Origin: Burkholderiales bacterium
Lineage (GTDB): Bacteria > Pseudomonadota > Gammaproteobacteria > Burkholderiales > Burkholderiaceae_D
Length of the DNA: 64,000 bases
Reading direction: 5' to 3'
NCBI GenBank assembly: GCA_016196925.1
Contig: JACPWS010000083.1
Span: 57,044-121,043 of the forward strand
In this document: positions 1 through 64,000 of the stretch, piece after piece
How the letters are laid out: each line of letters begins with the position of its first letter
Numbering within the stretch: the first letter of the stretch is position 1
The notes under the pieces: generated by a model
Seen by the model: the letters and a program-made list of their open reading frames with translations, nothing else
Told to the model about the DNA's origin: nothing
The model's database searches: none
Position numbers and translations under genes: made by a program

Positions 1-711
1 GCGCTTCCACCAATTGCGTCATGTGGGTCTTGACTGGCTTCCCATTCCAGAAGCCGGTGCGGAACTTGACGTCGACGCCATAGGCGCTGGTATCTTGCGA
101 AATCACCAGCAATTCCTTGACGCCGGCCTTGAACAGATTCTCGGCTTCCAGCATCACATCCGCAATTGGACGCGAGACAAGGTCGCCGCGCATCGAAGGA
201 ATAATGCAAAAGCTGCAGCGATGATTGCAGCCTTCCGAAATCTTCAGGTAAGCAAAATGCTTGGGCGTCAGTTTCACGCCCTGCGCCGGCACCAGATCGA
301 TGAAGGGCTCATGCGGTTTAGGCAAGTGCTTATGCACCGCCGTCATGACTTCGCTCAAGGCGTGCGGACCGGTCACTTCCAGCACTTTCGGGTGTATGGC
401 CTGTATCATGTCCTGACCATTGGCATCCTTCTTGGCGCCGAGACAGCCGGTGACGATCACCTTGCCGTTCTCCGCCAATGCCTCGCCTATCGCGTCTAGC
501 GATTCTTGCACGGCAGCGTCGATAAAACCGCAAGTATTGACGATCACCAGATCGGCGCCGTCATAGGATTTAGCGGTTTCATAACCCTCGGCGCGTAACT
601 GGGTCAGTATCTGTTCGGAATCGACCAGGGCTTTCGGGCAACCGAGGGAGACGAAGCCGACTTTAGGATTGGCGGATGACTCTTGGCGGCGCAATTCAGT
701 AATGGACATAA
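1..711 (-). CDS. rimO: Ribosomal protein S12 methylthiotransferase RimO, N-terminal part (runs off window start)
   Basis: Reverse-strand translation begins [33 protein letters not shown] and contains the radical-SAM motif [11 protein letters not shown]; open through position 1. Confidence 0.93.
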
Positions 712-827
712 CAAGTGCAAGTAAACAAAAAAGGGGACGACAGCGAATCCGCCATTGTACCCTTTGCCACCTGGTATTGCCTTAACACCTGCCGTTTTTC
801 CTGAAAAATCAGCAGCTTAAGTCTCAA

Positions 828-1388
828 TTACTTGCCCTTCCCGCTATCGTCAACATTGAACGGGAAAGTCCCGAACATATTCTTAGCCTGACTTTGCATT
901 TGCTCTTGCATCTGCACGAACAGATTTTTGCTCTGTTCGATATAATTACCCATCATGCCCTGCATCATGGGACCCTGCACATTCATGAACTGCGTCCACA
1001 TTTCGGGGCTGAAAGGCTTCCCCTCATAAATACCCTTAGAATTTTCAGCCAGTTTATTCTGAATATCAATGAACGCCTGGATATTTTTCTCCAGATACGA
1101 TCCCATCATGCCTTGCATGGCATGACCATAGTAACGAATGATCTGCGCCAGCACAGCGCTGGAAAACATAGGAGAACCGCCCGCTTCTTCTTCTAAAATA
1201 ATTTGCAACAATATGCTGCGCGTCAGATCTTCACCGGTTTTAGCGTCGACTACGGCAAAATCGTCGTTGTCGAGTACGAATTGTTTTACATCCACCAAGG
1301 TGATATAGCTGCTGGTTTGCGTGTCGTACAGGCGGCGATTCGGATATTTTTTAATCAGATGTTGTGTTGATTTTTTTGCGCTATTCAT
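828..1388 (-). CDS. phaR: Polyhydroxyalkanoate synthesis repressor PhaR (start trimmed to MNSAKKSTQHLIKKYPNRRLYDT)
   Basis: KKYPNRRLYDTQTSSYITLVDVKQFVLD is the PhaR DNA-binding domain signature; lies next to phaB/phaC. Confidence 0.93.
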   Translation of the reverse strand: MNSAKKSTQHLIKKYPNRRLYDTQTSSYITLVDVKQFVLDNDDFAVVDAKTGEDLTRSILLQIILEEEAGGSPMFSSAVLAQIIRYYGHAMQGMMGSYLEKNIQAFIDIQNKLAENSKGIYEGKPFSPEMWTQFMNVQGPMMQGMMGNYIEQSKNLFVQMQEQMQSQAKNMFGTFPFNVDDSGKGK

Positions 1389-1560
1389 TGAAATCTCAAT
1401 TGATAACTTCCACGTCCAGACTTTGCATGGGAAAACTCCCATCGGAATGCCGGACCAATTCAAGCAAACAACCGACGCATTTTCAAAGCTCACAAAATAC
1501 GATGATTTGTTTGTCCCCCTGATTTATACCTTATGTTTTTTATTATACTTGCTGCAAATG

Positions 1561-1602
1561 ATATGCCCATCAGAACCTCGCGACTCTGATGGGCATATTT
1601 TA
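1561..1602. terminator. Perfect 14-bp inverted repeat between phaB and phaR; T-rich tail on + strand
   Basis: ATATGCCCATCAGA-N10-TCTGATGGGCATAT followed by TTTT. Confidence 0.5.
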
Positions 1603-1688
1603 CCGCACTGCAGAACGATGACGACAATTTAAGATTTTAAAAGCCTGATTTAAAACAACCCACCTCAAGCCCCTGCGCATCGCCGCAA

Positions 1689-2429
1689 TTAGCCCATGTG
1701 CAAACCGCCGTTGATCGAAAAATCCGATCCGGTAGCGTAACCGCCTTCGTCGGAAGCGATCCAGGCAACGATAGAGGCAATTTCTTCCGGCTCGGCTAAA
1801 CGCTTAACCGGGATGCCGGAGACAATTTTCTCCAAGACATCGGGACGTATCGCCTTTACCATATCGGTCCCGACATAACCCGGAGAAACCGTATTCACAG
1901 TCACGCCTTTGGTCGCCACTTCCTGCGCCAGCGCCATCGTAAATCCATGAATGCCGGCCTTGGCAGTCGAATAGTTAGTCTGGCCGAATTGGCCTTTCTG
2001 ACCATTGACGGAAGAAATGTTAACGATGCGCCCCCAGCCACGATCAACCATGCTGTCGATAACTTGCTTGGTGACGTTAAACAGGGAGTTCAGGTTGGTA
2101 TCCATGACTGCATCCCAATCCGCCTTGCTCATCTTGCGGAATTGGCCGTCGCGGGTGATGCCGGCGTTATTTACCAGCACATCGACTTCACCGATCTCTG
2201 CCCTCACCTTTTCGAACGCTGCTTTCGTCGATTCCCAATCCGACACATTACCCTCGGAAGCGTGAATATCAAACCCTACGGCACGCATGTCAGCCAACCA
2301 CTTGTCTTTGCGTGGAGAGTTAGGCCCGCAACCGGCGACCACGATATAACCATCCTTGCATAAACGTTTACAAATTGAAGTTCCGATACCACCCATGCCG
2401 CCGGTTACATACGCAATACGCTTTAACAT
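1689..2429 (-). CDS. phaB: Acetoacetyl-CoA reductase (SDR family)
   Basis: SDR motifs TGGMGGIG, NNAGIT, YSTAKAG; next to phaC and phaR. Confidence 0.92.
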   Translation of the reverse strand: MLKRIAYVTGGMGGIGTSICKRLCKDGYIVVAGCGPNSPRKDKWLADMRAVGFDIHASEGNVSDWESTKAAFEKVRAEIGEVDVLVNNAGITRDGQFRKMSKADWDAVMDTNLNSLFNVTKQVIDSMVDRGWGRIVNISSVNGQKGQFGQTNYSTAKAGIHGFTMALAQEVATKGVTVNTVSPGYVGTDMVKAIRPDVLEKIVSGIPVKRLAEPEEIASIVAWIASDEGGYATGSDFSINGGLHMG

Positions 2430-2476
2430 ACTTTTCTCCAGGTTAAAATATTAACTGACCGACTTTTGTTGCCTTG

Positions 2477-4195
2477 TTAAGCTGCTCTGATTTTGACATA
2501 ACGCCCGGGTGCCGGTTCTATCGCGGAGCGATTTGAATTTCCAGGCTTGAGCGGAGACTTAACCATCTTTCCGCCGTGCTCAGACAGGAAGGCTGCCCAC
2601 TCCGGCCACCAACTGCCGGGATGCTCTTGCGCGCCATCCAACCAGGATTGCGCGTCAAGTTCAGTTTGCGCATTCTTCCAGTAACTCCTTTTCTTTTTTG
2701 CCGGAGGATTCACTACCCCGGCAATATGCCCGGAAGCTCCTAGCACAAAGCGATTCCGTTTTTTAGATTGCGGGTTCAGTACGGCCAGCGAAGCAAACGC
2801 CGCTTGCCAAGGCACGATATGATCTTCGCGCGAGCCATAGATAAATACCGGCGCATCTATCTCGCCGAGATCGATCTTATTGCCCGCCACAGTTAATTCA
2901 CCCGGCTGTTTAAGCTTATTTTCGAGATAAGTGTTACGCAGATACCAGCAAAACATCGGCCCCGGTAAATTAGTACTATCCGCGTTCCAATATAGCAAAT
3001 CAAATGGCGGCGGGCTTTGCCCCTTAAGGTAGTTGGACTGCACGTAATTCCAGACCAGGTCGTTGGCGCGCAAACTGGAAAAAGTGCTGGCGAGATCGCG
3101 CCCCGGCAACAATCCTTTACGGCCTATAGTTTGCTCGCGCATGGCAACTTGCATCTCATCAACGAACACATCCAGCACTCCGGTATCGGAGAAGTCCAGC
3201 AAGGTGGTCAGCAAGGTCAGGCTGCTGGCAGGATGTTCGCCGCGCGCCGCCAATACCGCCAGCGCCGTCGAAATGATCGTCCCGCCGACGCAGAAGCCAA
3301 ATGCATTGATTTTGTCTTGCTTGCTAATTTCTTGCGCCAGATGAATCGCCTTGATCGCGCCGTCTTCTATGTAATCATCCCAGGTGACTTCCGCCATCTC
3401 TTCATCTGGATTCGCCCAAGAAACGAGGAACACGGTATGCCCTTGCTCTATAGCGTAGCGGACTACCGAATTTTCCGGCTGCAAATCGAGAATATAAAAT
3501 TTGTTGATACAGGGCGGGATCATCAGCAGGGGGCGCTGATGCACAGTCTTCGTCAGCGGAGTGTATTGGATCAGCTGGAATAAGCGATTTTCATATACCA
3601 CCGTTCCCTCGGAAGCCGCCACATTCTTGCCGACTTCAAAGGCCGATTCATCGGTCTGGGAAATGCGCCCCTTATGCATATCGGCCAGCATCTGGGCAAT
3701 CCCTTTGGCCAGGCTTTCCCCTTTGCTTTCTATCAGCTTGCTCTGCGCTTCAGGATTGGTCACCAGAAAATTGGCCGGGGACATGGCGTCGATCATTTGC
3801 TGGACGGCGAAGCTGATCTTCTGCTTGGTTTTTTCCGGCGCCTGCACCGCTTCGGCCATCGCCATCAAAAAACGTGCGTTCAATAAATAGGAAGCGGCGC
3901 TGTAGGCGTGCATGGCATGGTTATGCCAGTCGGGGGAGGAAAAACGTCTGTCGTTGAGAGCGGGTAATTTGGATACGGCAAAATCTTGCCATAACTTGCC
4001 GAATTCCTGCATGTATTCATTTTGCAAACGCGTCATCGTTGCAGGATCGATCTGCGCACCCAATTCTTTCAGCGCATCGAGCATAGGCGGTTCCGCCATT
4101 GGCGTGACAGGCTTCATCCATTCCTGCCACTTGTTTTGATTCACTAGCTGTGACATCCATTCGGAGTACATAGCTTGAGGATCATAAGTCTTCAT
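2477..4195 (-). CDS. phaC: Class I poly(3-hydroxyalkanoate) synthase
   Basis: 572 aa; lipase-like box GFCVGGT and the PhaC-typical GHIAGVVNPP. Confidence 0.95.
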   Translation of the reverse strand: MKTYDPQAMYSEWMSQLVNQNKWQEWMKPVTPMAEPPMLDALKELGAQIDPATMTRLQNEYMQEFGKLWQDFAVSKLPALNDRRFSSPDWHNHAMHAYSAASYLLNARFLMAMAEAVQAPEKTKQKISFAVQQMIDAMSPANFLVTNPEAQSKLIESKGESLAKGIAQMLADMHKGRISQTDESAFEVGKNVAASEGTVVYENRLFQLIQYTPLTKTVHQRPLLMIPPCINKFYILDLQPENSVVRYAIEQGHTVFLVSWANPDEEMAEVTWDDYIEDGAIKAIHLAQEISKQDKINAFGFCVGGTIISTALAVLAARGEHPASSLTLLTTLLDFSDTGVLDVFVDEMQVAMREQTIGRKGLLPGRDLASTFSSLRANDLVWNYVQSNYLKGQSPPPFDLLYWNADSTNLPGPMFCWYLRNTYLENKLKQPGELTVAGNKIDLGEIDAPVFIYGSREDHIVPWQAAFASLAVLNPQSKKRNRFVLGASGHIAGVVNPPAKKKRSYWKNAQTELDAQSWLDGAQEHPGSWWPEWAAFLSEHGGKMVKSPLKPGNSNRSAIEPAPGRYVKIRAA

Positions 4196-4291
4196 GCGTG
4201 CCTCCTGATTTTCGCGTATCGTTGCGGATTAATTTTGGGCTTAGAAACTTCTGACTTGGATAGAAAATTTTAAATTATTAACAAGGAATTT

Positions 4292-4528
4292 ATGTATATA
4301 GTCGCTATCGCCTGGATATATGTTGTGTTAATGATGGCAATCACCGAATATTCGGTGGCTGCAGGAATTATGACGTTTTTAATGTATTGCGTGTTACCTT
4401 TAACAATGATTTTGTATCTGATGCGCAGCCCGCAACGCAAACGCGCCAATAAAGAAGCTGCCATAGAACGGGCAACGAAAGCCCAACGATCGACATCAGA
4501 AACATCGAAGCCCGATATCGCCGCTTAA
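4292..4528 (+). CDS. Small hydrophobic hypothetical protein (78 aa)
   Basis: Two probable TM segments and an AAGGA-like RBS (aacaaggaattt) before ATG. Confidence 0.6.
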   Translation: MYIVAIAWIYVVLMMAITEYSVAAGIMTFLMYCVLPLTMILYLMRSPQRKRANKEAAIERATKAQRSTSETSKPDIAA

Positions 4529-4531
4529 CGG

Positions 4532-5317
4532 TCAGCCTATCCAGATCAGGCTCGCCATCCGCCCGGTTACGCCATCTCTGCGGTAGGAATAAAACTGCCC
4601 GGTTTCCGTCACGGTGCAGTGCCGCCCGCCATAGACTTGAGTCACCCCCGCCGCCGCCAGTATCCGCCCGGCCAAACCGTAGATATCCGCGTTATATTTT
4701 GCGGTCCGGCCTACGGCAGTTTTCGCGACAAAACACTCGGCAGCATTTGCCATTTGAGCAGTAAAAACATCCAAAACTTCTTGCCCCACCTCAAACTGGG
4801 CTGGCCCTATCGCCGGCCCCATCCACGCCACAATCTCATCCGCCCCCTTTTTTTGCATTTGCGCTACAGTGTTTTGCAACACACCTCCCGCCAGTCCGCG
4901 CCACCCGGCATGTGCCGCCGCGACCACATGCCCGCTTCGATCTGAGAACAGCACCGGCAAGCAATCCGCCGTCAATACCGCGCAAACCGCGGCGCCTCTA
5001 TCGGTAAAAACGGCATCCGCCGTCACCGACTGATGTATCGTGGCGGCATCCACCACAATATTGCCATGCACTTGTGATAAGAAGATGACATCCGTCGGCA
5101 AACACCGGTTTAACAAAGTGCGGTTGGCGGCCACTGCGACAACATCATCTGCCACATGATCGCCCAGATTGAATCCGCCACCACCACAACCGTCGTCATA
5201 CGGTGCAGCGCTGAAACCACCGCGACGCGTGGTGCAAAAAGCGTGGACATGCGCCGGCACGCCCTGCCAATCCGGGATAATGACGGGGAAAGGCAAGCCG
5301 TGAACAGACGACATCAT
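4532..5317 (-). CDS. pgeF: PgeF/YfiH-type copper oxidase (laccase-domain) protein; start trimmed to MMSSVHGLP
   Basis: Motifs LSQVHGN, TADCLPVLF, AAHAGWRGL, WMGPAIGP; 4-nt overlap with rluD. Confidence 0.9.
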   Translation of the reverse strand: MMSSVHGLPFPVIIPDWQGVPAHVHAFCTTRRGGFSAAPYDDGCGGGGFNLGDHVADDVVAVAANRTLLNRCLPTDVIFLSQVHGNIVVDAATIHQSVTADAVFTDRGAAVCAVLTADCLPVLFSDRSGHVVAAAHAGWRGLAGGVLQNTVAQMQKKGADEIVAWMGPAIGPAQFEVGQEVLDVFTAQMANAAECFVAKTAVGRTAKYNADIYGLAGRILAAAGVTQVYGGRHCTVTETGQFYSYRRDGVTGRMASLIWIG

Positions 5318-6354
5318 GGTTGCGCGACACCTGCTTGCGTCAACAGTGCAGAAAAATCGGCGGCCAAGGGCACTTCCCACTCTATATGTGCTTCGGTTTC
5401 CGGATGGATCAGGCCGAGTTTGCGCGCCTGCAAAGCCTGACGAGGGAAAAAGCGCGCCAGATGCTGTTTTCCGTACAAAGTATCGCCGACCAGCGGAAAA
5501 CCCAGCGACAGCATATGCACCCGTATCTGATGTGTGCGACCGGTTTCCAACTGACAAGCAACCAGACTGACTGCAAACTTCTCCAACATACCGCTGCCCA
5601 CGCGCTGGAAATGCGTGATCGCCGGCTTGGCCAACATGCTTTGCGACACCGCCATCTTGATTCTGTCGCGCGGGTGCCTTGCCATGGCGGCGTCTACCGT
5701 CCCCGATAAGTTTGGCGTGCCCCAGACCAGCGCATAATATTCACGTTTAACGGTACGCGCCTGCAACTGGCGCACCAACTCCGTATGCGCCACCAGAGTC
5801 TTGGCTACCACCATCAAACCAGAAGTATCCTTATCCAGCCGGTGCACTATGCCCGCACGCGGCACCCCGGCCAGTTCAGGCCAGCGATGCAGCAAGCCGT
5901 TTAACAAGGTACCCGACCAATTGCCGGCCGCCGGATGGACGACCATGCCGGCCGGTTTATTGATGACCAGAATCGCATCGTCTTCATACACGATATCGAG
6001 CGTCATTTCTTCCGGCTGATAAGCGCCTTCATCCGGCGCAGCTTGCGGCTGGATAACGATCTTCTCGTCGCCGAGAACGGTCATTTTCGTTTTTGCCGGC
6101 TTGCCATCCACGGTCACAAAACCAGCTTCTATCCATTGCTGGATACGACTTCTGGAATATTGGGGAACAAGTCTCGACACCGTCTTGTCCAAACGCTCAC
6201 CACAGACGCTGGAGTCCAGCTTCAATTCTATTTGCTCTGCTACGGAAGAAAAATCCTCGCCCGTTTCTACGTCATCGACACCGTCGTCAAACTCGGTGTC
6301 CAGATCGGGATCTGACAAAATCACTACTGCAGTTGGTTTCACATTTTTTGCCAT
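5314..6354 (-). CDS. rluD: 23S rRNA pseudouridine synthase RluD
   Basis: S4-like N-terminus, HRLDKDTSGLMVVAKT, RTHQIRVH; divergent from bamD. Confidence 0.93.
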   Translation of the reverse strand: MAKNVKPTAVVILSDPDLDTEFDDGVDDVETGEDFSSVAEQIELKLDSSVCGERLDKTVSRLVPQYSRSRIQQWIEAGFVTVDGKPAKTKMTVLGDEKIVIQPQAAPDEGAYQPEEMTLDIVYEDDAILVINKPAGMVVHPAAGNWSGTLLNGLLHRWPELAGVPRAGIVHRLDKDTSGLMVVAKTLVAHTELVRQLQARTVKREYYALVWGTPNLSGTVDAAMARHPRDRIKMAVSQSMLAKPAITHFQRVGSGMLEKFAVSLVACQLETGRTHQIRVHMLSLGFPLVGDTLYGKQHLARFFPRQALQARKLGLIHPETEAHIEWEVPLAADFSALLTQAGVAQP

Positions 6355-6379
6355 CGGCTATAATCCGTAAATTGTTTTC

Positions 6380-7201
6380 ATGCACATGCACAAACTTATG
6401 CACATTAAATCCTTGAAATTGCTGGTCCTGGCTGTAGCCGCATCGCTGAGTTTAAGCGGCTGCGGTGTCTTTGGCGAAAAAGGCGATGAGACCAGAACCT
6501 GGTCAGCATCAAAATTATACGCTGAAGCAAAAGACGAAATGTCCAATGGTGCATACGAAAAGGCAATTCAATATTTTGAAAAACTGGAATCGCGCTTCCC
6601 CTTCGGCACTTATGCGCAACAAGCACAGATGGAAACCGCCTACGCTTATTACAAACAAGGCGATCAAGCCCAGGCACTGGCGGCGGTTGAACGTTTCATC
6701 AAACTACATCCGAATCACAGCCATGTCGATTACATGTACTATCTGCGCGGCCTGATCAATTTCAATGACCAGCTTGGCCTGTTCAACTTCCTCGCGAATC
6801 AGGACATTACCGAGCGCGACCCCAAGGCTTCACGCGACTCATTCGATGCATTTAAGCAATTAGCGATACAGTTCCCAGGCAGCCAATACACACCGGACGC
6901 CATCGCCCGCATGAAATACCTGGTCAATGCGCTGGCCCAGTACGATGTCCACGTCGCCAATTATTATCTGCGTCGCGGCGCCTATCTGGCTTCCGCCAAC
7001 CGCGCCCAGTCGGCCATCAAGGAATACCCGGATGCGCCGGCGATTGAAGAAGCGATGTATATCCTGGTTCGCTCTTACGATGCGATGGGGATGACAGAAT
7101 TACGCGACGACGCCAACCGGGTGTTTTTGAAAAATTTCCCGCAAAGCAGCTTCCTGAGCGGCAAAGGGCGTGAAAAGAAATCCTGGTGGAAATTTTGGTA
7201 A
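6380..7201 (+). CDS. bamD: Outer membrane assembly lipoprotein BamD
   Basis: Lipobox LSGCG, TPR region, YYLRRGAYLAS and ANRVFLKNFP. Confidence 0.93.
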   Translation: MHMHKLMHIKSLKLLVLAVAASLSLSGCGVFGEKGDETRTWSASKLYAEAKDEMSNGAYEKAIQYFEKLESRFPFGTYAQQAQMETAYAYYKQGDQAQALAAVERFIKLHPNHSHVDYMYYLRGLINFNDQLGLFNFLANQDITERDPKASRDSFDAFKQLAIQFPGSQYTPDAIARMKYLVNALAQYDVHVANYYLRRGAYLASANRAQSAIKEYPDAPAIEEAMYILVRSYDAMGMTELRDDANRVFLKNFPQSSFLSGKGREKKSWWKFW

Positions 7202-7221
7202 GCTGAACTGCATTCCGAAAT

Positions 7222-7254
7222 GCCTCCGCGAACCTCACGCGTAGGCTTTTTTTT
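7222..7254 (+). terminator. Rho-independent terminator after bamD
   Basis: GCCTCCGCG-aacctca-CGCGTAGGC followed by T8. Confidence 0.75.
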
Positions 7255-7255
7255 C

Positions 7256-8035
7256 TTACCGCTCAGCCAATTTACGTCGGTACACCCACTGTTTCTGATT
7301 CGACTCTTCTTCGCAATACGCATAGCCGTCAACATCAAACGCTTTCAGCTGTTCCGGCTGCCTGAGCGCATTGACAGCGCAATACCGCGCCATCAAACCT
7401 CGGGCGCGTTTGGCGTAAAAGGAAATGATCTTGTATTTGCCGTTTTTCCAATCCTGAAACACAGGAGAAATTACCGGCACATCCAATAAGGGCGACTTGA
7501 CCACTTTAAAATATTCGTCCGAAGCCAGATTGATCAGGGCTGGAGATTGCCGGTGCAGCAGCTTACCCTTCAAGGCCTCGGTAACTTTATTTCCCCAAAA
7601 TGCATATAAATTCTTCCCTTGAGGATTTGCCAGCGACGTTCCCATTTCCAGCCGGTAGGCTTGCAGCATATCGAGCGGACGCAGCAAGCCATACAAACCG
7701 GACAGTATGCGCACCTGATTCTGCAGGTAATCGAGTTGCTGCGCGTCCAGACTGGCCGCCCCCAGCCCCTCATATACATCGCCGTTAAACGCAAATACCG
7801 CCGGCCTGATTTGATCCGCCGGCGGCTGGTGTGACCATGCTGCAAACCGCGCCATATTCAATTGCGCCAGCGTCGGAGAGATATCCATCAATTCGCCCAG
7901 CTGGTCTGCCGACAATTGCCTGGCGATGCGGTTTAATGCGGCGGCTTCCTCCATAAACAAGGGCAGCGTAGATCTTTTTGTCTTGAACGGGGTTTCGTAA
8001 TCGAGACTTTTGGCCGGAGATAATACAATGAGCAT
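7256..8035 (-). CDS. yaaA: Peroxide stress protein YaaA (DUF328)
   Basis: MLIVLSPAKSLDYETP; LSGLYGLLRPLDMLQAYRLEMGT; FYAKRARGLMARY. Confidence 0.94.
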   Translation of the reverse strand: MLIVLSPAKSLDYETPFKTKRSTLPLFMEEAAALNRIARQLSADQLGELMDISPTLAQLNMARFAAWSHQPPADQIRPAVFAFNGDVYEGLGAASLDAQQLDYLQNQVRILSGLYGLLRPLDMLQAYRLEMGTSLANPQGKNLYAFWGNKVTEALKGKLLHRQSPALINLASDEYFKVVKSPLLDVPVISPVFQDWKNGKYKIISFYAKRARGLMARYCAVNALRQPEQLKAFDVDGYAYCEEESNQKQWVYRRKLAER

Positions 8036-8056
8036 AAATTAACTTAAACAGACACA

Positions 8057-8539
8057 ATGACCGCCATCATACCCAAGCGCGTAATACTTGACACCAATGT
8101 CTGCCTGGATTTATTCGTTTTCCGCGACCAGCGCTGGCTGCCCTTATTAAATGCCATGCAAGACGGCAGCATTAAAGCCCTCACTCGCAGCGATTGTCGC
8201 GAAGAGTGGCTGGCGGTATTGAAATATCCGCATTTACCGGTAGCGGCCGATCAATACCTGCCACTGGAGCAGGAATTCGATGCTTACATAGAATGCGTTA
8301 GCCCGCCGGAAAAAAGTACGCTGCGCCTGCCTATCTGCAGCGACCGCGACGATCAGAAATTTCTGGAGATCGCCCGCGACGCCGGCGCCGAGGTACTGGT
8401 AACGAAAGATAAAGCCTTGCTGAAACTCGCCAGAAAGACGGCTAACGCCGGCTTTTATCAAATAACAACGCCGGAAAAATTCATACTTTCACTGACGCCG
8501 AATGGCGCCGGAACTGCGACCACCTCAACAAAAGCATGA
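8057..8539 (+). CDS. PIN-domain protein (putative toxin family, COG1569-like)
   Basis: VILDTNVCLDLFVF (PIN acidic motif), CSDRDDQKFLEIARDAGAEVLVTKDKALL. Confidence 0.8.
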   Translation: MTAIIPKRVILDTNVCLDLFVFRDQRWLPLLNAMQDGSIKALTRSDCREEWLAVLKYPHLPVAADQYLPLEQEFDAYIECVSPPEKSTLRLPICSDRDDQKFLEIARDAGAEVLVTKDKALLKLARKTANAGFYQITTPEKFILSLTPNGAGTATTSTKA

Positions 8540-8797
8540 CAAATTTAATTTCCGTGGGTTACTCTTCGATAAAGTCCTGTTACTATGATGTGAGGAAAAG
8601 CAGTCTGCCCGAACCAGGGAAACTGCCCCCGGATTAGCCAGGACGGCATCTGGAAATATCAGGGGAGGCAATGCAGAATGACCGGACCCGGGAGCGCAAT
8701 ATCCCTGCCGCATATCGTGCCAGCCTCTCTGTGAGCTACCATGATATTTGTGGAAAATCTACACAATAATCACAGCGATTATGGAGAATCAAGGACT

Positions 8798-9556
8798 ATG
8801 ACCGACTCAGCAGATGATCTGGACGCATTGTTTGAAGAAATGGCTAATCAGCGTCTGGAAGCGAGCGTCGCCCCCGCCGCGGCCGCGCCGGCACCGGACG
8901 CCTTAGCCGCTGCGGCGTCAGCAGAGCACAATCCAGCCAAGTTTAACTTCCACAGTAGCAGCGATGAATCGTCCAAACCGATGTTTGATCGCCTGGGCGG
9001 CCTGGTCCGGATGTTGCACGACTCCATGCGCGAACTCGGTTACGACCGCTCGTTGTCGGCGGTGGCGTCGCAGATCAACGATGCTCAGGACAGACTGGAA
9101 TACGTCGCCACCCTGACCGAACAGGCTGCCAATAAAGTATTGAATGCAACCGACGTCGGCATGCCCGAGCAAGACGAGCTGGCCAAGCAAGCGAAGAACA
9201 TGGACAGCCGCTGGCAAGAGTTGTTCGCCGGCAAACTCAGCGTGGACGAATTCAAGCAATTGGCCGGCGATTCCAAAGCCTTTGCCGGCACCGTCATCGC
9301 CGCCACCGATGCCGAAAAAGCGCGCTTACTGGAAATCATGATGGCGCAGGATTTCCAGGACCTGACCGGCCAGCTGATCAAGAAAGTGGTTGCCATCACC
9401 CAGGCCGTCGAGCGCGAACTGGCGCAAATCCTGATCGACAACGCGCCGGAACAACTCAAAGAAAAAGCCGTAGAATTGATGGAAGGACCTTCCGTCCCGA
9501 ATGCCGCGCTGGAACAGGACGATGTAGACAACCTACTTGATAGTCTGGGTTTCTGA
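8798..9556 (+). CDS. cheZ: Protein phosphatase CheZ, copy 1 (start trimmed to MTDSADDLDALFEEM)
   Basis: MMAQDFQDLTGQLIKK catalytic motif; C-terminal CheY-binding helix VDNLLDSLGF. Confidence 0.92.
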   Translation: MTDSADDLDALFEEMANQRLEASVAPAAAAPAPDALAAAASAEHNPAKFNFHSSSDESSKPMFDRLGGLVRMLHDSMRELGYDRSLSAVASQINDAQDRLEYVATLTEQAANKVLNATDVGMPEQDELAKQAKNMDSRWQELFAGKLSVDEFKQLAGDSKAFAGTVIAATDAEKARLLEIMMAQDFQDLTGQLIKKVVAITQAVERELAQILIDNAPEQLKEKAVELMEGPSVPNAALEQDDVDNLLDSLGF

Positions 9557-11361
9557 TGGATGACATGCTCAAAGAATTTGTCGTCGAGGCGCTCGACCTG
9601 GCGACCAATGTAGAAGAACATCTGCTCACGCTGGAGCGCAATCCGGGCGACATGAATACGCTGAACGCCGTGTTCCGCTCTTTCCATACGATCAAGGGCG
9701 GCGCCGGCTTCATGAACCTGAGCGCCATGGTTTCCGCCTGCCACCTGACGGAAAACCTGTTCGACGCCTTGCGCACCGGGCAAGTGCCGGTCACGCCTGA
9801 AGCGATAGAAGCCGCCCTGGAAGCCAGCGGTTTCGTGGCCGATCAATTGACCGCATTGAATAATGGCACCGAGCCGGACCAGCTTTCCACCATGCCCAAA
9901 TCGCTGGAAAGGATGCTGACCGACGCCATAGAAATGAAAGGCAGCGGCAAGCAAGCCGCCGCCGAACCCAAGGCCGCCGCAGCCAGCGCGCCGCCAGCCG
10001 TCGCCAGCACTGCCGCCGCAGGCGTTGGCGCCAGCATCGATTGGGAAGCCTATTTCCGCGCAGTGACCCCGGTCGACACCCTGCCGGAAGCGGCAGCGCA
10101 GGTAGCGCCGGAAAAAGAAGAATACGAAGCCGTCAAGTCTTCCCTCTCCGGCGTCGATGTCAAAACCAATGCGCCGGCCAAAGAAGAAAGCATACGGATC
10201 GATGCGGTCAAGCTGAATGTCTTGCTGGAAGTGGCCGGCGAGTCGGTGCAAGCGGCGAATCAGGCTGCGGTCTTGCTAGAAAAATTATCGCAATTTAAGT
10301 TCGATGGCCAGGCCGCGCCATTGATGTCGGCGCTGACCGAGACCCTGACCCGCGCCTCGCGCTATTCCACCGAATTGCAGCGCGCCACGCTGGCGACCCG
10401 CATGCAACCGGTAGGCCGCCTGTTCCAGAAATTTCCGCGCCTGGTGCGCGAACTGGCGCGCGACCTCGGCAAAGACGTGGACTTGAATATTGCCGGCGCG
10501 GAAACCGAAGTCGATCGCGTGGTGGTCGACAGCCTGTACGACCCGCTGGTGCACATGCTGCGCAATGCGCTCGATCACGGCATAGAAACGGCCGAAGAAC
10601 GCGTCGCAACGAATAAGCCGCCGCGCGCATCGATCTTGCTGAAAGCCTGGCAAGAAGCCAGCAGCGTCATGATAGAAGTTACCGACGACGGCAAAGGCAT
10701 GGATGCGCAACGCTTGCGCGACAAAGCGATCGCCAAGGGCCTCATCAGCGCGCACGACGCGCGCACCGACGACGAGGCGTTTCAACTGGTATTCCTGCCC
10801 GGCTTTTCAACCAAGGAAGTGGCTTCCAGCGTATCCGGCCGCGGGGTCGGCATGGACGTGGTGAAAACCGCCGTCGAACGCCATCGCGGCGCGATCCGCA
10901 TCGCTTCCCAGCTAGGCGCCGGCACCACCTTCCTGATCCGCTTGCCTATCGAATTGTCGATCGTGCCGACCATGCTGGTGCGCACCGATGGCGCCTCGCT
11001 GGCCTTGCCGATGGCGACCGTGCAGCGCGTGGTCGAGTTGCCAGAAACGTTCGAAAGCGTCGGCGGACAACCGGTCTTGCGCGATCTCGGCCGCCCTCTG
11101 CCGGTGCGCTCGCTCGGCAAGATTCTCGGTTATGCGCCCAGCTCGGAACGCGTAGGCATCGTGATCGCCGCCCCCAACCCTTACATCTTGTCGGTCGACT
11201 CGGTGGATGGCACCGCCGATCTGGTCATCAAACCGCTGACCTGCATCAGCACGCCCGGCATCACGGGCACCGCACGCTCAGCCGAAGGCGAACTGGTGCT
11301 GGTAATCAGCCTGTCCTTCCTGATCGACGGCTGCAAAGCCAGGGAAAGAATCACCGCCTGA
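9556..11361 (+). CDS. cheA: Chemotaxis histidine kinase CheA-like, short form without a recognisable P2 domain
   Basis: Hpt box FRSFHTIKGGAGF; N box HMLRNALDHGIE; GRGVGMDVV; CheW-like C-terminus. ATG overlaps the cheZ stop (TGATG). Confidence 0.9.
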   Translation: MDDMLKEFVVEALDLATNVEEHLLTLERNPGDMNTLNAVFRSFHTIKGGAGFMNLSAMVSACHLTENLFDALRTGQVPVTPEAIEAALEASGFVADQLTALNNGTEPDQLSTMPKSLERMLTDAIEMKGSGKQAAAEPKAAAASAPPAVASTAAAGVGASIDWEAYFRAVTPVDTLPEAAAQVAPEKEEYEAVKSSLSGVDVKTNAPAKEESIRIDAVKLNVLLEVAGESVQAANQAAVLLEKLSQFKFDGQAAPLMSALTETLTRASRYSTELQRATLATRMQPVGRLFQKFPRLVRELARDLGKDVDLNIAGAETEVDRVVVDSLYDPLVHMLRNALDHGIETAEERVATNKPPRASILLKAWQEASSVMIEVTDDGKGMDAQRLRDKAIAKGLISAHDARTDDEAFQLVFLPGFSTKEVASSVSGRGVGMDVVKTAVERHRGAIRIASQLGAGTTFLIRLPIELSIVPTMLVRTDGASLALPMATVQRVVELPETFESVGGQPVLRDLGRPLPVRSLGKILGYAPSSERVGIVIAAPNPYILSVDSVDGTADLVIKPLTCISTPGITGTARSAEGELVLVISLSFLIDGCKARERITA

Positions 11362-11392
11362 GCCGGCAAAGGGGGATATCGCGTTAAACCGG

Positions 11393-11471
11393 ATACTCCC
11401 CCCTGTTTTTTATATTTTCGCCCTGGCGTCAGCGCAAACATTGGCGCCCCACAAATACTAGAGGGGAGTAT
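11393..11471. repeat. 79-bp inverted-repeat element, copy A (upstream of selO)
   Basis: ATACTCCCC-N61-GGGGAGTAT with internal ATACT-AGAGGGG-AGTAT; identical length and architecture to 57591-57669. Confidence 0.7.
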
Positions 11472-11590
11472 ATTTTAAGCTCCGATTACCATTGTTCGCC
11501 CCTTAGCGCACTCGCGCGCCCGTCATGAAGAAAACGCGTTTTGCCAGACTCTGGCAAAATGCATCTTATCTTCTGCATCTGACCCGGCTT

Positions 11591-13087
11591 ATGAATTCCC
11601 CCGCCCCACCCGCCGCCACAAAAACCTTGCACACCCTGACGCTAGGCAATCGTTTCGCCACCTTGCCGGCCGCCTTCTATACCGTCCTGCAGCCGACGCC
11701 GCTGCCGGCGCCGTATCTGGTGGCCCGCAGTCCGGCAGCAGCAGCCTTGTTGGACCTCGATGTCGCCGCCACATCGGAGCAGGAATTCATCGACACGTTT
11801 ACCGGCAACCGCCTGTTGCCGGGCAGCCAGCCGCTGGCGGCCGTGTATTCCGGCCACCAGTTCGGCGTCTGGGCCGGACAACTCGGCGACGGACGGGCGA
11901 TACTGCTCGGCGACGCCGCCGACCGCCAGCAACAACGATGGGAAATCCAACTCAAAGGCTCAGGCTTGACGCCCTACTCCCGCATGGGCGACGGCCGAGC
12001 CGTGCTGCGCTCGTCGATACGGGAATTTTTATGCTCGGAAGCGATGGCGGCGCTCGGCATCCCGACTTCCCGCGCACTCTGCATTACCGGCTCCGACCAG
12101 CACATCATGCGCGAAACGCCGGAAACCACGGCCGTCGTCACGCGGCTGGCGCCGAGCTTTATCCGCTTCGGCTCGTTTGAACATTGGTATTACAACGACC
12201 GCGCAGAGCAATTGCAAATCCTGGCCGATTTCGTGCTCGCGCATTATTTTCCAGACTTGCGACAACAGGCGAATCCTTACCAGGCCCTGTTGGCGGAAGT
12301 GACCCGCCGTACAGCCGAGCTGATCGCGCAATGGCAGGCCGTCGGCTTCATGCATGGCGTGATGAATACCGACAATATGTCGATACTCGGCCTGACCATC
12401 GATTACGGCCCCTACGGTTTCATGGAAGCTTACGACGAACAGCATATCTGCAACCACACCGACCGCCAGGGGCGCTACTCGTATCGCATGCAGCCGACCA
12501 TCGGCCATTGGAATTGCCACGCGCTCGGCCAAGCCCTGCTGCCGTTGATAGGCAGCGTTGCGGAAACCCAGGCGGCGCTGGCCACTTACGAACCGGCATT
12601 CCAGCGCAAGTGGGATGCTTTGCTGCATAGGAAATTCGGACTGCAATCGACACAAGAGCAAGATCAGGACTTATTCCAGCGCTACTTCGCGCTGCTGCAG
12701 GAAAGCCATGCCGACTTCACGCTGAGCTTCCGCCAGCTGAGCCACCTCGGCAATCAGCCATCGGCACAAGACGAAGCGCTGCGCGACTTATTCATAGACC
12801 GGACGGCGCTGGATCTTTGGCTGGAGAACTACCGGCAACGACTGGCCAGCGAAAACAGCGATGAACAGCAACGTCAGCAAGGCATGCTAAGCAGCAATCC
12901 CAAATATGTACTGAGGAATTATCTGGCCCAGATCGCGATAGAAAAGGCGCAAAACAAGGATTTTTCCGAGATAGAGAAATTGCTGCGCATACTCGAAAGA
13001 CCGTACGACGAACAACCGGAATACGCCGCTTACGCCAACCTGCCGCCGGACTGGGCCGGCCAGCTGGAAGTCAGTTGTTCATCCTGA
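11591..13087 (+). CDS. selO: SelO/YdiU protein adenylyltransferase (start trimmed to MNSPAPPAATK)
   Basis: YSGHQFGVWAGQLGDGRAILLG, KGSGLTPYSRMGDGRAVLRSSIREFL, MHGVMNTDNMSILGLTIDYGPYGFM. Confidence 0.95.
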   Translation: MNSPAPPAATKTLHTLTLGNRFATLPAAFYTVLQPTPLPAPYLVARSPAAAALLDLDVAATSEQEFIDTFTGNRLLPGSQPLAAVYSGHQFGVWAGQLGDGRAILLGDAADRQQQRWEIQLKGSGLTPYSRMGDGRAVLRSSIREFLCSEAMAALGIPTSRALCITGSDQHIMRETPETTAVVTRLAPSFIRFGSFEHWYYNDRAEQLQILADFVLAHYFPDLRQQANPYQALLAEVTRRTAELIAQWQAVGFMHGVMNTDNMSILGLTIDYGPYGFMEAYDEQHICNHTDRQGRYSYRMQPTIGHWNCHALGQALLPLIGSVAETQAALATYEPAFQRKWDALLHRKFGLQSTQEQDQDLFQRYFALLQESHADFTLSFRQLSHLGNQPSAQDEALRDLFIDRTALDLWLENYRQRLASENSDEQQRQQGMLSSNPKYVLRNYLAQIAIEKAQNKDFSEIEKLLRILERPYDEQPEYAAYANLPPDWAGQLEVSCSS

Positions 13088-13105
13088 TCCAATGGAGAAA
13101 TCAAC

Positions 13106-13516
13106 ATGAAAAAAATCACGAAAGCCGATGCCGAATGGCGCGCGCAGCTCGACCCGCTGGTCTACCAGGTGACGCGCCACGCCGCCACAGAACGCGCGTT
13201 CACCGGCAGATACTGGGATCATCACGAAGCCGGCATTTATACCTGCACTTGCTGCAACACGCCGCTGTTTGCATCGGACGCGAAATTCGACTCGGGCTGC
13301 GGCTGGCCCAGCTACTTCAAGGCACTTAACCCGGCCAACGTCCGCGAACAAAGCGACGATTCGCACGGCATGACGCGCACCGAGATTTTGTGTAATATCT
13401 GCGACGCCCATCTCGGTCACGTGTTCCCCGATGGGCCAACTCCGACAGGATTGCGTTATTGCATCAACTCTGCCTCCCTGAAATTTGAACCGCAATCTAA
13501 AGTAGCAAGCAAATGA
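13106..13516 (+). CDS. msrB: Peptide-methionine (R)-S-oxide reductase MsrB
   Basis: [46 protein letters not shown]. Confidence 0.95.
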
Positions 13517-14133
13517 AATTCTTATTTGATCTGTTCCCCGTCATTTTGTTTTTCATCTCCTTTAAATGGGGGGAAAGCCATACTGCGACCGCGCAGTCTC
13601 TGGTCTCGGAATACCTGTCCGGCCTGGTTGCCGGCGGAGCCGCCAGCGCCGAACTGGCGCCCATCCTGCTGGCGACGGCCGTCACCCTGATCGCCTCGAT
13701 AGTCCAGATCGGCTACCTTTTAGTCCGCCGCAAAAAAATCGACGCCATGCTATGGATATCGTTCATCATCATCATGGCTTTCGGCGGCGCCACCATTTAC
13801 TTCCAGAGCGAGACCTTCATCAAGTGGAAGCCGACCGTTTTGTATTGGTGTTATGGCGGCGCTTTCCTCTTGGCGCAATTCGTCTTCAAGAAAAATCTGA
13901 TACGGCTGGCGATGGAATCCCAGCTCAAATTGCCGGAGCACATATGGACACGCCTGAGTCTGGCCTGGGTCGCGTATTTCAGCGTGATGGGCATCTTGAA
14001 CCTGTATGTCGCATTTAATTTCCCGACCACCATCTGGGCGAATTTCAAGCTGATTTCCGTGGTCGCCATCATGCCCGGCTTCATCGTCGTGCAAAGTCTG
14101 TTGTTGGCAAAATACATGGAGGAATCGGCATGA
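13513..14133 (+). CDS. yciB: Inner membrane septation protein YciB/IspA family
   Basis: [18 protein letters not shown]..., [14 protein letters not shown]; multiple TM segments. Confidence 0.92.
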
Positions 14134-14405
14134 CTACGCGTTACGACAGTATACTGGCGCGCCTGACCGCAACTTTCCAACCGCTCAGCTGCCAACTGCA
14201 AGACGATTCCGCCGCACATGCGGGGCATGCCGGGGCGGCACTGGGTGCCGGTCACTACAGTGTAAGAATAGTTTGTCATCAATTTGATGGACTAAATCGC
14301 ATTTCCCGCCATCGACTAGTGTATGATGCCGTTGGCGATATGATGCATACGGAAATTCATGCGCTTACGATTGTTGCATTGGCTCCGTCAGAGATACCGA
14401 CCTAA
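14130..14405 (+). CDS. bolA: BolA family protein
   Basis: [40 protein letters not shown]. Confidence 0.88.
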
Positions 14406-14455
14406 GCAATTTATTTATAATCCGCTTTTTTTATTTTGTTATTTAGGAACAGACA

Positions 14456-15229
14456 ATGACTTTTAAACCTGCTCATTTGCTGCTAGTACTTCTTGCAACT
14501 GCCCTTCCTGCAATGGCACAAAATCTGGCCGTGGTCAATGGCAAGGCCATCCCGTCTTCCCGCGTCGATGCCATGGTCAAACAACTGGCGACACAAGGCC
14601 AGCAAGACAGCCCGCAATTGCGCGCGATGGTAAAGCAGGAATTGATCAATCGCGAAGTATTCATGCAGGAAGCCGAAAAAGCCGGTCTGGCAGCCAATGC
14701 TGAAGTTAAAAACCAGCTGGAAATCGCCCGCCAATCGCTGCTGATCCGCGCCCTGATGGTCGATTTCGTCAAGAAAAACCCAGTCAGCGATGCGGAAATC
14801 AAAGCTGAATACGACAAGGCCAAGGCGCAGGCTGGCGACAAGGAATACCACGCCTACCATATCCTGGTAGAGAAAGAAGACGATGCCAAAGCCATCATTT
14901 CCAAACTGAAAGCCGGTGCCAAATTCGACGAACTGGCCAAGCAATCGAAAGACACCGGCTCCGCAGCTAAAGGCGGCGATCTGGACTGGGCCTCCCCAGC
15001 GACTTTCGTACCGGCCTTTTCCCAAGCCATGACTGCCCTGCAAAAAGGTCAGTTTACCGAGACTCCAGTCAAGACCGAGTTCGGTTTCCACATCATCAAA
15101 CTGGATGACGTGCGCGCATCGAAATTCCCAGCTATGGAAGAAGTCAAGCCACAGATCGTCGATGGCCTGCAGCAACAGAAAGTTCAAGCTTTCCAGCAAG
15201 CGCTGGTCAAGAAAGCAAAAATCCAGTAA
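14456..15229 (+). CDS. Secreted parvulin-type peptidylprolyl isomerase (SurA/PpiC-like)
   Basis: Signal peptide; YHAYHILVEKEDDAKAII, GGDLDWASPATFVPAFSQAM, TEFGFHIIKLDDVR. Confidence 0.92.
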   Translation: MTFKPAHLLLVLLATALPAMAQNLAVVNGKAIPSSRVDAMVKQLATQGQQDSPQLRAMVKQELINREVFMQEAEKAGLAANAEVKNQLEIARQSLLIRALMVDFVKKNPVSDAEIKAEYDKAKAQAGDKEYHAYHILVEKEDDAKAIISKLKAGAKFDELAKQSKDTGSAAKGGDLDWASPATFVPAFSQAMTALQKGQFTETPVKTEFGFHIIKLDDVRASKFPAMEEVKPQIVDGLQQQKVQAFQQALVKKAKIQ

Positions 15230-15243
15230 TTCGGATCACGCAT

Positions 15244-15274
15244 AAAAAAGAGGCGCCGCAGCGCCTCTTTTTTT
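15244..15274. terminator. Rho-independent terminator
   Basis: AAAAAAGAGGCGC-cgca-GCGCCTCTTTTTTT. Confidence 0.85.
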
Positions 15275-15303
15275 CGCCATCAATCCTGGAGACTGCTGGT
15301 TTA

Positions 15304-15338
15304 AGCGGGAAAGCAAAGATGGCCCTTGCTTTCCCGCT
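15304..15338 (-). other. Perfect 13-bp hairpin immediately downstream of the purL stop
   Basis: AGCGGGAAAGCAA-N9-TTGCTTTCCCGCT; no U tract. Confidence 0.6.
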
Positions 15339-15348
15339 CAGTGTCAGA

Positions 15349-19350
<4,002 letters not shown>

Positions 19351-19506
19351 GGTGAGAGAGGTAGTTGAGGCAACACGCGAGGCGATAGGTCATGCGATAA
19401 GACCGGTGCCCGCAATATTGCAGGTTGGATCAGAAACCGAGATTATACCTTGATGCCCAGGCGCGCTCCAGACGGCGCAAGGAAGAATTCATAAGAAATA
19501 CCAAAC

Positions 19507-21183
19507 TCAGTTCAAAAACAGCGTGATATTCCCGATCTTTCTATTTTGCTTGAAATTTTTATAATAATTCTTAGTCTCAAAATCGGATACATCCTGATTC
19601 ATTACCACCAAGCCGACACGCTGATGTTGAAGCGCCGTTTCAAAAGCGGAGTCGCTTAACACAATTTGATTTTCATGCAATTTATTACCCCAAAACAGAT
19701 CGCTGCTGCGGCTTCCCACCACCTTTACCGGCGCCTTCAGGTAAAAAGGCAGCGAAGACTTATTCTCAAATATTTCATACAACACCACCTCACGTCCAGA
19801 GAAACTCGCTTGCAATAGCTGCGCAAGCGGCCGGGCGGAAGTCCACTCATCCGAAGCCTGCAAGATATTCAAAAACATCGGCAAAGTCGCGAGCGGGATG
19901 AGCAGATAAGCAAAAATGCCCACGCGTACCGACTTCCAGGCGAGCATCGCCGTTACGACGGAAAGACCCGTCAGCGCCAACAAATACGTACGCACGAAGC
20001 TGGAAGCAGCTTGCGCGCCGATTTGCAAGGATGCCAGCCAGCCTTGTTCAGAACGTCCAAGCATCAAGGCAACGATGCCGAACAAAGCAGCGAGTAACAA
20101 GCCCGGCAACGCAAGGCCAACCCGCTCGCTGAGACCTCTGTCTTCCAGTGCCATTGCCAGTTGCAAGGTCGCCAGGGGCATGACTGCGACCAGATAATAA
20201 TTTGCCTTGGCGCTCGACACGGAAAAAAACAATACAGGCAGAATCCAGGCGCATGCCATAAACCATTGCAAGGAAGCGTTAATTGGCCGACGGGATCGGG
20301 TGAACAACAATACCGGCAAAAAAAATGACCACGGAAACAGGTAGACCAACATGCGCGGCAAGTAATACCACCAGGCGCCGGCATAATAATCATGCGGCTC
20401 CCGCTTCCCCAAAAACCGCAGTACATGTTCATTGATGAAATAAAACCAGGCGAACAGCGGCTCGGTCAATGTCGCGACTATATGCCAGGGCGCCGCGATG
20501 AATAAAAATAAGCTTATTCCACGCCAATCCAGCCACATCGTCAAGCGGCAAATAAAATCTTTCGGCGACGTGGCCTGCGTCAATAAATACCCTCCCAGTA
20601 CTGCGCAAAACAACACCAAGGCGACAAAGCCTTTAGCCAGCAACGCCAGCGCCAGCATAGAGAAGGACCAATACAAAGCCGTCTTTTGCCGCGTCGTGCA
20701 AAACACATATCCCGACATGAAAGCTGCCGTCAGCAATGCCGTCAACAACATGTCAAACATCAGGGTGCGCGACATGGCGGTAACTCCTAAGCCGCTTACA
20801 AACATGGCGGCCGCCAGCCGACCTGCCTGCATCCGGCGCAATCGCGTCGAGAAGCGCAGCAACATCGCGACACAAGAAAGCGAAGCGAGTGCGGGCACCA
20901 ATCTGGCAGACCACTCCGATTCTCCGAACAGAGAAAAAGAAATCGCCGTCAGCCAATATAGCAACGGCGGCTTCTCCATATAAGCCAGCCCGTTCAGATG
21001 CGGAATGATCCAATGACGCCAATCGCCGGAGCGCAGCATCTCTCTGGGTATCTCCGCGTACAAACCCTCATTATTATCGAGAATGGCGTAGCTACCCAGG
21101 CCATAAGTCGCAAAAAATACCGCCAACAGCCATACCAACCAGAGCGGAATCAAAGGAAATGGAAAATTTGTCTTCTGCTGCAT
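19507..21183 (-). CDS. ArnT/PMT-family membrane glycosyltransferase
   Basis: Approx. 12 TM segments; LDNNEGLYAEIPREMLRSGDWRHWIIPHLNGLAYMEKPPLLYWL. Confidence 0.88.
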   Translation of the reverse strand: MQQKTNFPFPLIPLWLVWLLAVFFATYGLGSYAILDNNEGLYAEIPREMLRSGDWRHWIIPHLNGLAYMEKPPLLYWLTAISFSLFGESEWSARLVPALASLSCVAMLLRFSTRLRRMQAGRLAAAMFVSGLGVTAMSRTLMFDMLLTALLTAAFMSGYVFCTTRQKTALYWSFSMLALALLAKGFVALVLFCAVLGGYLLTQATSPKDFICRLTMWLDWRGISLFLFIAAPWHIVATLTEPLFAWFYFINEHVLRFLGKREPHDYYAGAWWYYLPRMLVYLFPWSFFLPVLLFTRSRRPINASLQWFMACAWILPVLFFSVSSAKANYYLVAVMPLATLQLAMALEDRGLSERVGLALPGLLLAALFGIVALMLGRSEQGWLASLQIGAQAASSFVRTYLLALTGLSVVTAMLAWKSVRVGIFAYLLIPLATLPMFLNILQASDEWTSARPLAQLLQASFSGREVVLYEIFENKSSLPFYLKAPVKVVGSRSSDLFWGNKLHENQIVLSDSAFETALQHQRVGLVVMNQDVSDFETKNYYKNFKQNRKIGNITLFLN

Positions 21184-21380
21184 TCTTGCCTGGTCCTGAC
21201 AATCAAACGAGTGCTACCTGGAGGTGGATGAAGTTTGGCGACGACTCGTTGCGAATGTCGATTGATGCACTTTCATGCTTCGAGCAATACTAATCGCTAC
21301 CGGCGCTGATGTGATCGCTACGTCGGGTCGATATGAAAAAGCTGCCAAACCATCATCAAATGGTCTATAAAAAAACAATA

Positions 21381-21416
21381 AAAAATGGCAAACCCGGACA
21401 GGTTTGCCATTTTTTA
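21381..21416 (-). terminator. Terminator after the HDOD gene (end of che cluster)
   Basis: AAAAATGGCAAACC-N-GGTTTGCCATTTTT. Confidence 0.85.
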
Positions 21417-21428
21417 ATGGTAATCTGC

Positions 21429-22646
21429 TCAGGTCGCAGACGCGATATTTTTGGCCCAGACCAGCGCAGACAAATGTGCCTGATTTACTTCATCGGGTGA
21501 AATTTTCAGGGTTTCCGCAAGAGAACCGACCAGCATGCTATTCAACTCACACGCTTCCGCCAACGCCAAAAACGGACCATACACACCGCCGCGGGAAATC
21601 AATGCTGAAGTTACCGCTTCCGGCAATTGTATGGTGGAGAGTACTTCTTCCATAGGCAAACCCAGCAGCCTATCCAGAAGAGAAAACATGCCGGCGACAA
21701 ACAGATTTTCTGCCTCGCCTTTGGACATTTTTGACTGTCCCAGCAACTCGGCAAACCGCCCCCTAACGATCGCAGTTTCGAGTAAAACCTGTGAATATCC
21801 GCTGGTGCTGGCAGTCGCCAACAATAAGGTCAACCATCGATATAAAGGACTGTAGCCAAGAATCTGAACCGCGTGCTTCAAAGACTGCACTTCGGTTCTC
21901 AATCCAAATCCGGCAGAGTTGATATACCGCAATAATTTGTATGCAAGCGTTGCATCGCGCTTAACTACCGCCTCCAACTGCTGAATATCAGCGTTCTTTC
22001 TGACCATTTCCATCAATTGAAGGATAGTGGCCTGCGCAGTATTCAAAGTTTTCGGCGCACTGCTAGGGCGCGGCGTCAAATGCAACTTACCTACAAAACT
22101 ATCCAAGCCCAATGCTGAGCAAGCATCGAAATCCTGCCAGGTTGAAACGTTGCGTGCAACCATACGCACAGAAGATTGCTTCAGCGATGCATACACTTTT
22201 GCCTGAGAAGCGAAATTTGCGGCATTCAGCTTGACTTCAATATGCGAAATTTCCGCAAAAAAAGATCGCTCCAAGGTCGTTACTTCGGCACCACGCAAGC
22301 AAATACCATAACCGAGCTGCCGCAACTGCTTAACAGCCGCCAAAGTTTCGCCATTGGCAAAATACTTTTTATGCAAGATCAGAACCGTGTTTTTCGCGGG
22401 CAAAAGTTTTAATCCTTCGGCCAGCAGCAACTCTGGCACTGCTTCCAAGAACAATAAGCTGTCGCCGAGCAAAAAACCCTTATCGTCGTCATGCAAATGC
22501 TCGGCAACAAACGCCAATAGGGAATTCAGGTTTTCAACACTCGTTTCTGCCGCCTGATCCAGGTTTTGCCACGATAGTTGAAAGCCTATCACTCGCTGTT
22601 TCGGGTCAAGCAGAGGCTCTCTGACGATGAAGTTCGCTTCATTCAT
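21429..22646 (-). CDS. Degenerate EAL + HDOD domain protein (YuxH/CdgJ-like architecture)
   Basis: N-terminal EAL-like fold with degenerate motifs; HDOD region DATLAYKLLRYINSAGFGLRTEVQSLKHAVQILG. Confidence 0.85.
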   Translation of the reverse strand: MNEANFIVREPLLDPKQRVIGFQLSWQNLDQAAETSVENLNSLLAFVAEHLHDDDKGFLLGDSLLFLEAVPELLLAEGLKLLPAKNTVLILHKKYFANGETLAAVKQLRQLGYGICLRGAEVTTLERSFFAEISHIEVKLNAANFASQAKVYASLKQSSVRMVARNVSTWQDFDACSALGLDSFVGKLHLTPRPSSAPKTLNTAQATILQLMEMVRKNADIQQLEAVVKRDATLAYKLLRYINSAGFGLRTEVQSLKHAVQILGYSPLYRWLTLLLATASTSGYSQVLLETAIVRGRFAELLGQSKMSKGEAENLFVAGMFSLLDRLLGLPMEEVLSTIQLPEAVTSALISRGGVYGPFLALAEACELNSMLVGSLAETLKISPDEVNQAHLSALVWAKNIASAT

Positions 22647-22692
22647 TTGAGTGATCGGTATCTGTGATTAATTCAATTAGGGTAAAGCGCCG

Positions 22693-23325
22693 TTAAAATC
22701 CGAGGCTATCCAGTAAATCATCGACTTGCCCTTGATCGGCAACGACGTCCGCGTTGCCTTCCGGATTAATTTGCGGTCCGTTTATCAATCCATCCGCAAT
22801 TTCACGCTTGATCTCGTTTGGCGAATAATCGATGAGCAACTGAACAAGTTGCTGTTCCAGATTTTGAGCCAACTCAGTTACTTTTTTTATTACCTGCCCA
22901 GTCAAATCCTGAAAATCTTGCGTCATCATGATATCCATCAGATGGGATTTGGTTTGCATACTATTGTTGCTCACAAGTTTCAGATATTCCAGCATCTGCG
23001 CCGTAGCTTGCCGATATTGCTTCACAGTCGGCTCTTGTGTTTGCATTAGGTGCAAGTTTGCACTGATTTTCTTGGCTTCCGCGTCCAGCATTTCCTGCAA
23101 AGGAATTGCGACATCGGTCGCATTCAAAACGCGCTGTGCCGCCTGCTCCGACATGCGTGCCACGTAATCAAGGCGATCGCGTGCATCCGGAATATCCTCT
23201 GCAGCGCGCTCCAACAATTTATCCAAACCCAAACCACGTAAGCTGTCGTGCAACAGTCTGGTCATGTGCCCCACTCTGGACAGGAGTTCTTCTTGTTGAG
23301 CATTCTGGTTGATATTTTCACTCAT
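22693..23325 (-). CDS. cheZ: Protein phosphatase CheZ, copy 2 (main che cluster)
   Basis: MMTQDFQDLTGQVIKKVTELAQ; C-terminal QVDDLLDSLGF. Confidence 0.95.
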   Translation of the reverse strand: MSENINQNAQQEELLSRVGHMTRLLHDSLRGLGLDKLLERAAEDIPDARDRLDYVARMSEQAAQRVLNATDVAIPLQEMLDAEAKKISANLHLMQTQEPTVKQYRQATAQMLEYLKLVSNNSMQTKSHLMDIMMTQDFQDLTGQVIKKVTELAQNLEQQLVQLLIDYSPNEIKREIADGLINGPQINPEGNADVVADQGQVDDLLDSLGF

Positions 23326-23353
23326 TTTCGTCCCCGTTCCGAACTCGTATCGC

Positions 23354-23749
23354 TTACGCGCTCTTACTCAGTTTTTCGAAAATTTTTGAAAGCTTCTCAT
23401 CCAAAGTGGCCGCTGTAAAAGGTTTCACGACATAGCCATTCGCCCCCGCCTGAGCGGCAGCAATAATATTTTCTTTCTTAGCCTCGGCAGTCACCATCAG
23501 GACCGGCAACTTAGATAATGCCGGATCGGCGCGAATATGTTGCAACATCGTCAATCCATCCATATTTGGCATGTTCCAGTCAGAAATGACGAAATCGAAA
23601 TCGCCGTTTTTCAGCTTAGCCAGCCCCATCGCCCCATCTTCAGCTTCATCGACGTTAGAATAGCCCAGCTCTTTGAGCAAATTTCGCACAATGCGGCGCA
23701 TGGTGGAAAAGTCGTCCACAACTAAAAATTTGAGATTTTGATCGGCCAT
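23354..23749 (-). CDS. cheY: Chemotaxis response regulator CheY
   Basis: [61 protein letters not shown]. Confidence 0.96.
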
Positions 23750-23847
23750 GAATTACTCCACTATTTCTTTAAAGACAGTTATTAGCATTATCGGTCAAAT
23801 TTAGATAAAACGGTGTTGAAATCACAGAAAAGCATTACGTTACCGAA

Positions 23848-24924
23848 TCACACCCTCAGTGCACGGCTACCCTGAGTTGCCAGGTAATGTAAAACCTTGG
23901 AAGGTAATTCATTCAGCGGCGCAACCTCATGAGTCCCACCTATAGCAATTGCCTCGCGCGGCATACCAAATACTACACAACTTGCTTCATCTTGGGCAAA
24001 ATTGTAGGCGCCCGCATTTTTCATTTCCAACATACCCGCTGCGCCATCTTTCCCCATGCCAGTCAAGATCACGCCAACCGCATTTTTTCCGGCAAATGTG
24101 GCGGCGGAACGAAATAAAACATCTACCGACGGGCGATGGCGATTAACTGGTGGTCCGTCATCCAGTTGCGTAACGTAATTAGCGCCGCTACGTCCCAATA
24201 AAAGATGAGAATGACCAGGCGCAATATATGCGTGACCTGGCAAGACGCGCTCACCGCCGCCGGCCTCAGAAACAGAAATTTTGCACAAACCATCGAGCCT
24301 TTTGGCAAAAGATCGGGTAAAGCCTTCAGGCATGTGCTGCGTAATCAAAATGCCGGGGCAATCCGAAGGCATTTGTACTAAAAAATTTTTGATGGCTTCG
24401 GTGCCTCCTGTCGACGCACCGATAATAATCAACTTTTCGCTACTGGTGAGAGGATTGCGCACCAAAGGTAACACTTCCATCGCGGATTTCGACAAATCCG
24501 CCACCGGTATTGTCCTTGGCCGGATCTTTGCCTTCGATGCGACTCGAATTTTGTCAGTAATCAACTCCGTATATTCAAGCATCCCGCTTTGTATCGACAA
24601 CTTAGGCTTGGTAACAAAATCCACGGCGCCCAATTCCAATGCCCGCATCGTGATTTCAGATCCACGCTCAGTCAGCGACGACACCATAATTACAGGCATC
24701 GGACGTAAACGCATCAAACGTTCGAGAAAATCCAGTCCGTCCATCTTGGGCATTTCAACGTCCAGGGTCAGTACGTCTGGATTGGTCAGCTTGATCATCT
24801 CACGCGCGACCAGCGGATCGGGAGCAACGCCAACTACTTCCATGTCAGGTTGACTGCCAATAATTTCGCTCATCACACTTCTAATCAGCGCAGAGTCATC
24901 GACAATTAATACTTTTATTTTCAT
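23848..24924 (-). CDS. cheB: Protein-glutamate methylesterase CheB
   Basis: Receiver domain plus [31 protein letters not shown]. Confidence 0.96.
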
Positions 24925-24975
24925 TATAAAAACACTCCGCGATAACAAACAACAGAACCGTGCAATGCGAATAGC

Positions 24976-25584
24976 TTAAAACAAATCGACTTCGCCACCA
25001 ACTGATGTCGTTTTGAGGCGGCTGGCATAATCCTGCTCCCGTTTCCTGAGCGTATCGTTGTGCTCAACCTTCAATTTTTTAACCAATACCTTTCCAGTTT
25101 TTGGAAAAAAATACACCTTTCGTGGATAAATGTCGTTTAAATCTTCTGCGATCACCCGCATTCTCTCCGCGCGCAAATAATCCAATACGAATTTTGCGTT
25201 TCGCTCTCCCACATTAATTGCAGTAAAGCCACGCAAGACATTGCCGCCGCCAAATACCTTCGCTTCCAAATTTTCTCGCTTGGCTCCGGCTTTAAGCAAT
25301 TCGTTAATTAACACTTCCATTGCATATGTTCCGTAACGCATTGAAGCAGAAACCGGATTATCTGCATCGCCGCCGCTGTCTGGCAGCATGAAATGGTTCA
25401 TACCGCCGACACCAGACACGCGATCACGAATACATGCTGATACACAAGACCCCAGAACTGTAACGATTAACATGTCCTTATGGGTAAAATAAAATTCTCC
25501 GGGCAAAATTTTCGCCGCATCGCAATCAAAGGTTCGGTCAAAATAAACATTCGTCGCAAAATGCTCTTCACTTAATTGGCTCAT
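24976..25584 (-). CDS. cheD: Chemoreceptor glutamine deamidase CheD
   Basis: VTVLGSCVSACIRDRVSGVGGMNHFMLP; AKVFGGGNVL; C-terminus GGEVDLF. Confidence 0.95.
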   Translation of the reverse strand: MSQLSEEHFATNVYFDRTFDCDAAKILPGEFYFTHKDMLIVTVLGSCVSACIRDRVSGVGGMNHFMLPDSGGDADNPVSASMRYGTYAMEVLINELLKAGAKRENLEAKVFGGGNVLRGFTAINVGERNAKFVLDYLRAERMRVIAEDLNDIYPRKVYFFPKTGKVLVKKLKVEHNDTLRKREQDYASRLKTTSVGGEVDLF

Positions 25585-25587
25585 GGG

Positions 25588-26481
25588 TTACCCCTTATGC
25601 GGATGACGCGACCCCGCCCTGACATTTGCGACATGTGCGCTTGCCAATTCATAGACCGTCTTTCCCTTTAATTTAAAATCATCTGACACATACAGAAAAT
25701 TTTCAGAATGCCCGGCAAACAACAGGGCATCTTGTTTCATTAAAGGCAGGAATTTCTTTAAAATTTTCCCTTGCGTGGGCTTATCAAAGTAAATCATCAC
25801 GTTGCGGCAAAAAATAGCATCAAATTCCGTATTTAAAGGCCAACTGTCAGCCAGCAAATTCAACTGCTTAAAGGTGATCAAGTCTCTTAATTCTTGTCTG
25901 ACTCTAACCAATCCCTCTTGTTCGCCCTTGCCCTTCAGAAAAAATTTTCTTGCCCTCTCATCAGACAATTTTTCTATACGATCAATGCCATACACGCCGC
26001 GTGAAGCGGTTGCCAAAACATTCGTGTCAATATCTGTTGCAACAATATGAGCCGGGGGCTTCAGTGTGCCGAAGGCTTCACAAACTGTCATCGCAATTGA
26101 ATAGGGCTCCTCTCCCGTTGAACTGGCGGAGCACCATATATTGATTGGCCCTTTTCTTTTTGCAATATGCTCAGCGAGAATAGGGAAATGATGCTCCTCG
26201 CGAAAAAAAGAGGTTAAATTAGTGGTCAGCGCATTCGTGAAGGCTTCCCACTCAGCTCCAGATTGCTGGCATTCCAGATTATCCAGATATTCGGAAAACG
26301 AACTAATCCCGGTTGCCCGCAAACGTCGTGCAAGCCTGCTGTAAACCATTTCCTGCTTACTGTCAGCGAGCGAAATCCCGGCCTTTTTGTAAATCAAGTC
26401 CCGGACGCGATCAAAATCATGAGCATTAAAAGCGAATTCTTTTGATGCGTCTGACTTACTTCTTTCTGGTGTCTTTATCAT
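25588..26481 (-). CDS. cheR: CheR methyltransferase (start ambiguous; upstream starts possible to 26553)
   Basis: TNLTSFFREEHHFPIL, WCSASSTGEEPYSIAMT, IFCRNVMIYFD. Confidence 0.95.
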   Translation of the reverse strand: MIKTPERSKSDASKEFAFNAHDFDRVRDLIYKKAGISLADSKQEMVYSRLARRLRATGISSFSEYLDNLECQQSGAEWEAFTNALTTNLTSFFREEHHFPILAEHIAKRKGPINIWCSASSTGEEPYSIAMTVCEAFGTLKPPAHIVATDIDTNVLATASRGVYGIDRIEKLSDERARKFFLKGKGEQEGLVRVRQELRDLITFKQLNLLADSWPLNTEFDAIFCRNVMIYFDKPTQGKILKKFLPLMKQDALLFAGHSENFLYVSDDFKLKGKTVYELASAHVANVRAGSRHPHKG

Positions 26482-26604
26482 CAAATATTTTCCTGAATTT
26501 CTATTCGCTATTTTCAGTTTTTTCAACTTCGATGACGTCCGGATCGCTATCAAAATTCAAAAATCAGCGTATTTCCCCTCCGGAAATACTGGCAAATGAG
26601 GGAA

Positions 26605-28344
26605 TCAAAATTCTTCCCATCCATCTTCACTTCCGCTAGTTGCCGGAATTTTTCTGGCGCTAGCCTTGGTCTCTACGGAGTGCGCTGATTCAGGTGTTGC
26701 CTTCACCGGCAAAACTTTTACAGCTTGACGAGCGGATGGTGAAATTTTAACGCCGACCTTCGATGTTTTTGCTATCGGCTTGATTGCTTGCGACGCTCCT
26801 GAGGCTAATTTAAAGACACTGACTGCCTGCGCCAGCGTAATAGCCTGTTCTTCCATGCTCTCTGCCGCCGCTGCCGCTTGCTCAACCAAGGCCGCGTTTT
26901 GTTGCGTCATTTCATCCATCTGTGTAATCGCAAGATTGACTTGTTCTATGCCTGCGCTTTGCTCCTGACTGGCCGCGGTGATTTCGCTCATGATGTCGGC
27001 CACATGCTGCACGCTGGTCACGATTTCATCCATGGTTTTGCCGGCCTCATCCACCAGTTTGCTACCCTGATCGACCTTGTCGACTGAGTCGCCTATCAGC
27101 GATTTGATTTCCTTGGCCGCGCTCGCACTCCTTTGCGCCAGATTGCGCACTTCGGCGGCAACAACGGCGAAACCACGCCCTTGCTCGCCCGCCCGTGCCG
27201 CTTCCACCGCTGCGTTGAGCGCGAGGATGTTGGTCTGAAAAGCGATGCCATCGATGACACCGATGATGTCGACGATTTTGCGCGAGCTTTCTTTGATGGA
27301 GCCCATGGTATCGACCACCTGCCCCACTACCGCACCACCTTTCACCGCCACCCCGGTTGCCGACACCACGAGTTGATTCGCTTGCCGGGCATTATCAGCG
27401 TTTTGCCTTACTGTGCTGGTCAGTTCCTCCATGGAGCTGGCCGTTTCTTCCAGCGAACTGGCCTGCGATTCCGTCCTGCTCGACAAATCGGCGTTACCTG
27501 ATGCGATTTCCTGCGCCGCAACGGTGATGGTTTCTGTGCCGACACGAACTTGCCCCACCGTTGAAGCCAGACTATCATTCATATTTTTCAATGCCGACAA
27601 CAAGGACGAAACTTCATCATTTCCGGACACCATTACCTGACTGCACAAATCGCCGTCGGCAACCGTCTCTGCCAAGCTCAACGCCTCTTGGAGCGGCTGT
27701 GTGATACTTTTGGTGATAACCCATGCAAATAGCGCTCCTACAGCTAACGCAACCGCCAAAATCACATAGAGCCAGAAATTCAGTCTCGCTCCGGCTGCCG
27801 CAAAAGATTCAAATACATGTTTGGACGTCGCTTCCTGCAAATCCACCAGTTTATTCATTTCCTCAATGGACTTGGCGCTTAAGGGATCAATGACTGCAGA
27901 AATGATTTTGACTGCACCTTCAGCATTAAACGCCAAAGCCTGACCGACCGCATCTTTAAAAGGTTTTTCAATTTCCTTATCGATCTTTGCAATATCGCCG
28001 AGGATAGTCTTCTCTTCCTCACTCAATCCCAGAGAAAAAATTTTCTCTTTTGCATCTTCATAACGTTTGCGCTGAAGCTTGACCTTACCTTCTTCTTTCT
28101 GCATTTCAGCGACATCAGATTGGATGCCGATGTTGCGCATTGCAATCCCGCCTTCGAACAAAGCGCTTTTCATGTTGTTAGCCAATACTTGCTTTTGGCT
28201 AGCCAGATTCAATCCGTCTACCATTGCCTTACGATTGTTCGCGCTCATGGTATTCGCCAACAGCAGAACGACTATTAGTCCACCTAGAATAATCGCGAAG
28301 CCTACCCCCAAGCGGGTGCCAATTCTGAAATTTCGCAGATTCAT
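26605..28344 (-). CDS. Methyl-accepting chemotaxis protein with C-terminal xWxxF pentapeptide
   Basis: MCP_N_3-like N-terminus, HAMP, hairpin [46 protein letters not shown]; ends DGWEEF. Confidence 0.96.
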
Positions 28345-28407
28345 AGTCTCTCCTTTTTTGCCTTTTTTAATTAATTTATCCTGCCGGACGACGACCGCGC
28401 ATAAGAC

Positions 28408-28923
28408 TTAAGCTGCTTGATCTATCAATCCCATTTCTGGACTAGACATCAATTTGTCTATATCAACCAAAATTAACATACGATCGTCCAGCGTTCCGAG
28501 TCCTATCAAAAAATCCGTGCTGAATGTAGTTCCCATTTCAGGGGCCGGCCTGACCTGTTCCGGTAACAAGGTCGTCACATCGGAGACACTATCGACAACC
28601 ATGCCGACGATACGCCCCCCGACATTTAAAATAATGACAACAGTAAATTGATCGTAGGTAGGCGTACCCAAATTAAATTTGATACGCATATCAACCACCG
28701 GCACGATGATCCCGCGCAAGTTGATTACTCCCTTCAAGAATTCGGGGGCATTGGCAATGCGAGTAACCGCTTCATACCCACGAATTTCCTGCACCTTCAG
28801 AATATCAATGCCGTACTCTTCGCTACCGAGCGTAAACGCTAAAAATTCATGCCCTGCAATATCCTTGCCGGAGGCATCCTTGGAGGCATTCACATCGCCT
28901 GCTGACTGAGACATTTGCGTCAT
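28408..28923 (-). CDS. cheW: Chemotaxis adaptor CheW
   Basis: [51 protein letters not shown]. Confidence 0.96.
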
Positions 28924-28959
28924 ATTTATTTCCCTGATGATTAATTTTCAATCTGATAT

Positions 28960-31020
28960 TTATCGCGTTGAACGCAACAGAGCCGCCACGTCCAATATCA
29001 ACGCTACGCCGCCATCACCTAAAATCGTTGCCCCGGAAATTCCCGTGACTTTTTTATAATTAGATTCGATGTTCTTAACGACCACTTGTTGCTGACCAAC
29101 CAAATCATCAACAAACAATGCAGCCTTTTTTCCATCCACTTCAACGATCACAACAATGCCATCCGATGGCGCGGTAAATTTAGGTTCAATATCAAAATAT
29201 TGATACAAGGGAACTAACGGCAGGTATTCATCACGCACCTTTACTACGCGCCCTTTCCCATTCACGTCCTTAACATCTTGCTTCGCGGGCTGTAGCGACT
29301 CGACGACAAACCCGAGTGGAAGGATATAAATTTCATTTCCAATTTTAATTGACATTCCATCAAGAATTGCCAACGTCAACGGCAAAGAAATCGTGATCGT
29401 TGTACCGTAACCTTTCGCGGAACGTATATCTACAACGCCACCCATGGCGGTAATATTACGTTTCACCACATCCATGCCGACACCACGGCCAGAAACATCC
29501 GTTACGGTTTCTGCCGTCGAAAATCCGGGAGCAAAAATTAATTGCCATACTTCGTTATCCGACATGGAATCAGAAATCGACAGGCCATTTTGCCTGGCTT
29601 TATCCAGAATTTTTTCACGATGAAGACCGCCACCGTCATCGCTGACTTCTATAACAATATTGCCACCTTGATGAATGGAAGACAGCGACAATCTTCCCGT
29701 TTCGCTTTTGCCTGCCCCGAGTCTGGTTGCTGGCATCTCTATGCCATGATCAATGCTATTTCTAACCAGATGCGTAAGCGGATCGACGATCCTTTCGATC
29801 AAGCCCTTATCAAGTTCCGTAGATGCGCCATAAGTAACAAATTCGACCTTCTTTCCCAATTTCGTCGCCAAGTCACGAACCATCCGGGGAAACCGTGAGA
29901 ACACGTAATCCATCGGCATCATTCGAATTGACATCACTGCTTCTTGCAAATCACGGGTATTGCGGGTCAAGTGTGCGACGCTTCCCAGCAAGCGCTCATG
30001 CACGATAGGATCCAGATCCTGAGTGCGCTGTTCAAGCATTGCTTGAGTAATGACCAGCTCCCCAATCAAATTAATTAGCTGATCAACTTTCTCTATCCCC
30101 ACTCGAATTGTAGAAGACTCCTGAGTTACGTTATTTTTTTCTGGCTCTTTCTTCACACCAGATTTTTTCTCAACAGGCATAAGGGTTTTCGGCGATGCGG
30201 CGTCGGCGCTCACAACGGAGCGTGCCTCGCTAGCTGCCGTAACGGTGTTCTCAGGAGGAAACATGGAATCAAGAGGTTCAAAAAAACCATATCCGAGTTC
30301 CTCTTCCGACTCCTTACTTACACTACCCGCTTCATTACTTACGAAATTTTCTTCAGTGATTTTCAGGCAATCAGGGTTAAGAATAAAGGAACATATCGAA
30401 ATGATGTCGTCCTGCCCCTCGTTAGTCTTGAGATGAAGTATTACGCTATCGTTGCCAGTTTCAGCCCTGGTAATAGCTCCCAACAATCCCAGTTCAGACA
30501 TTAGTGCACTGGCATCCTCTGCGGAAATTTCTGGCATTTCAATTTTGAACGCCATTCGATAATTTTCCTGAGGTGTATCCGCGGCGTTATTCAGATTAGA
30601 AAAATTGATCACAGGCGCGGCAACAGGCGTAGCATCTTGAGAAAGTGATTGCAGCAACATGCGGACATCAGCCACGGCTTCTTGATCGACCGGCGTACCA
30701 AGTCTATGTCCATCCAACTGCATTTTCAAAACATCTTTTGCAATAAGAAACGCATCCACGTGTTCCGCGGTAAGCGCCATTTCCCCTTTGCGAATTTTAT
30801 CCAGCAGCGACTCCAAAATATGGGTCACCTCTGTCATGTCGGTCAAACCAAAAGTGGATGCTCCGCCCTTTATTGAATGGGCGGCCCGAAATATCGCATT
30901 TAAATCTTCAGGGTCAGGTGAAGAAATATCGACTGCCAGTAACAATTTTTCCTTCTCGGCCAGAAGCTCATCTGCCTCGTCGAAAAAAACCTGGAAAAAC
31001 TGGCTCATGTCAATCGTCAT
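28960..31020 (-). CDS. cheA: Chemotaxis histidine kinase CheA (full-length, with P2-like domain)
   Basis: FRAAHSIKGGASTFG; INLIGELVITQAML; HLVRNSIDHGIE; GRGVGMDVVKRNI. Confidence 0.96.
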   Translation of the reverse strand: MTIDMSQFFQVFFDEADELLAEKEKLLLAVDISSPDPEDLNAIFRAAHSIKGGASTFGLTDMTEVTHILESLLDKIRKGEMALTAEHVDAFLIAKDVLKMQLDGHRLGTPVDQEAVADVRMLLQSLSQDATPVAAPVINFSNLNNAADTPQENYRMAFKIEMPEISAEDASALMSELGLLGAITRAETGNDSVILHLKTNEGQDDIISICSFILNPDCLKITEENFVSNEAGSVSKESEEELGYGFFEPLDSMFPPENTVTAASEARSVVSADAASPKTLMPVEKKSGVKKEPEKNNVTQESSTIRVGIEKVDQLINLIGELVITQAMLEQRTQDLDPIVHERLLGSVAHLTRNTRDLQEAVMSIRMMPMDYVFSRFPRMVRDLATKLGKKVEFVTYGASTELDKGLIERIVDPLTHLVRNSIDHGIEMPATRLGAGKSETGRLSLSSIHQGGNIVIEVSDDGGGLHREKILDKARQNGLSISDSMSDNEVWQLIFAPGFSTAETVTDVSGRGVGMDVVKRNITAMGGVVDIRSAKGYGTTITISLPLTLAILDGMSIKIGNEIYILPLGFVVESLQPAKQDVKDVNGKGRVVKVRDEYLPLVPLYQYFDIEPKFTAPSDGIVVIVEVDGKKAALFVDDLVGQQQVVVKNIESNYKKVTGISGATILGDGGVALILDVAALLRSTR

Positions 31021-31070
31021 TATTACGCTCCGTGATTTACATACTTGTTGGCTATTGCAGAGCCGATGAT

Positions 31071-31436
31071 CTAGCCAATCACTTTTTTAACTACTTCCGT
31101 CAATTTCTGCGGATCAAAAGGCTTAACCAACCACCCATTCGCACCAGCGGCGCGTCCTTTGGATTTCATATCATCACTGGATTCTGTAGTCAGCATCAAG
31201 ATGGGAACACGCTGATAAGTAGGTAAACCACGCAAGGATTTGATCAATGTCAAGCCATCCATCCTAGGCATATTCTGATCTGTTAAAACCAGATCAACTA
31301 CCTGATTACGCGCTTTTTCTAAACCATCCTGCCCATCAATTGCCTCAATAACCTGATAGCCCGCGGCTTTTAAGCTAAACGCCACCATCTGCCTCAATGA
31401 GCCAGAATCATCCACCGCTAAAATCGTCTTGGCCAT
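31071..31436 (-). CDS. CheY-like response regulator
   Basis: KTILAVDDSGSLRQMVAFSL; LTDQNMPRMDG; LTTESSDDMK; LVKPFDPQKL. Confidence 0.93.
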   Translation of the reverse strand: MAKTILAVDDSGSLRQMVAFSLKAAGYQVIEAIDGQDGLEKARNQVVDLVLTDQNMPRMDGLTLIKSLRGLPTYQRVPILMLTTESSDDMKSKGRAAGANGWLVKPFDPQKLTEVVKKVIG

Positions 31437-31487
31437 AATCACTCCGTTATGCAAATTTAGGCAATATGCCTATACTGATTCTCACCG

Positions 31488-32045
31488 TTAAAACAACTCT
31501 ATATCGCCGCTATCCAGATGCTTCTGATGAACCGCCTTACGCAATAAATCTTTAAGTTCCACACTTTGCTTTTCCAGCCTTATCGTAGTCTCTTTGAGCA
31601 GTACTGCAATATCGCCGGTCTCGCCATCATGCGGAATGTCGGCGCTGACTAAGCCCAACGTGCTCAATACTTCTCGCAATCCAACACAGCGTTGCAATGT
31701 TCTCGAAATAAGTTGGCTGGTAAGATCCTGAAATTGAAGGCTTGTGACCGCAGCATTAATATGCGAGGAAATATCTTGTTGAATCGACTTCAGACGGTCA
31801 ACACTGCCCTCAGAGGCCACCCCGGATGTAATAATCAAATTAATTTCTTCTTGCTCCCGAGAGATGGCAGTATGAAGAGCCAAAAAACTAACTCCCAGTT
31901 TCTCTATCGCTTCACCGAGAAGTATCGTCGTCTGTGCAAGATCGGTCTCAACTTCGAGAAGGTGTGCGTTTCCATGATCCGACACACCGGACAAAAGCTG
32001 TTTGACATGAGGACCCAGCAATTTCTTTTTTGACATCTTTAGCAT
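31488..32045 (-). CDS. CheZ-like protein with conserved LQFQDLTSQLI motif
   Basis: LQFQDLTSQLISRTLQR retains the D-x3-Q spacing of the CheZ catalytic motif; C-terminus SGDIELF. Confidence 0.7.
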   Translation of the reverse strand: MLKMSKKKLLGPHVKQLLSGVSDHGNAHLLEVETDLAQTTILLGEAIEKLGVSFLALHTAISREQEEINLIITSGVASEGSVDRLKSIQQDISSHINAAVTSLQFQDLTSQLISRTLQRCVGLREVLSTLGLVSADIPHDGETGDIAVLLKETTIRLEKQSVELKDLLRKAVHQKHLDSGDIELF

Positions 32046-32085
32046 CCCATTTATTCAATTTGGCACAATGATGCTGCGTCAGGCG

Positions 32086-33015
32086 CTACCTCTCTGCTTT
32101 TACCGCAACCTCTGCACTTGAATCGGTCGGATTTGTAATCTCAATTGATCCGCCATCCTGAGACGCAGACTGTTCGGCCTTTTTGTTCATTACTATGATA
32201 CTGATACGGCGATTAATCGGATTCAATGGCTCTTGCTTATCAAACAGCACAGATGAAGAAAGACCGACAACCCTTAACACTTTTGTCTCATCCATCCCCC
32301 CATAAATCAACTCACGCCTGGATGCATTTGCACGATCAGCTGACAATTCCCAATTGCTGTACCCTTTCTCGCCGCTACCGTAAGGCGCAGCATCCGTATG
32401 ACCGGAAAGGCTGATTTTATTAGGAACATCATTTAATGCCTTACCTATTTCATGCAAAATTTCCCGTGTATATGGCTGCAGATCTGCTTTGGCAGAAGCA
32501 AACATCGGTCGATTTAACTCATCCACCATTTGAATGCGGAGTCCCTCAGTGGTTATATCCAGAAGCAGTTGCTTTTTATATTGCCTTAACGTCGGATTTG
32601 ACTCAATGGCAGCTTCTATTTTCCCCTTCAGCACCTTCAGGCGCTCGGCGTCTGCCTTGGCAAGCGCCGCCTCCGCTGCTTGCAAATTAAAAGTTTTTTT
32701 CTGCGATTCGATGTCGCCTTTTTTGCTTTGACCTTCACGCAAACTCAAATCCTTGCCACCGCCCTTTACCACGCTAGAACTATCACCGCTACCGTCACCG
32801 CCAGCCATCGCAACCTTCAACGGCGTTTGAAAATATTCGGCAATTCCTTGCAAATTTCCTTTTGCAGTTGAACCTAACAACCACATCAACAAGAAGAACG
32901 CCATCATCGCGGTTACGAAGTCAGCATAGGCAATTTTCCACGCGCCGCCGTGGTGCCCTCCAGCTACTTTTTTTATGCGTTTGACGATAATCGGTCGCAA
33001 CTCTTCATTGGCCAT
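32086..33015 (-). CDS. motB: Flagellar motor stator MotB
   Basis: GGAWKIAYADFVTAMMAFFLLMWLL; OmpA-like SLSGHTDAAPYG...NWELSADRANASRREL. Confidence 0.96.
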   Translation of the reverse strand: MANEELRPIIVKRIKKVAGGHHGGAWKIAYADFVTAMMAFFLLMWLLGSTAKGNLQGIAEYFQTPLKVAMAGGDGSGDSSSVVKGGGKDLSLREGQSKKGDIESQKKTFNLQAAEAALAKADAERLKVLKGKIEAAIESNPTLRQYKKQLLLDITTEGLRIQMVDELNRPMFASAKADLQPYTREILHEIGKALNDVPNKISLSGHTDAAPYGSGEKGYSNWELSADRANASRRELIYGGMDETKVLRVVGLSSSVLFDKQEPLNPINRRISIIVMNKKAEQSASQDGGSIEITNPTDSSAEVAVKAER

Positions 33016-33035
33016 AATGAATCCTGATCACGTCA

Positions 33036-33896
33036 CTATTTAGACTTTGATTGTTTGATATGATCTTCCAACTCGGCGAAAGTTGGTCTTTCTGTAGAAT
33101 AAAGCACCTTCCGCCCAAATTCGACCGCCAGAGCTGGTGCATAGCCATTCAAACTTGCAAGCAAAGTTACCTTGATACACTGAAATGTTTTGGACGACTC
33201 GTCGAGCTGCTGCTCCAACAAGCCAGCCAAGGGACCGACAAAACCATATGCTAATAAAATACCTAAAAATGTCCCCACCAGAGCATGGGCAATCAAAATA
33301 CCCAATTCAGCAGGAGGGATACCTACCGACTCCATGGTATGCACAACCCCCATCACCGCTGCAACAATACCGAAAGCCGGCAAGCCGTCACCTAGCTTTG
33401 CGATAAAATGTGCAGGTACAGCCCCTTCGTGATGATGCGTTTCCAGCTCATTGTCCATGAGATTTTCTATCTGGAATGCATCCATATTTCCAGACACCAT
33501 TAAACGCAAATAATCGCTGACAAATTCCATCAGGTGATGATCAGCAACAATAATCGGGTACTTACTGAACAAGGGGCTTTCTTCTGGTTTTTCGATATCG
33601 CCCTCAATAGACATTAAGCCTTCTTTGCGCACCTTAGTCAGCACGTCAAACAACATGGTCATCAATTCCATGTAGAGCGCCTTGGAATATTTAGAGCCCT
33701 TCAATACATTAGGCAAGGCCTTCAAGGTCGCCTTTAAACTCTTGGCATTATTACCCACTAATGACGCGCCAGCGGCAGCACCGCCAATCATTAACAGCTC
33801 GAGCGGCTGAAACAATACCGCCACATGCCCACCGGACATAACGAAGCCGCCAAACACCGACCCCAAAACAATAATATAGCCGACGATGACTAACAC
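33036..33896 (-). CDS. motA: Flagellar motor stator MotA
   Basis: MLVIVGYIIVLGSVFGGFVMSGGH; GDGLPAFGIVAAVMGVVHTM; PPAELGILIAHALVGTFLGILLAYG. Confidence 0.96.
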   Translation of the reverse strand: MLVIVGYIIVLGSVFGGFVMSGGHVAVLFQPLELLMIGGAAAGASLVGNNAKSLKATLKALPNVLKGSKYSKALYMELMTMLFDVLTKVRKEGLMSIEGDIEKPEESPLFSKYPIIVADHHLMEFVSDYLRLMVSGNMDAFQIENLMDNELETHHHEGAVPAHFIAKLGDGLPAFGIVAAVMGVVHTMESVGIPPAELGILIAHALVGTFLGILLAYGFVGPLAGLLEQQLDESSKTFQCIKVTLLASLNGYAPALAVEFGRKVLYSTERPTFAELEDHIKQSKSK

Positions 33897-34043
33897 AACC
33901 GTTCACTCCTTGCTGGTAAAGCATTAAATATCATCAATATTCACCGATAAATCCAGTTACTTATTTGCAGCATATCAGTGGCCTGTTAAGAAGCGCTCAA
34001 ATAAGCAAAAATATTGCTTTAAGAATATATTTCACGAATACCA

Positions 34044-34847
34044 TTATATGCGCCATATGTACAGATAGGGCGCATTCTCGCCGCTATTTATGCACAAATC
34101 AGGAGGCACGCCAGGAATCGTGAATTCATAGCTAATTAAAAGCGTTCCCGCACGCATTTCTGCTTTCGCCTTTTCCCATAGAGCAGGCATAGCAGCTGGC
34201 GACAAATAAGCGAACACCACATCGTAATATGCAAAATTCAATCGAGCATAATCTCGTAACATCAGATTTATGCTCACTCTTGCCAAACGTGCTTTTAGGC
34301 AACTAATCAACCAAGGCAAAGGAGCGATTTCCACCCCCTCAAAATGACAATCCGGCCTGAGCGTCGCCAATTTAATTAACAAGCCTCCCAAGCCACTTCC
34401 AACATCAATAAAACGATGTGAATTGATAGGAAGCTGCGCTGCAACAAAAGGCAATAACGACGCCTTTGATGGGTAATAGGGAACTTGGGTACGGAAAGTT
34501 GACCAGAATAATAACGTCAAAAAAATGAACGCAATCAGGTAGTACGGAGGAGGAAATGCGGCCACCAATAAAGCAACGATAGCGATTGGGAAGAAAAATT
34601 GAATCAGCCACCACCACCAATCCAATCGGCAAAAAACCGCAACCAGAGAAGCAATAGAAGCCTGGAGAAAAATCAGAAGAGGGATGGGAATTATTTTATC
34701 CAGAACCAGTTTCACCATCTGGAAAAAGAATAAAGAAATCAATAACGCGACTATCTGGATCAACAGTGCACTTAGGCTTGGCGGCATAGAAAATTTGCCC
34801 GAAAAAATAACTTTCTCGCCAATGTTATTTTTATGCCCCCCCCTCAA
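34044..34847 (-). CDS. Membrane-anchored class I SAM-dependent methyltransferase (apparent TTG start)
   Basis: Several N-terminal TM segments, then HRFIDVGSGLGGLLIKLATLRPDCHFEGVEIAPLP (motif I/II); AGGAGG 4 nt before TTG. Confidence 0.8.
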   Translation of the reverse strand: MRGGHKNNIGEKVIFSGKFSMPPSLSALLIQIVALLISLFFFQMVKLVLDKIIPIPLLIFLQASIASLVAVFCRLDWWWWLIQFFFPIAIVALLVAAFPPPYYLIAFIFLTLLFWSTFRTQVPYYPSKASLLPFVAAQLPINSHRFIDVGSGLGGLLIKLATLRPDCHFEGVEIAPLPWLISCLKARLARVSINLMLRDYARLNFAYYDVVFAYLSPAAMPALWEKAKAEMRAGTLLISYEFTIPGVPPDLCINSGENAPYLYIWRI

Positions 34848-34869
34848 GTTTCCTCCTCAAAAAATTACA

Positions 34870-35430
34870 TCATGCCACCATTTCCAGTTCAGTCTCGGCA
34901 TCCTTGGCTTTTTTAGTTTTACCAGCACGAGACGGGACGTGACAGAGACCACAAGCGTAATCATCATGCAAATCTAAAGTATGCGCAACAAAATGCCCGC
35001 CACATTTACAGCATTTCGCGAAAGTAAGCATTTTCCCCTCAAAGAAGCGGACCAAAGTCCATGCCCGCGTCAAAGACAAAACAGGCTCATCACCGACTGA
35101 AACCGAAATCTGCTCAAGATATAAGCGATACGCTTTAATCAGCGCGTCAATACCGTGCACTTCCGCATGCTCTTGCAAATATTTATAAATATTCAAAAAC
35201 AAAGAAGAATGAATATTCGGCTGCCAAGTAATAAACCAGTCGGTGGAAAACGGCAACATTCCCTTTGGAGGAGAAACGCCTTTCAACTCCTTGTATATTT
35301 TAAGCAAACGCTCGCGCGACAATGAGGTCTCCGACTCCAACAACTGCAATCTGGCGCCAAGATTTACCAACTCAATTGCCAACTGAATTTCATGCGCCTC
35401 ATTCACCACACTTTTGCTAGCCATGCTCAC
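34870..35430 (-). CDS. flhC: Flagellar transcriptional activator FlhC
   Basis: Zinc ligands CCKCGGHFVAHTLDLHDDYACGLC; directly downstream of flhD. Confidence 0.96.
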   Translation of the reverse strand: MSMASKSVVNEAHEIQLAIELVNLGARLQLLESETSLSRERLLKIYKELKGVSPPKGMLPFSTDWFITWQPNIHSSLFLNIYKYLQEHAEVHGIDALIKAYRLYLEQISVSVGDEPVLSLTRAWTLVRFFEGKMLTFAKCCKCGGHFVAHTLDLHDDYACGLCHVPSRAGKTKKAKDAETELEMVA

Positions 35431-35457
35431 TCTCCTGCCATTTAACCAGATCGAAAA

Positions 35458-35775
35458 TCAATGAATTTCTTCAACAGCCTGCCCTGCCATCAGGATGGCA
35501 GCGTGAGAATGCGCTAGAGCACGCTCTTTATTGTAGTTTGTCAACATGCATAAAATAGCGCTATCCTCAAATCGAAAACGAGCCAGCATCATATTTGACC
35601 CTGCAAGTTTCAAAATCTGCGCATTATTCAAACCCTCAATAAGATCGGCAATTTCCTTGCCAATACCAAGACGAAAAATGGCAGTAGCTTTATCGGCACG
35701 AATCATTTGCTGCGCGAGCATCAGATAACTCAAATTAGCATCGCGAATTTCAGCCATCATATCGTTCTGTGTCAT
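35458..35775 (-). CDS. flhD: Flagellar transcriptional activator FlhD (start trimmed to MTQNDMMAEIRDANLSYLMLAQ)
   Basis: IRDANLSYLMLAQQMIRADKATAIFRLGI; ILKLAGSNMMLARFRF. Confidence 0.95.
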   Translation of the reverse strand: MTQNDMMAEIRDANLSYLMLAQQMIRADKATAIFRLGIGKEIADLIEGLNNAQILKLAGSNMMLARFRFEDSAILCMLTNYNKERALAHSHAAILMAGQAVEEIH

Positions 35776-36158
35776 GTTCCCACCCTCCGTTCTGTTATCA
35801 GCGGCACGCTTTCCGTTGCCAGTGAGACACATTGTGAGACTAGGGGAAATGCCGTTGTATAGGCGGAAATAGGTATTTGCGACAAGAAAAACCAGAATAG
35901 ACTCGTAGGATAATTTCCTACAAGCCATAAATTGACGTCCAAATAAAATTTTATTTGGAACTGAAGAATTTTTTGATTTTCTTCGTAAACGCTTTTTTCA
36001 CAAAAATTCCCAATGAAAACAGCAGCTTAGAAATAAATCACTCGCGTCACTACAATTGCTTAATGATAGTAACGGCAGCAAAAACAAAAACTTTAGGCTT
36101 TTCTTAAAATTTTTATTCGTCTTTGTCTTGCTAAGTTATCGGCCTGATTGAAGAAAAC

Positions 36159-36199
36159 TTTAGGGTGTTTTTTAAAAAATTTTAAAAAAACGCCCTAAA
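36159..36199. promoter_or_regulatory. 41-bp near-perfect palindrome in the flhDC upstream region
   Basis: TTTAGGGTGTTTTTTAAAAAATTTTAAAAAAACGCCCTAAA: one mismatch and one G:T pair over 20 positions per arm. Confidence 0.6.
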
Positions 36200-36337
36200 T
36201 AGCAACGATTTGTTGCGTAAAAGCTCTTCTTTTTTTGAGGTAGGGATAATTTAAGACCCCTGAGTGATGGATGTGTGAGGAGCGAATGAGGTCTGCTATT
36301 TGCGATAGCAATATCGATTCATTAAATGAGAAGTTTT

Positions 36338-37060
36338 TTATTGGTTGCTCTTATCAATAGCGGCTCGCCAAATGCATGCACCGCGAATTTGTTTATCCAG
36401 ACCCGATAAGAGAGTCCGGTGTTCGTCACTCTCCGAGGAATCGGCATATCTAACAATGATATCTGCCAAAGACAAATCATCAATCACCGCTTGCACGATT
36501 ACGGGTTTCGCTTCCTCCGGTATATCAATAGTGAAACTATTTTGCCCCCTCGACATGGCCAGAAAAACGTCCGCCAGCAATTCAGCATCCAGCAAAGCTC
36601 CATGTAATTTTCTATGTGAATTTGAAACATCATAGCGATCGCATAAGGCGTCCAGCGAGTTTCTTTTTCCTGGGTGCAATTCCTTTGCCTGCACCAAGGT
36701 ATCCGTCACCAAAGCTACGTGCTCCGGGAACGGAGGCAAATTCAAGCGAGCAAACTCTGCACTTAAAAATGCAACATCGAATGGCGCATTATGGATAACA
36801 ATTTCAGCATTTTTGACGTAATTTAGAAAATCATCAATGATTTCTGCAAATTTAGGTTTATCGCGGAGGAACTCTGTTGTCAATCCATGGACGGCTAACG
36901 CACCTTCTTCCGAATCTCTTTCCGGATTGATATATCGATGAAAATTATTTCCCGTCAGTTTGCGATTAAACAACTCAACACAACCAATTTCGATAACTCT
37001 GTCCCCTGTTCGAGGATTCAATCCTGTTGTTTCTGTATCTAGAACAATTTGTCGCTTCAT
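36338..37060 (-). CDS. dnaQ: DNA polymerase III epsilon subunit
   Basis: MKRQIVLDTETTGLNPRTGDRVIEIGCVEL; VIHNAPFDVAFL; HGALLDAELLADVFL. Confidence 0.95.
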   Translation of the reverse strand: MKRQIVLDTETTGLNPRTGDRVIEIGCVELFNRKLTGNNFHRYINPERDSEEGALAVHGLTTEFLRDKPKFAEIIDDFLNYVKNAEIVIHNAPFDVAFLSAEFARLNLPPFPEHVALVTDTLVQAKELHPGKRNSLDALCDRYDVSNSHRKLHGALLDAELLADVFLAMSRGQNSFTIDIPEEAKPVIVQAVIDDLSLADIIVRYADSSESDEHRTLLSGLDKQIRGACIWRAAIDKSNQ

Positions 37061-37070
37061 CTAATCTCTT

Positions 37071-38489
37071 TCATGCTCCGGCGCCTGAGAACGACGCAGG
37101 ATCAGACTCCCAGGACAGGTCAACAGAGGGCGTCTCATCTGACACGCAAAATATTGATTGCATACCAACGCCAGCTGCAAACAGTATCTGGTTATTCACC
37201 GCTAAAAACGGCAATTGCTCTCTCTGCCAAAATGGAATTTGCAAAGCCTGGTAGTGGCTTTTTATGGTGCGCGTCGGGCGATTATGGGCAAGCTTTAAAC
37301 GTTCACCGCCCTTACGCAACTGCAAGGTCAAAGACTGGATCTTCAACCACTGTTTATCAATGCCGTGGCTAGCATCGTTAATTAACAACGTGCCGCGAAA
37401 TTCCGGGAAATATATAGCCGCTTCCCCATTCCAGCTAAATGTCTTTAACAAGCCATTTAGATTTTTTTCCCGAATATTGTCGGATGCATACACTTTATTT
37501 TTATAACGATGAATAGCCAGATGCTCATGATATATAGTTACGCGAGCGTCTTCTCGCGCCGAAAATAACTGACTAAGCATTTCCTTCAGACGTGAGGTTG
37601 ATGGCATGCGCGCACCTAGTTGCGCAAGCCAAAACCGCATCAGATTATTAACGCGCTCGCCATCCAAGCTTTGCATGGCCGTGATATCCAGCTCCTGATC
37701 CAATTTACATAGTTGCAGATCCTGCTCAGCCAACTTTGTTAGGGTGTCATGTGCCGATTGTATATGCATCGCTCCTCTCGCAATACGCTCCGCATATCCG
37801 GGAGAGATTTTACTTAATATCGGCATGACCTGATGCCGCAAAGCGTTTCTTATAAAGCGAGGATCAAAATTAGATTCATCCTGCACAAAGGCAACGCCTT
37901 GTCGAGTAGCAAATTCTTCGAGAGTTAATCTAGACTCTGCGAGTAGAGGGCGCGCCAAAAAAATTGCTTCGTTTCCGAACAATTTCGGAGCACGATGACA
38001 CATGTTCATACCTGCCATGCCCGCCACACCGGAGCCACGCAACATCTGAAGCAGCAAAGTTTCAGCTTGGTCATCTTGCTGGTGCGCAGTAAGCAGCAAA
38101 TTAATTTGATGGTCCTGACAAAGCTTACCTAAAGCGCGATATCGCTCCGCCCTCGCACTAGCTTCTATGCCATGACCATTATCATTGGAAACCGTGACTT
38201 GCTTTACAAAAAAGCGCACTCCATGTGCTGCACATACTGACGCGCAATGTGCCGACCAGTCATCAGCGTGCGGGCTTAACCCATGATGGACATGAAATGC
38301 AAGCAAGGGAACGCCGTGCTCCTGGCAATACTTGTTGGCAAGCGCCAATAAAACGGACGAGTCAAGCCCGCCGCTGTATGCAACAGCAAGACCTTGCTCT
38401 AACTGGTCGAGACAATGTTCTTCAACAATGTTATTCAGCGTATCTGTGAAACGCCGCATTAAAATGCGGCTAGTACCATCCAGGCTCAT
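37071..38489 (-). CDS. tilS: tRNA(Ile)-lysidine synthase
   Basis: [17 protein letters not shown]-loop; [29 protein letters not shown]. Confidence 0.94.
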
Positions 38490-39460
38490 TCAGGCAGCTT
38501 AGTTTCCTTGAACTTACCGTAACTCATGAGTTTCTCATGGCGAGCGGCAAGCAAGTCTTTGGTTTTAACGCCTTGGAATTGACGCAAGGTATCGGCCAGC
38601 GCGCGCTTTACCAAGGCGCACATTTGCTTAGGATCACGATGAGCGCCGCCCAAAGGCTCGTTGATAATTTTATCTATCAGGCCCATCGCTTTCAGGCGAT
38701 GCGCCGTCAAGCCGAGAGCTTCCGCAGCATCAGCCGCACGTTCAGACGTTTTCCAAAGAATTGAAGCACATCCTTCCGGCGAAATAACCGAGTAAGTTGC
38801 ATACTGGAGCATCAGAACAGCGTCGCCGACGGCTAATGCCAAAGCACCGCCCGACCCCCCCTCACCTATGATGGTGGTAATCAAGGGCACCTTCAGCTCA
38901 GCCATCACATACAGATTGTGACCAATTGCCTCGGACTGACCACGCTCTTCTGCGTCAATGCCCGGCCAAGCACCGGTCGTGTCCACAAAGGTAAACACAG
39001 GAATATCAAATTTCTCAGCCAATTTCATCAAGCGCATCGCTTTGCGATAACCTTCCGGCTTTGGCATGCCAAAATTACGCATGGCACGCTCTTTGGTGTC
39101 TCGACCTTTCTGATGCCCCATGACCATGCATGCCTGGCCATTGAATCGAGCCAAACCGCCTACAATCGACTGGTCATCGGCAAAGCTGCGATCGCCATGC
39201 AACTCATGAAAGTCCGTGAATATCTGATTAATATAATCCAGCGTATAAGGACGCTGAGGATGGCGAGATATCTGCGAAACCTGCCAAGGAGTCAGCTTTG
39301 CATAGATGTCTTTAGTTAACATCTGGCTTTTTTTCGATAATCTATCGATTTCCTCCGAGATATCAACTGCAGAATCATCCTGCACGAAGCGCAACTCTTC
39401 AATTTTTGTTTCAAGTTCGGCAATGGCTTGCTCAAAACTCAGAAATGTTGTTTTAGTCAT
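38486..39460 (-). CDS. accA: Acetyl-CoA carboxylase carboxyltransferase subunit alpha
   Basis: [76 protein letters not shown]. Confidence 0.97.
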
Positions 39461-39505
39461 CGTGTCTCCTTAACTCCACACGAGTTGAAAAATAGTCTGT
39501 TAATT

Positions 39506-40147
39506 TCAGACCGGATCAAGGCTGCGCCACAAATACCAAGTCGCAACCGTACGCCATGGCTCCCAGTTCGCGGCCACCTCACGGACATCGCTACGAGAAA
39601 CCGGCTCACCTGAAAAATAATTAATACTTATCCCCTTCAACAACCCTGGGTCGTCTAAGGGCAAAATGTTAGGGCGGTGCAGATTAAATATCAAAAACAT
39701 CTCCGCTGTCCAGCGTCCGATGCCTCGAATTTGTATCAACTCCAAAATAACGTCTTCGTCGCCCATCTCCCCCCATTTGTCGACGTGCAATCTTTTTTCT
39801 TTGAAATGTTCCGCCAGATCAAGAATATACTCGGTCTTCCTTTTTGACAAACCGCAAGAAAATAGCTTTTCATTGCCTAATCGCAACACCTGAGCCGGCG
39901 TCGATTTTGGGCAAAGTTCGAGAAATCGACGCCATAATCCATCGGCAGCGACATTGGAAATTTGTTGGGCGACAATGGAGCGTGTCAACGTGGTAAATGG
40001 ATCATCCCTGCCGATCAACTGCAAATTACTGAATTGCGGGATCAATTTACGCATAATACGATCACGCTTCATGAGTTCAGCCTTCGCCTCCTCCCAATAA
40101 AGCGGAGTGCACGGAGGCTCAGAAAACTCCTTGTCAGTATCGCTCAT
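39506..40147 (-). CDS. DNA-3-methyladenine glycosylase II (HhH-GPD)
   Basis: SIVAQQISNVAADGLWRRF; LIQIRGIGRWTAEMFLIF; PLDDPGLLKGI. Confidence 0.9.
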   Translation of the reverse strand: MSDTDKEFSEPPCTPLYWEEAKAELMKRDRIMRKLIPQFSNLQLIGRDDPFTTLTRSIVAQQISNVAADGLWRRFLELCPKSTPAQVLRLGNEKLFSCGLSKRKTEYILDLAEHFKEKRLHVDKWGEMGDEDVILELIQIRGIGRWTAEMFLIFNLHRPNILPLDDPGLLKGISINYFSGEPVSRSDVREVAANWEPWRTVATWYLWRSLDPV

Positions 40148-40887
40148 GCCGCTCGGGTCCCGCACCATTCAGTTGCACCACCTGGTCTATCGTCCAAAAT
40201 CACTCCTTCAGCCAATAACTTGATACGAATACGATCCGATTCACTAAAATTCTTAGTCTCTTTTGCAAGTTTTCTGTCCGCAATCTTTCGCTCAATCTCG
40301 AGGGCAACCGCATCATCAGAGAAAATCGGTGAAGAATGCAAAAACTCCAGAGGAGTACGCTGTAAAACCGCTATCACTGCAGCCAAAGATTTCAATTGTC
40401 GTGCCATTATTGATGATTTTGATTTATTAACTTCATTGGCCAGATCAAACAACACTGAAATAGCTAAAGGCGTATTGAAATCGTCCAACATTGCTTCCGC
40501 AAGACGCTGTGCGAAGCCCCCCCCTATTCAGTGGGGAATCATCCGCAACAACGTCTTTATAATATGGGCACACAATGCGCCAGCGCGTCTTCGTTCATGT
40601 ACTGAAATCGCTCCGTTAACTGTGAAATGGCGACTCTGCTTTCAACTGCGCGCTTTATGAGCTTATCGTCGATATCCGTAATATGACGCACATAAGTTAC
40701 GTCAAAACCCGAACTACGCAACCAACGTTGCACCATGTTAAATGCCACCATGACGCGCGCATGTGCAAAATGACGCAGTAATCATAAACAGTCATCCCGC
40801 AAACATACATGCGGATTTTTCCAGATTCAATTGGAGTGAAGACCTGTTTTCACGGGTCAAGGTGTAATAAATTCTTTGTCTATCCAT
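40144..40887 (-). pseudogene. cysS: Cysteinyl-tRNA synthetase relic: frameshifted, with a large internal deletion
   Basis: Recoverable pieces in different frames: [13 protein letters not shown] / [24 protein letters not shown] / [44 protein letters not shown]...MNEDALA // FAQRLAEAMLDDFNTPLAISVLFDLANEVNKSKS...GVILDDRPGGATEW. The catalytic middle including KMSKS is absent. Confidence 0.92.
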
Positions 40888-40961
40888 CTGTTGCAAATTC
40901 ATTTTTCACATCCAAATTACCGCTTCCGCATATTGCAAACGCTAAAACAGGCATTCTGCAA

Positions 40962-40983
40962 GGTGTTTGGCGAGCCAAACACC
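40962..40983. repeat. 22-bp palindrome upstream of the TPR gene
   Basis: GGTGTTTGGC-GA-GCCAAACACC, perfect 10-bp arms. Confidence 0.6.
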
Positions 40984-41087
40984 CATTGTTGCGCACTATT
41001 TGATAAGATGGCGCTTTGCTTTATATCCAGTATAACATTGCGCCCCGATATTCCGCCGTTCACCCATAAAAACCAAGTCCGAAACCC

Positions 41088-42104
41088 ATGCGCCACGTTT
41101 TAAAAAATGCCTTTGCCATATCAAGCCTGTCAATAGCTTTAGTGTCTGCGTCATCTTTTGCAGATGACGCGGCAGATATCGGCAAATTGCTGCGCGCCGG
41201 TCAAACTGCGGAAGCCTTGCAAAAAGTGGATGCTGCCCTTGCGCAACGACCTAAAGATGCGCAAATACGTTTTTTTAAAGGTTTGATCCTGACTGAACAA
41301 AACAAGTCCAGCGAAGCGATCGGCATTTTTTCAAAATTGACTGATGATTACCCGGAACTGCCGGAGCCATACAATAATCTCGCCGTCTTGTATGCGTCTG
41401 CGGGGCAATTCGACAAGGCGCGTGCCGCCCTGGAAATGGCCATCCGAACCAATCCTACCTATGGCACCGCTCACGAAAATTTGGGAGATGTCTACGCAAA
41501 GCTAGCCAGTCAGGCTTACGACAAAGCCTTGCAGCTAGATTCGGGAAATGCAGCGGCCAAACTTAAATTGACCATGGTGCGCAGCCTGGTCGGCAACGCG
41601 ACCGGAGGCACCAATCCCAAAGCGTCCGTTTCTGCCACTACCGTCGCAGCAGCAACCCCTAGCCTTACAAACAAAGCTTCACCTGCCTCTCTCGTCAAAA
41701 CCGATTCCGCGCCGGCGAAAACCGATACCAAAATCAGCAGTAAATCTGCTCCAGCAAAAAATCGCGAAGAAGATGACATCCTGAAATCTGTCGAAAATTG
41801 GGCAAAAGCATGGAGCGGCAAAGATACAAATGGCTACTTAGCGCATTACGCCAAGGATTTTCAAACGCCTAAAGGTGAATCGCGTAAAGCCTGGGCAGAA
41901 GAACGACGCAACAGAATCGAGGGCAAAGGACGCATCAGCGTAAAAGTAGAGACGCCTAAAGTGAACATCGATGGAAATACTGCCGTCGTGAAATTCAGAC
42001 AGATATATACGTCGGATCAGCTGACTGCCAATAGCCGTAAAACCCTACAAATGATTAAACAGGATGGTAAGTGGCAGATCAAGCAGGAGCGTGCGGGCAG
42101 CTGA
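41088..42104 (+). CDS. Secreted TPR protein with C-terminal SnoaL/Cds6-like domain
   Basis: Signal peptide, TPR repeats (PEPYNNLAVLYASAGQFDKARAALEMAI), C-terminal SVENWAKAWSGKDTNGYLAHYAKDFQTPKGESRKAWAEERRNRI. Confidence 0.85.
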   Translation: MRHVLKNAFAISSLSIALVSASSFADDAADIGKLLRAGQTAEALQKVDAALAQRPKDAQIRFFKGLILTEQNKSSEAIGIFSKLTDDYPELPEPYNNLAVLYASAGQFDKARAALEMAIRTNPTYGTAHENLGDVYAKLASQAYDKALQLDSGNAAAKLKLTMVRSLVGNATGGTNPKASVSATTVAAATPSLTNKASPASLVKTDSAPAKTDTKISSKSAPAKNREEDDILKSVENWAKAWSGKDTNGYLAHYAKDFQTPKGESRKAWAEERRNRIEGKGRISVKVETPKVNIDGNTAVVKFRQIYTSDQLTANSRKTLQMIKQDGKWQIKQERAGS

Positions 42105-43372
42105 TGTTTTTTCCCGTTTCCACCTTGCATCCGGTTCGTAAGACGGCCGGAAATTCGTTTTCTTTGCTTATTTTCTTCGCAGCATGGATGACTTTGTTTG
42201 CAATGCCGTCCGCCTCCGTTGCCAAAACTCGCGCCCAGAAATTCCCCCCTGCAGAAATTAACGCCAACCTACCCGATCCGGACACTTTATTAATCGACGT
42301 ATACAAAAACTTAGCATCAAACAAACTGCAAACTGCTCAAATAAAAATTGATGCTCTTATCGAGGCCTACCCACATTTCCAGCTAGCCCATTTGATACGG
42401 GGCGATCTGTTGCTGATGCATACGCGCCCAGTCACTCATTTTGGCGCGGGTGCTAATGCACAAGCAGACAAACTCAGAGATTTGCAAGAGGAGGCTGCAG
42501 TTAGAATCAAATCCTTAAGAGAACGGCCCGACCCGGACTTAATACCGCGCGCTATTTTGCAGTTGAGGGAAGATCAAAAACAGATCCTCGTAGTCGACGC
42601 AAAAAAATCACGGCTGTATCTGTATGAAAACAATAGCGGCCTACCCAAACTGGTAAGCGATTATTACATCAGCCAGGGCAAATTCGGCATCAACAAACTG
42701 AAAGAAGGCGATCAGAAAACGCCGGTCGGTGTGTACTATGTCACGGGTCGCCTCGCCGGGGCAAAATTGCCGGATTTTTATGGTCCGGGGGCATTGCCGC
42801 TGAACTACCCGAACGAATGGGATAAAATCAACGGGCGCAATGGCTCTGGCATCTGGTTGCACGGCATGCCTTCAGAGAATTTTAGCCGGCCACCGCGCGC
42901 GTCCGACGGCTGCGTCGTACTGACCAATCCAGATTTCTTGAAAATTGCAGCCAATATCGACATAGGTAAGACGCCAGTCATCATTAGTGAACAGGTGGAA
43001 TTTGTTAACCGCACCAAATGGAATGCAGACAAGTTATTTGCAGAGAAGCTGCTCGAAGACTGGCGCCGTGACATGGAAAGTCAAAACGCCAACCGCATAC
43101 TCGCCAATTACTCACGGAATTTCAAAACTTTACTAGGCGAAGACCTGAATGCGTGGTTTCCGAAATCGCAGCAAAATTGGGATAATTTAAGCAATCCGTC
43201 CATCAAGTTAAAAGACATAACGCAATTCCGCTATCCGGGCAAAGACGAAATAATTGTCAGCACCTTCACGCAAGAAACTGCTGCGGGAAAGGGCAAGACC
43301 AGTGTACGCAAACGCCAGTACTGGCTGAAGGAAGCTGCCAAATGGCGCATTATTTACGAAATGCAGGTATAA
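42104..43372 (+). CDS. L,D-transpeptidase (YkuD) with C-terminal Cds6-like domain
   Basis: YkuD motif GIWLHGMPSENFSRPPRASDGCVVLTNPD; C-terminal LLEDWRRDMESQNANRILANYSRNF; TGATG overlap with the preceding gene. Confidence 0.9.
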   Translation: MFFPVSTLHPVRKTAGNSFSLLIFFAAWMTLFAMPSASVAKTRAQKFPPAEINANLPDPDTLLIDVYKNLASNKLQTAQIKIDALIEAYPHFQLAHLIRGDLLLMHTRPVTHFGAGANAQADKLRDLQEEAAVRIKSLRERPDPDLIPRAILQLREDQKQILVVDAKKSRLYLYENNSGLPKLVSDYYISQGKFGINKLKEGDQKTPVGVYYVTGRLAGAKLPDFYGPGALPLNYPNEWDKINGRNGSGIWLHGMPSENFSRPPRASDGCVVLTNPDFLKIAANIDIGKTPVIISEQVEFVNRTKWNADKLFAEKLLEDWRRDMESQNANRILANYSRNFKTLLGEDLNAWFPKSQQNWDNLSNPSIKLKDITQFRYPGKDEIIVSTFTQETAAGKGKTSVRKRQYWLKEAAKWRIIYEMQV

Positions 43373-43395
43373 CAATTTTGAAAACGACAAAAACT

Positions 43396-44058
43396 ATGCA
43401 AGGAATACGCCGCACACTACTGGCCATGGTTGGCGCAGGCATTTTGATGCTGCAAGCGCCTTACAGCCTGGCTGAAGAATTACCCCGAGTTATGTTGAAA
43501 ACCAACATGGGCGAGATCGTCGTAGAACTCTACCCTGAAGCGGCACCAAAAACTGTGGATAATTTCTTGAAGTATGTGAAATCCGGCCATTACAAGGGCA
43601 CGGTATTTCATCGCGTGATCGATAATTTCATGATACAGGGCGGCGGTTTCGATAAAAATCTGAAGGAAAAACCTACCGGCAAGCCCATTCCCTTGGAAGC
43701 GCGCCTGGCACTGGACAAAGGCATTAAAAATGATATAGGTACGATAGCGATGGCACGCACCGAAGACCCCAATTCTGCCTCCGCACAATTTTTTATCAAC
43801 GTTAAAGATAATGATTTTCTTAACCATCAGATTTTGTCCGATGGAGACCCGGTACAATTCAGTTATCGCGGCAACAGCGTCACTGCCCCGCGCGGCAAAG
43901 CCTTGCTGGCTACCGCTGGCTACACGCCATTTGGCAAGGTCGTTAAAGGTATGGACGTCGTTGAGCAAATCAAGCGCGTTGAAACCGGCAATATCAACAT
44001 GATGCAGAATGTGCCTATCAAGGCAGTTATCATCGAATCCGCTACACTACTCAAATAA
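43396..44058 (+). CDS. ppiA: Periplasmic cyclophilin-type peptidylprolyl isomerase
   Basis: Signal peptide; [56 protein letters not shown]. Confidence 0.94.
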
Positions 44059-44092
44059 ATTTGCATTTTTCATTACTCATTCAAGGAATATC

Positions 44093-44581
44093 ATGGCCGT
44101 CATTCTGACCACCAACCTAGGCAATATCACCATTGAACTGGATGCAGCTAAAGCACCAAAAACTGTTGCAAATTTTCTTTCCTATGTTGAATCCGGCCAC
44201 TACGGTGGCACCATTTTCCATCGCGTGATTGATGGCTTCATGGTCCAAGGGGGCGGATTCGAGCCAGGCATGAAGCAAAAAGCGACTAACACGCCGATCG
44301 AAAACGAAGCTAAAAATGGATTAAAAAACGAACGTTATTCGATCGCGATGGCACGTACCGGCGACCCGCATTCGGCCTCTGCGCAATTTTTCATCAACAC
44401 GGCAAATAACAGCTTTTTAGACTATCCTGGTCAAGATGGCTGGGGCTATTGCGTGTTCGGAAAAGTTACGGAAGGCACCGATGTGGTCGACAAGATCAAA
44501 GGCGTTAAAACTACCCGCACCGGCATGTTTCAAGACGTTCCGGTAGAAAACGTTGTCATTGAAAAAGCAGAAGTAATTTAA
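44093..44581 (+). CDS. ppiB: Cytoplasmic cyclophilin-type peptidylprolyl isomerase
   Basis: [66 protein letters not shown]. Confidence 0.95.
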
Positions 44582-44600
44582 TCTGCTGGCTTAAGTTACA

Positions 44601-45386
44601 GTGAAACACATTCAGCATCAACAAAAAGCGCAGCCGGAAGCGGTTGCGCTTTTTGTTTCAGACCTCCATTTGAGTCAGGACTTGCCGAAAACGACGCAAG
44701 CATTTTTTGACTTCCTTCGGCTTCATGCAGCACGGACCCGACAATTGTATTTACTGGGCGATATGTTTGAATATTGGGCGGGAGATGATGATATTTCCAC
44801 TCCGTACAACCGCCAGGTCATTGACCGATTGCGGGCCGTCAGCGATCAGGGGGTCAAGTTATATTGGATCGCCGGAAATCGCGATTTCCTGGTAGCCGAA
44901 AATTTTGCTCGGGCGACTGGCGCGCAAATATTGACCGATCCAGCGACAGTTCAAATTCATGGAAAAACCATCGTCCTCGCACATGGCGATGCGCAATGTA
45001 CAGATGACGTCGACTACATGGCATTCCGGGCACAAGTAAGGCAAGCGGCCTGGCAAGAAAAATTCCTCAGCATGCCCCTGGCGCAACGCAAGGACATCAT
45101 AGACGGCTTGCGCACCAACAGCAAAATAGAGCAGCAGCAAAAAATGGCTGCCATCATGGATGTCAACCAACATGCGATTGCCAAACTTTTTCGGGAGAGT
45201 GGCGCGACAAGCATGATACACGGCCACACTCATCGCCCTGCGACACATCAACATGACGAGGGAATTCGTTATGTATTGCCGGACTGGGATTGCGATAGCA
45301 CGCAAGCGCGGGGCGGATGGTTAGCCTTATATGATAACGGCTCCATAGTGCGCCACCGCTGGGATGGCGAAGTTATTCCAGGCTAA
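44601..45386 (+). CDS. lpxH: UDP-2,3-diacylglucosamine diphosphatase
   Basis: ALFVSDLHLSQDLPKT; LLGDMFEYWAGDD; GNRDFLV; MIHGHTHRPATH. Confidence 0.95.
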   Translation: MKHIQHQQKAQPEAVALFVSDLHLSQDLPKTTQAFFDFLRLHAARTRQLYLLGDMFEYWAGDDDISTPYNRQVIDRLRAVSDQGVKLYWIAGNRDFLVAENFARATGAQILTDPATVQIHGKTIVLAHGDAQCTDDVDYMAFRAQVRQAAWQEKFLSMPLAQRKDIIDGLRTNSKIEQQQKMAAIMDVNQHAIAKLFRESGATSMIHGHTHRPATHQHDEGIRYVLPDWDCDSTQARGGWLALYDNGSIVRHRWDGEVIPG

Positions 45387-45388
45387 GC

Positions 45389-46102
45389 TTAAGCAATTGC
45401 CCTGGTAGCCTCCTCCTGGTGTAAGCATCCCGCAGCAATCGTCAACGTCCTGGAACATCTTGCCGCGATAGACAAATCGTGCGTCACCAGCACCAGAGTT
45501 GAACCACGTTCACGATTTAATGCAAACATCAGTTGAATGATTGCTTCCCCCGTTACCGCATCCAGACTGCCGGTAGGCTCGTCGGCAAACAGTAGCGGAG
45601 GCTCGGTAACAAACGCGCGTGCCAGTGCGACGCGTTGCTGCTCGCCCCCGGATAAATATTTGGGATAGTGTCGCAACCGAGCAGACAGGCCAACCCGTTC
45701 CAGCATCGACTCCGCTTTCAGTCTCGCCTGCTTGTCGCCGCGCAATTCCAACGGCAGCATGACATTCTCTATGGCGTTCAGATGCGCCAGCAGTTGAAAT
45801 GACTGGAACACAAACCCCAATCTTTCTTTTCTGAATTTCGCCCTGCCATCCTCATCCAGTTCGAAGATATCAATTCCATCCAACAGGATTTTCCCTCCGC
45901 TAGGCGTATCCAGCCCCGCCAGAATGCCGAGCAAAGTCGACTTCCCCGAGCCCGATGCGCCAACAATAGCGAGCGTTTCGCCGGCTTGCGCGGTAAAATC
46001 AATCCCTTTTAAGATCGTCAGTTCGCCTGTTGCGTCGGCAACCCGTTTAGACAAATGTCTGACTTCAATTGCTAATCGTCTGGATTCCATGGAATGTTTC
46101 AT
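45389..46102 (-). CDS. ybbA: ABC transporter ATP-binding protein, YbbA/LolD type
   Basis: [40 protein letters not shown]; divergent from tesA. Confidence 0.88.
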
Positions 46103-46751
46103 GTTGTGTGTTCGTTTTAACCGCCACTATACGCGCGGATGGTGCAAATTTATTCTATTTCTCATCATGACTATGATGATGCCTGCGGCCCATTCTGCAT
46201 CCAAAACCATACTCGTGCTTGGCGACAGTTTGTCTGCCGAATATGGACTGGCTCGCGGCACCGGTTGGGTGGCCTTGCTGGAACAAAGACTACAACATCA
46301 GAAGATACCCGCAATGGTCATCAACGCCAGCATCAGCGGCGAAACCAGCAGCGGCGGCAAAGCTCGTCTGCAAGCCTTACTCGATAAACATCACCCGGAT
46401 ATCGTGGTGATAGAACTGGGTGGCAACGATGCCTTGCGCGGTCTCGCACTTCCTGCCTCGGAAGCTAATTTTCGCGACATGGCCGCGATGTCGAAAAAGG
46501 TCAAGGCAAAAGTGTTATTGATAGGCATGCAGATCCCCCCGAATTATGGCCGTGATTACACGGAAAGGTTTTTCTCCATGTATGCCAGAATCGCCAAAGA
46601 AAACAACATCGCACTAGTGCCGTTTTTACTGTCCGGCGTTGCAGATCAGCCTCAACTATTTCAGCCGGATCGCATACATCTGCTGGCCGAAGCCCATCCG
46701 GTTCTCTTGGAAAACGTGTGGCCGCATCTATTTGCCTTACTTAAGAAATAA
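46101..46751 (+). CDS. tesA: Arylesterase / lysophospholipase TesA-type GDSL hydrolase
   Basis: TILVLGDSLSAEYGLARGTGWVALL; VIELGGNDALRG; DRIHLLAEAHPVLLENVWP. Confidence 0.92.
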   Translation: MLCVRFNRHYTRGWCKFILFLIMTMMMPAAHSASKTILVLGDSLSAEYGLARGTGWVALLEQRLQHQKIPAMVINASISGETSSGGKARLQALLDKHHPDIVVIELGGNDALRGLALPASEANFRDMAAMSKKVKAKVLLIGMQIPPNYGRDYTERFFSMYARIAKENNIALVPFLLSGVADQPQLFQPDRIHLLAEAHPVLLENVWPHLFALLKK

Positions 46752-46754
46752 ACT

Positions 46755-47825
46755 ATGAAATACCCGGAAATTTTGCCGTTCAATCAGGCCCTGGCACGCC
46801 TGTCTTCTTTCGATTGCATTATCGATGTGCGCAGCCCTTCGGAATTTGCCGAAGACTGCATCCCTAACGCGATCAATTGCCCGGTACTGGATGATGAGGA
46901 AAGAATTCGCATCGGCACCATGTACAAGCAAGTCAGTTCGTTTGAAGCAAAAAAACTGGGCGCCGCGCTGGTGGCAAAAAATATCGCCCGCCACATAGAA
47001 ACATTATTTCTGGACAAACCCAAAGGATGGACGCCACTGGTCTACTGCTGGCGCGGCGGCAATCGCAGCGGCTCCATCGCGCATATTCTGGCAAAAATTG
47101 GCTGGCCGGTGGCGCAACTGGAGGGTGGCTATAAGGCTTATCGTCAACACGTTAACACTAGCTTGCCTGCAATCGCGAGCCAGCTACGCTGGCAAGTGAT
47201 ATGCGGAACCACGGGAAGCGGGAAAAGTCGCTTGCTACAAACCCTGGCCAAACAAGGCGAACAAGTACTGGATCTGGAACAACTGGCAGCGCATCGCGGT
47301 TCCGTGCTCGGGCATCTTCCCCAGCAAGCTCAACCTTCTCAAAAACTATTTGAAAGCCGCATCTGGCAACTGCTGCAAACTGTAGACAGCACCCGCCCTG
47401 TGTATGTGGAGGCTGAAAGCAAAAAAGTAGGGAACGTACGCGTCCCTGAGAGCATCATGGATAAGATGCGTGCCTCACCTTGTATCGCCCTGCAATTAAC
47501 TGTGGAAAATAGGGTGAAATTGCTGATGGAAGAATATAAACATTTCGTGCAACAACCGACTGACCTTAACCGGCAACTGGATTGCCTGACGCATTTGCAC
47601 GGGAAAGAAAAAATCGACCATTGGAAACAAATGGCCAACGCGGGAGAAATGGCGATACTGGTACGGGAATTACTGGAGCAACACTATGATCCTGCCTATA
47701 TCAAATCCATCAATCGCAATTTCATCCAGTCAGCAAACGCTCTCAACATTGAGCAAGCAGATATCACGCCGACCGATTTTAAAAACAGCGCTGTCTATAT
47801 TGCGAAGCAGATTGCCTTGATTTAA
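46755..47825 (+). CDS. mnmH: tRNA 2-selenouridine synthase MnmH/SelU
   Basis: Rhodanese-like DVRSPSEFAEDCIPNAINCPVLDDEER; YCWRGGNRSGSIA; P-loop GTTGSGKSRLL; EAESKKVGNVRVP. Confidence 0.94.
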   Translation: MKYPEILPFNQALARLSSFDCIIDVRSPSEFAEDCIPNAINCPVLDDEERIRIGTMYKQVSSFEAKKLGAALVAKNIARHIETLFLDKPKGWTPLVYCWRGGNRSGSIAHILAKIGWPVAQLEGGYKAYRQHVNTSLPAIASQLRWQVICGTTGSGKSRLLQTLAKQGEQVLDLEQLAAHRGSVLGHLPQQAQPSQKLFESRIWQLLQTVDSTRPVYVEAESKKVGNVRVPESIMDKMRASPCIALQLTVENRVKLLMEEYKHFVQQPTDLNRQLDCLTHLHGKEKIDHWKQMANAGEMAILVRELLEQHYDPAYIKSINRNFIQSANALNIEQADITPTDFKNSAVYIAKQIALI

Positions 47826-47830
47826 CGGCG

Positions 47831-47974
47831 TTAGTGATCGACATCGTCGACAATGCGCTGCCCTTCGTTATCCAGTTCATCGAACTGGTGATGGTTGACA
47901 GCCCACCAAAATACGCCGCCTATCGCAAACACCAAAACCAGGCTCAAAGGCACCAGCAAATACAGTATATCCAT
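47831..47974 (-). CDS. ccoS: cbb3-type cytochrome oxidase assembly protein CcoS (47 aa, absent from supplied ORF track)
   Basis: Manual translation MDILYLLVPLSLVLVFAIGGVFWWAVNHHQFDELDNEGQRIVDDVDH*; start overlaps ccoI stop. Confidence 0.9.
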   Translation of the reverse strand: MDILYLLVPLSLVLVFAIGGVFWWAVNHHQFDELDNEGQRIVDDVDH

Positions 47975-50235
47975 TAACCAATACTTTCTTCAGGCATCAG
48001 GCGCAGCGGTTGGGGCAGCAAATACAAACGTAGCGCATTGATTACCACAATTAAAGAACTGAGCGACATACCAAGGGCGGCATGCCAAGGCTCCAGCAAA
48101 CCCGTTACAGCGGCAGGAATCGCCACCAGATTATAGAGTATCGCCCAGCTCAGATTTTCTCGTATCAGACGGAAAGCCTTGCCCGCGACCACAAAACCAA
48201 AATCGAGGTCGCTCAGCCGATTCGACATTAAAAGCAAATCGCTGCGCGACTGAGATAGCGGCGCACCCTGCCCCATCGCAACGGCGACATCCGCCAAAGC
48301 GAGCACAGGACCGTCATTCATGCCATCGCCGACCATCACCACGATCGCGCCGTCTGCCTGCAAGCGCTGAACGCTGTCGTGTTTTTCAGCCGGACTTAGC
48401 TCCCCCCAGGCCTGCGAGATTCCACATTCGACGGCTATTTTCCGGACCACCTCTTCCCGGTCGCCGGATAACAACAAAACAGTTTTGCCGCGGCTTTGCA
48501 AATTGTGGATCGCCTGTGCAGCATCATCGCGCAACACATCTTCCAACGCAAACAACAACAGCCCGCCATCCTCGTTACCGAGAGCGGACAAAGTCTTGCC
48601 GTTCAGCGCGGGGGGGATATCTATGCAAGCGGAATGCAGCTGCGCCACAAATTCCGGATTACCGAGCCGGTAAGTCTTCCCATTGAAATTCGCCTCAATT
48701 CCGCCGCCTGCGATTTCTCTGAGGTTTTCCAATTGATAGTGCGACTGATCAACACGCTGTGCTGATAATGTATCGGCAATCGCTTTCGACACCGGATGGT
48801 TCGATTGAGATGTCATCCATAAACTGATCATTTCTGCCTGCGGCATCTCGCGCAGCACTATCGTGTCCACCAAGCGCAGCTTACCGACCGTTAAAGTCCC
48901 GGTTTTATCGAAGACAAAATGGGTAGCCGTCGCCAGGGCTTGAATAGCTTTCCCTTTCGCCACCAATACACCGTTTTTTGCCAGCAAGCCTATCGCCGCA
49001 GACATCACGCCTGGTGTGGCCAGGGACAAGGCGCACGGACAAGTGACCACGATCACACTGATCGCGATCCACAGTGCGCGCGCCGGGTCTAGCTGCGACC
49101 ACACAATTGCAGTCAGTAAGGCCAGCAACAAAATAACCGTCAGAAAGCGGCTGGCATGTTTATCCGCCAGTTGCACCAAGGGCGGTTTTTCAGTCGCGGC
49201 CGCCTCCATCATTCTTATCAAAGCCGACACCTGCGTATCGTCGCCTACGCGGTGCGCCTGCATGATCAACGCGCCATTCAAATTTATCGAACCGGCGATC
49301 AGTTCACTGCCTATGGTTTTGCTGACAGGATGCGATTCTCCGGTCATCAGTGATTCGTCGCACTCGCTCCCCCCTTCCAAGACCATCCCATCCGCGGGAA
49401 TATGCTCTCCTGCGACAATCAGCAAAACGTCATCTGCCTTAATATCTGCCGCATCGACAGGCTCGGCATGTCTTTGCAGTGGATAGTCCGGCAAACGCTG
49501 CGCATACTGCGGGCTGATCTGAGTCAGGACACACAAGGCGGCGTTAGTCTTCCGCTGCACTTTGGACTCTATCAAACGCGCGCCCAATAACAGAAACACA
49601 AACATGATGACTGAATCGTAATACACGACGCCGCCCTTAAACGTCGCCCAGACGCTGGCAAAGAATGTCAATAAAATACCCAAGGAAACCGGCACATCCA
49701 TGCCGATGTGGCGATTACGCAAGTCGCGCCATGCAGATTTAAAAAAGGGAGTGGCGGAAAATCCGACTACCGGTATGGCGATCACCATGCTGGCAAGTTT
49801 GAGTAATTTATCGAGATCGGGAGTCAAATCCCCATCGATCTGCGGCACGGGCACCAGATACGCAGGAAATGCATACATCATCACCTGCATCATGGCAAAT
49901 CCAGCCACGAACAAGCGCCACAGCGACAGTTTGTTTTCCTTTTGCGCCAAGGCATCCTGAGACTGGTTGGACGGCAGCGCCCCATAGCCAAGGTCGATGA
50001 TGGCAACAATGATTTTTTTTATGGAAATAAGCGCCGGCTGCCAGGCGATTTCAGCTCTGTGACTGGCAACATTGATTTTGAATGATATTACGCCGGGCAG
50101 CTGCCTTACCCGAAATTCGATTAATTGAACACAGGCAGCGCAGCGCATCCCCGACAAATTGAGTTTTGCGCGTTCTAACGAAGCAGACTCTTGCATGGGG
50201 GCGGCGATACTGGCCGGATTTTCGTTGGAGAGCAT
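47974..50235 (-). CDS. ccoI: Copper-translocating P-type ATPase CcoI/FixI
   Basis: GMRCAACVQLIEF HMA; CPCALSLATPG; DKTGTLTVGK; VGDGMNDGPVLALADVAVAMG. Confidence 0.93.
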   Translation of the reverse strand: MLSNENPASIAAPMQESASLERAKLNLSGMRCAACVQLIEFRVRQLPGVISFKINVASHRAEIAWQPALISIKKIIVAIIDLGYGALPSNQSQDALAQKENKLSLWRLFVAGFAMMQVMMYAFPAYLVPVPQIDGDLTPDLDKLLKLASMVIAIPVVGFSATPFFKSAWRDLRNRHIGMDVPVSLGILLTFFASVWATFKGGVVYYDSVIMFVFLLLGARLIESKVQRKTNAALCVLTQISPQYAQRLPDYPLQRHAEPVDAADIKADDVLLIVAGEHIPADGMVLEGGSECDESLMTGESHPVSKTIGSELIAGSINLNGALIMQAHRVGDDTQVSALIRMMEAAATEKPPLVQLADKHASRFLTVILLLALLTAIVWSQLDPARALWIAISVIVVTCPCALSLATPGVMSAAIGLLAKNGVLVAKGKAIQALATATHFVFDKTGTLTVGKLRLVDTIVLREMPQAEMISLWMTSQSNHPVSKAIADTLSAQRVDQSHYQLENLREIAGGGIEANFNGKTYRLGNPEFVAQLHSACIDIPPALNGKTLSALGNEDGGLLLFALEDVLRDDAAQAIHNLQSRGKTVLLLSGDREEVVRKIAVECGISQAWGELSPAEKHDSVQRLQADGAIVVMVGDGMNDGPVLALADVAVAMGQGAPLSQSRSDLLLMSNRLSDLDFGFVVAGKAFRLIRENLSWAILYNLVAIPAAVTGLLEPWHAALGMSLSSLIVVINALRLYLLPQPLRLMPEESIG

Positions 50236-50243
50236 GCCGTAAA

Positions 50244-50483
50244 TCAGAGTCCTTTTTGTGCAGTTTTGTCTTGCACATATTGTAGCGTCAGTCCGTTATT
50301 TTCCACTGCTCTCAATACCGCAAGACAGCCGTGACAACATACAGGGTATGCGGCGCCGTTAAATCTCGTTGTCAAGACATAGGTTTTGCGCATGCGTTCA
50401 CCGCAGTGATAGCAATCAATTTTCTCCCCTGCTGTTCCAGAAGGAAATATTGCTTCCCAAAGCGATGAAAATACGAATGCCAT
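50244..50483 (-). CDS. Stand-alone metal-binding domain (CYHCG...CCHGC), cf. N-terminal domain of CcoI-type ATPases
   Basis: IDCYHCGERMRKTYVLTTRFNGAAYPVCCHGCLAVLRAVENNGLTLQY; 8 nt before ccoI. Confidence 0.8.
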   Translation of the reverse strand: MAFVFSSLWEAIFPSGTAGEKIDCYHCGERMRKTYVLTTRFNGAAYPVCCHGCLAVLRAVENNGLTLQYVQDKTAQKGL

Positions 50484-50546
50484 ACATTCCCCTGCACACC
50501 TTAAAGATAAATAGTATTTATGCTACCGGAGAAAGCGTCGAGCATC

Positions 50547-50560
50547 TTGATTTGACTCAA
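50547..50560. promoter_or_regulatory. Candidate FNR/ANR box upstream of the metal-binding ORF-ccoI-ccoS operon
   Basis: TTGAT-TTGA-CTCAA, 9/10 match to TTGAT-N4-ATCAA, about 65 bp upstream of the start codon at 50483. Confidence 0.6.
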
Positions 50561-50601
50561 GAAAATACCAAGGATTATCAGCTGCCCAAGATATCAGGCG
50601 C

Positions 50602-50633
50602 AAAAAACGGTGGCATTGCACCACCGTTTTTTT
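50602..50633. terminator. Strong bidirectional-looking rho-independent terminator
   Basis: AAAAAACGGTGG-cattgca-CCACCGTTTTTTT. Confidence 0.85.
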
Positions 50634-50932
50634 GTCCTTGTGAAAGCGACATGGTGAGGAATCTGAGAGACCTCGGGTCCGTGACTATTGCGCGGAAGGA
50701 AACTACACAAATTTTAAAAACCATTCCACCTCATTCATAACCGGTACGTGCGAGACAACCGGAGCTCAAATTCAATCCACTTGGGATACAAAAAAATCTT
50801 TGTATATTGACCTCCCTCTTTAGAACCAGTTACACGATAACTATAGGTCAACTTCTCTGCGTCTTAAAGAAAATTCTAGCTATGCGCCTACTACTCAAGA
50901 TTAATAAAATCAACCGCAACGCATTCCCCAAT

Positions 50933-51916
50933 TCAACGCAAGCTCGGTGCGTTTCCTTTCCAGACTGAGGTGATGGCGCCGTAACCGACCGCAGCGCCAA
51001 ATTTTTTCAGCACACGTTCTGGCAGACCTTCTTTTTGCGTATAGTCAACCACGTTTTCCGCCTTGATTACGTCACGCGCAACGGTATCTATCGTACCGAA
51101 ATCATCCGCCAAGCCCAGCTCTACCGCTTTCGTCCCTATCCAGAACAAGCCAGAAAACATTTCCGGCGTTTCTTTCAGACGCTTGCCGCGCCCCTTGCGG
51201 ACGACATCGATAAATTGCTGATGAATTTCATTCAGCATGGTTTGCGAAAAAGCCTTCTGTTTCTGCGTTTGCGGCGAAAATGGATCCATAAAGCCCTTAT
51301 TCTCGCCGGCAGTCATCAGGCGACGCTCCACCCCTACTTTATCCATCAAACCGGTAAAGCCGAAGCCATCCATCAGGACCCCGATAGAGCCGACGACACT
51401 CGCTTTGTTGACAAAAATCTTATCGGCCGCCGCGGCAATGTAATACCCGCCGGACGCACACATTTCGTCAACCACCACATACAATTTTTTCTCAGGGTAA
51501 GCTTTCCGCAAGCGCCCGATTTCATCGTTAATCATGCCTGCCTGGACCGGGCTGCCGCCGGGACTATTGATGCGCACGACCACACCAACCGATCCAGCAT
51601 CCGCAAAGGCCCGGTTAAGCGCAGGTATCACCGCCTGCGCGCTACCGTTTCCCTCGGACTCTATGTTGCCTTCGATTTCTATCAAGGCCGTATGACGGCC
51701 CAGGTTCTCGATTTCTGCAGCGCCGTAATCGGTGAATTGATACAGCCCGAACAAAATCAGCGACAGAAATACAAATTTAAAAAAAATCCCCCAACGCCTG
51801 CGCAGACGCTGCTCGCGCAGGGCTTCCAGGGCTAGTTTTTCAAGCAATTCCCGCTCCCAATTTGGCTTGGCAGACGGCGCATTACTATGCGCAGGATTTA
51901 GCGAAGTATCGTCCAT
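50933..51916 (-). CDS. sppA: Signal peptide peptidase SppA (S49 family)
   Basis: VVRINSPGGSPVQAGMINDEI; VDEMCASGGYYIAAAADKIFVNKASVVGSIGVLM. Confidence 0.94.
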   Translation of the reverse strand: MDDTSLNPAHSNAPSAKPNWERELLEKLALEALREQRLRRRWGIFFKFVFLSLILFGLYQFTDYGAAEIENLGRHTALIEIEGNIESEGNGSAQAVIPALNRAFADAGSVGVVVRINSPGGSPVQAGMINDEIGRLRKAYPEKKLYVVVDEMCASGGYYIAAAADKIFVNKASVVGSIGVLMDGFGFTGLMDKVGVERRLMTAGENKGFMDPFSPQTQKQKAFSQTMLNEIHQQFIDVVRKGRGKRLKETPEMFSGLFWIGTKAVELGLADDFGTIDTVARDVIKAENVVDYTQKEGLPERVLKKFGAAVGYGAITSVWKGNAPSLR

Positions 51917-51931
51917 ACTTATTTCCAGATA

Positions 51932-52297
51932 TCAGGCAATGACAGGTTTGATATAGTCATCCGGATGCCAAAAAATCTGTCCATCCTTCTCACTCACATC
52001 GATTTTTCTTAAGCGGCTGCCGCGGCAAGGGCCGCCGGCACAATATCCGGTCTCTGGCATGTAAATGGCGCCGTGGGTGGCGCACATAAGGTATAAACCG
52101 CTGGATTCAAAAAACTCTCCAGGGCTCCAATCCAACTCCACCGGAACGTGGGCACAACGGTTCAGATAAGCATGTACCACGCCGTCGTAACGCACCACGA
52201 AGCCAATCGCATCTTCGCTGCCTGCAGTGACTGGAAATCGCACCCCTTTGCCACCTTCAGCCACCTCTGCCGAGGTGCAAATTACTATGTCTGTCAT
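51932..52297 (-). CDS. Rieske [2Fe-2S] domain protein
   Basis: NRCAHVPVELDW...LMCATHGAIYMPETGYC (CxH...CxxH). Confidence 0.9.
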   Translation of the reverse strand: MTDIVICTSAEVAEGGKGVRFPVTAGSEDAIGFVVRYDGVVHAYLNRCAHVPVELDWSPGEFFESSGLYLMCATHGAIYMPETGYCAGGPCRGSRLRKIDVSEKDGQIFWHPDDYIKPVIA

Positions 52298-52312
52298 TAA
52301 TCAGTGCCCGGT

Positions 52313-52972
52313 TCACGCATATTTATTCAACCATTGATGCAATTCCTGCACGCTCTTTGCAGAGAATATAGGATTAAGCTCTAGCAGCGATGCCGTATCA
52401 TGCGCGCCATACTCCACCGCAAGTGCGGCGGCTCCGGCATTGCCTGCCATTTGCAGATCATGCGTGGTATCACCGATCATTAGCGTGCGCTTAATATCTT
52501 GTCCAAGTTCGCGCGTCAGCTCTTGTAACATGGCTGGGTGCGGCTTGGAAAAGGTCTCATCAGCACAACGCGTCGCATCAAATACCGATAATAATTTAGC
52601 CGTATGCAAGGCGCGGCTCAAACCGACCCGGCTCTTGCCGGTAGCGACCGCCAGAAAATAACCATCCTGCGATAATTCGGCCAACATTTCCCGCACACCG
52701 GCAAACAAAGGCAGCTCGTGGTCTTTCGCCAGATAATGGTAACGATAGCGCTCGACCATGCGCGGATAGTATTTGGGATCGACATCGGGCATGACCACTT
52801 GCATGGCGTCCGCCAGCGCCAAGCCTATCACGTAAGATGCGGCATCTTCATGCGGCACCGGCAAGCCCAGATCCTTCGCCGCAGCCTGTATGCACTGAAC
52901 GATGGTCGCCGTACTGTCCATCAGCGTGCCATCCCAATCAAATACGATTAAATCAAATTGCTTTTTTGCCAT
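52313..52972 (-). CDS. HAD-IA hydrolase (phosphoglycolate phosphatase-like)
   Basis: LIVFDWDGTLMDSTATIVQCIQ; VATGKSRVGL; KPHPAML; MIGDTTHDLQMAGNAGA. Confidence 0.92.
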   Translation of the reverse strand: MAKKQFDLIVFDWDGTLMDSTATIVQCIQAAAKDLGLPVPHEDAASYVIGLALADAMQVVMPDVDPKYYPRMVERYRYHYLAKDHELPLFAGVREMLAELSQDGYFLAVATGKSRVGLSRALHTAKLLSVFDATRCADETFSKPHPAMLQELTRELGQDIKRTLMIGDTTHDLQMAGNAGAAALAVEYGAHDTASLLELNPIFSAKSVQELHQWLNKYA

Positions 52973-53051
52973 ATATCATACAAACGCAAACGCTGGTAGC
53001 GCGTGCGAACATGTTTCCATTCAATAATGGGATATTACCATTAATAAACCA

Positions 53052-54074
53052 TTAAGATTTTTCGGCGCCGGACAAACTCCGCAAAAAGTCTTCGCACTCT
53101 TTCGGCAAAGGCGCATTCACGGTCATGCTTTGCCCCGATTCCGGATGCGTAAAACTGATCTGGTGCGCATGTAGAAACATGCGTCTCAACGCGCCGCGTC
53201 CTTCGGCCGGTTTCAATAAAGCGCGATTCAAGGTGAAATCGCCGTATTTATCGTCGCCGGCTATTGCAAAACCACTGGAAGAAAGGTGAACGCGAATTTG
53301 ATGCGTGCGTCCGGTCTTCAGTTCCGCCTCGAGCAGGGCAAATTCGGCATATTTTCTTTTCAGTGTGAACACCGTATGGGAGGGCATGCCATCGGCCTGC
53401 ACCCTGACCCGGCGCTCGCCATCGGCTGTCGTGTATTTATGCAAAGGCAATTTGACATGCTGCCGGGCATTTTTCCAGTCGCCGTGCACCACGGTCAGGT
53501 AACGCTTATCGGTCAAGCCATCGCGCATCTGTTCATGCAAATTCGTTAAGGCTGAGCGCTTTTTGGCAATGAGCAAAATACCTGACGTTTCCCTGTCCAG
53601 GCGATGCACCAATTCCAGAAATTTCGCCTCCGGCCGGGAAGCCCGCAATTGCTCAATGACACCATAGCTGACACCGGATCCGCCATGTACGGCGACGCCG
53701 GCCGGTTTATTAATAATTAGCAAATATGGGTCTTCGTACAAAACAGGAAATTCAGCGGTAGGCACGATGTTTGTCGGCGCTTCTGCTATGCGTATAGGCG
53801 GAATCCGGACAACATCGCCCTCAACCAAGCGATATAACTGGTCGATACGTCCTTTATTAACGCGCACTTCGCCGGAGCGCAAAACCCGGTAAACATGGCT
53901 TTTAGGTACACCTTTACAGATGCGCAACAAGAAATTGTCGATACGCTGACCGGCCTCCTCTTCGGAGATCGTCAGCAACTGGACTTTCGGCTGGGAGGAA
54001 GGCGCCTGATCCGCAGGCGCTCTTGGCGCCCGTTTTTGAGGTACTCCCCCATAAATTATCGCTAAGTCCTTCAT
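53052..54074 (-). CDS. rluC: 23S rRNA pseudouridine synthase RluC
   Basis: S4 domain GQRIDNFLLRICKGVPKSHVYRVLRSGEVRVN; VHRLDRETSGILLIAKKR; GRTHQIRVHL; next to rne. Confidence 0.93.
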   Translation of the reverse strand: MKDLAIIYGGVPQKRAPRAPADQAPSSQPKVQLLTISEEEAGQRIDNFLLRICKGVPKSHVYRVLRSGEVRVNKGRIDQLYRLVEGDVVRIPPIRIAEAPTNIVPTAEFPVLYEDPYLLIINKPAGVAVHGGSGVSYGVIEQLRASRPEAKFLELVHRLDRETSGILLIAKKRSALTNLHEQMRDGLTDKRYLTVVHGDWKNARQHVKLPLHKYTTADGERRVRVQADGMPSHTVFTLKRKYAEFALLEAELKTGRTHQIRVHLSSSGFAIAGDDKYGDFTLNRALLKPAEGRGALRRMFLHAHQISFTHPESGQSMTVNAPLPKECEDFLRSLSGAEKS

Positions 54075-54710
54075 TTTGAATATATAATCATTTTTCGCTT
54101 CAGCTTTTCAGCGAGAGCGGTGTAAGAGGAATAAACGACTATTTTACACAGGGGCATGTCCATTAGCCTCGCCTGTTTGCAAATTTGATGGAAAAGATGT
54201 GTATGCAACGTCAACTGGAGGTCAGGGTAGCAGCCAATTGTTGTTATCGGGCCAGGCAGATGAAGTTGGATCAGAGAGTTTGAATTGTAAGGATAAGTCT
54301 GGCAAGAGATGCTGCTTTAATTAATAATCAGCATGCTTGCCGGTTGATGGCTTGCGGTAACAAGGTCGATTTCGTCAGACACAACACAAGAAGATGGTCT
54401 GGCACCAAAGTTGCTCATCGCCTGGCATAGAGTTCAGCTATTGCACAAATATAGTTGCAACTGTCGATGCGGGGGACATGTGCACTCGAGCTTTCACCCA
54501 AGCTATCCGCGCCGCGCGCACAGCAGATGGTAAAAATAAGTAGCCGCATGCCCAGCAGCCTGTATTGCTGAGCCTGATGCCGTTCTGCTTTGTCTCAGGC
54601 ATTTCCGCCCCCTCAAACACTCCTCTCCTGCATACATCCCATAAGTAGGGTTGCACAACTCATAGAATGAGATGGCAACAAAAGATGACCGCCAGGTCAC
54701 GGAGTAAAAC

Positions 54711-57524
54711 ATGAAACGTATGCTGTTCAACGCTACGCAGCAAGAAGAGTTGCGCGTAGCCATCGTCGATGGGCAAAAGCTGATCGACATCGACATCGAG
54801 ACCGCCGGTCGCGAATTACGTAAGTCCAACATCTACAAGGGTGTCATCACCCGCATCGAACCTTCGCTGGAAGCCTGCTTCGTCAATTACGGCGAAGAGC
54901 GTCATGGCTTCCTGCCATTCAAGGAAGTCGCGCGCAGTTATTTCAAGGAAGGCATCGATGTCCGCAATGCCTCGATTAAGGATGCCCTGCGCGAAGGCCA
55001 GGAAATCATGGTCCAGGTCGAAAAAGAAGAGCGCGGCAATAAAGGCGCGGCCCTGACCTCGTTCATCTCGCTGGCCGGCCGCTATCTGGTCCTGATGCCG
55101 AACAATCCGCGCGGCGGCGGCGTATCGCGCCGCGTCGAAGGCGAAGATCGCCAGGAATTGCGCGAAACCATGGACAAACTGGATCTGCCTTCCGGCATGT
55201 CGGTGATTGCCCGTACCGCCGGCATCGGCCGCAACGTCGATGAATTGCAATGGGACCTGAACTACCTGATGCAACTGTGGCGCGCGATCGAAGGCGCCGG
55301 CAAATCCGCGCCGGGCGCCTTCCTGATTTACCAGGAATCCTCGCTGGTGATCCGCGCGATCCGCGATTATTTCCAGCCCGACATCGGCGAAATCCTGATC
55401 GACACCGACGAAATCTACGAACAGGCGCAGCAATTCATGAGCCACGTGATGCCCGACATGGTGCATCGCGTCAAGCGCTACAGCGACGATGTGCCGCTGT
55501 TCTCGCGCTTCCAGATCGAACACCAGATCGAAACCGCCTACAGCCGCACGGTGCCTTTGCCATCCGGCGGCGCGATCGTGATCGATCACACCGAAGCGCT
55601 GGTATCGGTGGACGTCAACTCGGCGCGCGCTACCCGTGGCTCCGACATCGAGACCACCGCTTTCAACACCAATTGCGAAGCGGCCGAAGAAGTGGCGCGC
55701 CAATTGCGCTTGCGCGACCTTGGCGGCCTGATCGTGATCGATTTCATCGACATGGAAAACGCCAAGAACCAGCGCGAAGTCGAAACCCGCCTGAAAGATG
55801 CGTTGCGCTATGACCGCGCCCGCGTCCAGATGGGCAAGATTTCCCGCTTCGGCCTGATGGAATTGTCGCGCCAGCGCCTGCGCCCTTCCCTGTCCGAAGG
55901 CAGCCACGTGACTTGCCCGCGCTGCAACGGCACCGGTCATATCCGCGACACCGAATCGTCCGCCCTGCAAGTCCTGCGTATCATCCAGGAAGAGGCGATG
56001 AAGGAAAACTCCGCCGCAATTCACGTCCAGGTGCCGGTCGACGTAGCCGCCTTCCTGCTGAATGAAAAGCGCGGCGAGATCCTGAAGATAGAAACGCGCC
56101 ACCGCGTTACCATCATCCTGATCCCGAACACCCATCTGGAAACGCCGCACTACAAGCTGGAACGCCTGAAGCACGACGATCCGCGCCTGGAAGAAGCGCA
56201 CGCCAGCTATGCGATGGCCGAACAGGCCGACACCGACATCGGTTACAGCAAGCGCCAGAAAGAAGACGTCAAGCCGCGCCAGGAAGCCATGGTCAAGAGC
56301 ATCACGCCGGAAACAGCGCCTATCGTGGAACGCAAGGAAGCCGCGCCGGTGGTGGCGGCGGTCGCCGCACCGGCGCCGGGCTTCTTCAGCAAGCTGTTCG
56401 GCTTCTTGTTCGGCAAGTCTGAAACGCCGGCGCAAGCAGCGACTGCAGAACCTGCGGGAGAAAAGGTGCCAGCGCGTGACCGCAATAATCGCGGCCCACG
56501 CAATCAAGGCAATGCCCAGCGCAATCGCAACCGCCGCAATCGCGACGAGCGCGAAGAGCGTCCGGCCCGCGCCGAGAAACCCGAGCAAGAGCCGGCCAAA
56601 GCGACAGTAGCGACCGAACCGCAGCGCCCGGCCAAACAGCCAAAACCGCCACGCGAACCGCGTGAAGCCCGTGAAGCTCGCGAGCCGCGCGAAGAGCGCG
56701 AACCTCAGGAAAGCCGCCGCGAGCGCCAGCAACGTCAGCGCGACGAACGCAAGGAAAGCCAGCCAGGCGAAAGCAAGGTCGAAGAGTTAATCCAAAAACA
56801 TGCCGACCCTATTCCGGTTGAAGTCATGCCTGCGGCGCCGCAACTGGAAGCAATAGAATCGGCCACGGATGCGGAAACCAGCGAGCAAAGCGAAGAGCGC
56901 CGCCGCCGTCGCCGTCGTGGCGGCCGCAATCGCAACCGCCGCGAGCGCGAAGCCGGCGAGCAAGGTGAATTGCCTATCGATCAGGTCGCGGCAGCCGAGG
57001 CCGACATGGCAGTGCAACCCACCATCGTTTCGGCGAGCGCAACGGTCGCCGAAACCGCTGTGGCAGCCGTTGCTGCAGAAGTTGCAGCGGTCGCCGTCGC
57101 GCCTACAGTCGCGGTCGCGCTAGTACCTGAAGTCGTTGCAGCGGTCGCCGAAGTTGCCGCTTCCGAAGCAGTTTCCGCTCAGGCGGTTGTTGCCACCCCC
57201 GAAGTTGTTGCCTCTCCGGTAGTTGTGGCTACTCCTGAAGTTGTTGCCGCTCCGGTAGTTGTTGCCACCTCTGAGCTGCTTGCGATTCCTGAAGCAGTCG
57301 CCACTCCCGAAGCCCTTGCGACGCCAGCGGCAATGCCTATGGATCAATTGCATACGATGTTGAATGCTGCCGGCCTCCAATTAGCCAGCACCGATCCTAT
57401 CAAGCTGCGTGCAGCCCAGGAAAGCGCAGCGCAACAAGTGCCGGCGCCACGCGTTCCGCGCGAACGCAAACCGGCCCCTGCGGTTGCCGAAGAACCGCTG
57501 GTTCAGGTAGAAACACGCCATTAA
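54711..57524 (+). CDS. rne: Ribonuclease E
   Basis: [31 protein letters not shown]1 domain; Zn-link [12 protein letters not shown]; Arg-rich and Ala/Val-rich C-terminal half. Confidence 0.96.
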
Positions 57525-57535
57525 TCCAGCGCAAT

Positions 57536-57574
57536 AAAAAGCCGGCGACACCTTAGGTGTTCGCCGGCTTTTTT
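57536..57574 (+). terminator. Rho-independent terminator after rne
   Basis: AAAAAGCCGGCGA-CACCTTAGGTGT-TCGCCGGCTTTTTT. Confidence 0.9.
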
Positions 57575-57590
57575 ACGCCTGCAATTTCAT

Positions 57591-57669
57591 ATACTCCCCA
57601 GGTAAATCATAAAAAACGACTTAACGCCACGGAAAACAAAGGCTTTCAAAATATACTGAGGGGGAGTAT
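57591..57669. repeat. 79-bp inverted-repeat element, copy B (upstream of moaA)
   Basis: ATACTCCCC-N61-GGGGAGTAT with internal ATACT-GAGGGGG-AGTAT in the same register as copy A. Confidence 0.7.
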
Positions 57670-57811
57670 TAAATACCCCGCAAAGGCTTCCGCGTCGACC
57701 TCATGACAGCAGGCCGGCACGCCATTCCGCTCGCGCATGATTTAAACGTACGCCACAACCGCCGGTGCATCTCGTGGTATTGTCTTAACTTGACTGGAGT
57801 TATTTTTTGAG

Positions 57812-58945
57812 TTGCCACCCATGACGGAAAAATTTATTCCGCTGATCGATCGCCGTCAACAGCAAACGCGGCCTGCCATACCGGAGCAACTTTCTGCACC
57901 CAGCGGTGTACTGAGCGATGCATTAGGCCGTGGCTTGCATGACTTGCGCATCTCGGTCACGGATCGCTGCAATTTCCGCTGCGTTTATTGCATGCCGCGC
58001 CAAGTGTTCGATAAAGATTATCAATTCCTGCCGCAAACTGCCTTATTGAACTTCGAAGAAATCACTCGTATCGCCCGCATCTTCGTCGCGCATGGCGTCC
58101 GCAAAATCCGTCTGACCGGCGGAGAACCGCTGCTGCGCAAAAATATAGAAAAACTGATAGCGATGCTGGCCGCGCTGCGTACCGTCGATGGCCAGACGCT
58201 GGACCTGACCCTCACCACCAACGGCTCGCTACTGGCGCGCAAGGCGCAAAGCCTGAAAGATGCCGGCCTGACACGCCTGACCGTTTCGCTCGATGCGCTG
58301 GATGAAAATATCTTCCAGCGTATGAACGATGCCGAATTTTCCGCCGCCGAAGTGCTGGATGGCATAGCGGCGGCAGCGGAGGCCGGGCTGGGGCCGATCA
58401 AGGTCAACATGGTGGTCAAGGCAGGTTTGAACGACCAGGAAATTGTTCCCATGGCGCGTCACTTCAAGGACACGCCGCATATCTTGCGCTTCATCGAGTA
58501 CATGGATGTCGGCGCCTCCAACGGCTGGAAGATGGATGAGGTGTTGCCGTCGGACGAAGTGCTACGCCGCATCGAGGCCGCCGGCATGCCGCTCACGCCT
58601 GTCGCCGCCAACTACAGCGGCGAAACGGCGACGCGCTGGCACCACGCCGGCGGCAGCGGTGAAATCGGCGTGATTTCCAGCGTCACCCACGCCTTCTGCC
58701 GCGATTGCAGCCGCGCCCGCCTGTCGACCGAAGGCAAGCTCTACACTTGCCTGTTCGCCAGCCACGGACACGATTTGCGCGCCCTGCTGCGCGATCCGGC
58801 AGCATATTCCGACCTGGAATTGAGCAACGTCATCGCGGCCATCTGGCATGCGAGAACCGACCGCTATTCCGAATTGCGCAGCGAGCATACTGCCGCCTTG
58901 CAAAGCGATCGCAAGAAAATCGAGATGTCTTACATAGGCGGCTAA
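57812..58945 (+). CDS. moaA: GTP 3',8-cyclase MoaA (start may be 57821)
   Basis: [58 protein letters not shown]. Confidence 0.96.
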
Positions 58946-59046
58946 GCAACGATAGAGAAACGATCAATCGACAAATAATCGCAAGGCGTTTGATCTGCTT
59001 CACGATAGGCGCGCCGGAACACGCTACACTTCCCTCCCGAAACACC

Positions 59047-59658
59047 ATGACTGCAATCGACCATCAAAATATTACCGGACTGATACTCGCCGGCGGACGC
59101 GGCACCCGCATGGGGCAAGTCGACAAGGGTTTGCAAGATTTTCGCGGCCTGCCCATGGTCGAGCATGTACTGCAACGACTGCGGCCGCAAACCGGTGAAA
59201 TCCTCATCAATGCCAACCAGAATCTGGCGCGCTATCAAAGCCTGGGAACGCAAGTCTGCACCGACCTGATCGCCGGTTTTGCCGGCCCGCTGGCAGGCTT
59301 GCAAAGCGGCTTGTCTCACTGCAAAACGCCATATCTGCTCAGCGCCCCTTGCGATTCTCCTCTGCTGCCGGCCGATCTGGTCGCCCGTCTGGCAGCCGCA
59401 CTGATCGCGGCCGATGCCGATCTGGCGGTCGCCGCCACCATGGAAACCGAAGCCGGGGTCAGCAGAAAACAAGTGCATCCGGTATTTTCTTTGATGAAAG
59501 CCGCGCTCTTGCCGCATCTGAGCGCTTTTTTGCAGCAGGGCGGGCGCAAGGTCGATGCCTGGTACGCCAGCCTGAATGTGGTGGAAGTAGCGTTCGAAGA
59601 CAGCTATGCCTTTCGCAATATCAATACCCTGCAAGAATTACGAGAACTAGAATCCTGA
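59047..59658 (+). CDS. mobA: Molybdenum cofactor guanylyltransferase MobA
   Basis: TGLILAGGRGTRMGQVDKGLQDFRGLPMVEHVLQRL; LSAPCDSPLLPADL. Confidence 0.95.
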   Translation: MTAIDHQNITGLILAGGRGTRMGQVDKGLQDFRGLPMVEHVLQRLRPQTGEILINANQNLARYQSLGTQVCTDLIAGFAGPLAGLQSGLSHCKTPYLLSAPCDSPLLPADLVARLAAALIAADADLAVAATMETEAGVSRKQVHPVFSLMKAALLPHLSAFLQQGGRKVDAWYASLNVVEVAFEDSYAFRNINTLQELRELES

Positions 59659-59659
59659 C

Positions 59660-60964
59660 ATGACTGACACCACCCCTCCCGCCCCCCGCACACTGCAAGA
59701 GATCGTCGACTGCTTGCCCGATTACGATCCGGATGCCTTACCGGTTGCCAGGGCGCAAGCCATCATCGAGCAATTTATAACGCCGCTGCATGCGGTCGAG
59801 CAACTGGCGCTACGCCAATCATTAGGCCGCGTGCTGGCAGCAGACATCCGGTCCGGCATCGATGTCCCGGCGCACGACAATTCGGCGATGGACGGCTATG
59901 CGCTGCGCGGCAGCGACTTGCCGGCGGAGCAAATGCGCAGCTTTGCTATTGTCGGCAACGCTTATGCCGGGCGCGCCTATGAAGGCCAGGTCGGCGCCGG
60001 CGAATGCGTGCGCATCATGACTGGCGCCATGATGCCGGCCGACTGCGATACCGTGATACCGCAAGAGCTGACCAGTAATGCCAGCGCCACACGAGTCGAC
60101 GTGCCGGCCGGGAAAATCAATCCCGGCGACAACCGCCGTCTGAAAGGAGAAGACCTGACGCTGGGAAAAATCGCGCTCAGTCGAGGCAAGCTGCTGCGCC
60201 CGGCCGATCTCGGCTTACTGGCTTCGCTAGGCATAGCTGAGGTAGCGGTACAAAGGCGCTTGCGCGTGGCGTTTTTTTCCACCGGCGACGAATTGCGCTC
60301 ACTCGGCGAGGCCCTCGATCAGGGTTGCGTCTACGACAGCAATCGCTATACCCTGTACGGCATGCTGACCCGTCTCGGTTGCGACATCATCGACATGGGC
60401 GTCATCAAGGACGACCCTTCATCGCTGGAAACCGCCTTCCGCACGGCTTGCGAAAACGCCGACGCCGTCATCACGTCCGGCGGCGTCTCGGTAGGTGCGG
60501 CCGACTATACCAAGCAAATCATGGCTACCCTAGGCGATGTCGCATTCTGGAGCATAGGCATGCGGCCGGGGCGGCCGATGGCATTCGGCAAAATCCACTC
60601 GAACGGCAAGAGCGCCTACCTGTTCGGCTTGCCCGGCAACCCGGTCGCGGTGATGGTGACGTTTTATTTCTTCGCCCGCAACGCCTTGCTGCACATGATG
60701 GGAGCGACCGTACCGTCTTTACCGCTAGTCAAGGCAGTCTCGCCGGCAACCATACGCAAACGGCCGGGCCGCACGGAATATCAGCGCGGCATCCTGTCTT
60801 ACGGCGCCGACGGCCGCCTCGAGGTAGCTATCACCGGCGCGCAAGGCTCGGGCATCCTGCGCTCCATGACCGAAGCCAACTGCATGATCGTATTACACCA
60901 CGATCAGGCGACGGTGCAGGCCGGGGAGCAGGTCGATGTCTTGTTGTTTGAGGGTTTGTTGTAA
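59660..60964 (+). CDS. moeA: Molybdopterin molybdenumtransferase MoeA
   Basis: DVPAHDNSAMDGYALR; IMTGAMMPADCDTVIPQE; TSGGVSVGAADYTK; GLPGNPVAVMVTF. Confidence 0.96.
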   Translation: MTDTTPPAPRTLQEIVDCLPDYDPDALPVARAQAIIEQFITPLHAVEQLALRQSLGRVLAADIRSGIDVPAHDNSAMDGYALRGSDLPAEQMRSFAIVGNAYAGRAYEGQVGAGECVRIMTGAMMPADCDTVIPQELTSNASATRVDVPAGKINPGDNRRLKGEDLTLGKIALSRGKLLRPADLGLLASLGIAEVAVQRRLRVAFFSTGDELRSLGEALDQGCVYDSNRYTLYGMLTRLGCDIIDMGVIKDDPSSLETAFRTACENADAVITSGGVSVGAADYTKQIMATLGDVAFWSIGMRPGRPMAFGKIHSNGKSAYLFGLPGNPVAVMVTFYFFARNALLHMMGATVPSLPLVKAVSPATIRKRPGRTEYQRGILSYGADGRLEVAITGAQGSGILRSMTEANCMIVLHHDQATVQAGEQVDVLLFEGLL

Positions 60965-61168
60965 GCGATATCTGTCGGCAATGATGGGGATACGCTTGGG
61001 CATGTGGCGCGTTCGTTGCGGTCGCGCTTAATACCGATACAATGGCGCAAACGCAGCAACTTATTATTCTGACTGCGATCGGCTGCGTTCCTATTTTGCG
61101 TTGATTGATTTTTATGTGGAGCCTGGCTTTTTTTACTCAAATAATCTTTGACATATACAAACAAAACC

Positions 61169-61483
61169 TTATATCAAAAATTCTTCTTTCTTATGCCCGG
61201 CATCCAATAATACTTGGAATACCTTGGGTGCCCTGCCACGCCCAGTCCATTTATGTTGGCCATCTGGAGTAACATATTTATCAGTTACTGCCTTACGAGT
61301 TGTGCCCGTTGCACTAAAATCAGATGCAGAGACACTAAATCCACATTCGGCAACAGTCAAACTGTACTCTTGAATAAGCGTCTTAACTTGCTTAATTGCA
61401 TCAGCCACTTCTTCTTTGCGTGCTGTTTCAATCTGCACATCCAGTTCTTGACGTTGCGCCAGCAATTCTTTGTAAGTTGACAT
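61169..61483 (-). CDS. H-NS family nucleoid-associated protein
   Basis: Coiled-coil N-terminus and DNA-binding core YVTPDGQHKWTGRGRAPKVFQ. Confidence 0.9.
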   Translation of the reverse strand: MSTYKELLAQRQELDVQIETARKEEVADAIKQVKTLIQEYSLTVAECGFSVSASDFSATGTTRKAVTDKYVTPDGQHKWTGRGRAPKVFQVLLDAGHKKEEFLI

Positions 61484-61539
61484 GTAATAATTCCTTGGGA
61501 AGTGCTACGTAGTTGAAACGCAACATATAATGATGCGCG

Positions 61540-63474
61540 TTAAACAACCGGTGTATATTGGACTGCTTCTCCCTGTCGTTGGCTTTTCTGCGCACGCCAG
61601 ATGAAGTCCTCAATACCGCACTGAGGTGCGTACTCATCGACAATGCGCAACAACAAGGCACGTACGCCCTCGTAATCAAAATGATCACAGGCAGCCTCCA
61701 GTTCTGCCAGCAACCCCTGCAATACCGGCCAGGGCATCTCCGCTTCTTGCGCGCGCATGATCAGTGGATGTTCGGTTTCTTCGACGTTGTCACCAATCAG
61801 CAATTCTTCATACAACTTCTCGCCTGGACGCAGGCCGACTTGGTGAATTTCAATAGCGCCATCTGGCGTCAGTTCGTCTTTTATTTCCAACCCACTCAAA
61901 TGCACCATGCGCTTGGCTAAATCCACGATCTTCACAGGATCGCCCATGTCGAGCACAAACACGTCGCCGCCCGACCCCATCGCCCCCGCCTGCAGCACCA
62001 ATTGCGCCGCCTCTGGAATGGTCATGAAATAACGCGTGATATCGGGATGCGTGACCGTGATCGGACCGCCAGCCATGATTTGCTTCCGAAACAAAGGGAC
62101 CACAGAACCTGAAGACCCCAGCACATTACCAAAACGCACCATGCAAAACCGCGTCTTGATCTGCTTGCGGGAAAATGCCTGCAAAATCAGTTCCGACAGG
62201 CGCTTGGTAGACCCCATCACATTGGTCGGACGCACAGCCTTGTCGGTCGAAATCAGCACAAAACACTTCACCTCAGCCGCTATGGCTGCCTGCGCCATGC
62301 TAAGGGTACCCAGAGCATTATTGCGTACCCCGGCTATAGGGTTATGCTCCACCAGCGGTACATGCTTATATGCCGCCGCATGATACACAGTTTCAACATG
62401 AAAGGTTCGTAAAATTTTCTGGCACTTTGCCGTTTCCAATACCGATCCTAGGAAGGGGACCACCTCCATATCAATCTGCAACTGCTTGCGCACGTCCTGC
62501 AACTCCCGCTCGATCGAATACAGCGCAAACTCCGACATCTCCAGCAAGATAAGCCGCGCTGGCTGCTGACGTAGAATCTGGCGGCACAATTCCGACCCAA
62601 TCGATCCACCCGCGCCAGTCACCATGACCGACTTGCCAGCAATACACTTGGCCAACAAATTATGATCCGGTTCCACCGCATCGCGCCCAAGCAAATCCTC
62701 GATCTCAACCTCGCGTATATCCTGCACACGTGCCAACCCACTAACTAAGCTTTTGATAGGCGGCGTCACCAAAGTCTTGATTTTGAGTGATGCTAGCTTA
62801 TTCAGAATATGGCGCTGCTGCGCCTTGGATAAGGAAGGCATAGCCAACAAGATCTTCTTGATCGCCTTGGTGTTGATCAAGGCTGGCAATGCTTCAGGTG
62901 CATATACATGAACGCCAGCTATTGTTGCCCCTTGTAACTCTTTCTTGTCATCGATAAACGCAACCGGTTGGTATTCGCCGGCACGGCTCAAGGCATTAAT
63001 CAGCTGATTGCCCGCCATACCAGCGCCGTAAATCGCCACGCGTATTCCGCCCGTAACACCAATGGCACGCATAAAATATGCTCGCGCCAGAAAACGGCTG
63101 GCAGCAACATACATCATCGCACTCACCCAATAAATGCCAAAAACGCCGCGCGAGAAGCCCTTATTGTTCATTATCACTATGGCCAAAGCTAACAACACCG
63201 CAACAGAAAGTGTCACGCCAAGTAAAACAACATACACTATTTTGTAATTAATAAAACGAATAACTACGCGATATAAGCCCAACTTAATGAAAAGTGGAAT
63301 TGAAATCAATGGGGTAGCTAGAATCAACCAAGGATAGGGATCAAGAAAAACGCTACTAAAATCGTCAAAACGCGCCCCAATCGCCACGCAAAGGGTCGCT
63401 GGCAAACACAACATATCCACCATCACAGCAAATATCTGCTTATGAAGACGGGAGAAACTCAATAGAGACTTCAT
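61540..63474 (-). CDS. Membrane nucleoside-diphosphate-sugar epimerase/dehydratase (CapD/WbpM/PglF-like)
   Basis: TM N-terminus; VMVTGAGGSIGSELCRQILRQQPARLIL; VYHAAAYKHVPLVEHNP; STDKAVRPTNVMGSTKRLSE. Confidence 0.94.
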   Translation of the reverse strand: MKSLLSFSRLHKQIFAVMVDMLCLPATLCVAIGARFDDFSSVFLDPYPWLILATPLISIPLFIKLGLYRVVIRFINYKIVYVVLLGVTLSVAVLLALAIVIMNNKGFSRGVFGIYWVSAMMYVAASRFLARAYFMRAIGVTGGIRVAIYGAGMAGNQLINALSRAGEYQPVAFIDDKKELQGATIAGVHVYAPEALPALINTKAIKKILLAMPSLSKAQQRHILNKLASLKIKTLVTPPIKSLVSGLARVQDIREVEIEDLLGRDAVEPDHNLLAKCIAGKSVMVTGAGGSIGSELCRQILRQQPARLILLEMSEFALYSIERELQDVRKQLQIDMEVVPFLGSVLETAKCQKILRTFHVETVYHAAAYKHVPLVEHNPIAGVRNNALGTLSMAQAAIAAEVKCFVLISTDKAVRPTNVMGSTKRLSELILQAFSRKQIKTRFCMVRFGNVLGSSGSVVPLFRKQIMAGGPITVTHPDITRYFMTIPEAAQLVLQAGAMGSGGDVFVLDMGDPVKIVDLAKRMVHLSGLEIKDELTPDGAIEIHQVGLRPGEKLYEELLIGDNVEETEHPLIMRAQEAEMPWPVLQGLLAELEAACDHFDYEGVRALLLRIVDEYAPQCGIEDFIWRAQKSQRQGEAVQYTPVV

Positions 63475-63660
63475 CAACAAGGAACAATCTAAATATAAAT
63501 TATGGGCTCGCTCCGGAGTGAAAATAGCGCCGCACAAATTGTTTAGAACAGGTAAAGACTTTACCTAAATTATCTCTAAGAAATCGCAAATTTATTCCGA
63601 TTTCGTCATCCCGGAAGCGGGAATGACGCCATTTGATTTAATCTGCGCTTTTCTAATGAA

Positions 63661-64000
63661 TCAGTGAGCAATTGCAACAAAAGTAGCAAAAATAATTCTT
63701 ATATCCATCTTAAAACTACGCTCTTTAACATAGCGTACGTAATAGTCGAGCTTGATAGGCAGTATCTCGTCAATGTAAGTGCGTTCGGGATCGTTTGCAT
63801 CCCCAAGAATGACATTCTCTTCCTTATATTTAATTGATGCCCAATCAGTGATCCCTGGCGGAACGGACAATACGATATCACGCAAGTCGTTCGGATAATG
63901 AGCTACATAACGCGGCACCTCGGGGCGTGGCCCAACCAGACTCATCTCTCCAGACAACACATTAATCAATTGTGGCAACTCATCAATTTTATAACGACGC
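63661..64000 (-). CDS. Bacterial sugar transferase (WcaJ/PglC family), C-terminal part, runs off window end
   Basis: RRYKIDELPQLINVLSGEMSLVGPRPEVPRYVAHYPNDLRDIVLSVPPGITDWASIKY. Confidence 0.93.
   Translation of the reverse strand, partial: RRYKIDELPQLINVLSGEMSLVGPRPEVPRYVAHYPNDLRDIVLSVPPGITDWASIKYKEENVILGDANDPERTYIDEILPIKLDYYVRYVKERSFKMDIRIIFATFVAIAH

Follow-up and report, generated by a model that had tools for sequence, protein, structure and literature searches.

The 79-bp element upstream of selO is one copy of a dispersed repeat that is real, genus-specific and strictly sized, with selected half-sites, a conclusion that we regard as well supported. From sequence comparison we further propose, with a probability that we place slightly below even, that the elements are genus-specific REP-like paired operators for a predicted binding protein, most likely the CsoR-like protein P0002 (type 2, see below).

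Two copies in the window and the plan of the element

The DNA analysed (the window, 64,000 nucleotides) contains two copies of the element. The earlier note had described the first as spanning 79 bp, from ATACTCCCC at 11393-11401 to GGGGAGTAT at 11463-11471 with a sub-palindrome at 11455-11471, and had matched it to a second element at 57591-57669 of identical layout. Both descriptions were borne out, the dyad of the second copy lying at 57653-57669, and the features are as follows.

11393..11471, plus strand: element copy 1, form A, in the gap between a cheA-like gene (stop 11361) and selO, seen in the sequence and by model match
11393..11401, plus strand: left half-site ATACTCCCC of copy 1
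11455..11471, no strand assigned: right dyad ATACT-AGAGGGG-AGTAT of copy 1, operator-like (TAC-X9-GTA)
57591..57669, plus strand: element copy 2, form A, between rne and moaA, seen in the sequence and by model match
57591..57599, plus strand: left half-site ATACTCCCC of copy 2
57653..57669, no strand assigned: right dyad ATACT-GAGGGGG-AGTAT of copy 2

The model matches of copies 1 and 2 in their own genome (G000) are at G000:C32:68455-68520 (E=7.8e-13) and G000:C32:114653-114718 (E=8.5e-13), and the proteins encoded on either side are a CheA-like kinase and SelO for copy 1, and RNase E and MoaA for copy 2. The rne stop is at 57524, with a terminator-like hairpin upstream of copy 2. The distance of about 120 bp to selO given earlier holds when counted from 11471 to the ATG at 11591, but falls to 53 bp if the longest selO frame, which begins at 11525, is used. 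Within the 64-kb window the exact 9-mer occurs at the four element ends and nowhere else, and exact ATACTN7AGTAT at two places only, both in the element copies; with one mismatch allowed there were 4 sites against 0.44 expected, a number reached in 0 of 100 shuffles. A search of the window against Rfam gave no match.

Each element, 77-81 bp in total, consists of a half-site on the left (ATACTCCCC or the inverse of it), an interior of about 46 bp containing a hairpin, and the right dyad ATACT-N6/7-AGTAT, the core of which is mostly a run of G or C. At the left there is one half of a palindrome only, a half-operator, and it is inverted in about half of the own-genome copies. In form A (61 copies), ATACTCCCC stands about 62 bp ahead of the dyad start, while in form B (75 copies) the left slot is inverted, with ..GGGGAGTAT ending 46 or 47 bp ahead of the dyad; the ends are thus inverted relative to each other only in form A. 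The right core is G-rich in 55 of 61 form A copies and C-rich in 46 of 75 form B copies (p=2e-10). In both of these common combinations the strong halves are symmetric about one centre, which lies near the midpoint of the GCCCT...AGGGC hairpin inside the element. Between the slot centres there are about 62 bp, which would correspond to some six turns of DNA.

The interior had been called barely conserved, a statement that did not hold, as a species consensus (CGCCCTGTCGTCAGCGTATTTAAAGGGCTTnAAAAT) exists and the element model gives each of the two window copies about 50 bits. The related suggestion of conserved ends and spacing around a free interior is true of comparisons between species but not within a species, where the interior consensus is clear. 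Since interiors vary between species, the parts held in common are the ends and their spacing. Of the 136 own-genome copies, 69 have CGTC at the same fixed place in the interior, and many congener copies lack it. Folding predictions give form A a long hairpin whichever strand is folded (mean z about -3.1), followed by a T-run, and ATTTT is common after the dyad; for form B the predicted folds are weak (z about -1.5 and -2.1). No compensatory base changes were found in the alignments, the mutual information reflecting only neighbouring columns and form or subfamily effects.

Two minor observations concern the element sequence and its borders. In form B, weak extra conservation (cc/tttt on the left, g..cc on the right) extends about 15-25 bp beyond both ends, and perhaps represents a longer unit or flanking hairpins. 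An insertion sequence with the transposase end ...LNHRPRKCLGYKTPHEVFFGLDILPL is inserted at one interior spot, GTCG^TCAGCG, in about eight element copies and seems to target the element repeat. Its copies lie at the ends of own-genome contigs C33, C46, C58, C59, C66, C81 and C89, also in C53, and near an element in C45 and C55; it is IS30-like by eye, and its transposase fragment has no Pfam or NCBIfam match.

Distribution in the genus and placement behind genes

At least 150 element copies were found in the 3.5-Mb genome at E<=1.3e-5 with a sequence-only model, which was built from 17 copies, both window copies among them, and which diverged copies may escape. ATACTN7AGTAT alone occurs at 121 sites genome-wide, and its reversed control at 0. 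The refuting outcome named in the earlier note, a genome scan that returned only the two copies, did not arise, the scan giving 100 or more copies of strictly kept length. Of the 44 genomes of the genus, 15 have strict copies (ATACTCCCC...GGGGAGTAT); the 351 genomes from 43 further genera of the family have none, and the reversed control is 0 throughout. These searches were permissive of length (66-91 bp and 66-83 bp allowed), and the elements among the matches listed measured 76-81 bp, nearly all 77-80 bp, bar one match of 71 bp. No earlier description of the family was found in the literature searched, where, among the papers listed, the two 9-mers matched unrelated sequences only.

A simple codon-usage gene caller was used to place 136 own-genome copies, none of which overlapped a gene. 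The gaps that hold them are codirectional in 83 cases, convergent in 35 and divergent in 18. In codirectional gaps the element lies at medians of 32 bp past the upstream stop and 151 bp ahead of the next start, and 67 of these 83 copies are closer to the stop (p=1e-8). A similar 3'-end placement has been reported for REPs (PMC3733652).

Among 20 genomes, an element was found upstream of selO orthologues in the sister pair G044/G048 only, and upstream of moaA orthologues in 0 of 20. Since the orthologous regions mostly lack the element, its positions turn over between distant species. The two-site regulatory module suggested earlier is upheld only in part: the anatomy fits, and the behaviour of the ends is that of selected half-sites for a protein, but regulation of selO and moaA is unsupported. 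We have rejected a promoter module for these two genes because the copies follow stop codons and the orthologous loci are mostly without the element.

Selection on the half-sites and a candidate binding protein

An indication of selection comes from two species, G022 and G034, whose compared segments are about 92% identical. Substitutions were counted at 17 element pairs, orthologous in a two-way comparison, for which detection in one of the two species was sufficient, and amounted to 6/323 (1.9%) in the half-sites, 54/782 (6.9%) in the interior and 597/5112 (11.7%) in the flanks; the inclusion of one-species detections reduces the ascertainment bias in these counts but does not fully remove it. 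The half-sites are slower than both the interior (p=4e-4) and the flanks (p=2e-10), and since they change less than either, selection appears to keep them at individual loci. No indel carrying an element was found in the 192 kb aligned between these species, and no empty site in the compared segments of G022/G034 and G031/G033.

The right dyad suggests what might bind there. The RcnR operator is TACT-G6-N-AGTA (PMC7055735) and CsoR proteins recognise TAC-X9-GTA with G-tracts (PMC3902906); the dyad, as TAC-X8/9-GTA around a G-tract, matches this published operator. A PF02583 search of the genus returned two protein types, of which type 2 scores more weakly. The type-2 protein P0002 (104 aa; G000:C49:25752-25970, minus strand) is the sole PF02583 member found in the own genome. 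TAC-X8/9-GTA is present in the promoter of the type-2 gene in 24 of 24 genomes examined, including genomes without elements, and the full ATACT-N6/7-AGTAT in 19, the rest being one or two bases off. In the own genome this promoter dyad is ATACTCAGTAGAGTAT, 66 bp ahead of the ATG and without a G-tract. Next to the type-2 gene, arranged tail to tail with it, is a radical SAM gene (named by eye) and not an efflux gene. Type 2 matches the CsoR and InrS structures weakly and scores far below the cut-offs of the NCBIfam CsoR-family models, and since by eye part of its metal-site residues seems to be missing, it is doubtful that the protein is a classic sensor. As a separate observation, ATACTCCCCC, in codons for ADTPP, occurs at the start of the type-2 gene itself, 72-73 bp past the promoter dyad at most of the 24 loci; this sequence is absent where species use other codons.

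The gene and the elements also tend to occur together. Dyad counts in the 44 genomes showed 15 to be enriched (27-208 sites each), all with type 2, and 18 of 18 genomes without type 2 to have 3-10 dyads, near control level. Dyad-rich genomes thus make up 15 of the 26 with type 2 against 0 of the 18 without (p=5e-5, uncorrected for kinship). A RAYT tree served as marker of the species relationships. In it, the species without the gene fall into two distinct clades, each with support, with G007 (65% complete) in addition; both clades lack elements, and one is nested among element-rich species. Kinship leaves about two independent loss events behind this correlation, and one gene-less genome, G035, has a single element-like match despite the missing gene. 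About 11 genomes carry type 2 with few dyads (13-18 in a 6-Mb clade, 2-9 in others). Since type 2 is found with few dyads in some species, the dependence, if real, would run from the element to the protein.

The reading that we favour gives the elements no role at selO or moaA in particular. Each copy would pair a half-operator, ATACTCCCC or its inversion, with a full ATACT-N6/7-AGTAT dyad that usually has a G-tract; these two sites, separated by about 62 bp or some six turns of the helix, would flank the hairpin-forming interior. The type-2 CsoR-like protein would bind these elements, and its occupancy of 100-200 sites could give it a chromosome-wide role, for which insulating or stopping transcription behind genes and organising the nucleoid are candidates. 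The fuller evolutionary version, in which a CsoR-family metal sensor turned into a chromosome-wide DNA binder as its operator pairs spread to 100-200 gene-end places and were kept there by selection, is possible, though we hold it to be rather doubtful. Like the operators of CsoR, RcnR and FrmR (PMC7055735; PMC3902906), the elements have a TAC-X8/9-GTA dyad round a G-tract and two sites together, and the own genome has a family member with a similar dyad in its promoter. Unlike those operators, they number 100-200 copies rather than a few and lie behind genes rather than at promoters, their second site is about 62 bp off and half conserved, and the protein is not beside an efflux gene. Their stop-proximal placement is not that of an operator at the promoter of the gene it regulates.

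REP-like repeats are widespread in bacteria, and what keeps and binds them is mostly unclear. The present family offers a concrete test case, with selected half-sites of a known operator class, a drifting interior, a candidate single-copy protein whose gene has a matching promoter site, and two lineages without protein and repeats alike. If the binding is true, a metal-sensor fold would be linked to chromosome-wide organisation or 3'-end insulation.

Alternative explanations and related repeats

The elements might instead be REPINs, non-autonomous hairpin repeats moved by a RAYT (Y1/HUH transposase), the ends serving transposase recognition and any host role being secondary. The own genome has one Y1_Tnp gene, which matches a REP-associated NCBIfam family below cut-off and is followed by an element at 79 bp, and G044 and G048 have element-like ends beside theirs. 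The long form A hairpin on both strands, the intergenic position of 136/136 placed copies, most of them behind genes, and an interior similarity within species that implies past amplification are all consistent with such an origin. However, RAYT is present in 43 of the 44 genomes, in 41 at >=57% identity, and only 15 are rich in elements. In most congeners the repeat that flanks it is another one, TATGTCCCCAATT...GACACTGACCCT, and a RAYT-adjacent element was seen only in G000 and, apparently, in G044 and G048, being absent beside RAYT in most element-bearing genomes. The GTAG tag is missing, no fixed position having GTAG/CTAC in more than 13 of 136 copies (GGAG is present inside the half-site GGGGAGTAT). 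Moreover, RAYT does not explain the selection of half-sites after insertion, and no element differed in presence over the 192 kb. We therefore consider the REPIN reading unlikely; RAYT as the sole explanation was downgraded because it occurs in 43/44 genomes with other flanking repeats, although it may have spread the copies. The general likeness to REP, REPIN and BIME repeats with RAYT (PMC3116915; PMC3733652) is close, since these too are short, intergenic, palindromic repeats of more than 100 copies in genomes that encode a RAYT, with inverted ends around a spacer, hairpin potential and gene-end placement. The elements differ in having no GTAG tag, a fixed total length, a left end in either orientation, a RAYT link that is not kept across species, and half-sites selected at individual loci.

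That the element acts as RNA, a bidirectional 3'-end hairpin stopping transcription or protecting transcripts, agrees with the median position 32 bp past stop codons and with the form A hairpin, its T-run and the ATTTT that commonly follows the dyad. It is nevertheless improbable, as form B, the larger group, folds weakly, the exact ATACT/AGTAT letters are kept across species, no compensatory changes were found, and window copy 2 is already preceded by a terminator-like hairpin. Less probable still are sites of an unknown recombinase or DDE transposon, as in a MITE or attachment-site family. Two sites of 16-17 bp, with a 6-7-bp spacer, at a fixed distance do resemble recombinase sites, and element clusters border variable gene content in G022 and G034. 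Against this, no longer element that combines these ends with a gene of its own was noticed in the flanking sequences retrieved, the variable segments do not stop exactly at the element, no empty site was seen, and the match at the regulator promoter and the co-loss would be left unexplained. The very small TIR-bounded element that the earlier note had offered, taken as a simple transposon, is weakened because the left end occurs both ways round and no presence/absence difference was found in 192 kb.

Two other classes were rejected. CGTC-tagged palindromic repeats (PMC3733652) share the fixed-position CGTC of 69/136 copies, but in the element it sits in the interior loop, not at a stem end, and is not general. 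Integron attC sites are similar as imperfect inverted repeats with conserved ends, a free interior and gene-end location, and some element clusters have variable genes between copies; however, the elements are single dispersed copies, and their consensus ends ATACTCCCC/AGTAT misfit the GTTRRRY/RYYYAAC boxes.

In most congeners the RAYT gene, beside gltB, is flanked downstream by inverted repeats of a second type, TATGTCCCCAATT...TTTAATTTGACACTGACCCTAAT, which may be that RAYT's own repeat. At one locus (G022:C1:64-76 kb; G034:C5:64-73 kb), several same-orientation elements stand between small genes that differ almost wholly between these species, which are 92% identical elsewhere. The locus is cassette-like and variable. 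In a further pair of G022/G034 segments, two elements bound a three-gene block that both species have, and the genes beyond it are different.
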